Source: Minisyncoccota bacterium
Lineage (GTDB): Bacteria; Patescibacteriota; Minisyncoccia; Phycocordibacterales; UBA9973
Length of the DNA stretch: 41,289 nucleotides
Reading direction: 5' to 3'
Assembly (NCBI GenBank): GCA_018062425.1
Contig: JAGOSH010000004.1
Coordinates: 1 to 41,289, forward strand
A program made the translations under genes and the position numbers. Of this stretch, positions 1 to 41,289 are shown in pieces. The notes under the pieces were generated by a model. That model was given only the letters and a program-made list of their open reading frames with translations, ran no database searches and had not been told where the DNA came from. Positions within the stretch are counted from its first letter, which is position 1; every line of letters starts with the position of its first letter.

Positions 1-7
1 CCACAAA

Positions 8-805
8 TTAGGATTGCAAATACTTTTTTATATTCTCTTTGTGTTTATCGTAAGTTTCCGCGCAGTGGATACGGTGCTTTTTGTCGTGAATATAAAACAT
101 GCATTTAGTCTCTGCCGGATTGTACGCAGCTTTCAGAGCTTCAATACCTGGGTTGGCTATAGGTCCAGGAGGCAGACCTTTATACATATATGTATTGTAT
201 TCAGAGTCTATTTCCTTGTCCTCGGAATAAACCCTGGGCCACCAACCGTCTTCTTCGGTTCCTTTGGCATATTGCAGTGTGGCATCCATTTGTAGTTTCA
301 TCCCCGCCCAAATCCGGTTACGGATAATTCCGGAAATCAACCTCGCATCCTGCTTGCCAGCTGCCTCGCGTTGGATGATAGACGCTATCTTGATTATGGT
401 TTCTTCGTTGAGGACTTTTGAGTTTGGTTTTTTTATCTTGTCGGTCTGCTTTTCAAATTCAGAAAGCATGACAGCGGTCACGTCGGCTGGGTTATCATCC
501 TCATCGATCAAATACGTTTTCGGGAAATACTTTCCTTCAAGGTCTTCGGTGTTCATTGCCAAATGCGCGTTCAGGAAATTTTCTTTATCTCCCTCGTCCC
601 AGCCGAGTTTATCCCCTACCCGATCGGCTATTTCCTCTTTGCGCATCCCTGGATAAACTTGTACTACTTTCACCGAAGGATTCGCCAAATCCATGTAAAA
701 AGAAAGGTTGGCCAAATCACTAGCACTAAAACCGAGCTTCCACACCAAAGAGCCCAGACCCATGGTCAGTACAACAAGTATTAACAATAGGTGCTTGAGC
801 TTCAT
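8..805 (-). CDS. mltG: Endolytic murein transglycosylase, MltG/YceG-like
   Basis: This 265-aa protein matches the MltG (YceG-like) family, membrane-bound lytic transglycosylases that cut nascent peptidoglycan glycan strands. A single N-terminal membrane segment (about residues 5-25) is followed by the catalytic part. Visible family landmarks are the IIQREAA segment with the expected catalytic Glu (about residue 148), the LQMDATLQYA segment, the YNTYMYKGLPPGPIANPG block and the C-terminal H-rich end. It is shorter than the roughly 340-aa E. coli enzyme; the LysM-like N-terminal part is reduced. The start lies 6 nt after the stop of the upstream gene at 812-1342, so the two are probably cotranscribed from the promoter before 1342. 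No terminator is visible before the window edge. Family assignment is secure; activity is inferred. Confidence 0.9.
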   Translation of the reverse strand: MKLKHLLLILVVLTMGLGSLVWKLGFSASDLANLSFYMDLANPSVKVVQVYPGMRKEEIADRVGDKLGWDEGDKENFLNAHLAMNTEDLEGKYFPKTYLIDEDDNPADVTAVMLSEFEKQTDKIKKPNSKVLNEETIIKIASIIQREAAGKQDARLISGIIRNRIWAGMKLQMDATLQYAKGTEEDGWWPRVYSEDKEIDSEYNTYMYKGLPPGPIANPGIEALKAAYNPAETKCMFYIHDKKHRIHCAETYDKHKENIKKYLQS

Positions 806-811
806 TGTATT

Positions 812-1342
812 TTAATTATTTGACCCTGTAAGCATTGTCTTGATATCAATCATTTTCCACTCGCCGTTTTCCTTTATGAAAGACGCCACGGTTTTCTGTT
901 GACGTTTATCGTATGCGATCACCGTAGCTGTGTCTCCATCTATAGTTTCAGCAACTTGGGTAAAATCAGATGTTGGTATCATAAGCGCCTGAGCGAATCC
1001 AAAGTATGCATCCTTCTTGCCGTCGTTGGCTTCTTTGAAAAGAGATTCGTTTTCCGCACGGCGAGCTTCGGTATCGTATTTACTAGCAACCTTCATCATT
1101 TCATCGAAAGATCCTGCGTTATAAAGTTCGGTGTTTCTCTCTAGAAATAGCCCTTTGGGTGAAGTAGCAAATATTGGATCATCTACAGAATAAGTTTTAA
1201 CATCAGACAATTCTGCTTTATTTGATTCCTCTACGTTTGATTTATTTGTATACAAATACACTCCTCCACCCAGCACCACAAGTACTACTAAAATACTAAT
1301 GACGAGTGGTATTACACCCTTTTGTTTGTTTATATTTTGCAT
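812..1342 (-). CDS. Membrane-anchored protein of unknown function, paralogue of the gene at 2656-3195
   Basis: A 176-aa protein with an N-terminal membrane anchor (about residues 10-31) and an extracytoplasmic domain. I do not recognise a named family. It aligns along most of its length with the protein at 2656-3195: both have SPKxxFxxRNTxxY, a SF(D/E)E motif, GFAQxxxxPT and a C-terminal xASFIKExGxWK-type end, with the same order and spacing. The C-terminal block (IDGDTATV followed by the FIKE-G-W segment) resembles the last strands of NTF2-like or lipoprotein-type alpha+beta domains, but that is only an impression. The ATG is 6 nt downstream of an extended -10 (TGATATACT on the minus strand), so the mRNA is probably leaderless. 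mltG follows after 6 nt, suggesting an envelope role. Confidence 0.75.
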   Translation of the reverse strand: MQNINKQKGVIPLVISILVVLVVLGGGVYLYTNKSNVEESNKAELSDVKTYSVDDPIFATSPKGLFLERNTELYNAGSFDEMMKVASKYDTEARRAENESLFKEANDGKKDAYFGFAQALMIPTSDFTQVAETIDGDTATVIAYDKRQQKTVASFIKENGEWKMIDIKTMLTGSNN

Positions 1343-1380
1343 AGTTTCAGTATATCACAAACGTATGGCATAATATGGGT
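1343..1380. promoter_or_regulatory. Divergent leaderless promoters for 812-1342 (-) and 1381-1857 (+)
   Basis: This 38-bp gap holds two extended -10 elements pointing outward. On the minus strand TGA-TATACT (-10 at 1349-1354) lies 6 nt before the ATG at 1342. On the plus strand TGG-CATAAT (-10 at 1369-1374) lies 6 nt before the ATG at 1381. No good -35 box or Shine-Dalgarno sequence is visible for either. Predicted transcription starts coincide with the start codons. Confidence 0.6.
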
Positions 1381-1857
1381 ATGAAAAAATTATTAAATGC
1401 TTCGTCAGTTTTAGCAATAATTGCAGGTCTAGTGCTCGTAGCAGGTGGGGTTTGGGGTATTGGTTTCACTTATAAAAATATAAAAGTAGAAAATATTACT
1501 ACCCCTCCTGATGCGTCTATGCCGGGTAAACAAGTAGTAGGCCCACTAACCCTGAAATCCCAAGCAGACGTAATCCGCATGCACACTCTCAAAACAACAG
1601 GCGGTAAAACTTATGCCGAAATGCCCCGCCAGATAGAGAAGCTCGATGAAAACGGTCAACCAGTTTTGGGTACCGATGGCAAGGCTGTCATGGTTCCAAA
1701 CACTGCCCGCGATATTTGGATTACTGCCACCACGCTGACTACTGCACTTCACCTAGGCATACTGACTTATGTGTTCTCTGCCCTAGTTATATTGTTCGGC
1801 CTCATTTCCCTCTGGACAGGATTTATATTCTGCAAACTCGCCAAGAAACAAGTTTAG
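1381..1857 (+). CDS. Small two-helix membrane protein, similar to actinobacterial proteins labelled LigA
   Basis: A 158-aa protein with a hydrophobic segment near each end (about residues 8-28 and 120-150) and a soluble loop between. The loop segment QADVIRMHTLKTTGGKTYAE and the whole topology resemble a family in Actinobacteria that is often labelled aromatic ring-opening dioxygenase LigA; that label appears to be a misannotation, since no dioxygenase metal-binding motif is visible here. Function unknown. An in-frame ATG six bases upstream (1375) would add two residues (Met-Gly), but 1381 is preferred because it lies exactly 6 nt after the -10 box and begins with MKKLL. The gene ends 4 nt before the convergent stop at 1862, with no terminator between them. 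Confidence 0.7.
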   Translation: MKKLLNASSVLAIIAGLVLVAGGVWGIGFTYKNIKVENITTPPDASMPGKQVVGPLTLKSQADVIRMHTLKTTGGKTYAEMPRQIEKLDENGQPVLGTDGKAVMVPNTARDIWITATTLTTALHLGILTYVFSALVILFGLISLWTGFIFCKLAKKQV

Positions 1858-1861
1858 GGAA

Positions 1862-2602
1862 TTACTTTTCTAGATTTTTCAAATCTCCTGGTTTCAGGTG
1901 ATATTCTTCGTCGCGGTCAAGTTCAGCTAACCCGTATTGCTTTATTAGCTTTATCAACATCTCGGCATACTCTGGGTTGGTAGCATAGCCAGCTTTTTCT
2001 AACTCTTCTGCCCAGCACTCGTAGTTAACACCACAAGCAAAACACGCTTCATAATTTTTCTTTTTGAGAAACCTTACATAGTCCTTGAAACAATCTTCAA
2101 CACTTTCGTATTTTTTGAATCTGTCGTAGTCTTCATCGTCGGTTTTTTGAATACAGCATTTTAACTCTTTGCCGCTCCATTTTGGCTTGCAGTGTTCATG
2201 GTGCTTTATACCAAAATGATTATTTGCCAAGATCGCCAAATCCGACGTGCCCTTGTCGCTTTCTATCAAAGCCTGCGCCATGACTATCGAGGCTGGTATG
2301 CCGTGTTCCCTTTGTATCCTCTCCGCCGTGGGTGCATACAACAGTACATATATATCCACAAGTTCGGTAATCTCTTCCCCGGTGATGCGCCCATCTTGTT
2401 TCCTGCCACCATCGACGTAGGCACGATAATCTTTTTTGAGTTTATCAAACCTGACTTCGATCTTCTCTTTGACTTCTTTCGGCAGATTACCTGGTGAATC
2501 AGTGTTATACAAATAGGCAACCACAACCCCGAGCATGATAGCGGTCGCTATCCACCTTTCTCTATCATTATTTGAATTTCCTTTTGGTCCGATTTCTTTC
2601 AT
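1862..2602 (-). CDS. Membrane-anchored glucosaminidase-type peptidoglycan hydrolase (GH73-like)
   Basis: Protein of about 246 aa: a short N-terminal cytoplasmic part, one membrane segment (about residues 17-33) and a glucosaminidase-like domain related to the FlgJ/LytG (GH73) group. Landmarks are GIPASIVMAQALIESDKGTS with the expected catalytic Glu, the LAILANNHFGIK block, FKKYESVEDCFKDYVRFL and the YATNPEYAEMLIKLIKQYGL end. Such enzymes hydrolyse the N-acetylglucosamine linkage of peptidoglycan. An upstream in-frame ATG at 2653 would add 17 residues, but the one at 2602 lies 6 nt after an extended -10 (TGG-TATAAT), matching the leaderless pattern of its neighbours. An unusual Cys pair (KCC) and further Cys residues in the domain suggest disulfides outside the membrane. 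Confidence 0.82.
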   Translation of the reverse strand: MKEIGPKGNSNNDRERWIATAIMLGVVVAYLYNTDSPGNLPKEVKEKIEVRFDKLKKDYRAYVDGGRKQDGRITGEEITELVDIYVLLYAPTAERIQREHGIPASIVMAQALIESDKGTSDLAILANNHFGIKHHEHCKPKWSGKELKCCIQKTDDEDYDRFKKYESVEDCFKDYVRFLKKKNYEACFACGVNYECWAEELEKAGYATNPEYAEMLIKLIKQYGLAELDRDEEYHLKPGDLKNLEK

Positions 2603-2655
2603 AGGTGAATTATACCATCCTGGCATAAACCCAGATATGTTGCTAAAATGCACAC
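2603..2655. promoter_or_regulatory. Divergent leaderless promoters for 1862-2602 (-) and 2656-3195 (+)
   Basis: Minus strand: TGG-TATAAT with the -10 at 2609-2614 and the ATG 6 nt downstream. Plus strand: TGC-TAAAAT with the -10 at 2644-2649 and the ATG at 2656 after 6 nt. Both are extended -10 elements without convincing -35 boxes, and both predict mRNAs that begin at the start codon. Confidence 0.6.
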
Positions 2656-3195
2656 ATGAATATCAAAAATAAGGGCTCAATAACTTTAGCTATAAGCATT
2701 CTAGTTGCACTTGCACTTATCGGTGGGGGTGCCGTTTATTATAAAAACAATCTCAAAAGTTCCACTAATACCCTAAATTCTTCCAAAGAAAACTCAATAG
2801 GGATACTAGATACAGTGAAATCTACTTTTCAAAATACTTCCACAATGTCTCCAAAAGAAATATTTATCGCTAGAAACACTGCAATGTATGCGGCAAAATC
2901 TTTTGAGGAACTGCAAGCCGTAGGTTTGAAATATGATTCAGTAGCAAAGATTCAAGAAGATGCCGACCAGACGAAATACATGAATGATGAAAAGAAGAAA
3001 GCATTGTTCGGCTTTGCTCAAGTCTTCCTAACCCCGACTCAGGAACTCATAAATATTGAAGAGAAAATTGATGGAGATAAAGCTACAGTGACTGCAGAAA
3101 CAAAAGCAGGCAAAGAATTGGAAGCAACCTTTATAAAAGAAGGAGGTGTTTGGAAACTAGAAGAAGACAAGATAGTAAACCCAGGCAATAAATAA
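2656..3195 (+). CDS. Membrane-anchored protein of unknown function, paralogue of the gene at 812-1342
   Basis: A 179-aa protein with an N-terminal membrane segment (about residues 8-28), a low-complexity Ser/Asn/Lys linker and a C-terminal domain sharing SPKEIFIARNTAMY, SFEEL, GFAQVFLTPT and ATFIKEGGVWKLEE with its paralogue. The two copies lie about 1.3 kb apart in opposite orientation around the LigA-like and glucosaminidase genes, so an old duplication with inversion is likely. No catalytic residues are recognisable. The start is set by the extended -10 6 nt upstream. A 12-bp-stem hairpin lies 40 nt downstream and probably terminates the transcript. Confidence 0.75.
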   Translation: MNIKNKGSITLAISILVALALIGGGAVYYKNNLKSSTNTLNSSKENSIGILDTVKSTFQNTSTMSPKEIFIARNTAMYAAKSFEELQAVGLKYDSVAKIQEDADQTKYMNDEKKKALFGFAQVFLTPTQELINIEEKIDGDKATVTAETKAGKELEATFIKEGGVWKLEEDKIVNPGNK

Positions 3196-3235
3196 ATTTT
3201 ATTATAAAAAAATTAAAAACACCCGTAAACGAAAA

Positions 3236-3267
3236 GAAGGCCTCTGCAGTATGTCGCAGAGGCCTTC
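3236..3267. terminator. Strong rho-independent terminator, probably bidirectional
   Basis: A perfect 12-bp stem (3236-3247 with 3256-3267, GAAGGCCTCTGC arm) with an 8-nt loop. It is followed by TTTTCGTTT on the minus strand and GTTATTTT on the plus strand, so it can end both the gene at 2656-3195 and the leftward transcript from 3456-7946. It is also where the sequence changes from AT-rich to the higher-GC block. Confidence 0.85.
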
Positions 3268-3277
3268 GTTATTTTGA

Positions 3278-3449
3278 AACGGTTTAAAACCGTTGTGTTT
3301 TGTTGTCCCAACAGATAATTACATCGTTGAGGAAAAGAACTATATACTTGGTAATACTTATTACCAAGTCCCGAGCAAAGCTCGGATTTATTGCTACGAT
3401 TTATACCCGTGTAGCAGACTGTTGCGGGTTTGCTTGGTCAAAACCAAGC
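3278..3449 (-). other. Array of consecutive small hairpins in the 3' region of the leftward transcript
   Basis: Six inverted repeats lie one after another between the stop codon at 3456 and the terminator. Plus-strand positions are: 3432-3449 (GCTTGGT/ACCAAGC), 3392-3416 (TGCTAC/GTAGCA), 3371-3385 (CCGAGC/GCTCGG), 3346-3369 (11-bp arms ACTTGGTAATA), 3301-3312 (TGTTG/CAACA) and 3278-3294 (AACGGTTT/AAACCGTT). No open frame of interest lies here. The role is unknown; a structured 3' UTR or a processed RNA are possibilities. Confidence 0.6.
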
Positions 3450-3455
3450 CGTCCG

Positions 3456-4484
3456 TCATCGGGTTAAATGAACAAGCATCCGTAAATTGGCTTGAGTCTG
3501 CCAATTTAGAAACGGCCGGGTGGCCAGTTGAATGTTAAATTCAGCACCTTTGAGAATCCACAAACTTTTCGGAGAAAAAGCTCCGAAACCCATCACAAGC
3601 ACAAAACCATCTTCCCCTCTGTTTACCGTACGTCCCTCATGAACCTCGGTTATGTAATATTTCATGCCGAGGTAACCTCTGCACTCAATACGACTAACCG
3701 GCCGAAGTTCGTGATTGCCACGAATTTCGAACAGGAGACTGATCGTGTTCACGCTTCCAATACGAATCTTTTTCGGTTCCTTTTTCTTAATCCCGGTACA
3801 TGTATCACAAGTGATTACATAAGGATCAACAACTTCATCAGCAGCCAAAGAGCTTTCGGCGCGGACATTGAACTGAAAAAATCGCTGCATCCATGGGGCA
3901 AGTGAATCTGAGGACTTTTGTAAGTAGTATTGAGTCAAGCATCCCCCGATAGCAAACTCGGCCTTGGGACTATGGTGAGGGACGTTAAATTGGGTAACCA
4001 CATAACCCTTTGGTATAATGTAAGCACTATCTTTCCTTACAGGTGTTCTATCCAATGTGTCAATTTCGCACTCAACGGTCACCCACTTTTCTTTCTTGAC
4101 TACCTCACGAACAATCGCACAGTACACGGTATCAGCCCGATACGCAAAATAAAATACGTCCTGCTGATAAGTCCTGGATTTGCGCGGCGCACGATCGTGA
4201 ACCTTTCCCGAAACACATTCTGTCCACTTGAATCCTGGAAAGAACTGTTCATCAATTATCATGGGTTCTCCAACCTGTTTTTCGGTAGTACTATCGCCCT
4301 GTATAAAACTGACGAAAACCATACCGGAGGGACAAGGGCCCTGTGCAACTTTTTTGAGTGAGTCCGCTTGAAGCGAATCCCTCAGGGTTTGTGCAAAACC
4401 AAGTGCCGGCAGAATGAACATTGCCAGCAAAAGCGAAATTCTATTAAGTTGTTTCAATGTCAAAAGATTTGAAGCATGGCGCAT
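3456..4484 (-). CDS. Secreted protein of unknown function, Bacteroidota-like
   Basis: Protein of about 342 aa with a signal peptide (hydrophobic core ISLLLAMFILPALGFA, predicted cleavage before or near Gln-Thr) of the style common in Bacteroidota. No family is recognised. The mature part starts with a Cys-containing segment (GPCPSGMVFV), has several further Cys residues (a CDTC pair near the middle) and ends in roughly 110 residues rich in alternating polar and hydrophobic positions, consistent with beta structure. An ATG at 4523 would add 13 residues, mostly basic and Cys; 4484 is preferred because it places the signal peptide near the N-terminus, though the signal core is still about 15 residues in. 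It follows the SprB-repeat gene by 54 nt and is probably cotranscribed. Base composition is richer in GC than that of surrounding CPR genes. Confidence 0.65.
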   Translation of the reverse strand: MRHASNLLTLKQLNRISLLLAMFILPALGFAQTLRDSLQADSLKKVAQGPCPSGMVFVSFIQGDSTTEKQVGEPMIIDEQFFPGFKWTECVSGKVHDRAPRKSRTYQQDVFYFAYRADTVYCAIVREVVKKEKWVTVECEIDTLDRTPVRKDSAYIIPKGYVVTQFNVPHHSPKAEFAIGGCLTQYYLQKSSDSLAPWMQRFFQFNVRAESSLAADEVVDPYVITCDTCTGIKKKEPKKIRIGSVNTISLLFEIRGNHELRPVSRIECRGYLGMKYYITEVHEGRTVNRGEDGFVLVMGFGAFSPKSLWILKGAEFNIQLATRPFLNWQTQANLRMLVHLTR

Positions 4485-4538
4485 CTTCGGTGCGCATCGT
4501 TGGCATCGGTATTGACGCGCCATGCTGGTGTTTGAAAA

Positions 4539-7500
4539 TCAGTGAAATTTAACGCAGAACTTGGTTTGACTTCCAGATTCAGGCTCGTAATCCTCGCCGT
4601 TAACCCGGATGTTCTTAATTTGAACAAACCAAGTTTCGGGATCGACGTCAATATGCCCAACTGGAATCATAAAATCTGCGCTTGTCGAAAATCCTGCCTG
4701 ACCGGATCCCTGAGGATCTTGAGGTGAGAAGACTACCCAGTCCACACTTTCCACTTCTGATTGGTCGAAACCGTCAGGAGTGACTGTAATGTGAATCGAA
4801 TGTTCTCCGTTGTCGGGTACGATCAAAAGCTCGCAAGGCAACTTAGGCCGCGGACAGTAAGGCATCGGTACGAATACAGTTGCCGAAGCTGTACAACCGC
4901 CCTCGTTGGTCACAACAACTTGGTAGTTTCCGGATATTGGAGCTGCGACCGAAGCCGAGTCCGCACCAGGAATTTCCACGCCGTTAAAAAACCATTGAAA
5001 GCTGACCGAAAGCTGACCGAAATGGGCATACACCTTGCCAAAGGTATCGCAAGGAATCGAATCGAAGGTGAGCATCACCTCCGGTAAAGTGGGAAGCGGG
5101 CCAACCGTTACGCTATCGCGCACAGTGCAGCCGTTGCTACCAATTACTTCGAATCCATAAATACCAGGCAACACCGAAACAGTGTCCTCATTTCCAAAAA
5201 CGGAATTGTCCCACCACAGCATTGCGCCGGGCGTGGTTGAAACCGTTACGGTTTGAAATGTGTCGCCACACTTCGTAGGGCACAGATTCGGGTAAGCCGA
5301 CGGAGCAGTCTTGGTCACAACCGTAAAGGTCACGAGTGAATCGCAGCCACCGGTTGTAAACAAATTCTCTTGGTAGTCGTGAGCCAATTCTCCGAAGATA
5401 ACATAACGCCATGCGCCTGCGATCCAAATCGAATCGCCTTCGCATAAGGAGTACGAACCGAGCGACGTAAACGCCGGTTGGTCAGGACTGTAAATTACGA
5501 TGGTATCGCCAGTGCAAGGTAATGAATCGGAAATAATTTGCACTGAGTCCCACATCATAGGGTTACATACTTTACGGGTCAAGTAAACGTCATTCGTAAA
5601 CGGCAGAAACTGAAGGATCAACGTTTGATTACCGCCACACAGACCGCCGTTCGGACGGATAATAGTTGTGTCGGAATAAAACGGAAGGCCGTCAACATAG
5701 AGGGGTTCACCAGCGCATGCGCGCAGGGTGTTCGTCGTGTTAACAGGCTCATCCACAAACACTTCAATTTTCACCAAAGTGTCGCATTCCTCTTCGGTTG
5801 CTGCTGGTAAAGTAAATTCGTTGACACCGGGCATAAGCACGTGACCATAGGCGGTAGCCGTCTGGCCAGCACAGATGTGCCGGGTATCGAACAAACTCAC
5901 TTGTTCCCGATTTTGAACCGTTACATATGCGAGAATATCGCAATCTGTAGAGTCCTCTGCCGGGATGATTACCTCGTAGGCAGTCGATACAGGCGGAAAG
6001 GCCTGACCGTTGAACCATGCCAATTCCCCAGGGCATACCGTAAGCGTTACGGACTTGGTCGGTTGTTGGCGTTCTTGCACTGAAAGGTGCATTGTCGCCG
6101 GGCAGCCGTTGGTTCCGATTACGGGAATCTGATACGCACCGGGAATGTATTGCGAGCCGTTGAAGGTCGCACTACTACCGGGACAAACATTGATTACAGA
6201 GTCGAGCGTTTGGCTCTGAATAACTCTGAGATCAAGTATGAAATGCGTACAGGTGTTCGTATCGTAGTCCGTGTGCAGACCTGGGTTGCGCATTTGTCCA
6301 CGCCACAGGATTTGGTCCTGGGTGGTGCAAACGCTGTCAGTTTTAATAGAATCAACTTCTGGCTTAATAACAAGCAGACTGTACTCCTGCGTTTGAATGC
6401 AGGTGTTGTTGTCTACCGTCAAATCGCCGAGGAGTTGGTGTTCTTTGTAAAACTGTCCGCAAGTCGTGTCGGTGTCGATCAATTGCAGATTGAACTGCCA
6501 GGGCTGAGTACGGATGTCGGTCTGTTGAATGAAGTCGCCGCAGCCATCCATGTCGAAATCAACAATAGAGGTGAACGAATAGGTTGTATCAACCATTCCT
6601 CCACACACTTTCATTGAATCAGCAGGTAGGGCAACCGGCGGCAAGCCAAATACAATTTGCCAGGTAAACGTACCGGGACAGTCTCCCGATGTGGGCACTG
6701 TCACAGTCGTGCTGGTATTGTACGTCTGGCTTCCAATTTTCACATTGGTCCCGAAGCAGGGATTAATCATCATGGTATCTGAACCGGAGTTCATAACCAC
6801 GATACTTATTTCCTGCACAAACGGGCAACCGTCGGCGGTAAACAGGTTGTTGGTGATAGTGGTCGTTTGATTGTACCAAAGACCGTTAACCCAACCACCA
6901 TTGCAAAACACATGACAAACTTTCTCATTAACCGGAGCATCCGAATCTGTGATTATCGCGGTTGTAGTTGCAGTGCAACCATTGTTCGCGAGAAAACTTA
7001 CGGAGTACACCCCCGCGCTGAGGCCTGTCAGGGTGGCCGGACCCTGGAGGATTTGCATCCATCCATTCGGGCCGGTAACAGTGATGGTGCCGGATTGCGG
7101 AGTCGTGGTAATCGCGAGTTTGCCATTTGCCGAACCGCAAGTCGTTGCGGTCGTGATAGCGGAAACAGTTGGCGGAACGGAGGGAGCAATCGTAAACGTG
7201 CCTGTTTTGGTACAACCGTTAGCGTCGGTGACGATGACGGTGTAAGTACCAACTTGCAAATTCGAAATGCTTGCCGTGTTCGCCGTAAAACCATTCGAAC
7301 CTTGCCAGCTGTAGCTGTAAGGGAATGTGCCACCAGTGGGCGCGACCGTAATGTTTCCCAGATTGCTGTTGCAACCGGGCTGAGTCACGTTCTGGTTAAG
7401 GTTAATGTTCGTGAGAATGTTCTGCACGTCCACATAACCCTCGGCTGTACACAAGTTGGCATCCGTTACGGTAACTCCATAGAGACCAGGGACCGCAAGA

Positions 7501-7946
7501 TTCGAAATGTTAGCCGTCGTTGCGGTAAAACCATTGGGTCCGTTCCACAGATAAGTGACGGGGTATTCCGCTTCGTAAACTTGCGTCACAGCGGCCGAAC
7601 CTTTCTTGTCGCAACGGATGTTTTCCTGCGTCAGGTCCAGGTAAGGCTGATTGGTCCAGATGTCGAATTGCAAAGTAAGACAGAGGCAGTGGTCAGCACT
7701 TATATACACGCTGTAGTGACCAGCACATAGGCTGTCGCGGTAAGGATTTACGGAAACAAATCCGTCCGACCAGTAAAACAGGCCGGTAAAGTCGGGACAA
7801 AGCCCGGTGATCTGTACGGTACCTGTGCAGGGCCCGTAACAGTTTGTCGACGTTGTTTGGACGCCGATTTGTGCTGTGGCGTTCGATTGACCCAAAAGGA
7901 TCAAGAAGGCAGACAGCAGGATTGAGAAAAGAGATTTGTTGAACAT
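4539..7946 (-). CDS. Large secreted SprB-repeat surface protein, Bacteroidota-like
   Basis: Protein of 1135 aa with a signal peptide (FSILLSAFLILLGQSNATAQ). The N-terminal third holds about four tandem SprB-type repeats (roughly residues 28-98, 104-175, 182-255 and 258-330), each with PVTYLWNGPNGF- and LxxGxYxVxVTDANxC-like motifs. SprB repeats are typical of adhesins and gliding-motility surface proteins of Bacteroidota. The rest consists of Cys-containing beta modules with repeated C-x-G-(E/D/Q) motifs and WxNGxxxxP or FNGxx phrases; one late module (about residues 990-1070) resembles an Ig-like domain. The C-terminus lacks an obvious T9SS sorting domain or membrane anchor. An in-frame ATG at 8045 would add 33 residues before the signal peptide; 7946 is preferred for that reason, although a TAAAAT box lies 12 nt before 8045. 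Higher GC and absence of a local-style start signal suggest transfer. Confidence 0.82.
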   Translation of the reverse strand: MFNKSLFSILLSAFLILLGQSNATAQIGVQTTSTNCYGPCTGTVQITGLCPDFTGLFYWSDGFVSVNPYRDSLCAGHYSVYISADHCLCLTLQFDIWTNQPYLDLTQENIRCDKKGSAAVTQVYEAEYPVTYLWNGPNGFTATTANISNLAVPGLYGVTVTDANLCTAEGYVDVQNILTNINLNQNVTQPGCNSNLGNITVAPTGGTFPYSYSWQGSNGFTANTASISNLQVGTYTVIVTDANGCTKTGTFTIAPSVPPTVSAITTATTCGSANGKLAITTTPQSGTITVTGPNGWMQILQGPATLTGLSAGVYSVSFLANNGCTATTTAIITDSDAPVNEKVCHVFCNGGWVNGLWYNQTTTITNNLFTADGCPFVQEISIVVMNSGSDTMMINPCFGTNVKIGSQTYNTSTTVTVPTSGDCPGTFTWQIVFGLPPVALPADSMKVCGGMVDTTYSFTSIVDFDMDGCGDFIQQTDIRTQPWQFNLQLIDTDTTCGQFYKEHQLLGDLTVDNNTCIQTQEYSLLVIKPEVDSIKTDSVCTTQDQILWRGQMRNPGLHTDYDTNTCTHFILDLRVIQSQTLDSVINVCPGSSATFNGSQYIPGAYQIPVIGTNGCPATMHLSVQERQQPTKSVTLTVCPGELAWFNGQAFPPVSTAYEVIIPAEDSTDCDILAYVTVQNREQVSLFDTRHICAGQTATAYGHVLMPGVNEFTLPAATEEECDTLVKIEVFVDEPVNTTNTLRACAGEPLYVDGLPFYSDTTIIRPNGGLCGGNQTLILQFLPFTNDVYLTRKVCNPMMWDSVQIISDSLPCTGDTIVIYSPDQPAFTSLGSYSLCEGDSIWIAGAWRYVIFGELAHDYQENLFTTGGCDSLVTFTVVTKTAPSAYPNLCPTKCGDTFQTVTVSTTPGAMLWWDNSVFGNEDTVSVLPGIYGFEVIGSNGCTVRDSVTVGPLPTLPEVMLTFDSIPCDTFGKVYAHFGQLSVSFQWFFNGVEIPGADSASVAAPISGNYQVVVTNEGGCTASATVFVPMPYCPRPKLPCELLIVPDNGEHSIHITVTPDGFDQSEVESVDWVVFSPQDPQGSGQAGFSTSADFMIPVGHIDVDPETWFVQIKNIRVNGEDYEPESGSQTKFCVKFH

Positions 7947-8122
7947 GTTGAATGAATTTTGAATCTTGCGATTCGTTTGTGGAATGGATGTGAATTTCTT
8001 CACCCATTCAATCTGCTCTCCATCCATTCCGGGATTAGCGAGCATTTCGAATGAGTGATTTTATCTTAAACTCGCGCGAGGCGAGGGATTCAAGTCTGGG
8101 TCTCAATCTAAAAGATCAAGAA
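7947..8122. other. Leader of the SprB-repeat gene, with inverted repeats
   Basis: No convincing gene. It contains a perfect 10-bp inverted repeat at 7981-7990 and 8021-8030 (GGAATGGATG/CATCCATTCC, 30-bp spacer), the self-complementary decamer CTCGCGCGAG at 8071-8080, and a minus-strand TAAAAT at 8058-8063 that could be a -10 box. Composition changes back toward AT-rich at about 8090-8130, so the right edge of the foreign block lies near here. Confidence 0.45.
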
Positions 8123-8167
8123 GGCAGGAGAAAATTTTCAAAATATTTTTCAAAATTTTCTCCTGCC
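8123..8167. repeat. Long hairpin in the leader of the SprB-repeat gene
   Basis: Perfect 16-bp arms (8123-8138 and 8152-8167; arm GGCAGGAGAAAATTTT). The 13-nt interior can pair further (AAAA/TTTT), giving about 20 bp in all. Read leftward it is followed by a weakly T-rich tract. It lies between a predicted minus-strand promoter at 8381-8409 and the SprB-repeat gene. It shares the core AGAAAATTTTC with the hairpin at 10428-10503. Confidence 0.65.
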
Positions 8168-8380
8168 ACCCAGCACACATCGTCCATTTTCATCTATCAT
8201 GTCCTTCTTCTTTCTTTTCAAATCTTTCTTTCTATTTACCAAAAACGGTAAATGTCTATATCCACTATATTTCAAGCGGATTTTTAACTTTCTATGAATA
8301 CCAGATGTTCCCCCCTACCCCATATAGGGGTTACTTGGAGAATATTAGGTACCTTTTTCGAAGTACACTTTAACCTATAC

Positions 8381-8409
8381 AATATAGCATGTTTTCCATA
8401 AAAAGTCAA
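8381..8409 (-). promoter_or_regulatory. Promoter reading leftward toward the SprB-repeat gene
   Basis: On the minus strand TTGACT (8404-8409), a 17-nt spacer and TATATT (8381-8386) with an extended TGC just upstream. The predicted start is near 8374, giving a leader of about 430 nt to the ATG at 7946. The form is the same as that of promoters in front of resident genes here (for example rpoB), not of the Bacteroidota TTTG/TAnnTTTG type. The remaining sequence from 8168 to 8438 holds only a small hairpin (8235-8252), a short palindrome (8317-8331) and a pyrimidine-rich run. Confidence 0.55.
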
Positions 8410-8438
8410 TACCTAGGCTTGACGCGCAGGATGAATCA

Positions 8439-8484
8439 CTTCGTATATTACGAAGCAGGAAAAAGACTATAAAATATAGACTTT
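8439..8484 (-). terminator. Tandem hairpins after the Clp-like gene, probable terminator
   Basis: Two stem-loops: 8462-8484 (9-bp arms with one mismatch) followed on the minus strand by five T residues, then 8439-8455 (CTTCGTA/TACGAAG). They lie 27-73 nt after the stop of the leftward Clp-like gene. An extended -10 (TGC-TATAAT, minus strand, about 8502-8510) sits between that stop and the hairpins, so a very short RNA could also be made here. Confidence 0.5.
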
Positions 8485-8511
8485 ATTTGATTTGAACCTA
8501 TTATAGCATGT

Positions 8512-10407
8512 TTATAGAATCTTTATGATATTGTCCGGGCTTACCTCCCCACGGATCAACATATCAGCTACTTTGTTCTCCACAATATCCTCTATGGCGC
8601 GGTGAATGGGTCGGGCGCCGAAATCCGGGTCAAATCCAGCGGAGGCTACGCGCTCCAGAAGCTCAGGAGTAACCTCGAGGGTTATACCCTTCTCAGCTAG
8701 TAACCTGGTTTTGAATTCATTGAGCAGAAGTTCAGCTACTTTCTTTACACCAGACTCACCGAGTGGTTTGAAAAGCACAATGCCAGAGAAACGGTTCAGA
8801 AATTCTGGCGAGAACATTCTATTCTGTATTAACATATCTACCAGTTTTTTCTTTTCAATGTTTGAGTCCGCTATGATTTCCCTACTGCCAGCGTTCGATG
8901 TAGCGATGATTATGGATTCTTTGAAGTTTGCAGTGCGTCCCGATGCACGGGTCAGACGTCCTTCGTCGAGGACTTGCAGAAGTAGGTTGTGCACTGCGCG
9001 GTCAGCTTTCTCGAGCTCGTCAAAGAAAACCAAGGAAAGTGGTTTCTCTTCGATGAGAGCACACAGTCGATCAGAAAAAGTTTCCACCGAACTCGAGTCT
9101 ACGAATTCACTCATGTCGAAACGCACCATGGCGTCTTTGCGTCCGAAATAACTTTCGGCCAAAATCTTCGCAGTATATGTTTTACCAACTCCAGTTGGTC
9201 CGAGGAAAAGGAACGAACCTGCGGGTTTGCTCGGGTCGGCAACACCGGCTCGCATACGCTTCATGGCGTCAGCTAGGTCACGTACGGCTTCGTCTTGGCC
9301 GACGATTTTCGCATGCATGTTTTCATACAAGTTTAACAAAATAGACTTTTCATCTTGAGACAAAGCACCTACAGGAATATTCGCTTTGTCGGAAATTATT
9401 TGCTTCACATCATCTATCGTCACCGGACGTCCTAGTGCGCGCAGTTCATCGATGATGGTTATGGACTTTTGTGGTTCAGATTGGTTGCCGATGTAGCGTC
9501 CCGCCAGACGCACGAGTTCACCGATAGTTGATTTGTCTATTTTCAAACCATGCAAACCTGAATAGTTTGAAATTATTTCCACCGTCTCTTCAAAGCTCGG
9601 CGGGAATATGTCTACTTTTTCAAACTTGGACAAAAATTCCGGATGCGCTTTGAGCACACTGTCGTGTCCGCCAAAGTCTGTGGTAGCGATGATGGATAAA
9701 TTTTTACTATTTAGATATGGCAAGAACTTTTCATACAAATCGGGATACTTTTCTATGTTCTTTAAAACCAATATTACGTTGCCTGCATCCCGGGATTCGT
9801 TCAGAGATTTCTCGATATTTTCATAGGCCATGTTCTCTATCGGTAGTTCTACCACTCGGTGATGCATGATACCTTTCTCAGACAAACCCGACTCCCCTAG
9901 TTTACCCAAGTAATCGATCAGAGTTTCTTTACCAACGCCGACATCCCCAACCAAAAGCACATTGTGGTCTGTGTCTTTACTAAGTCCGAGCAAAATCATC
10001 CGCATGGCGCGGTCTTTACCATAGAGTTTTAGTTCGCTCGGCAGGCTGACATCGTGACCAAAACGATTTAAGAAAAAAGTATTACCATAAGATAATTCGG
10101 AGCCAATGCTACCTACCTTTAGCAACGAATCACGACTGATGTCGATAGGTAGTAAAAAGAAAATTGGATAAGTCAAAATGACCAGTAGCGTAAGCGCAAG
10201 TCCGAGGACAATGAACACGCTTCGTGCCACAAAACCAAATGCTCGGATAAAAATCGCAAAGAGTGCATTCTCCCACCATTCGGCATTGTCAGCACCGGCA
10301 CGGTCCATCTGCCACGGAGCGAAAAGAGTTTTAAAAAGTACTGGGATAGAGAAAAAGTTGAACGCCCACACGACTAGATTCTTCCACGATTGAATGCCTT
10401 TTTTCAT
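8512..10407 (-). CDS. Membrane-anchored ClpA/C-type double AAA+ ATPase
   Basis: A 631-aa protein with hydrophobic N-terminal segments (about residues 11-30 and 47-87) in place of the usual Clp N-domain, then two AAA+ modules. The first has a Walker A (GDVGVGKE, 154-161), but its Walker B position reads VILVLKNIEK (211-220) without the Asp-Glu pair. The second is intact: Walker A GPTGVGKT (403-410), Walker B LVFFDELEKAD (459-469), an ATSNAGS sensor region, a PEFLNRF arginine-finger region and the C-terminal D2-small domain with GARPIHRAIE. ClpA/C proteins unfold substrates for ClpP; here the machine would act at the membrane, with D1 perhaps only binding nucleotide. The ATG is 6 nt after an extended -10, predicting a leaderless mRNA. 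No clpP is in the window. Confidence 0.85.
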   Translation of the reverse strand: MKKGIQSWKNLVVWAFNFFSIPVLFKTLFAPWQMDRAGADNAEWWENALFAIFIRAFGFVARSVFIVLGLALTLLVILTYPIFFLLPIDISRDSLLKVGSIGSELSYGNTFFLNRFGHDVSLPSELKLYGKDRAMRMILLGLSKDTDHNVLLVGDVGVGKETLIDYLGKLGESGLSEKGIMHHRVVELPIENMAYENIEKSLNESRDAGNVILVLKNIEKYPDLYEKFLPYLNSKNLSIIATTDFGGHDSVLKAHPEFLSKFEKVDIFPPSFEETVEIISNYSGLHGLKIDKSTIGELVRLAGRYIGNQSEPQKSITIIDELRALGRPVTIDDVKQIISDKANIPVGALSQDEKSILLNLYENMHAKIVGQDEAVRDLADAMKRMRAGVADPSKPAGSFLFLGPTGVGKTYTAKILAESYFGRKDAMVRFDMSEFVDSSSVETFSDRLCALIEEKPLSLVFFDELEKADRAVHNLLLQVLDEGRLTRASGRTANFKESIIIATSNAGSREIIADSNIEKKKLVDMLIQNRMFSPEFLNRFSGIVLFKPLGESGVKKVAELLLNEFKTRLLAEKGITLEVTPELLERVASAGFDPDFGARPIHRAIEDIVENKVADMLIRGEVSPDNIIKIL

Positions 10408-10413
10408 GGATTT

Positions 10414-10422
10414 ATTGTAACA
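10414..10422 (-). promoter_or_regulatory. Extended -10 of the Clp-like gene, leaderless
   Basis: On the minus strand TGT-TACAAT with the -10 at 10414-10419 and 6 nt to the ATG at 10407. No clear -35. It abuts the long hairpin at 10428-10503. Confidence 0.5.
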
Positions 10423-10427
10423 CGCGG

Positions 10428-10503
10428 CAAACGAGTTTAGAAAATTTTCGAATGGTCTAGGGATTGTTTCCTATACCCTCGAAAATTTTACTAAACTCGT
10501 TTG
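10428..10503. repeat. Long near-perfect hairpin upstream of the Clp-like gene
   Basis: Arms 10428-10451 and 10479-10503 pair throughout with a single one-base bulge (core AAAATTTTCGA). The interior adds eight positions (10454-10461 with 10470-10477) with one mismatch, for about 31 base pairs in total. It lies between the candidate sRNA terminator and the Clp-like promoter. It is not followed by a T run in the leftward direction, so it is not a typical terminator. No target-site duplication was seen. Confidence 0.7.
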
Positions 10504-10525
10504 TCTGATAAAATTTACCCAAAGC

Positions 10526-10600
10526 AAAACAAAAACCGCCCGAAGGCGGTTTTTGCGGCACATACATTTTTTGAATAAGTGAGGAAATCCTCACACTCAC
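10526..10600 (-). ncRNA. Candidate small RNA of about 75 nt, divergent from rnpB
   Basis: A promoter on the minus strand (TTGCAA, 17-nt spacer, TGC-TATAGT, -10 at 10607-10612) predicts a start near 10600. A classic terminator ends the unit: stem 10531-10554 (AAAAACCGCC arm, GAA loop region) followed by T-rich sequence on the minus strand. The body has a perfect 7-bp hairpin (GTGAGGA/TCCTCAC, 10579-10594 region) and no plausible reading frame. Nothing else on the minus strand upstream needs this terminator, which supports an independent RNA. No known family is recognised. Confidence 0.5.
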
Positions 10601-10606
10601 GAGACT

Positions 10607-10658
10607 ACTATAGCATACATCGAAAAAAATTGCAAGTGTTTGAAACTTGTGTTAAAGT
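10607..10658. promoter_or_regulatory. Bidirectional promoter with one shared palindromic -35 box
   Basis: TTGCAA at 10630-10635 is its own reverse complement. On the plus strand it is followed after 17 nt by TAAAGT (10653-10658, preceded by TGT), with a predicted start at about 10665, the 5' end of RNase P RNA. On the minus strand it is followed after 17 nt by TATAGT (10607-10612, preceded by TGC), with a predicted start near 10600. The same TTGCAA-N17 arrangement occurs in front of rpsB. Confidence 0.6.
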
Positions 10659-10664
10659 TTTTGC

Positions 10665-10955
10665 GAGATGTTGGGTAGTTGCTCCGACGTTACGTCGGAG
10701 AGGAAAGTCCGAACATTCGCTCTGACGCAAGTCAGAGAAGCGTAGCGGGTAACCCCCGTCCACCGCGAGGTGTGAGGTGCGAACAGAGACGAGCCGCTTA
10801 AGTGCGGGTGAAACGGCTAAATCCTTACGTGAATGCAAGATCGTGCTCCGACTTCGGTTGGAGAGAATCGCTTGAGGTTATTGGTAACAATAATCCTAGA
10901 CAAATAACTGCCATCTACCGCAAGGTGGAAACAGAATTCGGCTTATAGACATCTC
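10665..10955 (+). ncRNA. rnpB: RNase P RNA
   Basis: RNA component of RNase P, which removes 5' leaders from tRNA precursors. The conserved 5' block GAGGAAAGTCCGAACA lies at about 10709-10724 and the conserved 3' block ACAGAATTCGGCTTATAGAC at 10931-10950. The ends pair (GAGATGT near 10665 with ACATCTC at 10949-10955), forming helix P1. The central part has the expected GCGAGGTGTGAGGTGCGAACAG-like and GGGTGAAACGG elements, consistent with a bacterial type A RNA; I did not fold it fully. At about 291 nt it is shorter than the 377-nt E. coli RNA. Promoter and terminator are both visible. Confidence 0.95.
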
Positions 10956-10965
10956 AAAAAGTATG

Positions 10966-10996
10966 AAAACCCCTCGCCTACACGGCGAGGGGTTTT
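10966..10996. terminator. Rho-independent terminator of rnpB, bidirectional
   Basis: Perfect 13-bp stem (10966-10978 with 10984-10996; arm AAAACCCCTCGCC) and a 5-nt loop, with a T run on either strand. It lies 10 nt after the end of rnpB and 14 nt beyond the stop of the convergent small gene at 11010-11243, so it can serve both. Confidence 0.9.
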
Positions 10997-11009
10997 CTGT
11001 TAAAAAGGT

Positions 11010-11243
11010 TTATTTTTTATTAAAAGGCCAGTTGGACAGCAAAGTGCTTACCTTGGCTTTATCCCCTTTTTCTATAGCATCATTCACTATCTTTTTAAAT
11101 TTTTCTTCCGGCATACTGGCTAGAAGTTGTTGCAAATCTTCATCGGTAGCTTCAGCCGGCAAGTCATTTGTACCGTTTTGAGATTTCTGTTCAACGATTT
11201 TACCTAACATTTCTCTGGCAAGATATTTTTTGAAAGGTTCCAT
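11010..11243 (-). CDS. Small hypothetical protein
   Basis: A 77-aa, highly charged, probably helical soluble protein (start MEPFKKYLAREMLGKIVEQ, then acidic and LxxLLASMPEEKFKKIVNDA-like helices). No family recognised. Its start is supported by a minus-strand TATAAT (11250-11255) 6 nt before the ATG and by a shared terminator 14 nt after its stop. The regular helical pattern and proper signals make it more likely real than chance. Confidence 0.65.
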   Translation of the reverse strand: MEPFKKYLAREMLGKIVEQKSQNGTNDLPAEATDEDLQQLLASMPEEKFKKIVNDAIEKGDKAKVSTLLSNWPFNKK

Positions 11244-11290
11244 TTGAATATTATAACTTATTAAAAATAATTCAGAAACATACCACCTAA

Positions 11291-11326
11291 AAACAAAACA
11301 ACCCGGAAGTCTTGGAGACTCCCGGG
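11291..11326 (-). terminator. Strong terminator of the PKD-repeat gene
   Basis: On the minus strand a 10-bp stem (11317-11326 with 11302-11311; CCCGGGAGTC arm, one G-T pair) with a 5-nt loop, followed by TTGTTTTGTTTTT. It lies 50 nt after the stop at 11376. The palindrome CGTTTTAAAACG at 11333-11344 precedes it, similar to the AACGGTTT repeat after the first foreign block. Confidence 0.88.
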
Positions 11327-11375
11327 CATGTTCGTTTTAAAACGGTTAGAAACTAAAAATTATTCCTTCGTAAAT

Positions 11376-13415
11376 CTACTGTTCGTTCACAATCATCTTT
11401 TCGGTTGCCTCAACGCGGCCAGTGGCGTCCAGAATTTGGACAAATTTCACGCCGGTACTAAGGCCATTAAAGGTTACGGTACCAGAACTGCGGAACGGAT
11501 TCGGGAACGCCGTAAACTCTTGTTGCCGGTCACCGACGGGTTCAACGGCATTCAAGACAGTAAGGGTTTTCACGATTTGATCCTGGTTTCCACACGCATC
11601 GAAAACTTTGAGCTTAACCAAATACACCCCGGCTTGAGCATAAGAGTGCGAGGGATCTTCATCGGTTGAAGTGCCTCCGTCGCCAAAGGTCCAGAAGTAC
11701 GACAAACCAGTGCCTACGGATGTGTTCGTGAACTGAAGGTTCAGACCTCCCGATTGCGGCAAGTTGAATTGCGCATCGAGCGGTCCGCAGAAAAATACGG
11801 TCACGATTTTGGACACTTGGTGCGTCGCGCCACAATTATTGGTGACCTTGAGGGTCACAGTGTAGCTGCCGGAAGTGGCATACGTGTACGTCGGGTTTTG
11901 CGCTGTGCTAGTCGCGCCGTTGCCGAAATTCCACAAGTAGGTCAGGCCGTTGCCGGTTGAACTGTTTGTGAAGGTTGCGGTTGCTCCGTTTGTCGCAAAT
12001 GTAAATGCGGCGGTCGGAGGCGGGCACTGAATCGTGATCGTCTGCGTAAATATCGAAGTGTTGGTCACACCGTTACAGACGTTCGTTGCAGTGAGTGTCA
12101 CGGTCCATGTGCCCGGCTGATAGGCATGCGTCGGGCTTGCGGACATCGAAGTCGTGTTATCGCCGAATGACCACATATACGATGTAGCATTTTGCGACGT
12201 ATTCGTGAAAGTCACAAGCGGGCCGTTCACACTGAACGTAAAGCCGGCAATCGGCAAAGGGCATGGAGGTGCACATGCGGACATGTCCACCTCCACACCA
12301 GGATTCATAGCAACACAGTTGTTTCCGTCGGTCACAGTCACGGCATAAATGCCGTTCGGTGCGTTGTTGATCGTTGGGGTTGTAGCCCCGTTGGACCAAA
12401 GCGCAATCGGTGTCGAAACGGATACAGTTGTAACGTCGTTGGCGCGGACAACTTTGATAATCGCGCTCGGAGCCGGAAAAGCGATGACCGTTTTGCTCAA
12501 ACTGGAAGAACAACCGCCGGGTACATTGGCAGTGACTGTAAAAGTACCACCGGTAGTCGTTGTCATGCTCGGGCCGGATTGGCCGTTGGACCATGTGTAC
12601 GTCGTGTTCGGGACATTACTGCTTGCAGTCAAAGTAACAGCCGTGTTCGGGCAAAAGCCTGCTGGGCCGGAAATTGAAATATTCGGCGCCTGACTCATGC
12701 TAACGTTGACGGAAGCAGATCCGTTACAGCCGCCGCCGTTTGAAACGGTTGCGGTGTAGAGACCAGGTTGGTTTACGGTAATGGTCCAGTTAGTTGAAGT
12801 ATAGCCGTTCGGGCCACTCCAAATAACCTGACTACCACCAGATGCCGTCAGAGTTGCGAAGGATCCGGAACAAAAATTCGGATTGCCGGAAATCGTAGCC
12901 GTGATGTTGTTCTGGGACATCCAAATGGTCGCATCTGCGAACCAACTACAGCCATCGCCGCCAGTGCCTTGTACCCAGATATCGGTTTGGGTGCTGAAGG
13001 AAATGGTTTGGTTTGGGGCTGTGCTGTTGTTCCACCACAAAAAGTTTACCGGGGTAACGCCGAGGGTTTGAGTGCCAGTCAGCGTCGTAAAGTCGCCTGG
13101 GCAAATGGGATTTGCGCTGGTAATCAAATTACCCGCACAAGCTCCTCCCATAAATTCGGCGATACTCAGGACTTTTTGAACAGCGGAATCAGCGTTAAAA
13201 GCATCCGCGTCGAATCCCTCCGGGGTCATATACGGCGTAGCGAGGATTTCGAGTACGGTACGGCCGCTCGTTTTGGAACAGATTTGATCCAATTTTTCGA
13301 AGGCCGTTGTGTGTTCGGGAAATTCCGCTACGAGTTTGACCAAGGGGTTGCTTTGCGCCCAGGAAAACATCGGAAGGGTGAAAAGCGCGAGAATAAGAAC
13401 TGTGAGTTTTTTCAT
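11376..13415 (-). CDS. Secreted PKD-repeat surface protein with short T9SS-type C-terminus, Bacteroidota-like
   Basis: A 679-aa protein. Signal peptide 1-20 (cut near FSWAQS). Residues 21-100 form a unique helical region with Cys. Residues 100-380 are Ig/SprB-like modules (WSNGQSGPS, GLYTATVSNGGGC, GIYAVTVTDGNNC). Three PKD domains follow at about 387-463, 467-541 and 546-621, with YMWSFGDN, YLWNFGNG and YFWTFGDG signatures. Residues 633-679 begin FTAFPNPF and continue TVTFNG and VQILDATGRV, the hallmark of a type A T9SS sorting domain, but the final GIYF-type segment is absent, so the domain is short (about 46 rather than 70-80 residues). T9SS is known only from Bacteroidota-group bacteria. 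Higher GC, the signal-peptide style and lack of a Shine-Dalgarno sequence point to transfer. Confidence 0.85.
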   Translation of the reverse strand: MKKLTVLILALFTLPMFSWAQSNPLVKLVAEFPEHTTAFEKLDQICSKTSGRTVLEILATPYMTPEGFDADAFNADSAVQKVLSIAEFMGGACAGNLITSANPICPGDFTTLTGTQTLGVTPVNFLWWNNSTAPNQTISFSTQTDIWVQGTGGDGCSWFADATIWMSQNNITATISGNPNFCSGSFATLTASGGSQVIWSGPNGYTSTNWTITVNQPGLYTATVSNGGGCNGSASVNVSMSQAPNISISGPAGFCPNTAVTLTASSNVPNTTYTWSNGQSGPSMTTTTGGTFTVTANVPGGCSSSLSKTVIAFPAPSAIIKVVRANDVTTVSVSTPIALWSNGATTPTINNAPNGIYAVTVTDGNNCVAMNPGVEVDMSACAPPCPLPIAGFTFSVNGPLVTFTNTSQNATSYMWSFGDNTTSMSASPTHAYQPGTWTVTLTATNVCNGVTNTSIFTQTITIQCPPPTAAFTFATNGATATFTNSSTGNGLTYLWNFGNGATSTAQNPTYTYATSGSYTVTLKVTNNCGATHQVSKIVTVFFCGPLDAQFNLPQSGGLNLQFTNTSVGTGLSYFWTFGDGGTSTDEDPSHSYAQAGVYLVKLKVFDACGNQDQIVKTLTVLNAVEPVGDRQQEFTAFPNPFRSSGTVTFNGLSTGVKFVQILDATGRVEATEKMIVNEQ

Positions 13416-13469
13416 GACGAATCAGAAATTTTAATGATATGAATGTTGAGTTAACTTCTTACTTCACCA

Positions 13470-13539
13470 CGAAAAAAATCGGTGAGAAGCAGCATTTCGA
13501 GCATTTTGTAAAAAAAATGCGCAAAATGCTACTTCTCAC
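13470..13539 (-). terminator. Long hairpin with T run in the leader of the PKD-repeat gene, possible attenuator
   Basis: Inverted repeat 13482-13539: about 26-bp arms with mismatches (GTGAGAAG/CTTCTCAC, AGCATTT/AAATGCT, GCATTTT/AAAATGC). On the minus strand it is followed by CGA and seven T residues (13472-13478), as in a rho-independent terminator. It lies between the predicted promoter at 13581-13609 and the ATG at 13415, so it would end transcription before the gene unless antiterminated. Confidence 0.6.
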
Positions 13540-13580
13540 TTAGTCAAAGGAATAATTTTCAAAGAGCAAAAACTGTCGCA

Positions 13581-13609
13581 ACCATAACATATTAAGGATA
13601 AAATGTCAA
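13581..13609 (-). promoter_or_regulatory. Promoter reading leftward toward the PKD-repeat gene
   Basis: On the minus strand TTGACA (13604-13609), 17-nt spacer and TATGGT (13581-13586) with extended TGT. Predicted start near 13574, leader about 160 nt. A TAAAAT 12 nt before the ATG at 13415 is a weaker alternative. Confidence 0.55.
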
Positions 13610-13680
13610 TGGCAGGATAGTTTGTAATGTTCCACCAATATAGACGGCTAAAGTAACAGATGATTACCTATTGTTCCTGG

Positions 13681-13740
13681 GTTGACCCCGTCAGAAGTCG
13701 CGATGGCTCGTAGCGACCCCCTACTTCTAACGGGGTTGAC
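13681..13740. repeat. Inverted repeat overlapping the -35 box of the surface-protein operon
   Basis: Arms ACCCCGTCAGAAGT (13685-13698) and ACTTCTAACGGGGT (13723-13736) pair with one mismatch, and flanking GTTGAC copies extend the pairing with G-T wobbles to about 18 bp. The right arm runs into the TTGACA at 13736-13741. It could be an operator or a mobile palindromic repeat; other copies outside the window would decide. Confidence 0.6.
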
Positions 13741-13764
13741 ATTTCTCGTACTCTGTGATAGAGT
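13736..13764 (+). promoter_or_regulatory. Strong promoter of the surface-protein operon
   Basis: TTGACA (13736-13741), 17-nt spacer, TGA-TAGAGT (-10 at 13759-13764). Predicted start near 13771 with a leader of about 74 nt. The leader has CGC/GCG and CCTC/GAGG complementarity and a purine-rich GAGGAAGGAAAAG stretch that lies rather far (about 10-20 nt) from the ATG. Unlike most genes here this one is not leaderless. Confidence 0.75.
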
Positions 13765-13844
13765 CTGAAATTATATACGTAAAAATTATTAGTGATTATT
13801 AGCCCTCTCCAACGCACAAAGCGAGGAAGGAAAAGAAAAAAGTT

Positions 13845-16800
13845 ATGAAAAAAATTATAAAAAGTTTATTAGCGGTCGCATTAGTATTAGGATCTTTGGG
13901 TTTTGGGGCACCAGCTTTCGCCTCTGCTCCCCCTACAATAGTGTCCGCAACAGCAAGCAACATAACGCAGACATCTGCGGTGTTTGACGGCGTTGTGAAC
14001 CCAAATGGCGCAGATACTAACGCATGGTTTGAATTCCAGGTCGCCAACAGCGGACAGCTTTCTTACCAAAACATTGGAAGTGGCACTGCTAACGTAGACC
14101 TACCACAAAGTTATACCGCAACTGGCCTAACACCAGGGACTACATATAAATTCAGAATTGTGGCACAAAACACACACAACGGTTCTAGTTATACTTTTCA
14201 TAGCTGGGTTTCTTTCACTACCCTTCCGAACAATCCTCCACAAACAACGGTGAGTCTTTTTGCTTCTCCAAACAGCATCCAAGCTGGTGGGTCTTCTCAG
14301 CTTTCTTGGTCTGTTACCGGATGGACTGGTAACTGTACAGCAACAGCTTTTCCAGGAACTTCACAATGGTCTGGTTCCAAGCCTTGGAACGGTGGGCCAG
14401 TAACTGTGTCCCCTAACCAAACTACAACCTACACTCTCACATGTAACGGAGTTTCTGGTTCCGATACGGTTGAAGTTACTCAAGCTCCCCCACCACCACC
14501 TCCAGCAAACCCACAAGTAATTTCTTTTAACGCATTTCCAATGAGTGTTCCATCAGGTGGATCTACTAACCTATCATGGGATTCCATAAACACAGTTTCA
14601 TGTTTTGCTAGCAGTAATCCTTTCAACTCACAATGGAACGGTACACAAAATACAAGTGGTAGCAACTTCACCATAACTAACCTAACTGTAAATACTCAAT
14701 TTGCAATCAAATGTAAAAACGCTGCGAACGTCTGGTCACCAACACTGTTCAAAACAGTGACCGTAACCAACGTTCCACCACCTCTTCAGCCTTCTGTTAC
14801 TTTGACTGCAAACCCAACATCTGTAACATCTGGTGGTGCAACTATACTTTCTTGGAACGCACAAAACGCAACACAATGTGTAGCCAACAGTAACCCAGCC
14901 ACAACTTGGTCTGGTATTGTAAATGCAAATGGTGGATCACAAACAGTATCAAATCTAACTACTACAACTTTCTTTAATATCTTCTGTACTGGCGCTGGTG
15001 GAAACGATTCAGCAACAGTGACTGTAGGCGTAACTTCACAACCACCAACTGGTGACGCTCCAACTGTGACTATCACAGCTGGAAATCCGAACCTGCCATA
15101 CGGTGGTGCAACTGACATATACTGGTACCCACACAATGCAACTTCTTGCACCGGTACCAACGGATCAGGAGCTTGGGCTGGACCAAGGTATCACTACAGT
15201 AGTTCTTTCTACACATTCCCCCTCTATCAAACAACGACTTACACTATCACCTGTTCAAATGCATACGGAACTTCAAACCCTGCATCAGTAACTGTAGTAG
15301 TTGCTCCACAGCAATCAGCACAGCCAACAGTAGACTTGACCGCATCACAGAACAATCTCTCATACGGTGGTGCAACCAACCTGAACTGGGGTTCTTCTAA
15401 CGCGACTTCTTGTTATGCAAATAACGGAACCAACGGCTGGACAGGACCTAGGAGTGTAGATGGCTCTTTCTCTACTGGTAACCTCTACAACACAACTACT
15501 TACTCTATAACCTGTACTGGCAATGGTGGCACAGCAACCGACACCGTAACTGTAAACGTTGAAAACCAACAGAATCAGCAACCAAGTGTTACTACCTACT
15601 ACGCAAGCAACATCGCACAAAATAGTGCAACACTAAACGGATACCTAGAAACTTATGGTCAATCAACTCAGCGTTGGTTCGAATGGGGTACCTCAACTGG
15701 TTCCCTATACAACCAAACTACTCGTCAGTACCAAAGCTATTCTGGTAACTTTGCCGACAGTATTTCCGGACTACAACCACGAACAACTTACTACTTCCGT
15801 GCAGCAGCAAATGGAACCTACGGTAACATATATGGAAGTGTTGCAACCTTTACTACAACTGGTGACATCCAAAATTCTTGTGGAATAAATCTAAACTGTG
15901 CGCCAACAGCAGTTACTACAATTGCAACCAACATAGACTACAACTCTGCTCGCCTAAATGGACTAGGGCTTCTAAATAGTTCTGGGAATGTAACCACTAA
16001 CGGATACTTCAGATGGGGTACTACAACTGCACTCGGACGAGTAACCGAAACAAAGTTCATCGGTAGCTCAAGTTCAAACCCTTACCTACAAAGTCTTTTC
16101 GGTCTAACACCAAATACTACTTACTACTTCCAAGCAGTGGTTTCCAATCAATACGGAACTTCAAACGGTGAAATTCAAACTTTCCGAACTGGTACATTTA
16201 CAACTAGCACAACTACCACAACCAGAAACACAAATATCATCTACCGAGATGTAATACCAGTAACTAACGTAGTTGGCACAGTAGCAGGAGTTGGAGTATC
16301 AAAGCCTTCACTTGTATACCTTACTGTAAACCACCAAAACGAATCACTACTACTTGGTAGTGAACTGGAATATGTATTCTTCTATAAGAATGTTTCCGCA
16401 GAGCAATTGCGCGACCTAGTACTCCAGATTACCCTTCCAGGAGAACTTCGATTCCTAGCAACTTCAAACGGATACTACAACAAAGAAACCCGAACTGTAG
16501 TGGTAAACATCCCTGCATTACAACCACAAGAAGAAGGCTCTGTAGCAGTACGTGTAGCAGTAGACAACGCTTCAGAAATTGGTAAGGTTGTGGCTGTGAC
16601 TGGAAACCTAGCCTACACTGTAGTAAGCTCAGCTTCTCAAGAAGAAGTGTTTGCATACTCACGCAATACTATAAATGGTGGTCAAGTTCTAGCTGGAGCT
16701 GTAGGTTTCGCTGGAGTACTGCCTGGAACACTGATCGGCTGGATCCTGCTAATACTTGTAATACTGCTCATCATACTGTTAATCCGAATGCTGTTAGCTG

Positions 16801-16868
16801 CAACTGAACGCCGAGGCAAAGACACCCAAACATCAACCACTAACACTCACACTGAAACACATTATTAA
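13845..16868 (+). CDS. Large cell-surface protein with FN3 and Ig-like repeats and C-terminal membrane anchor
   Basis: A 1007-aa protein. Signal peptide about 1-27 (cut after FASA). An FN3-like domain follows (about 28-127, with GLTPGTTYKFRIVA and a WVSFTT end). Next come about five tandem Ig-like repeats of roughly 85 residues (about 130-575), each with GG-xxxLxW, an NATxC Cys, WxG, and TTYxIxC with a second Cys, implying one disulfide per repeat. Two more FN3-like domains (about 578-785; TTYYFRAAANG and TTYYFQAVVSNQYG), a Thr-rich linker, a DUF11-like beta domain (about 830-930) and a transmembrane helix (about 955-982) with a basic tail complete it. It is probably a major surface layer or adhesion protein. 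Codons are typical of resident genes. The strong promoter upstream and a second surface gene 19 nt downstream form an operon. Confidence 0.85.
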   Translation: MKKIIKSLLAVALVLGSLGFGAPAFASAPPTIVSATASNITQTSAVFDGVVNPNGADTNAWFEFQVANSGQLSYQNIGSGTANVDLPQSYTATGLTPGTTYKFRIVAQNTHNGSSYTFHSWVSFTTLPNNPPQTTVSLFASPNSIQAGGSSQLSWSVTGWTGNCTATAFPGTSQWSGSKPWNGGPVTVSPNQTTTYTLTCNGVSGSDTVEVTQAPPPPPPANPQVISFNAFPMSVPSGGSTNLSWDSINTVSCFASSNPFNSQWNGTQNTSGSNFTITNLTVNTQFAIKCKNAANVWSPTLFKTVTVTNVPPPLQPSVTLTANPTSVTSGGATILSWNAQNATQCVANSNPATTWSGIVNANGGSQTVSNLTTTTFFNIFCTGAGGNDSATVTVGVTSQPPTGDAPTVTITAGNPNLPYGGATDIYWYPHNATSCTGTNGSGAWAGPRYHYSSSFYTFPLYQTTTYTITCSNAYGTSNPASVTVVVAPQQSAQPTVDLTASQNNLSYGGATNLNWGSSNATSCYANNGTNGWTGPRSVDGSFSTGNLYNTTTYSITCTGNGGTATDTVTVNVENQQNQQPSVTTYYASNIAQNSATLNGYLETYGQSTQRWFEWGTSTGSLYNQTTRQYQSYSGNFADSISGLQPRTTYYFRAAANGTYGNIYGSVATFTTTGDIQNSCGINLNCAPTAVTTIATNIDYNSARLNGLGLLNSSGNVTTNGYFRWGTTTALGRVTETKFIGSSSSNPYLQSLFGLTPNTTYYFQAVVSNQYGTSNGEIQTFRTGTFTTSTTTTTRNTNIIYRDVIPVTNVVGTVAGVGVSKPSLVYLTVNHQNESLLLGSELEYVFFYKNVSAEQLRDLVLQITLPGELRFLATSNGYYNKETRTVVVNIPALQPQEEGSVAVRVAVDNASEIGKVVAVTGNLAYTVVSSASQEEVFAYSRNTINGGQVLAGAVGFAGVLPGTLIGWILLILVILLIILLIRMLLAATERRGKDTQTSTTNTHTETHY

Positions 16869-16887
16869 TTGTTAAATAAAAAAAGAT

Positions 16888-17727
16888 ATGAAAAATGTAT
16901 ATAAAAAAATAATACTTAGTGTCGTAGTGCTTTGTTTCGCCTTTGCTGGTATAAAAGCAGATGCGCAAAGTGTAACCAGCGCAGTCTTGAACGCAAGCGT
17001 GAACCCTGGTGGCACTCGAACTACTGCTTGGTTTGAATATGGAACCAATTCAAGTTTAAACACCTGGACTGAAACCCAACACGAGCTCATCGGCACATTC
17101 AACTATGCAAAAGCCTTCTCACAGACTGTATATAACCTACAACCAAATACTCTGTACTACTTCCGAGTAGTAACAAACAATGGTTACGATACTTACCGAG
17201 CAGGAATTCTTTCCTTTACTACTGGTAGCAACAATACTAGCTACAATACCAACCAAACTAGTTACAATTACAACGACGGTTACAATTATACAGACCAGAA
17301 TACCGTTAACGTAACTCGTTATGTAGTCAATGAAACAAAATATATTGATCGCGTAGTACAACCTCAGACTGTATACACTCAACCTCAGACTGTATCTTAC
17401 CAACCTGTATCGTACCAATACCAACCAGTAGCCTACCAACCCGTTTCTTATCAGACTGTTGCATACCAACCAATGACAAGTAACGTAGTATACCAGCCTG
17501 CTGCTGGCCAAGTAGCGTATCAACCGATGACAAATACAGGCTATGTACCAGCTACAACTTATACTAATAACAGTTACACTGCTCCTATTGCTACAACCAA
17601 CACCACCCTAGCAGCTGCACCGATATTCGGAGCAAACTTCCTACCAACGAATTTGTTTGGTTGGTTGATATTGCTTGCACTTATTTTGGCAGTAGTGTTT
17701 GTAGTACGACGATTAGCACGAGTATAA
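16888..17727 (+). CDS. Surface protein with one FN3-like domain, Tyr-Gln-Pro repeats and C-terminal anchor
   Basis: A 279-aa protein. Signal peptide about 1-27 (ending KADAQS). An FN3-like domain (about 28-112) resembles those of the preceding gene (LNASVNPGGTRTTAWFEYG, NLQPNTLYYFRVVTNNG). Then a Tyr/Asn-rich stretch, a run of degenerate SYQPV/AYQPV/VYQP repeats (about 165-215), and a C-terminal transmembrane helix (about 255-274) followed by RRLARV. It lies 19 nt after the large surface protein and ends at a strong terminator, so both are made together. The repeat region is probably disordered and extracellular. A partner or minor component of the same surface layer is a reasonable inference. 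Confidence 0.8.
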   Translation: MKNVYKKIILSVVVLCFAFAGIKADAQSVTSAVLNASVNPGGTRTTAWFEYGTNSSLNTWTETQHELIGTFNYAKAFSQTVYNLQPNTLYYFRVVTNNGYDTYRAGILSFTTGSNNTSYNTNQTSYNYNDGYNYTDQNTVNVTRYVVNETKYIDRVVQPQTVYTQPQTVSYQPVSYQYQPVAYQPVSYQTVAYQPMTSNVVYQPAAGQVAYQPMTNTGYVPATTYTNNSYTAPIATTNTTLAAAPIFGANFLPTNLFGWLILLALILAVVFVVRRLARV

Positions 17728-17746
17728 AACAATTATTTGTGCAAAT

Positions 17747-17777
17747 AAAAACCCCCTCGTTTTACGAGGGGGTTTTT
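17747..17777. terminator. Bidirectional rho-independent terminator
   Basis: Perfect 14-bp stem (17747-17760 with 17764-17777; arm AAAAACCCCCTCGT) with a TTT loop. It separates the surface-protein operon (+) from the convergent DUF192 gene (-), whose stop is 9 nt away. Confidence 0.92.
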
Positions 17778-17786
17778 ATTTTTTTA

Positions 17787-18239
17787 TTATTTAAATTCTA
17801 CTTTTGAACCTGTTACTACTCCATACTTTTTAGCAAACCCTGATACAACTTCGAGCACATATTTGGATTCTACGTTCGAACCAAAAAGTGATGGGTAGGA
17901 TTCTGGTCGAGCGTTCTCGGCTATATAAACAACAACACCGTTTTCATCAATCCAAATCATGTCGATAGGTATAAGCATGTCCTTCATCCAGAACGGATGC
18001 CTGGTGGTGTAATCAAAAATGAAAAGCATTCCCTGGTCTTCTCTCAAGGCCTCTCTACCTGACAAGCCTTTAGCTTTTTCCTCTGACGTTAGTGCTAAAT
18101 CAACTTTGATCTCAGTGCCAGCTATCGAAACACGACTTATAGAATTACTTGTTACAGCCACCTGTCCGCGACGCCCAAGCGCTAGAAAAATTAAAAAACC
18201 CACGAAAGCGAGTACGATAAATAAATTAAAAATCTTCAT
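17787..18239 (-). CDS. DUF192 family protein, membrane-anchored
   Basis: A 150-aa protein with one N-terminal membrane helix (about 4-22) and a DUF192 (COG1430) domain. Landmarks are IKVDLALTSEEKAKGLSGRE, GMLFIFDYTTRHPFWMKDML, the IDMIWIDENGVVVYI strand and the C-terminal VLEVVSGFAKKYGV. The family is widespread with no established biochemical function; some members lie near envelope or stress genes. A TAAAAT at 18246-18251 lies 6 nt before the ATG and overlaps the stop codon of the upstream gene (9-nt gap), so it could be transcribed leaderless or as the second gene of that operon. Confidence 0.88.
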   Translation of the reverse strand: MKIFNLFIVLAFVGFLIFLALGRRGQVAVTSNSISRVSIAGTEIKVDLALTSEEKAKGLSGREALREDQGMLFIFDYTTRHPFWMKDMLIPIDMIWIDENGVVVYIAENARPESYPSLFGSNVESKYVLEVVSGFAKKYGVVTGSKVEFK

Positions 18240-18248
18240 ATTACTATT

Positions 18249-19643
18249 TTACCTGTGATCGCCGTTCCAGCCAAACATTTTGCCGATCATTTCTGGAGTT
18301 TCTCGTTTCCGAACGATTTTGACTGTACCATCGGATACGGATATCTTCATCGGTTGGGCAAGCAAACAGTGGTGAGATGACATCGGGTCTTGATACGCAC
18401 CAGTATCTAATACCGCTAGATACTGTTCTTTGGTCTCGGTTAGTTTAGGCAACAGAACATAGTCCCCTCCTGCGGTGTATTTATCATCAGAATCGCAAGT
18501 AGTACCGGCTAGCCACACACTCTGACAGGACCCACGCATGTTGTTTACGGGAATGATGTGCCACTTTTGATGGATGGCCCAAGTGTCTTTGAGGTCATTA
18601 ATGAAACTACCATCAATCGCATACCAAGCTTTAGCGTTACCTTTTTCTATTCTTTTTTCAGAGATAACTCTGTAGACTGTAACCTGTGAAGGAGCCACAA
18701 TATACTGCCCCCATTCTATGGCTAAGTTTGGGTGTTTGACACCCGCTTTGTCTGATAGGTTTTTGAGCAGTTTTATTATTTTGTTCGATACGGTTTTTGC
18801 AGTGTAGTATTTTTTCTTTTCATAAGGCAGTCCAAATCCACTACCGATATTGAGGGTGTCTAGGGATGATTGTTTTTTCTGTAGTTTAGTATAAATTCCA
18901 AAACCATATTTTACACCTCCTAGGATACTCTTTTGGGTTTTGATTTGCGACCCCATGTGGTAGTGCATGACTTTCAGATTTTTGAGTTTAGGTAGATCAA
19001 ACACTTCTTTTTCAGATAGACCAAATCGGTCAAATTTCTTGTCCCAGTGTGTATCGGCGCGGAAAGCCATGTCGACTCGAACACCCAGGTCACCCTTGTA
19101 TTTAGAAAGTCGGTCAAATTCATCCATGTTCTCTATGATCGGAACAATACTCATCCCCTTGTGGTGAAGTTCTTCAATCAGGTCTAAGTATTGTGTGGTC
19201 TTGGCTCCGTTACAAAATACGCGAATTTTTTCGTTAGATTTACCACTTTCCCATAGCTTCTTTACAATCCAAAGTTCGTTGGCGGAAGATGTCTCCAGGT
19301 TCGCACCTTCGGACAATATCGGCAATACAAACTCTTTGTTTTGGTTAGCCTTCATTGGGTAATGATAATTAAACTTACCCTTATAACCATAAATCCTCAT
19401 ATAAGCCTGAAAGTATCCAATCAAGTCTTTTACCCGGTCTTCGATAACGAACGGTAGGATTATTTGCAGTGGAGATCCGAATTTCTTAACTAGCGCATTA
19501 ACGTCATATATATGGTTACCTTCTGCAATGGTCAAATTACCTTCTTTGGAGACGTTGAAAATACCGGTATTCCAGTCATCGACGCCGAGTTTCCAAAACT
19601 TTCGATAATTCTTCTCTGATTTTTTGTTTTTGCGCTTAGCCAT
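18249..19643 (-). CDS. PLP-dependent fold III decarboxylase, arginine decarboxylase-like (short Bacteroidota-type form)
   Basis: A 464-aa enzyme of the alanine-racemase-fold decarboxylases. The PLP-binding Lys is expected at K98 (YPMKANQN). Other landmarks are LETSSANELW, the HYHMGSQ loop, the LNIGSGFGLPY glycine-rich motif that contacts the phosphate, and the C-terminal catalytic region with TTCDSDDKY and DTGAYQDPMSSHHC. The second half (AIDGSFINDLKDTWAIHQKW, then NN and GTTCDS) resembles the about 460-aa arginine decarboxylases of Bacteroidota more than the 630-650-aa SpeA of proteobacteria. It would make agmatine from arginine; substrate is inferred. No other polyamine gene is in the window. 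A TTGCTT-N16-TATAAT promoter lies 13 nt upstream of the ATG. Confidence 0.78.
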   Translation of the reverse strand: MAKRKNKKSEKNYRKFWKLGVDDWNTGIFNVSKEGNLTIAEGNHIYDVNALVKKFGSPLQIILPFVIEDRVKDLIGYFQAYMRIYGYKGKFNYHYPMKANQNKEFVLPILSEGANLETSSANELWIVKKLWESGKSNEKIRVFCNGAKTTQYLDLIEELHHKGMSIVPIIENMDEFDRLSKYKGDLGVRVDMAFRADTHWDKKFDRFGLSEKEVFDLPKLKNLKVMHYHMGSQIKTQKSILGGVKYGFGIYTKLQKKQSSLDTLNIGSGFGLPYEKKKYYTAKTVSNKIIKLLKNLSDKAGVKHPNLAIEWGQYIVAPSQVTVYRVISEKRIEKGNAKAWYAIDGSFINDLKDTWAIHQKWHIIPVNNMRGSCQSVWLAGTTCDSDDKYTAGGDYVLLPKLTETKEQYLAVLDTGAYQDPMSSHHCLLAQPMKISVSDGTVKIVRKRETPEMIGKMFGWNGDHR

Positions 19644-19706
19644 CTAATTGCAGACTATTATACAAATTTGACAAAAATAAGCAACCCTGGTACTTAATAA
19701 TTGGGT

Positions 19707-21752
<2,046 letters not shown>

Positions 21753-21772
<20 letters not shown>

Positions 21773-22799
21773 CTTGATTGCTTATCAAAACTTCATCGTA
21801 ATATTTCAAATCGTCGAGGACGATACCAGTACCACGAGCCACAGCAGAAAGCGGATCATCTACGACATATACAGGCAACTTAAGAACATTCTGGAGTAAC
21901 ACATCAAGCCCCAAAAGTAGCGCCCCACCTCCAGAGAGTGTTATCCCGCGATGCATCACGTCGGACAGTATTTCGGGCGGAGTATTTTCTAACACATCTT
22001 TTACTCCTTCTACTAGTTCTTTTACTGAAGCTCCGATAGCTTCACGAATATCCGAGTCAGTCACCACAACTTCTCGAGGAAGCCCTGTCAGCAAATCCCG
22101 ACCACGCACGGCTACTTCCATATATTCGCCTGGTAATACTCCCCCGATAGCAATCTTTACATCTTCGGCGGTTTTTTCACCAATTAGAATTTTGAATTCA
22201 TCACGCATATAAGTCATGATGTCTTGGTTTAGTTTGTCTCCGGCAACTTTCAAATTCTTTGATTTTACGATACCCCCGAGTGAAATAACCGCAATGTCTG
22301 TGGTACCTCCACCGATGTCGATGATCATTGAACCCTGAGGCTCCTTGATCGGCATGCGGATACCTATGGCTGCGGCCATGGGCTCCTCTATCAAAAACAC
22401 TTCACGGGCACCAGCGGAGCGAGCTGCATCATACACAGCCCTGGTCTCTACGTTGGTGGTACCAGAAGGAACCCCAACCACAACTCTGGGACGGAAAAAC
22501 TTTGGAGACAATTTGTCTGCTTTGTTTATGAGGTATGAGAGCATTTCCTCGGTCACCTCGAAGTCGGATATAACACCGTCTACTAGCGGACGAATAGCAC
22601 GGATGTGCCCTGGAGTACGTCCGAGCATTTCTTTGGCCTTGGTACCCACAGCCAAGACTTGGTTTGTTTTTTGGTTTACAGCCACGACTGAAGGCTCATT
22701 GATGACGATGCCGTGACCCTTCAAATAAACTAGGGTGTTAGCAGTACCTAGGTCTATCCCGATATCATTTGAAAAAAGTTTATATAATTTTTTAAACAT
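21753..22799 (-). CDS. mreB: Rod shape-determining protein MreB
   Basis: A 348-aa bacterial actin homologue that organises lateral cell-wall synthesis. Landmarks are IGIDLGTANTLVYLKGHGIV (phosphate 1), EPMAAAIG, the IIDIGGGTTDIAVISLGGIV phosphate 2 motif, and TLSGGGALLLGL (adenosine motif). Length matches the family. It overlaps the proS stop by 8 nt upstream and mreC downstream. The presence of mreB and mreC suggests a rod-shaped cell. Confidence 0.98.
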
Positions 22800-24045
22800 T
22801 GAACGTATTTAGTAGCTCGTCTACCGAGATGACATTACCTTTGTCCTCAGTTCGTTTTTTAACTTCAACACCATTCTCTTTTAAACTCCTAGCCGACACA
22901 ACAACACGCAGTGGCATACCGAGTAAATCAGCATCAGCAAATTTTTCTCCAGCAGATAATCCACTCCGATCATCAAACAAAACTTCAACTTTGTGTTCTG
23001 TTAGTTTTTTGTAAACATCTTCAGCCTGTTTTCTGACCTCTTCGTCATCGCCCAAAGCGAGTAGATGCACCTGAAATGGTGCTACTGACTCTGGCCAGAT
23101 AATACCCTTGTCGTCAGACAAAACCTCTACTATGGTACCCATCAAGCGGCCTGGGCCAATACCGTACGAACCCATAAAAACTGATTTCTTATCGCCTTTT
23201 TCGTCATTATAGGTAAGAGAAAACGCATCCGAAAACCTAGTTCCTAAAGTAAAAATGTTTCCAACCTCGACAGCTTTCTGTTCCACCATTTTTTCTTTTT
23301 CTAGACCCAAACTTCCTAGTACCTCGTCATTGAAAACTTCTTGGTTAACAGCAATTGCCTTGTCTTCATCAACATAGATAATGTCCTCACCTGCACCTGT
23401 TAGAGTTTGAAATTCGTGTGAAAATTTTGAAAAACTTCCACCTGAAGCGAAAGTAAGGTATGTTAGGTGACCTATTCCTGCCCTCTTAAATACATTGATG
23501 TATGCTTGCTTGGCTTTCTCATAGAACTCATTATGTTCTGCTTCATCTTTGGAAAAGGAATATAGATCTTTCATCACAAATTCTCGGGTCCGCATGATGC
23601 CACTTTTGGCACGAGTTTCATTTCTGAATTTTGTTTGAAATTGATATACGGAAAAAGGTAAATCACGATAAGAAGAAACAAACTCGAGCATCATTTTAGT
23701 CAGCGGTTCTTCATGAGTGAATCCTAAACCAAGCTCAGTTTCGTTCTTTAGCTTTGTTTTAAACCAGATATCAACCTTCTCTTCACTCCAGCGGTCAGTT
23801 GCCTCCCAAGTTGTCTTTTCTTGTAGTCCGGTCATGGTCAGTTCTTGTCCACCAATAGCATTCATCTCTTCTCGAATGATGTTTTCTATTTTTTTGAAGG
23901 TTCTAAGCCCGAGTGGCAAGTATGCATATACCCCTGCCATTTCTTTGTGTATGTATCCCCCGCGAATCAAAAGCTCGGCATTTTTTGAGACTTCGTCCGC
24001 TGGTGCCTCCTTCTTGGTTCGAGTAAAAAGTTGTGATTGTCGCAT
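22792..24045 (-). CDS. proS: Prolyl-tRNA synthetase without the editing insertion
   Basis: A 417-aa class II aminoacyl-tRNA synthetase. Landmarks are motif 1 (LGLRTFKKIENIIREEMNAIGGQE), the TMTGLQ and LGFTHEEPLT segments, motif 2 (FRNETRAKSGIMRTREFVMKD), SHEFQTLTGAGED, VEVGNIFTLGTRFSDAF, motif 3 (GSYGIGPGRLMGTIVE) and an anticodon-binding domain. Between SHEFQ and VEVGNIF only about 45 residues occur, where typical bacterial ProRS carries the roughly 180-residue INS editing domain. The start at 24045 is chosen because it begins with the family N-terminus MRQSQLFTRT and lies 7 nt after TTGACC-N17-TAATAT; longer in-frame ATGs exist upstream (24054 and 24243). First gene of the operon with mreB, mreC and tgt. 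Confidence 0.95.
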   Translation of the reverse strand: MRQSQLFTRTKKEAPADEVSKNAELLIRGGYIHKEMAGVYAYLPLGLRTFKKIENIIREEMNAIGGQELTMTGLQEKTTWEATDRWSEEKVDIWFKTKLKNETELGLGFTHEEPLTKMMLEFVSSYRDLPFSVYQFQTKFRNETRAKSGIMRTREFVMKDLYSFSKDEAEHNEFYEKAKQAYINVFKRAGIGHLTYLTFASGGSFSKFSHEFQTLTGAGEDIIYVDEDKAIAVNQEVFNDEVLGSLGLEKEKMVEQKAVEVGNIFTLGTRFSDAFSLTYNDEKGDKKSVFMGSYGIGPGRLMGTIVEVLSDDKGIIWPESVAPFQVHLLALGDDEEVRKQAEDVYKKLTEHKVEVLFDDRSGLSAGEKFADADLLGMPLRVVVSARSLKENGVEVKKRTEDKGNVISVDELLNTFNV

Positions 24046-24052
24046 AAAACTC

Positions 24053-24140
24053 ATATTAACCCAAATCAGGGTTAAGGTCAAAAAACAAAGGCCAATAATA
24101 TGTCTCGTGGGTTGCAAAATGGGGTAGTTTTTGCTAGAAT
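24053..24140. promoter_or_regulatory. Divergent promoters of proS (-) and rpsB (+)
   Basis: Minus strand: TTGACC (24076-24081), 17-nt spacer, TAATAT (24053-24058), 7 nt to the proS ATG at 24045. Plus strand: TTGCAA (24112-24117), 17-nt spacer ending TGC, TAGAAT (24135-24140), 7 nt to the rpsB ATG at 24148. Both predict mRNAs starting at or within a base or two of the start codon. No autoregulatory leader for S2 is visible, because there is no 5' UTR. Confidence 0.7.
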
Positions 24141-24147
24141 GCTTCGT

Positions 24148-24864
24148 ATGCAAAAAACTGAAAAAAGCAAGACTAATGAGGGCGCTGTGGAGAAGATGTT
24201 TGAAGCCGGAGTTCAATATGGCTTTGGTAAGTCCAGACGTCACCCTTCAATGTCACCCTTTATTTATACGACCAAGAACCGCACAGACATCATCGACCTT
24301 GAAAAGGTAGGCGATATGTTAGATGGAGCAAAAGCCTTCCTCGAGACCCTGGGAGCCAAAAGTGCAAACGTTCTATTGGTCGGCACCAAGCCAGAAGCCA
24401 AAGACGCTATCATCAAAATGGCTACTAGACTCGATATGCCGTACGTAACCGAAAGATGGATCGGCGGAACATTGAGCAACTTCGGTGAAATCAAGAAAAG
24501 AATCACTGAGCTTGAAAACTATCAGAAAAGTACCACTACTGGCGACCTAAGCAAGTACACCAAAAAAGAAAGAGTTGTCTTGGCCAAGAAAATGGAGAAG
24601 CTAGCTCGTTACTACCAAGGTCTCCTAACCCTCAAAAAGGCTCCAGATGCTTTGTTTGTAGTTGATGCTAAAGCAGAACACATCGCAGTAACCGAAGCTG
24701 TCAAAGCTGGAATTCCAGTTGTAGCTCTTATGAATACTGACACAAACCTCAAGAACGTTAAATTCCCTATCGTTGGAAACGACGCTGCTATTCCTTCAAT
24801 CAAGTTTTTCACTACCGTGCTAGGAGATGCCTACGAAGCTGGCAAGGATCAAACTAAAAAATAA
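24148..24864 (+). CDS. rpsB: 30S ribosomal protein S2
   Basis: A 238-aa ribosomal protein S2. Landmarks are FEAGVQYGFGKSRRHPSMSPFIYTTKNR (a diverged form of the usual H-x-GH-x-xxxWNPKM block), DLEKV, TKPEAKDAI, YVTERWIGGTLSNFGEIKKRI, ARYYQGL, PDALFVVDAKAEHIAVTEA and GIPVVALMNTDTN. The start at 24148 is set by the -10 box 7 nt upstream and gives MQKTEKSKTN; upstream ATGs at 24100 and 24139 would lie before or within the promoter. tsf follows after 17 nt, the standard bacterial order. Confidence 0.96.
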   Translation: MQKTEKSKTNEGAVEKMFEAGVQYGFGKSRRHPSMSPFIYTTKNRTDIIDLEKVGDMLDGAKAFLETLGAKSANVLLVGTKPEAKDAIIKMATRLDMPYVTERWIGGTLSNFGEIKKRITELENYQKSTTTGDLSKYTKKERVVLAKKMEKLARYYQGLLTLKKAPDALFVVDAKAEHIAVTEAVKAGIPVVALMNTDTNLKNVKFPIVGNDAAIPSIKFFTTVLGDAYEAGKDQTKK

Positions 24865-24881
24865 TCTAATCAAATAAAAAA

Positions 24882-25661
24882 ATGAGTACTCAAATAACAA
24901 CAGAGTTAGTTAAAGAACTTCGTGATAAAACTGGCATCTCCGTTATGCAATGCCGAAAAGCCCTAGAAGAAGCCGAGGGTGACATGGAGAAAGCGATTGC
25001 TATACTGAAGAAAACAAGCGCATCTATTGCCGAGAAAAAAATGGGCCGTGAAGCCAATGACGGTGCTGTTGCTGTAAAAGTAGAAGGCGGTAAGGCTACA
25101 ATGATCGCACTCCACTGCGAAACTGACTTCGTTTCTAAAAATGAGGACTTTACTAATCTTTTGAACACTCTGCTTGAAAAAGCGGTAACATCTGGATCTG
25201 AGGCACTCAAAGCAGAAGCCAAGGACCTGATTGACCCAATAATTCAGAAAACTGGTGAGAAAATCGAGCTAGGAGAAGTTTCTGTTATCTCAGGTGACGT
25301 GCTGGGTACTTATGTACACAGTGGCAAAAAGGCAGTGGTGGTTTCCCTATCCGGTGGCAACGCTGAACTAGCCAAAGACATAGCCATGCATGTAGCTGCT
25401 ATGAGACCAGAGTACATAAAAGACGATGAAGTGAACGCTGAGACCGTGAAAATGATGCACGAGATCTTCGAAAAAGAAGTTGAGAACGTAGACAAACCAG
25501 CAGAAATAAAACAGAAAATGCTCGAAGGCAAGATAGCTACATATTTCAAAGAGAAAACTTTGATCAACCAACCTTTCATAAAAGACACTGATATCACTAT
25601 CGGCGCGCTGCTCACTAAAAATAGTGCAGAGATCAAAGAGGTTAAAACCTGTTTTATATAA
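24882..25661 (+). CDS. tsf: Elongation factor Ts
   Basis: A 259-aa guanine-nucleotide exchange factor for EF-Tu. The N-terminal UBA-like part TELVKELRDKTGISVMQCRKALEEAEGDMEKA is typical, and the core has the CETDFVSKNEDF motif that contacts EF-Tu. The C-terminal part includes DIAMHVAAMRPEYI and VNQPF-like INQPFIKD, followed by a truncated tail. It lies 17 nt after rpsB in an AT-rich spacer without Shine-Dalgarno sequence. Followed 5 nt later by a small membrane protein gene. Confidence 0.97.
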   Translation: MSTQITTELVKELRDKTGISVMQCRKALEEAEGDMEKAIAILKKTSASIAEKKMGREANDGAVAVKVEGGKATMIALHCETDFVSKNEDFTNLLNTLLEKAVTSGSEALKAEAKDLIDPIIQKTGEKIELGEVSVISGDVLGTYVHSGKKAVVVSLSGGNAELAKDIAMHVAAMRPEYIKDDEVNAETVKMMHEIFEKEVENVDKPAEIKQKMLEGKIATYFKEKTLINQPFIKDTDITIGALLTKNSAEIKEVKTCFI

Positions 25662-25666
25662 ACCCT

Positions 25667-26077
25667 ATGTCTGTTTTTTTGATATTATTTTTAATTTCAA
25701 CTTTTGGTATCGCCCTTCTGGTCGGTCGTAAAATGCTTGTACTCAAAAACACCGAGTACAGCGCACCGAATGATTTTGATTTCTTGATTGAAGTTCCAGA
25801 CCTCAAAGAAGTAAAAACTATTTTGCACCAGAAAAGTCGTCGATACGGATACATAGCCCTGGTTATAACTATCCGAGCTTACGTACTGTCCAGTCATACA
25901 CTGAAACGAAAGAGCGAGACCCTTTGGCAATTCATAAAACGCAGATTAGCAAGGAAGAATAAAGTAAAAGTGGCCCACGAAGAAGCAGAGAATAAGTTCC
26001 TAACGAGGATCTCTGAATACAAGAAAAGAATACATAGGATAAAGGAGAAAATAAAGGAAGAAGAAGGGTTGAATTAG
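25667..26077 (+). CDS. Small membrane protein of unknown function linked to tsf
   Basis: A 136-aa protein with an N-terminal membrane helix (about 1-20), a middle region (LIEVPDLKEVKTILHQKSRRYGYIALVITIRAY) that may include a second weakly hydrophobic stretch, and a very basic, probably helical C-terminal tail (about 95-133). No family recognised. Its start is 5 nt after the tsf stop, so it belongs to the rpsB-tsf operon. A basic cytoplasmic tail next to a membrane anchor could bind RNA or ribosomes, but that is speculation. Confidence 0.75.
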   Translation: MSVFLILFLISTFGIALLVGRKMLVLKNTEYSAPNDFDFLIEVPDLKEVKTILHQKSRRYGYIALVITIRAYVLSSHTLKRKSETLWQFIKRRLARKNKVKVAHEEAENKFLTRISEYKKRIHRIKEKIKEEEGLN

Positions 26078-26106
26078 TTTTGATTTTAGTGTAGTGTGTA
26101 CCGAAA

Positions 26107-26182
26107 GCCGCCTTAGCTCAGTTGGTAGAGCAACGCTTTTGTAAAGCGAAGGTCCTCAGTTCGAATCTGAGAGGCGGCTCCA
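26107..26182 (+). tRNA. tRNA-Thr (anticodon TGT)
   Basis: The cloverleaf is clear: acceptor GCCGCCT with AGGCGGC, D-arm with AGCTCAGTTGGTAGAGC, anticodon stem CGCT/AGCG (the outer pair is an A-A mismatch) with loop TTTGTAA giving TGT at 26140-26142, and T-arm with GTTCGAATC. Discriminator T at 26179 is followed by a genomically encoded CCA (26180-26182). A weak promoter (TTGAAT-N17-TAGTGT) may lie in the end of the preceding gene. The convergent gene ends 8 nt downstream. Confidence 0.97.
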
Positions 26183-26190
26183 AAATAGAT

Positions 26191-26889
26191 TTACTCCCCT
26201 TTCTTTTGCTCCTCGGTTGAGGTGGTGTCTTTAGTTTCTAGGTTGAAACTCTTTTGGATTTTAGCTTCGAGCTCTTCGATTGGTTGGAATCCGGTTAGGA
26301 CTTCGTCGTCGAGTACGAGTGCTGGAAGCTTTGTGTCCTCGATCTTGTAAATACGTAGCATGGCTTCGACAGCAGACAGTTCAGTACTGTAGTCAAAGGA
26401 ATAAACTCGGAGTTCTGGATACTTCTCTCTCAATTTAGATAGGACCAGGCCAGTACGTTCACATTCGCTACAGTTCTCGGCGGTGGTGTAGAAATACAGA
26501 ACGAAGGCGTATTGTTCCCCACAACGAGCGGTTATCTTCTTCATCAATAAATAGTCCTTGATTTGAAGTAAGGCGTAATACTTGCGCAAGAAATCAACTT
26601 CTTTGGTTTGACCTAGGTTCTCTTCTCCCCACTCGAGCTTGTTGCCGAGCTCGGCAAGTTCACCAGAGAGTGCAGAATAGTTTACGTTCTTGCAGGAAAG
26701 TTCTGAAAGAAGTGTATATTGGGTTTCTGAAGACAAGATGTCCAGAGCAATAGTGTTTTGGATATCTCGCAATTCTTTGACCTTTTTGTTACCGAAATAA
26801 CTACTCAAGTAGCTTGCGGTAGCGAAAAGCATCCCAGTGATAATAAAAACTAAAACATATTTTCTCCAATCAAATTTGTTGTTTTCCAT
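26191..26889 (-). CDS. Membrane-anchored thioredoxin-fold protein with CSEC motif
   Basis: A 232-aa protein: one N-terminal transmembrane helix (about 11-31), a helical region (about 35-118), then a thioredoxin-like domain. The segment VLYFYTTAENCSECERTG gives a C-x-x-C pair at 140 and 143 at the right place after a beta strand, and KLPALVLDDEVLTGF supplies the cis-Pro region. Other Cys residues (66 and 123) lie before the motif. An extracytoplasmic thiol-redox role is likely. Start 26889 is preferred to an ATG at 26919, since the latter would overlap the upstream glycosyltransferase; with 26889 the gap is 4 nt and the two form an operon. The acidic C-terminal tail ends EEQKKGE. Confidence 0.75.
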   Translation of the reverse strand: MENNKFDWRKYVLVFIITGMLFATASYLSSYFGNKKVKELRDIQNTIALDILSSETQYTLLSELSCKNVNYSALSGELAELGNKLEWGEENLGQTKEVDFLRKYYALLQIKDYLLMKKITARCGEQYAFVLYFYTTAENCSECERTGLVLSKLREKYPELRVYSFDYSTELSAVEAMLRIYKIEDTKLPALVLDDEVLTGFQPIEELEAKIQKSFNLETKDTTSTEEQKKGE

Positions 26890-26893
26890 AAAA

Positions 26894-28138
26894 TTAACGC
26901 CAACTTGGCTTTTGTGCAAATATTGTATTATACAGGGCCTTCATGAGCCAAAACGGCGCCACGACGCTGTAAATAACGATAAAATATAAAATATTAAGCG
27001 GTGAAAGTCTGCGATCCTCAGACATCCATTTACCAATAATAATCGATGTTATAAGTAATGTGAACAGAATAACCGTGATGAACAAGAGGACGCCAGTATT
27101 AAAGAAGTATAGATCAAAGTTGTAGGCACTTTCTGGCAAATAGATACCAGTTGTTTGAAGTGCCAATATTTTAGATTGAGCGCTTACACTAAACTGATTA
27201 ATCATTCTTCCAAAAAGATAGGTGGCAGAAATTATAGACACGATACCGGCCGGCACTGTGAAAAACGAAAAGTGTCCGTATTTCTTTTTAAAGAGCAACC
27301 TGCGGTAATCAATCGTATTGTTGATAAAACCATAAATCCAACGTACTCGTTGTTTAAAAAGTTTCTTGACGGTTTTGGGCGTGTTGGTATATATGTAGGC
27401 ATCGTTACATTGTTCGATTTTGTATCCATTCTTTTGCATTCGGTAGGCAATCTCCATGTCTTCGGTGTTGTGTGCTTTGCGATATGGACCCAAGTCGTCG
27501 AAAACTTTCTTTTTGAAAACAGTCAGTGGGCCTGGGGTCACATGAATCGCTCCCAAGAAACCTAGCATCTTTTTGATGTATACCGACATGTCGTATTCGG
27601 CCTTTTGGGCTTTTTGGATTAGACTCTGAGGTGATTCTACGATAACCGAAGGAGACACTGCCATCACATCTGGAGTAGCCTCAAAATATGACATGATGCG
27701 TATCAAAGACTCCGGATCGGCAAAAGAGTCCGCGTCGAGACAAGCTACGAATTCTGAGGTAGTTTCTTTGAGCCCTAAATTGAGAGCAGTGTGCTTGCCA
27801 CCATTTTCTTTGGTGAAAGTACGAACATTCTCGTATTTGTTAAACTGCTGTATAACGCTCCAAGTACTGTCGGTCGAGCCGTCATCTATGACAAAAAGGG
27901 TCAGCTTGTCTTTGGGATAATTCATAGCCAAGAGTGACTCTACGGTTCTAGCAACAGTCTTTTCTTCGTTCCAGCAAGGTACCATGACGGTAACCGTAGG
28001 ATAATGCCCAAGCTTTATTTGGCCCTTTCGAATGACTATCTTCTTCCTGTTTTCGATGAAGGTAACGAGCAAAAACACCTGTACATATAAGGATAAAAAT
28101 AGAAATACATAAAATAATGAGTTTAGGACCGCGGACAT
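26894..28138 (-). CDS. Membrane glycosyltransferase, family 2 (processive type)
   Basis: A 414-aa protein: N-terminal transmembrane helix (about 8-28), a GT-A catalytic domain and about three C-terminal transmembrane segments (about 282-302, 340-362 and 385-405). Motifs include VTVMVPCWNEEKTV, VIDDGSTDST, the metal-binding CLDADS, TEDMEIAYRM (acid/base region) and the QxxRW-type QRVRW. This layout fits beta-glycan synthases such as PgaC/IcaA (poly-N-acetylglucosamine) and cellulose or hyaluronan synthases, but the substrate cannot be read from sequence. A TGC-TAAAAT box lies 12 nt before the ATG (very short leader). The thioredoxin-fold gene follows by 4 nt. Confidence 0.87.
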   Translation of the reverse strand: MSAVLNSLFYVFLFLSLYVQVFLLVTFIENRKKIVIRKGQIKLGHYPTVTVMVPCWNEEKTVARTVESLLAMNYPKDKLTLFVIDDGSTDSTWSVIQQFNKYENVRTFTKENGGKHTALNLGLKETTSEFVACLDADSFADPESLIRIMSYFEATPDVMAVSPSVIVESPQSLIQKAQKAEYDMSVYIKKMLGFLGAIHVTPGPLTVFKKKVFDDLGPYRKAHNTEDMEIAYRMQKNGYKIEQCNDAYIYTNTPKTVKKLFKQRVRWIYGFINNTIDYRRLLFKKKYGHFSFFTVPAGIVSIISATYLFGRMINQFSVSAQSKILALQTTGIYLPESAYNFDLYFFNTGVLLFITVILFTLLITSIIIGKWMSEDRRLSPLNILYFIVIYSVVAPFWLMKALYNTIFAQKPSWR

Positions 28139-28150
28139 ATAACAGGGTTA

Positions 28151-28195
28151 ATTTTAGCACTTTTTCGCCCTAAAAACAACCTTCTGTGTTATAAT
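28151..28195. promoter_or_regulatory. Divergent promoters of the glycosyltransferase (-) and DsbA-like gene (+)
   Basis: Minus strand: TGC-TAAAAT with the -10 at 28151-28156, predicting a leader of about 5 nt. Plus strand: TGT-TATAAT with the -10 at 28190-28195, predicting a start near 28202 and a leader of about 45 nt containing a small CCCG/CGGG hairpin (28218-28231). Confidence 0.6.
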
Positions 28196-28246
28196 CTGAT
28201 GATTAGAATTAAATAAACCCGCTCTGACGGGACACAAGTAAATTTT

Positions 28247-28954
28247 ATGGAAAATGATATCATCCCAGAAAAAAAATCGAATGCAAAATTATATACAAGC
28301 TTGCTGTTGATTGTCGTAGTGCTAGTTGTAGGATTTGTGTTATTACGAGGCACAACTCCCCCAGTCAAAGAAAGCGCTGAAGAGACCAATAATGCTTTTG
28401 CCGATATTAATATCAGACCAGTGAGTCCTACGGAACACATATTGGGTGATCCAAATGCAAAAATCATAATTGTCGAATACTCAGACACTGAATGCCCATT
28501 CTGTAAACGATTCCATACAGACATGCAAAAACTAATAGACGGTAATTCTGACGTTGCCTGGGTATACAGACATTTTCCTATAGCCTCACTTCATACTAGA
28601 GCTTTCAATGAATCAGTAGCTATAGAATGTGCAGCCGAGCAAGGTGGTAACGATACTTTCTGGCGTTATACAAACGAGGTCTACGCTAGAACAAATTCTA
28701 ACGACTCACTAGACCCAAAAGAACTTTACAACATCGCATCTGACCTAGAGTTAAACATGCTCGACTTCAAAGTTTGCATCGACACTCAAAAGACAGCAGG
28801 GATTGTTCAGGCTGACATGACAGACGGCAGTAACAACAAAGTCCAAGGCACCCCTACTTCATTCGTATTCAAGAATGGAAAAATCGTCCAAGTCATACCA
28901 GGGGCCTTACCATACGACCAACTTTCAGAGTTTATAGACGGTTTGTTAAAATAA
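28247..28954 (+). CDS. Membrane-anchored DsbA-family thiol oxidoreductase
   Basis: A 235-aa protein: one N-terminal membrane helix (about 15-34), a linker and a DsbA-like thioredoxin domain with helical insertion. The active site is C83-P-F-C86 (SDTECPFCKRFH); VYRHFPIASLH, the AIECAAEQGGNDTFWRYTNEVY region and the cis-Pro GTPTSFVF are typical of this family (Thioredoxin_4 type). It probably introduces or shuffles disulfides in exported proteins, which would suit the Cys-paired Ig repeats at 13845-16868. Single gene with its own promoter and a terminator 17 nt downstream. Confidence 0.92.
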   Translation: MENDIIPEKKSNAKLYTSLLLIVVVLVVGFVLLRGTTPPVKESAEETNNAFADINIRPVSPTEHILGDPNAKIIIVEYSDTECPFCKRFHTDMQKLIDGNSDVAWVYRHFPIASLHTRAFNESVAIECAAEQGGNDTFWRYTNEVYARTNSNDSLDPKELYNIASDLELNMLDFKVCIDTQKTAGIVQADMTDGSNNKVQGTPTSFVFKNGKIVQVIPGALPYDQLSEFIDGLLK

Positions 28955-28970
28955 CAAAACCTCAAAACTA

Positions 28971-28995
28971 AAAAACTCTGCTTAGCGCAGAGTTT
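28971..28995. terminator. Bidirectional rho-independent terminator
   Basis: Stem ACTCTGC/GCAGAGT (28975-28981 with 28987-28993) flanked by A and T runs, between the DsbA-like gene (+) and the convergent rpoD (-). Confidence 0.88.
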
Positions 28996-29008
28996 TTTAG
29001 TTTATGTA

Positions 29009-30283
29009 TTAATCAAAATAATTCTTCAGTCTTGAAATCTTTTCATGATTTCGAAGCTTTTCGTGGACTTTGGCTTCGATCTGGCGAATACGTTCTCGAG
29101 TGACACCGAACTCTTCTCCTACCCGCTCTAGGGTGTGTTGGATCCCGTCAGTGAGTCCGTAACGCATCTCTAGGATCTTGCGCTCCTTTGGATTAAGCTC
29201 GTCTAAGACTTCACGGATTTGGTCAGAAAGTATCCTCCTAGATGAATCTTGGTCAGGACGCAAAATCTTGTCATCAGAAATAAAGTTTTCTAGAGTTGAT
29301 TTGTCGTCATCATCCCCTACTGGTTGTTCTAGAGAAATTGTTTCTTGGGAGATATTTTCGATAACGTGAATTTTCTCGACTGGTATACCCATCTCAGTTG
29401 CGATTTCTTCGGCCAATGGTTCACGACCCAAATCTTGGGACAGTCTTCGGTGAGTTTGTTTGTATTTAGATATTGTCTCCACCATGTGGACCGGAATACG
29501 GATAGTTCGAGACTGGTCAGCGAGTGCACGAGTGATAGACTGTCTAATCCACCAAGTTGCATAGGTCGAGAACTTATAACCCTTGGTCCAGTCGAATTTC
29601 TCTACGGCTTTAAACAACCCGAGGTTACCTTCTTGGATCAAGTCTAGAAGCGACAAATTAGCACTACGTCCTACGTATTTTTTTGCAATAGAAACAACAA
29701 GACGCAGGTTGGCACGAGCTAGCAAGTTCTTTGCTTCCTCATCACCCTTTTCGATACGCTTGGCTAGGTCTCTCTCCTCCGCAGCGTAAATCAGTGGATA
29801 CTGGCCTATTTCTTTCAAATATATTTGGATGGAGTCGTGGGCTGTACCTTTGAGCAAATCTTTTTCATTTAATTCGGCATCCAGGTTAAGCAAGTTTCCA
29901 CCCTCTAGTACATCGATACCCGCAGTCGCGAATTTTTCATATAGTTCGTCAAGAAACAAAATATTGTTTTCAATGTCAGGAAAAGTCTTCAGAATTTCGT
30001 CATAGGTTATGAAGCCTCGCTTTTTACCTTTCTCGAGCAACTCATCAGACTTTATGCGCAATTCTTCCCCTTTGCGTTCGACAGATGAAAGCTTTTTGGG
30101 TTTTTCTGCTTTGGCTGGCTTGGTGACCTTAGGCTTTATTGCTTTTGCCTTGCTCAACACCTTTGTTTTAGGTTTTGTAGCTGGCTTGGCTTTTGCCTTT
30201 GGTTTTAGGTTAGCCTGCTTTGTCGCCTTTGGCTTTGGGGCAACCTTTTTATTTACTTTTACTGCTTTCTTTTTGTTTTTCAT
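29009..30283 (-). CDS. rpoD: Primary sigma factor (sigma-70) with lysine-rich N-terminal tail
   Basis: A 424-aa housekeeping sigma factor. Residues 1-64 are a Lys/Ala/Pro tail (26 Lys) resembling histone H1 tails. A short region 1.1-like part (about 65-130) follows. Region 1.2 starts [16 protein letters not shown]; region 2 has [35 protein letters not shown] and [19 protein letters not shown], the -10-recognition helix; region 3 has [11 protein letters not shown]; region 4 ends with [18 protein letters not shown], the -35-recognition helix-turn-helix. It follows dnaG by 22 nt in the rpoB-rpoC-dnaG-rpoD order and ends at a shared terminator. Confidence 0.97.
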
Positions 30284-30305
30284 GCGACTTTTTTTAAATG
30301 ATAAT

Positions 30306-32075
30306 TTACGAACTGCGACTACTTTTAATTTCCTGAATTTTATTGTTTATAATTTGACACTCTTTTAAAATTTCTTCAACTCTTTTTTGGTCCTTGGCCT
30401 CTTCGGCTAAATATAATTCACGCATTTTTCGGGCCAACTCCTCTTTTAAACTTTCTTCTTTTAAATTATTAATTAATTCGATTATGTCTCTTTTTAAATC
30501 AACTCCACCACTGTAGAAAACCTCAGCTTCGTAAACCAGGTCCTCTTTGATTGGTAGAAACCTATCTGTTAATTCGAGTTCGGTCTGATTGGTTGCTTCT
30601 GCAATATCTGTGATGAGTTTTTTTGCATCGATACCAACTTCCTTGGCTCCAGATTGCCAGAAAACTAAACCTAAAAGTCTCCTCAATATGTAATCCTTCT
30701 TTAATACTTCTAGCTGTTCCTTTTCGATGGTCTCGATAGTTTTCTTTTCATGCTCAGAGGACTTGGCTACGATGGTCAGGTCTTCGTTCAAGGTTGCGAT
30801 TGGTATACCAGTAGCTCCACTTATTTTTTTCAAAAAGAATTCTTGATCGATACGGCTACCTAAAATAGAAACATATGGTAGAACTTTTTCTTTCACCGCG
30901 AGGCCTAGCTTTCTGTCTGTTACTGGTATTGTTGCCATTATGCCACCCAAAACGAATTCTACTGTCGGCACAGAGTTCCGGATAATGGCCTTCCAAGCGT
31001 CCTTGCCTTCTTTTGCCACAATGTCTGCTGGATCTTGCCCTTCTGGCAGGTTGGCTATTTTTACATCCATACCTAGCGACATAGCGATCTTGGAAGCTCG
31101 AAGCGCCGCCTTGATTCCAGCATTATCTCCATCAAAAGCAATGACTAAGTTGCTGGAAATCCTACGTAATAATCCTAAGTTTGATACCGCCTCATCTCTC
31201 TCTAACTCTTCGGAAAATGCAGTGCCCGATGTAGCTACAGTATTAGTCCATCCTGCTTGGTGTGACAACAACAAATCTATCTGCCCTTCAACCAATATTG
31301 AGAAGTTGTGCTTTCTGATGGAGATTTTCGCTTTGTCCAATCCATACAAAACTGCAGACTTTTTGAAAATTGCTGTTTCAGGAGAATTTAAGTATTTAGC
31401 AGAATTACCATCGTCTGGGAAAAGTCGTCCAGAGAAAGCTATGACTCTGCCACTAGAATCCATGATTGGAAACATAATGCGTCCACGAAATCGATCATAA
31501 ACTGATTCTTGGCCACTTGCGTTTGTCTTGTCAGATTTTTTGGATAGTCCGGCTTTGTCTATCTCACTCTCGGTAAAGTTTTTACTTCGTAGAAACTGAT
31601 GCAAGTCTCGCCATTCATTTCTGGCATAACCTACTCGGAAACTACTGATAGTCTCGTCTGTGAGTCCGCGAGTTTTTAAATAGTTTAATGGCTCTGGACT
31701 AGCAGCAAAATTTTTTGAGAAAAATTTTGCTGCTACTTCCATTACCTCATAAAGTCTATCTTTTTCTGACTCTGCTCCAGGGTTAGTATATGCTCCGAGG
31801 GACACATGGGCCCGGTCGGCAAGAAGTTTGAGTGAACCTTTAAAATCAAGCCCTTCGAACTCCTCCACAAAGGTGAAAATGTCTCCTTTAGCACCACAGC
31901 CGAAGCAGTAATAACTGCCTCGGTCTGGTGACACAAAGAAAGATGGTGATTTTTCATTATGAAAAGGACACCTGGCTTTTAGATTTGATCCAGCCCTTTC
32001 CAACTTTATATAAGAAGAGACTACTTCTTCTATCCCCAGTCTCTCCTTTATTGTAAGCACAGGAGAGTTCATCAT
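30306..32075 (-). CDS. dnaG: DNA primase
   Basis: A 589-aa primase that makes RNA primers for replication. The zinc-binding domain is C-P-F-H ... C-F-G-C (about residues 37-66, [14 protein letters not shown]). The RNA polymerase domain has [32 protein letters not shown] and SGRLFPDD; the Toprim part has [18 protein letters not shown] and [12 protein letters not shown] with its metal-binding acidic residues. The C-terminal part (about 440-589) is helical and diverged from the DnaB-binding domain of model bacteria. Either of two adjacent ATGs (32075 or 32072) may be used. It starts 5 nt after the rpoC stop. Confidence 0.96.
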
Positions 32076-32080
32076 TTGTT

Positions 32081-35000
32081 TTATTCTTCGCTTGATAGCT
32101 CTTCACTTGAAGCACTATCACCTACAAACATGTTTCGGAAACCAGTACCGGCTGGTATCAGCCTACCGATTATCACATTTTCTTTGAGACCTCGTAGGGT
32201 GTCTGTACCCCCACGAACAGCATTGTCAATCAAGACTCTGTTGGTGTTTTGGAAAGAAGCTGCGGACAACCAACTCTTGGTGCGAAGTGAAACTTCGGTG
32301 ATACCAAGCGCGATGATTTCAGCTTTGGCTATAGTTCCGCTGATTCCCTCTACTCGGTTATTCTCTTCGGCTAGGGATGAACTCTCAACAATGTCTCCTT
32401 GGGAGAAGTTTGTTTCTCCAGCATCTTTGATCTTGCGACGAGAGAACATTTGACGAATGATTATCTCGATGTGTTTTCTAGAAACAGAAGCACTTTGCAA
32501 TTCATAAACTTTATTGATTTCTCGGATGATGTATTCTTCAACCACATCTTTACCTCCGTATTTGAATACTTCGGCAATGTCAGCGGAACCGTCAGTAAGC
32601 AATTCACCTTTCTTGACTGAACTACCGACCTTCACATTCGGAATACGGATGTGTGGTACCAAATACTCGATTTCATTTTTCTTTCCATCTTCTTTTGAAT
32701 CAGAAAGTACTTTGATGATTTTTTCTCGGTTTTCTTTTTCTGTTACTTCGATTACAGTACCGTCAGTTTGTGACACCGCAGCTGGGTTTTTCGGAATACG
32801 CTTTTCAAAGATTTCTTCAACACGAGGCAAACCAGCAGTAATGTCAGTACCTGCCACACCACCTTGGTGGAAAGTTCGGAGGGTAAGCTGAGTTCCAGGT
32901 TCACCGATAGCTTGAGCGGCAATAATACCAACAGCTTCACCTAGATCTACTAATTTGCTGCGACCCAAATCGAGTCCGTAACACATTCGGCAAATACCGT
33001 GATTTGTTTTACATGTGAGCGGAGAGCGAACTAACACTTCTGTAAATCCATGACCTTCGATGTCTCTAGAGTCTTCTTTGGTAACCAAGAATCCTTTCTT
33101 GTACAGAACTTTTCCTTCGCTATCTTTCAAATCAGTTGCTAGCACGCGACCGTAAAGATTCTTTGCCAAAGGAATTTCGATACCAGACACGTTGTCGTGA
33201 GTAGCCATCTTGCCTTCTTTGGTGCCACAATCTTCTTCGGTAACAACTACGTCTTGGGAGACGTCTACCAAACGACGAGTTAGGTAACCTGCTTTTGCGG
33301 TGTTAAGAGCGGTATCAGAAGCACCTTTACGTGCACCGTGAGTAGTAACGAAGTATTCAATCGGAGAAAGACCTTCTTTGTATGATGGAATAATTGGGAA
33401 TTCAAGAATCTTACCTTGGTTGTTTTGGATGAGACCTTTCATACCAGCCATCTGAACCAACTGACCTAACGAACCTCTAGCTTTAGAGATGAACAAGTCA
33501 TACACAGAGCCTCCTTTATCGAGAGTTCCTGGCAAAACTTTTTCGATGTCTTTTTTAGCCTTAGTCCAAACTTCAATAATCTTTTGATATTTTTCTTTGT
33601 CGGAAAGCAAACCTTCTTCCCATTGTGAGCGGATAGCAGACTCTTGTTTGCGACTCTCTTCGATGATGCCTTTCTTTTCCTCTGGAACTTTTACGTTATC
33701 AAGTCCCCAAGTAGTACCGGAAACAGTAGCGTATTTGTAACCGAATTCTTTAATCTTGTCGAGTACGGCTGGAGTAGCGTCGATACCATAGCGAGTCAAC
33801 AGTTCGTCCACTAGACCGGACATGCGACCCTGAGTAATCTCTTCACCAATATAAGCAAAGTCATCAGGTAGGATACTATTGAATAGCAGTCGGCCTACAG
33901 TAGTCTCAAACATTCCCTCATCAAACTTCTTGTATTTTGGTTTATTGGTAGCTAACACCTTTACCTTAGCTCGCAGTGAAATAATTCCGTATTCGTGAGC
34001 CAAGATTGCTGCGTTTGGACTTGAGAAATATTTTCCTTCACCGAATTCACCGTCCATAGATTTGGTCATCCAGAAAGCACCGAGGACCATGTCCTTACTA
34101 GGGTTAGCAATCGGATCACCACTTTGGGGTTTCAAGAGGTTGCGGTTTGAAGCCATGAGCTCGCGAGCTTCCCATTGAGCTTCTTCTGATAGCGGTAAGT
34201 ATACTGCCATCTGGTCACCGTCGAAGTCAGCGTTGAATGCCTGACAAACTAGCGGGTGAACTTGAATAGCATTACCTTCGATCAAAATAGGATTGAAAGC
34301 TTGGATACCTAGTCTGTGTAGAGTCGGTGCACGGTTGAGCAATACGTACTTGCCTTCGATCACGTCTTCGAGCATTGCCCAAACTTCTGGAGTTCGCTCT
34401 TCTATCAATTTGTTAGCACCGCGAATGTTGAAAGCTAATTCAGCTTCAAGGATTTTGGATATTACGAAAGGACGGAAAAGTTCTAGCGCCATGTGTTTTG
34501 GCAAACCACATTGATTTAGTTTTAGCTTAGGACCAACCACGATAACACTACGGCCAGAGTAGTCTACACGCTTACCCAAGAGGTTAGCACGGAACAAACC
34601 TTGTTTTGACTTCAAGTTGTCTGACAAAGATTTAAGTGGTCGCTTTTGAGACTGACTCATAGCAGCTCCGTCATTTTGTCGTGCAATAGAGTTGTCGATC
34701 AGTGCGTCTACTGCTTCTTGGATGATTCTTTTTTCGTTACGCAAGATTACGTCCGGAGCATTTATCTCCTTGAGTTTCTTTAGACGATTGTTTCGGTTGA
34801 TAACGCGTCGGTACAGATCGTTTAGGTCTGAAGTTGCATGTCGGCCACCATCGAGCGCCACCATAGGTCGCAAAACTGGCGGTATAACCGGAATAACAGT
34901 GAGGAACATCCATTCAGGTCTGATGTCTGCGTAAATCATTGAGCGGAGAAGTGAGAGGCGTTTCTGTAACTTTTCTTTCTCAGCACTACCAGCTTTTTCG

Positions 35001-35713
35001 AGCAATGTCTCAGTGTGTACTTTCAACTTACTCAAATCCAAATTTTTGAAAATTGAATGAATAGCTTCAGCACCAATGTTCGCTTCGAAACAAGTACCGT
35101 ATTTCAATGAATAGTGGTGGAAAGATAGTTCGTTGAGAACTTTACCTTCGTAGATTTCGCCTATTTCTTTCTTGGTAACAGACAGCAAATTCTTTAACTT
35201 TTCTCGAGTTTCTTCATCGGCAGAATTCTTGACCTTGTTCTTGTATTCTTTTTCGAGGTCGCTGATTAGACTTTCCTTTTCTTCAGCGTGCACTTTGGTG
35301 ATGATGTATCCTGCAAAGTAGATTACTTTCTCGAGATCAGTAACAGAAATGTTGAGGAGTATGCTCATACGAGATGGCACACCACGGAGGAACCAGATGT
35401 GTGCTACTGGAGTTGCAAGTTCGATGTGACCCATACGTTCACGACGAACGATAGATCGAGTAACCTCGACTCCACATTTTTCACAAATAATATCCTTGTA
35501 ACGAATACGTCGGTATTTACCACAGTAACATTCGTAGTCTTTTTCTGGACCGAAAATTTTCTCATCAAAGAGACCACCACGCTCGGAACGACCAGTACGG
35601 TAGTTGATGGTTTCTGGTTTGGTTACCTCTCCATAAGACCATTCACGGATTTGCTCTGGCGAAGCAAGCCGGAGTGATATTTCGTTGAAATCTGTTGTGT
35701 TTAAAGTTTTCAT
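32081..35713 (-). CDS. rpoC: RNA polymerase beta' subunit
   Basis: A 1210-aa beta' subunit. The N-terminal zinc site is CYCGKY...CEKCG (about residues 61-79). The clamp and rudder region follows, then [14 protein letters not shown] and the catalytic [14 protein letters not shown] that holds the active-site Mg. The second zinc site is spread over CGTKEG and [13 protein letters not shown]. Bridge-helix and trigger-loop segments are present ([39 protein letters not shown]). The C-terminal end has [17 protein letters not shown] and GTGF. It is shorter than the about 1400-aa E. coli subunit and starts 1 nt after rpoB. Confidence 0.98.
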
Positions 35714-35714
35714 A

Positions 35715-38700
35715 TTAGTTTTTCTTCAAGTTAACGTCGAGCGCCAGACCGCGTAGATAATTTAGCATCACGTTGAAAGATGCCGGTGAGTTTGGTGGCC
35801 TAATTGGCTCGTTCTTGATAATAGAATCAAATGTCTGGGAGCGACCTTGTATATCGTCAGACTTAATCGTTAACATTTCACGTAGAGTGTAAGCTGCGCC
35901 GTAACCTTCGAGTGCCCACACCTCCATTTCTCCGAATCTCTGTCCGCCACCTTGAGCTTTACCACCGAGGGGTTGCTGAGTGATGAGCGAGTAGGGACCA
36001 ATCGAACGCATATGAATCTTGTCTTCTACCATGTGGTGAAGCTTCAACATATACATATAACCCACAGCTACTTTCTGCTCGAAAGCTTCGCCTGTGCGTC
36101 CATCGAAAAGTTTTACTCGGCCGTTGTCTGGGAAGCCAGCCTTTACTAATTCTTCACTGATTTCTTCATGAGTTGCTCCCAAGAAAGGAGGAACTATGGC
36201 TTGGTAACCCAAAGCATTCGCAGCGATACCCAAGTGCATTTCCAATATCTGACCCAAGTTCATACGAGACGGAACACCGAGCGGTGTAAGCACGATATCT
36301 ACCGGAGTACCATCTGCCATGTATGGCATGTCTTCTTCGGGTAGTACAGTCGAGATAACACCTTTGTTACCGTGACGGCCAGAGAGTTTGTCTCCAACTG
36401 AAATATTTCGAACCTGAGCAACTTCGATAACAATCTTCTTGATGATACCAGCCTCGAGAGTGTGACCCATTTCGCGAGAGAAAATCTTGACTCCGATGAT
36501 TCGTCCACGCTTGCCGTGCTCCATACGAAGTGAAGTGTCCTTCACATCGCGAGCTTTTTCAGCAAAGATAGAACGGAGTAGTCTTTCTTCTGGAGTAAGT
36601 TCAGTTTCACCTTTTGGAGTAATCTTACCAACCAAAATATCGTTTTCTCTAACTTCAGCACCGACACGCACTATACCGTCTTCATCCAAATCTTTGAGTT
36701 TCAATTCACCAACGTTTGGAATATCACGAGTAGTAATCTCGGGCCCTAGTTTAGTATCACGAACAACACAGGTAAATTCTTCTAAGTAGATAGAAGTAAA
36801 TTTACTATTCTTTACTAGTTTTTCAGAAATGATTATCGCGTCTTCAAAGTTTGAACCAGACCAAGAAAGGAAGGCTATGAAAGCGTTCTGTCCGATGGAA
36901 GCTTGTCCGTTAACTGTTGAAGTAGTATCAGCAAGTACGTCACCTTTTTTGACCTTGTCCCCTACGGATACTATTGGACGCTGATGGAATGTAGAGAAGT
37001 TGTTGTTTCGAAGGAAGTTTACCAAGGTGTATGTTTTTTCACTCTTGCCATCTATTACGATTTTTCTAGCATCAACGTATTTTACTGTTCCTTCTTCAAG
37101 AGCAATAACAACACGTCCAGAGTCACGAGCGATGTCTTCTTCGATACCAGTTCCAACGAGTGGAGCTTCTGGTAATACGCAAGGTACAGCTTGTTTCTGC
37201 ATGTTACTACCCATCAGTGCACGGTTGGCGTCATCGTGTTCCAAAAACGGAATCATCGAAGTAGCCAAAGAGAAAGCTTGGTTAGTAGCCACGTCAACAT
37301 AATCGATTTCAGTATTTTTGATTGTACCTGGTTCGCCTTTTACGCGAGCTGCTACAAATTCACTAGTTATCTTGCCATTCTCATCATAAGAAACTCCAGC
37401 ATGTCCGATGTTGAATTTTTCTTCTTCGAGTGCATTTAGATAAACCATTTCTCCGGTTATCTTACCGTTGGTTACTTTGATATATGGAGTTTCGATGATA
37501 CCGAAATCGTTGATCTTGGAATAAGTAGCAAGGTGAACCACAAGTCCGATGTTTGGACCTTCTGGGGTGTGAATAGGACAAATACGTCCGTAGTGCGAAG
37601 GGTGCACGTCACGAACTTCTAGACCTGCTCGCTCGCGAGTAAGACCGCCGGGACCAAGGGCACTAAGCTGACGAATATGCTCCATTTCACAGAGAATATT
37701 TTCCTGGTTCATGAACTGTGAAAGCTGGTTGGTGGTGAAGAATTCCTTGATACGAGCCTGAAGTGGTCGTTGGTTAATTATGTGAATAGGCAGTGCAGTA
37801 TCAGCGTCAACGATGGACATACGGTCCTGAATGTTACGCTTGATTTGCATCATACCGGTACGAACTTTTTGCTGTAGCATTTCACCTACGAAGCGCACAC
37901 GGCGTTGACCCAAGTGGTCGATGTCGTCGGCTTTTGCTCCTGGTTCGTTGCTAAGTTTTACAATGTAATCAAGAACTGTTATCAAATCTTCTTTAGAAAT
38001 AGTTCGGCGTAGAAGTTCTTCTTTGCCCATGTCTTTTTCGAAACGCTTGTTGAAACGGTAACGTCCAACTGGAGACAGGTCATATCGCTCAGGAGTAAAC
38101 AGAGAATTTATGAATTCTTTAGCGTTGTCCGGTGTAGCCATGTCCCCATCGCGTAGACGCTTGTAAACTTCGATATAAGATTCTGATACAATCTTGGCAG
38201 TATCTTTGGATAGACACATTTCAATAACTTTCTTTGACTCTGCGTCTGGGAAAGCACTCAATATTTCTTCGTTAGTAGTGAGACCTAAAACACGCAACAA
38301 AGACACAGCTGGGAATTTTCGCTTCTTGTCGATACGTACATATATAGCGCCGTCTGCCTCTGCTTCGAGTTCAATCCATACACCACGAGCTGGAATTATT
38401 TTTGCCCCGAAATACCTCTTGCCCTTACTCTCGGATTCAGTAAAGAAAACGCCAAAAGACCGCGCAAGTTGTGGAACTATTACGCGCTCTACGCCGTTTA
38501 TGATAAAAGTACCGTGCGGAGTCATCAGTGGAATTTCTGACATGAATATCTCCTGCTCTTTGATGGTACCTAAAATCTTGTTCTTCAATTTTACTCGAGC
38601 TTTCAAGTTTCCTTGATAAGAAACTTTATTTACCTTTGATTCATTTTCATCAGTTTTTGATTCACTGAGTGAGAACGAAGTAAACTCAAGTTCGAACTTT

Positions 38701-38870
38701 TTACCTGAGTAATCAGCAATCGGTGAAAATTCTTTGAAGACTTCACCAATACCGGTCTCGACAAGCCACTTGAATGATTGGAGCTGAGCTTCAATCAAAT
38801 TCGGAAACGCTGCGAGAGGCTTTTTGTACCTCCCGAAAACCTTCTTTGGACGCACAATAGATTTGGGCAT
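35715..38870 (-). CDS. rpoB: RNA polymerase beta subunit
   Basis: A 1051-aa beta subunit, much shorter than the 1342 aa of E. coli, lacking lineage-specific insertions. Landmarks are MTPHGTFIINGVERVIVPQL, the rifampicin-pocket region FFTTNQLSQFMNQENILCEM followed by RQLSALGPGGL, THEGPN-like HTPEGPNIGLV, the GQNAFIAFLSWSGSNFEDAI region, KLSGRHGNKGVIS, LTPLGVPSRMNLGQILE and the C-terminal GGKAQGGGQRFGEMEVWALE. In the pocket the common Asp and His positions read NQLSQFMNQENILCEMEHIRQ-like, i.e. some typical rifampicin-contact residues differ. First gene of the cluster with rpoC, dnaG and rpoD. Confidence 0.98.
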   Translation of the reverse strand: MPKSIVRPKKVFGRYKKPLAAFPNLIEAQLQSFKWLVETGIGEVFKEFSPIADYSGKKFELEFTSFSLSESKTDENESKVNKVSYQGNLKARVKLKNKILGTIKEQEIFMSEIPLMTPHGTFIINGVERVIVPQLARSFGVFFTESESKGKRYFGAKIIPARGVWIELEAEADGAIYVRIDKKRKFPAVSLLRVLGLTTNEEILSAFPDAESKKVIEMCLSKDTAKIVSESYIEVYKRLRDGDMATPDNAKEFINSLFTPERYDLSPVGRYRFNKRFEKDMGKEELLRRTISKEDLITVLDYIVKLSNEPGAKADDIDHLGQRRVRFVGEMLQQKVRTGMMQIKRNIQDRMSIVDADTALPIHIINQRPLQARIKEFFTTNQLSQFMNQENILCEMEHIRQLSALGPGGLTRERAGLEVRDVHPSHYGRICPIHTPEGPNIGLVVHLATYSKINDFGIIETPYIKVTNGKITGEMVYLNALEEEKFNIGHAGVSYDENGKITSEFVAARVKGEPGTIKNTEIDYVDVATNQAFSLATSMIPFLEHDDANRALMGSNMQKQAVPCVLPEAPLVGTGIEEDIARDSGRVVIALEEGTVKYVDARKIVIDGKSEKTYTLVNFLRNNNFSTFHQRPIVSVGDKVKKGDVLADTTSTVNGQASIGQNAFIAFLSWSGSNFEDAIIISEKLVKNSKFTSIYLEEFTCVVRDTKLGPEITTRDIPNVGELKLKDLDEDGIVRVGAEVRENDILVGKITPKGETELTPEERLLRSIFAEKARDVKDTSLRMEHGKRGRIIGVKIFSREMGHTLEAGIIKKIVIEVAQVRNISVGDKLSGRHGNKGVISTVLPEEDMPYMADGTPVDIVLTPLGVPSRMNLGQILEMHLGIAANALGYQAIVPPFLGATHEEISEELVKAGFPDNGRVKLFDGRTGEAFEQKVAVGYMYMLKLHHMVEDKIHMRSIGPYSLITQQPLGGKAQGGGQRFGEMEVWALEGYGAAYTLREMLTIKSDDIQGRSQTFDSIIKNEPIRPPNSPASFNVMLNYLRGLALDVNLKKN

Positions 38871-39018
38871 GGAAAAATTAGGGTTATCTAAACGCTTATA
38901 AATAAAAGCAAAAACAAACCTGCTGCTTTATGGGCTTATAAATATTCCAGCCGAGACTCAATCGTTACCACAGATACTATACATTTTCAATAAAAAGTCA
39001 AGTAAAATCTGGGGAAAA
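38871..39018 (-). promoter_or_regulatory. rpoB promoter and leader
   Basis: On the minus strand TTGACT (38996-39001), 16-nt spacer and TAGTAT (38974-38979), with a predicted start near 38967 and a leader of about 97 nt. The leader has a 10-bp direct repeat (GCTTATAAAT at 38894-38903 and 38934-38943, plus-strand reading). No terminator for trmD is visible before this promoter, so some read-through from trmD into rpoB is expected. Confidence 0.6.
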
Positions 39019-39681
39019 TTAGGATTTACTGCTCTTTGCCTTCCATTCTTCTATTTTCTTGTGATCCCCAGACAGGAGCACAGGTGGAACCTTGTAGTTT
39101 TTGTTCTTGTATTTCAGTATTTCTGGTCTGGTATAGACTTCGCTAGTCGAAACTCTTTCCTCTTCAAGAGATTCGAATTTACCCAATACTCCCGGGATCT
39201 GACGGGCAACACAGTCGACGACAATCATCGCAGGTAGTTCACCACCGGTTAACACATAATCCCCTATTGAAATCTTTTTGGTCTTTAAAATTTTATCCAC
39301 TCGTGCATCAATACCTTCATATCGTCCACAAATCAAGATTACATCTGTATATTTATTGGAAACTTTTTTAGCAAACTCTGTCGTAAATTTCTCAGCGCTG
39401 GGAATAAAATTAATAATGAGAGTTTTTTTCTTATCCTTTATCTTGGAAAGCGCTTTTTCTACTGCTTTCAGTATTGGCTCAGCTTTCATGACCATACCAG
39501 GGCCACCTCCATATGGACGCTCGTCCACTGGCTTATAATTGTTGGCAGTTTTAGGCAAGAAATCCCTCGGATTATAGAACTTAATAGAAACCTTCTTGTT
39601 TTCTATCGCCCGCCCCAAAATAGACTCTTGTACATAAGAGCTGAAAATATCTGGGAAAATAGTTATTATATGAAATCTCAT
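39019..39681 (-). CDS. trmD: tRNA (guanine37-N1)-methyltransferase
   Basis: A 220-aa SPOUT-class methyltransferase that methylates G37 of tRNAs to prevent frameshifting. Landmarks are FHIITIFPDIFSSYVQESILGRAI, DERPYGGGPGMVMKAEPI, the knot region ILICGRYEGIDARVD and SIGDYVLTGGELPAMIVVD, and the tRNA-binding C-terminal ESLEEERVSTSEVYTRPEIL and VLLSGDHKKIEEWK. The ATG follows immediately on the T run of the khpA terminator. rimM and rplS, its usual neighbours, are absent; rpoB follows instead. Confidence 0.97.
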   Translation of the reverse strand: MRFHIITIFPDIFSSYVQESILGRAIENKKVSIKFYNPRDFLPKTANNYKPVDERPYGGGPGMVMKAEPILKAVEKALSKIKDKKKTLIINFIPSAEKFTTEFAKKVSNKYTDVILICGRYEGIDARVDKILKTKKISIGDYVLTGGELPAMIVVDCVARQIPGVLGKFESLEEERVSTSEVYTRPEILKYKNKNYKVPPVLLSGDHKKIEEWKAKSSKS

Positions 39682-39723
39682 AAAAGAAAAACCGCGCTAT
39701 TTTTATAGCACGGTTTTTCTTTT
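39682..39723. terminator. Terminator between khpA and trmD, touching the trmD start codon
   Basis: Stem of about 18 bp with one mismatch (39682-39700 with 39705-39723; core CCGCGCTAT/ATAGCACGG) ending in TTTTTCTTTT on the minus strand, directly before the trmD ATG. On the minus strand the second arm contains TGC-TATAAA (-10 at 39702-39707), a possible promoter for trmD with a leader of about 14 nt. Confidence 0.8.
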
Positions 39724-39737
39724 ATGTATAGTTTGAT

Positions 39738-40070
39738 TTATATTCCTTTCAAATCTTCCATTGCCTGATCTACTGTCTTCAGTGTTGGAGAGGAAGCGTG
39801 ATGCACTTCTGATCTTGTTCCTCCTTCTGGTTCATTGATCTTTAGATTTACTCGAGCATTGTTCTTCATGCCGATTATTCGGAGCAAGGTTCGAATTGCC
39901 TTTGCTGTGTTACCCATGCGGCCAATGATTTTGCCCATATCGCTTGGATTAACTGTAAGAGTAATCAATACACCCATTTCGTCCACTGTCCTGTCGATTT
40001 TTACATCGTTTGGATTGTCTACCAGAGCCTTAACAACATACTCCAGAAATTCCTTATCGTTTTCTTGCAT
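39738..40070 (-). CDS. khpA: KH-domain RNA-binding protein, KhpA-like
   Basis: A 110-aa protein with one KH domain. Landmarks are the KFLEYVVKALVDNPNDVKI start and the GKIIGRMGNTAKAIRTLLRIIG segment with the GxxG loop (IGRMG), typical of KhpA/YlqC proteins encoded between rpsP and trmD. These proteins bind RNA, often as a heterodimer with KhpB, and affect cell division and translation in Gram-positive bacteria. The C-terminal 35 residues (EGGTRSEVHHASSPTLKTVD) are an extension beyond the usual about 75-aa family. Its own promoter lies in the gap after rpsP. Confidence 0.88.
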   Translation of the reverse strand: MQENDKEFLEYVVKALVDNPNDVKIDRTVDEMGVLITLTVNPSDMGKIIGRMGNTAKAIRTLLRIIGMKNNARVNLKINEPEGGTRSEVHHASSPTLKTVDQAMEDLKGI

Positions 40071-40125
40071 AAAATGATATTAGTTCTTTTTAAGAGAGCA
40101 GTAGAGCGACATACTGCCTAGATTA

Positions 40126-40154
40126 ATTATATCTTAGAGCAAAATAGAGCGCAA
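40126..40154 (-). promoter_or_regulatory. khpA promoter with hairpin leader
   Basis: On the minus strand TTGCGC (40149-40154), 17-nt spacer and TATAAT (40126-40131). Predicted start near 40119 and leader about 49 nt with a GCAGTA/TACTGC hairpin (40098-40117). A second -10-like TAATAT (40077-40082) 6 nt before the ATG would give a leaderless mRNA, so the choice is open. Confidence 0.55.
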
Positions 40155-40169
40155 GCAGAAGCTACGCTA

Positions 40170-40478
40170 TTATTTCTTCGCTTTGAGAGCTTTGCGCTTC
40201 TCGGTAGATTTCTTCATTGGCAAAACATTTTTCTTCTTGCCTTTGACGATACCTTTGTCTACCAAGAAATTATGCACAGTGTCAGACACCTGAGCACCCT
40301 TGCTCACCCAGTGACTGATACGTTCTTGGTTAAAAGAAGTCTCACCAGACTTTGGGTTGTAGGTACCAATAAGTTCCAAGAACTTGCCACTTTTAGCTGC
40401 GTTCTTTGAATCTGTAAGTACAACACGAAAAGCAGGGTCATTCTTTCGGCCGATTCGCTGTAATCTGATTTTTAACAT
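40170..40478 (-). CDS. rpsP: 30S ribosomal protein S16
   Basis: A 102-aa S16 protein: MLKIRLQRIGRKNDPAFRVVL at the start, GKFLELIGTYNPKSGE and ISHWVSKGAQVSDTVHNFL are conserved, and the tail is very basic. It begins the rpsP-khpA-trmD series. The promoter TTGCAT-N16-TAGACT (preceded by TGG) lies 7 nt before the ATG, predicting a leaderless or nearly leaderless mRNA. Confidence 0.97.
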   Translation of the reverse strand: MLKIRLQRIGRKNDPAFRVVLTDSKNAAKSGKFLELIGTYNPKSGETSFNQERISHWVSKGAQVSDTVHNFLVDKGIVKGKKKNVLPMKKSTEKRKALKAKK

Positions 40479-40485
40479 ATGAGTG

Positions 40486-40513
40486 AGTCTACCACTTTTT
40501 TACAGAAATGCAA
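40486..40513 (-). promoter_or_regulatory. rpsP promoter
   Basis: On the minus strand TTGCAT (40508-40513), 16-nt spacer ending TGG and TAGACT (40486-40491), 7 nt before the ATG at 40478. The -35 lies only 3 nt from the stop codon of the upstream repeat-protein gene, so no terminator fits between them. Confidence 0.6.
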
Positions 40514-40516
40514 ATA

Positions 40517-41289
40517 TTAGTGAAGGCTGTAGGAGCCTGGCGCTTTGTAGGCACCGGGTGTGACGTAGGCGCCGGGTGTAACGTAGGCGCCGGGTGTAAC
40601 GTAGGCGCCGGGTGCTACATAAGCAGCCTCGGTTGTATATGCAGCTTGAGTTGTGTAAGCGGCTTGAGCCAAGTAGGCAGCTTCGGCAGTATAGGCAGCT
40701 TGAGCATTGTAAGCAGCTAAAGCAGTGTAGGCAGCGTTGGTTGTGTAAGCGGCGTTGGTTGTGTAGGCTGCAATAGCTCCGTAAGAACCATTAGTCCAGT
40801 AAGCACCATTAGCTCCGTATGAGCCATCAGTCCAATATGCTCCCCCTGTTCCATAGGAACCATCTGTTCCGTATGAACCACTAGCTCCGTAGGAACCAGT
40901 GTCGCCGTAAGATCCGTTTGTTCCGTATGCTCCAGAATCTCCATATGATCCGTTAGTACCATAAGCTCCTGAGTCGCCGTAAGATCCGTTTGTTCCGTAT
41001 GCACCGTTATCTCCGTATGCACCGTTGGTACCATACGCACCATTATCACCATATGAACCATTAGTGCCATAAGCTCCTGAGTCGCCGTAAGATCCGTTAT
41101 CGCCGTATGCTCCACTGTCTCCATAAGCTCCAGAATCTCCATATGATCCGTTAGTACCATAAGCTCCTGAGTCGCCGTAAGATCCGTTATCGCCGTATGC
41201 ACCGTTGTCGCCATACGATCCATTATCTCCATAAGCTCCACTGTCTCCGTATGAACCATTATCTCCGTATGAACCATTATCTCCGTATG
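40517..41289 (-). CDS. Tyr/Gly-rich hexapeptide-repeat protein, 5' part outside the window
   Basis: On the minus strand an open frame enters at the right edge and ends at TAA (40517-40519), giving 257 codons of the C-terminal part. From the edge to about 40870 it is a run of 18-nt units encoding (S/A)YG(D/T)(N/S)G, for example SYGDNG, AYGDSG and AYGTNG. It then shifts to (S/A)Y(G/W)(T/A)xG, to AAYTTN/AAYTAE/AAYLAQ-like units, and finally to four AYV(T/A)PG units before KAPGSYSLH at the end. The strict hexad with Tyr at the same place throughout shows the frame is real. No start codon is in the window. It is probably an exported, disordered or fibrous surface or adhesive protein; composition resembles no family I can name. 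There is no C-terminal membrane helix. Confidence 0.75.
   Translation of the reverse strand, partial: YGDNGSYGDNGSYGDSGAYGDNGSYGDNGAYGDNGSYGDSGAYGTNGSYGDSGAYGDSGAYGDNGSYGDSGAYGTNGSYGDNGAYGTNGAYGDNGAYGTNGSYGDSGAYGTNGSYGDSGAYGTNGSYGDTGSYGASGSYGTDGSYGTGGAYWTDGSYGANGAYWTNGSYGAIAAYTTNAAYTTNAAYTALAAYNAQAAYTAEAAYLAQAAYTTQAAYTTEAAYVAPGAYVTPGAYVTPGAYVTPGAYKAPGSYSLH
40563..40614. repeat. Tandem 18-bp repeat, near-identical copies
   Basis: Three copies of ACGTAGGCGCCGGGTG start at 40563, 40581 and 40599, encoding successive AYVTPG units on the minus strand. Their near identity, compared with the degenerate repeats upstream, suggests recent expansion by slippage or unequal recombination. The longer, less exact array of 18-bp units runs from about 40620 to the window edge. 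Confidence 0.8.

Follow-up and report, generated by a model that had tools for sequence, protein, structure and literature searches.

Background

T9SS type A cargo proteins (TIGR04183/PF18962) carry a Sec signal, bodies of the Ig, PKD or SprB type and a C-terminal tail of one family with a seven-strand fold; type B cargo carries the TIGR04131/PF13585 domain. In the P. gingivalis proteins studied, the complete seven-strand tail was reportedly needed for function. To our knowledge, partners are known for only a minority of CPR bacteria, and the proteins by which they make contact are for the most part not understood. T9SS tails may be partly species-specific, as suggested by work that includes the forsythia tail (PMC11285876). 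Gene transfer from Bacteroidota to Patescibacteria, the donor phylum and recipient group proposed here, has been documented (PMC12455944, PMC10031880). T9SS tails were not described in the available portions of those two papers, and no description of such tails in CPR was found in the literature searched. The genes reported here lie in a window of 41,289 nucleotides of a Minisyncoccota contig (JAGOSH010000004.1), and together with their relatives they shared with type A cargo its Sec signal, types of body, tail family and fold.

Organization of the two blocks

Block 1 was encoded on the minus strand and held two genes, a point overlooked in the earlier note. ORF and profile searches placed P0001, a 1168-aa exported repeat protein, at 4539-8045; its true start is likely near 7946 (MFNKSLF...NATAQ) rather than at the ORF start. 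The SprB match previously claimed for P0001 was marginal, scoring 23.1 bits in hmmscan and 29.9 bits in a six-frame search around a cut-off of 28. This weak match is the point of resemblance to SprB-type adhesins, from which P0001 differed in its marginal score and in having no T9SS tail that we could find, and gliding machinery is not expected. P0002 (3456-4523, minus strand) followed after 18 nt and encoded a 355-aa exported protein with no family found in domain searches and no relatives among viral contigs. The promoter scan gave TTGACT-17-TATATT with TG at 8381-8409 (minus strand). The leader formed a hairpin at 8123-8167 (minus strand) with a 16-bp stem, a 1x1 mismatch and a 4-bp inner stem, and the block ended at an intrinsic terminator with a 13-pair stem and a T tract (3236-3267, minus strand).

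Block 2, also on the minus strand, had the same kinds of control elements. P0004 (11376-13415), identified by ORF and domain searches, encoded a 679-aa exported protein with three PKD domains (PF18911, 151 bits) and an N-terminal Sec signal peptide read from the sequence (MKKLTVLILALFTLPMFSWAQ). Its promoter was TTGACA-17-TATGGT with TG (13581-13609), its leader hairpin (13482-13539, -34.9 kcal/mol) had an 18-bp stem, a 1x1 mismatch and a 7-bp inner stem, and the terminator scan placed an intrinsic terminator at 11301-11327 (all minus strand). The signal peptides of the two blocks, as read from the sequence, were plain (...NATAQ, ...GFAQ, ...FSWAQ). Two exported-protein blocks with atypical composition, resident-style promoters, leader hairpins and terminators were thus confirmed at the positions given in the earlier note.

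The GC comparison that the note had called for was run genome-wide. Mean gene GC in the 529-kb genome was 41.2% (sd 4.1), compared with 50.0% for P0001 (99th percentile), 52.3% for P0004 and a milder 45% for P0002; the codon usage of P0004 was the most atypical among 320 genes. Both block promoters were at the top of the scan ranking. However, the total of promoter-like sites (16) equalled that expected by chance (15.4, sd 3.3), so that the promoters by themselves prove nothing. The earlier note had also left a choice between repeated acquisition and duplication of one cassette. Repeated acquisition was favored; duplication was rejected because the similarity of P0001 and P0004 was limited to one short repeat match (45 residues, 14.9 bits).

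Genomic context

Native genes flanked both blocks, and rpoB lay on the same contig. Between the blocks were P0003 (8512-10407, minus strand), an AAA (ClpB/ClpA-like) gene recognized by domain search, whose homologues in a further 16 species of this genus were full length and 57-62% identical, and rnpB, the RNase P RNA gene (10663-10961, plus strand; RF00010, 128.6 bits), which was at the same position in two other genomes, G041 and G015. In these two genomes, the YceG-like gene (8-805, minus strand, from gene order comparison) came directly after the P0003 homologue, which represents the empty site of block 1. A further anchor on the other side of block 2 was P0005 (13845-16868, plus strand), a native gene for a CPR surface protein that has five Ig repeats of the CPR type, recognized by repeat profile and synteny. 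The exact site of P0004 held a tailed Bacteroidota-type exported gene in G041 and G016 with the same native neighbors, and rnpB was also in place at the G041 site. Homologues in the same context were the test that the earlier note had set for its own reading, and the result was mixed: the site was occupied in two other CPR species, but the genes there were clearly T9SS/Bacteroidota-like.

An assembly chimera, or binning contamination from a Bacteroidota genome, would account for the atypical GC and codon usage of both blocks and for the location of some tails near contig ends in the relatives. However, such an artifact would not be expected to have native flanks and rpoB on the same contig, nor tailed genes at the corresponding site of two other species. 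Other tailed genes were internal to contigs of 100-336 kb with conserved neighbors, and the tails were strongly enriched in one family. We regard this explanation as very improbable; the synteny of the P0004 site and of other tailed loci rejected an assembly join, in agreement with the earlier argument against a single chimeric join.

T9SS tails in CPR genomes

The T9SS tail and its spread in the family had not been recognized in the earlier note. The C terminus of P0004 (11376-11510, minus strand) was a shortened type A sorting tail, identified with TIGR04183 and with alignment A4 and group D. It scored 26.8 bits against TIGR04183 (cut-off 23), covering only profile positions 2-35 of 72. The first strands (FPNP...DATGR) and the last strand (TEKMIV) were retained and the middle was missing, as also in the G016 counterpart, so that the tail encoded here may have lost its function. 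AlphaFold modeling of whole P0004 was poor (mean pLDDT 46), with the tail unresolved. Judged from its sequence, P0004 is a degenerate relative of type A cargo and not a working cargo. The G041 tail at the same site, by contrast, was full length (43.8 bits against TIGR04183) and had the complete seven-strand fold that P0004 lacked: its predicted structure had a pLDDT of 96.5, and its best match was 8glk_D, the NucA cargo tail bound to T9SS (TM 0.83). Profile A4 also found the solved T9SS tails 8glk, 8glj, 5hfs, 8qb1 and 5y1a, and TIGR04183 was matched by 32/32 A4 members.

Of the 197 related CPR genomes, 62 had TIGR04183 tails, which clustered in this family; the phylum-wide comparison gave 15 of 287 (8 above the cut-off). 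The tails of most relatives were full length, and most tailed ORFs had a signal-peptide-like N terminus and extended no more than 14 residues beyond the matched tail. An intact tail of type B was encoded in the same genome, on another contig than the blocks (C10:117988-119451; TIGR04131, 41.2 bits, cut-off 35). This full-length domain was C-terminal (residues 408-488 of 488), as in type B cargo, although the host is a CPR bacterium. Unlike the genomes of Bacteroidota with type A cargo, none of the 197 related CPR genomes, including this one (~76% complete), had a detectable SprA translocon, SprA being the single T9SS part on which the absence is judged; the same search was positive in 8/8 T9SS-bearing Bacteroidota-type controls. 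The CPR proteins further differed from Bacteroidota cargo in the shortened P0004 tail and in bodies with CPR-type Ig repeats, which were joined to the tail in G022, G037 and, weakly, G170, and were absent from 80 Bacteroidota-type loci. Beyond CPR, tails of the NYPNPFNP kind resembled those of Ignavibacteria and other Bacteroidota in a scan that returned no CPR record. A tail tree was set aside because its Bacteroidota set had been drawn with one tail motif.

Probable selection on the tail

Tailed genes of G003, G028, G006 and G022 were syntenic, with 6-11 flanking orthologues in common. At this locus, tails were 61-71% identical and bodies 20-42%; dN/dS was 0.08-0.20 in tails and 0.35-0.52 in bodies, values that are only rough because dS was close to saturation. 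The tail was thus more constrained than the body in this one set of loci. The G065/G067 locus had no extra tail constraint (dN/dS 0.31 in the tail vs 0.23 in the body).

The G065/G067 values would suit a passive history, in which partner DNA was taken up, the exported repeat proteins were kept for their adhesive bodies and the tail is a decaying leftover. The lost tail middle in P0004 and its G016 counterpart points the same way, as do the documented Bacteroidota to Patescibacteria transfer (PMC12455944) and the recent look of P0004 and P0001, which were atypical in composition and without a clear Shine-Dalgarno site. However, the tail was the best-conserved part of the G003/G028/G006/G022 orthologues, most relatives had full-length tails, and tails were fused with CPR-type repeats, making this history possible but unlikely. 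These fusions would also fit a resident display system, in which the tail was recruited as a surface or S-layer anchor of the CPR cell itself and the partner's T9SS is not involved; the tail, predicted to be a small stable Ig-like sandwich, was held at the extreme C terminus behind the Ig/PKD bodies. The family contained several type A kinds alongside type B tails, a mixture not expected if one native receptor were responsible, and we consider such recruitment rather improbable. We favor, as the probable explanation, repeated acquisition of Bacteroidota-type exported genes whose intact tails are kept by selection and likely bind outside the cell, with PorV/PorU of a partner as the best candidate. 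Counting against it are the incomplete tails of P0004 and G016, the G065/G067 values and the partial species specificity that tails may have; the sequence of a tail does not by itself establish function.

Leader hairpins

The hairpins of both leaders were far beyond shuffled sequences (z -8.2 in block 1 and z -9.1 in block 2), supporting the common leader plan described in the earlier note; the conservation of the leader had gone unnoticed there. Leader model R1 matched the block 1 hairpin (30.7 bits, E 8e-5) and sequences outside its training set, and the block 2 hairpin had a syntenic counterpart in G016. The hairpin recurred, with enrichment, upstream of tailed or exported genes of this kind in CPR; no such hairpin was seen ahead of Bacteroidota genes with tails. 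When syntenic leaders were aligned without hairpin selection, 4 of 24 pairs had compensated changes. Pair counts from alignment A3 were circular because its sequences had been picked for hairpins; the case for the leader is based on the enrichment, the out-of-training matches and the unselected syntenic alignment. No Rfam family was found for the leader, and a window scan at gathering scores gave only rnpB and a tRNA. An integron attC site was dropped as a reading of the leader, since attC anatomy would not include a continuous stem of 18 bp and a single mismatch.

Proposed role and significance

The proposal of the earlier note that a CPR chromosome carries exported genes of Bacteroidota type, placed under local control signals, was supported. 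Both blocks would represent such genes, presumably expressed from a local promoter through a structured leader to a terminator. P0004 would be a former T9SS cargo, with its Sec signal peptide, Ig/PKD repeats and reduced sorting tail, and would belong to a lineage-wide CPR set of Sec-exported, T9SS-tailed proteins in genomes where the translocon was not found. The presumed CPR cell would make the protein and export it by Sec across the membrane of its presumed envelope. Repeats of the Ig, PKD or SprB type may then serve as adhesins or as a surface coat where a Bacteroidota partner is touched. An intact tail would be under selection most likely by binding something extracellular, for which the partner's tail-binding surface proteins PorV and PorU (the T9SS attachment complex) are the best candidate. 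Cross-organism sorting, in which tagged CPR proteins are captured after Sec export, and perhaps covalently attached, by that complex, is a more doubtful proposal.

The common hairpin suggests a shared 5' element that the CPR cell may use for many acquired exported genes. Since the T9SS tail marks one donor group, tail type could fingerprint the partner lineage, e.g., Ignavibacteria-like or Bacteroidia-like. Constrained tails in cells without T9SS make a direct, testable prediction for Bacteroidota cells. Proteins with a T9SS address tag suggest that these CPR bacteria acquired genes from Bacteroidota partners and may act on them.

Results

The promoter, leader hairpin, large exported gene and terminator that the earlier note had described for each block were all located in both. 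Block 1 had its promoter at 8409-8381, its leader hairpin at 8167-8123 and its terminator at 3267-3236, and carried P0001 (1168 aa, exported, with a marginal SprB repeat) and P0002 (355 aa, exported, no family match). In block 2, the promoter (13609-13581), leader hairpin (13539-13482) and terminator (11327-11301) accompanied P0004 (679 aa, exported, PKD repeats). The raised GC content claimed for these genes also held, with P0001 and P0004 at or above the 99th percentile; the codon likelihood of P0004 was the lowest among 320 genes. No evident Shine-Dalgarno site was found at P0001 or P0004; the native gene P0005 has one.

The genome comprised 529 kb in 10 contigs (estimated completeness 75.5%, contamination 0.25%), and the 0.5-1.0 Mb size of near-complete relatives in the same genus fits its probable CPR (Patescibacteria) identity, as taken in the earlier note. 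Contig C9 (57 kb, the window being its bases 1-41289) carried ordinary chromosomal genes, among them rpoB, TGT, YceG and rnpB. In the related genome G041, the gene order was P0005 homologue, tailed gene, rnpB, P0003 homologue and YceG homologue; in G016, it was P0003 homologue, tailed gene, P0005 homologue and more window genes. A tailed gene at the P0004 site with the same native neighbours in both relatives spoke strongly against a chimeric assembly join, in line with the earlier note's argument against a single one. YceG directly followed the P0003 homologue in G041 and G015, showing that both genomes lack block 1 along with four small neighbours; at the block 2 site, G015 held a native-looking 365-aa gene. 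Since P0004 was only 29-31% identical to the same-site genes of G016 and G041, this site reflects either a single old acquisition with fast divergence or more than one filling. A P0003 homologue in G066 (C9:6463-7995; L068, L098) lay within a stop-free frame given as 24,549 aa, in an open region of about 74 kb.

P0004 scored above the curated cut-off for the T9SS type A sorting domain, yet the match covered only positions 2-35 of 72. In the alignment, the beginning (FPNP...DATGR) and the last strand (TEKMIV) of its tail were present and the middle was missing; the same-site gene of G016 showed a loss of the same kind and that of G041 a full tail. The P0004 tail is probably either past use or functional in reduced form, the latter being suggested by the kept last strand and by the targeting signal of HBP35, mapped to its last 22 residues (PMC11285876). 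Elsewhere in the genome, a 488-aa exported protein (C10:117988-119451; L266:17988-19451, + strand) carried the type B sorting domain in full, and 5' of its gene lay a perfect 14-bp hairpin and a 127-aa exported gene. The genome also encoded, at C5:35394-37790 (L268:15394-17790, + strand), an M1 aminopeptidase that is exported and has a signal peptide of Bacteroidota style.

A profile of the CPR tails retrieved the solved T9SS tails 8glk, 8glj, 5hfs, 8qb1 and 5y1a, and all 32 of its rows matched TIGR04183. The G041 tail was predicted (pLDDT 96.5) to have seven strands, the same count as the published seven-stranded 3+4 sandwich (PMC11285876); its closest solved structure was 8glk_D, the tail of the cargo NucA within a T9SS complex (TM 0.83).

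Among 197 relatives, 62 had type A tails; 24 of these belong to the genus, 27 to the family's other genera and 11 to the rest of the order (denominators about 80, 39 and 78, from handle numbering). An even phylum-wide sample gave 15 of 287, eight of them above cut-off. Type B tails exceeded the cut-off in just two of the 197. The T9SS translocon SprA turned up in none of the 197 relatives, and the identical search was positive in all eight Bacteroidota-type genomes. Most tailed ORFs in the fetched regions had a signal-peptide-like N-terminal stretch, and they ended at most 14 residues past the tail match. G123, from another family of the order, carried 10 type A tails on C14, C15 and C19 (L121-L123), several in tandem.

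Selection probably maintains the tail, at one locus or more. At a second locus, where G003, G028, G006 and G022 have a tailed gene with 6-11 flanking orthologues in common, identity was 61-71% in tails vs 20-42% in bodies, and dN/dS was 0.08-0.20 vs 0.35-0.52, values that are rough because synonymous sites were near saturation. G065/G067 provided a third locus, and there the tail was no more constrained than the body (dN/dS 0.31 vs 0.23). The CPR-type Ig repeat of P0005 sat between signal peptide and tail in G022 and G037, and weakly so in G170; it was absent from the 80 Bacteroidota-type loci searched, which speaks for domain joining inside CPR.

Upstream hairpins scoring at least 18 were found at 36% of 61 CPR tailed genes vs 8% of 447 other genes in the same regions (P = 2e-5), and at none of 54 Bacteroidota tailed genes. 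The window leaders shared a 16-18 bp outer stem, one 1x1 mismatch and an inner stem, and matched no Rfam family. A model was built from eleven leaders, including that of P0004 and a lipoprotein leader (C9:46956-47011) and not that of P0001; its three best places in the genome were these two and the P0001 leader. It matched 22 of 197 relatives, several times 5' of exported genes outside the training set. Some of its matches (L300, L301; G082, G078) were next to ordinary genes, one 5' of an M20 peptidase gene and one close to an aminotransferase gene; exported proteins are thus not the only setting of the leader. Searching 560 kb of Bacteroidota-type DNA gave nothing clearly over noise (best 23.6 bits, E 0.009). 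Two G061 leaders showed a compensated change, with C-G in one and T-A in the other. Within the own genome, hairpins were stronger upstream of Bacteroidota-like exported genes picked subjectively by eye (14 vs 178, P = 0.008). Two lipoprotein-like genes without Pfam match, C6:24334-25659 (L255:4334-5659, + strand) and C9:46018-46929 (L081:4729-5640, - strand), lay 20-26 nt 3' of long leader hairpins. A further hairpin (GTTGACCCCGT...ACGGGGTTGAC) occupied 13690-13740, 5' of the native surface gene P0005.

Discussion

Gene transfer from Bacteroidota to Patescibacteria is already documented (PMC12455944, PMC10031880); for T9SS tails in CPR, a literature search covering mainly open-access journal articles found no paper. 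We propose that the CPR cell gained genes for exported proteins from Bacteroidota several times and would run them on its own expression signals, the structured leader included. The proteins would leave the cell via Sec, and their repeats would probably serve adhesion or coating where it touches a Bacteroidota partner. Going by T9SS biology, including published work (PMC11285876), the simplest known binding partner of the tail would be the T9SS surface complex (PorV, PorU) of that Bacteroidota partner.
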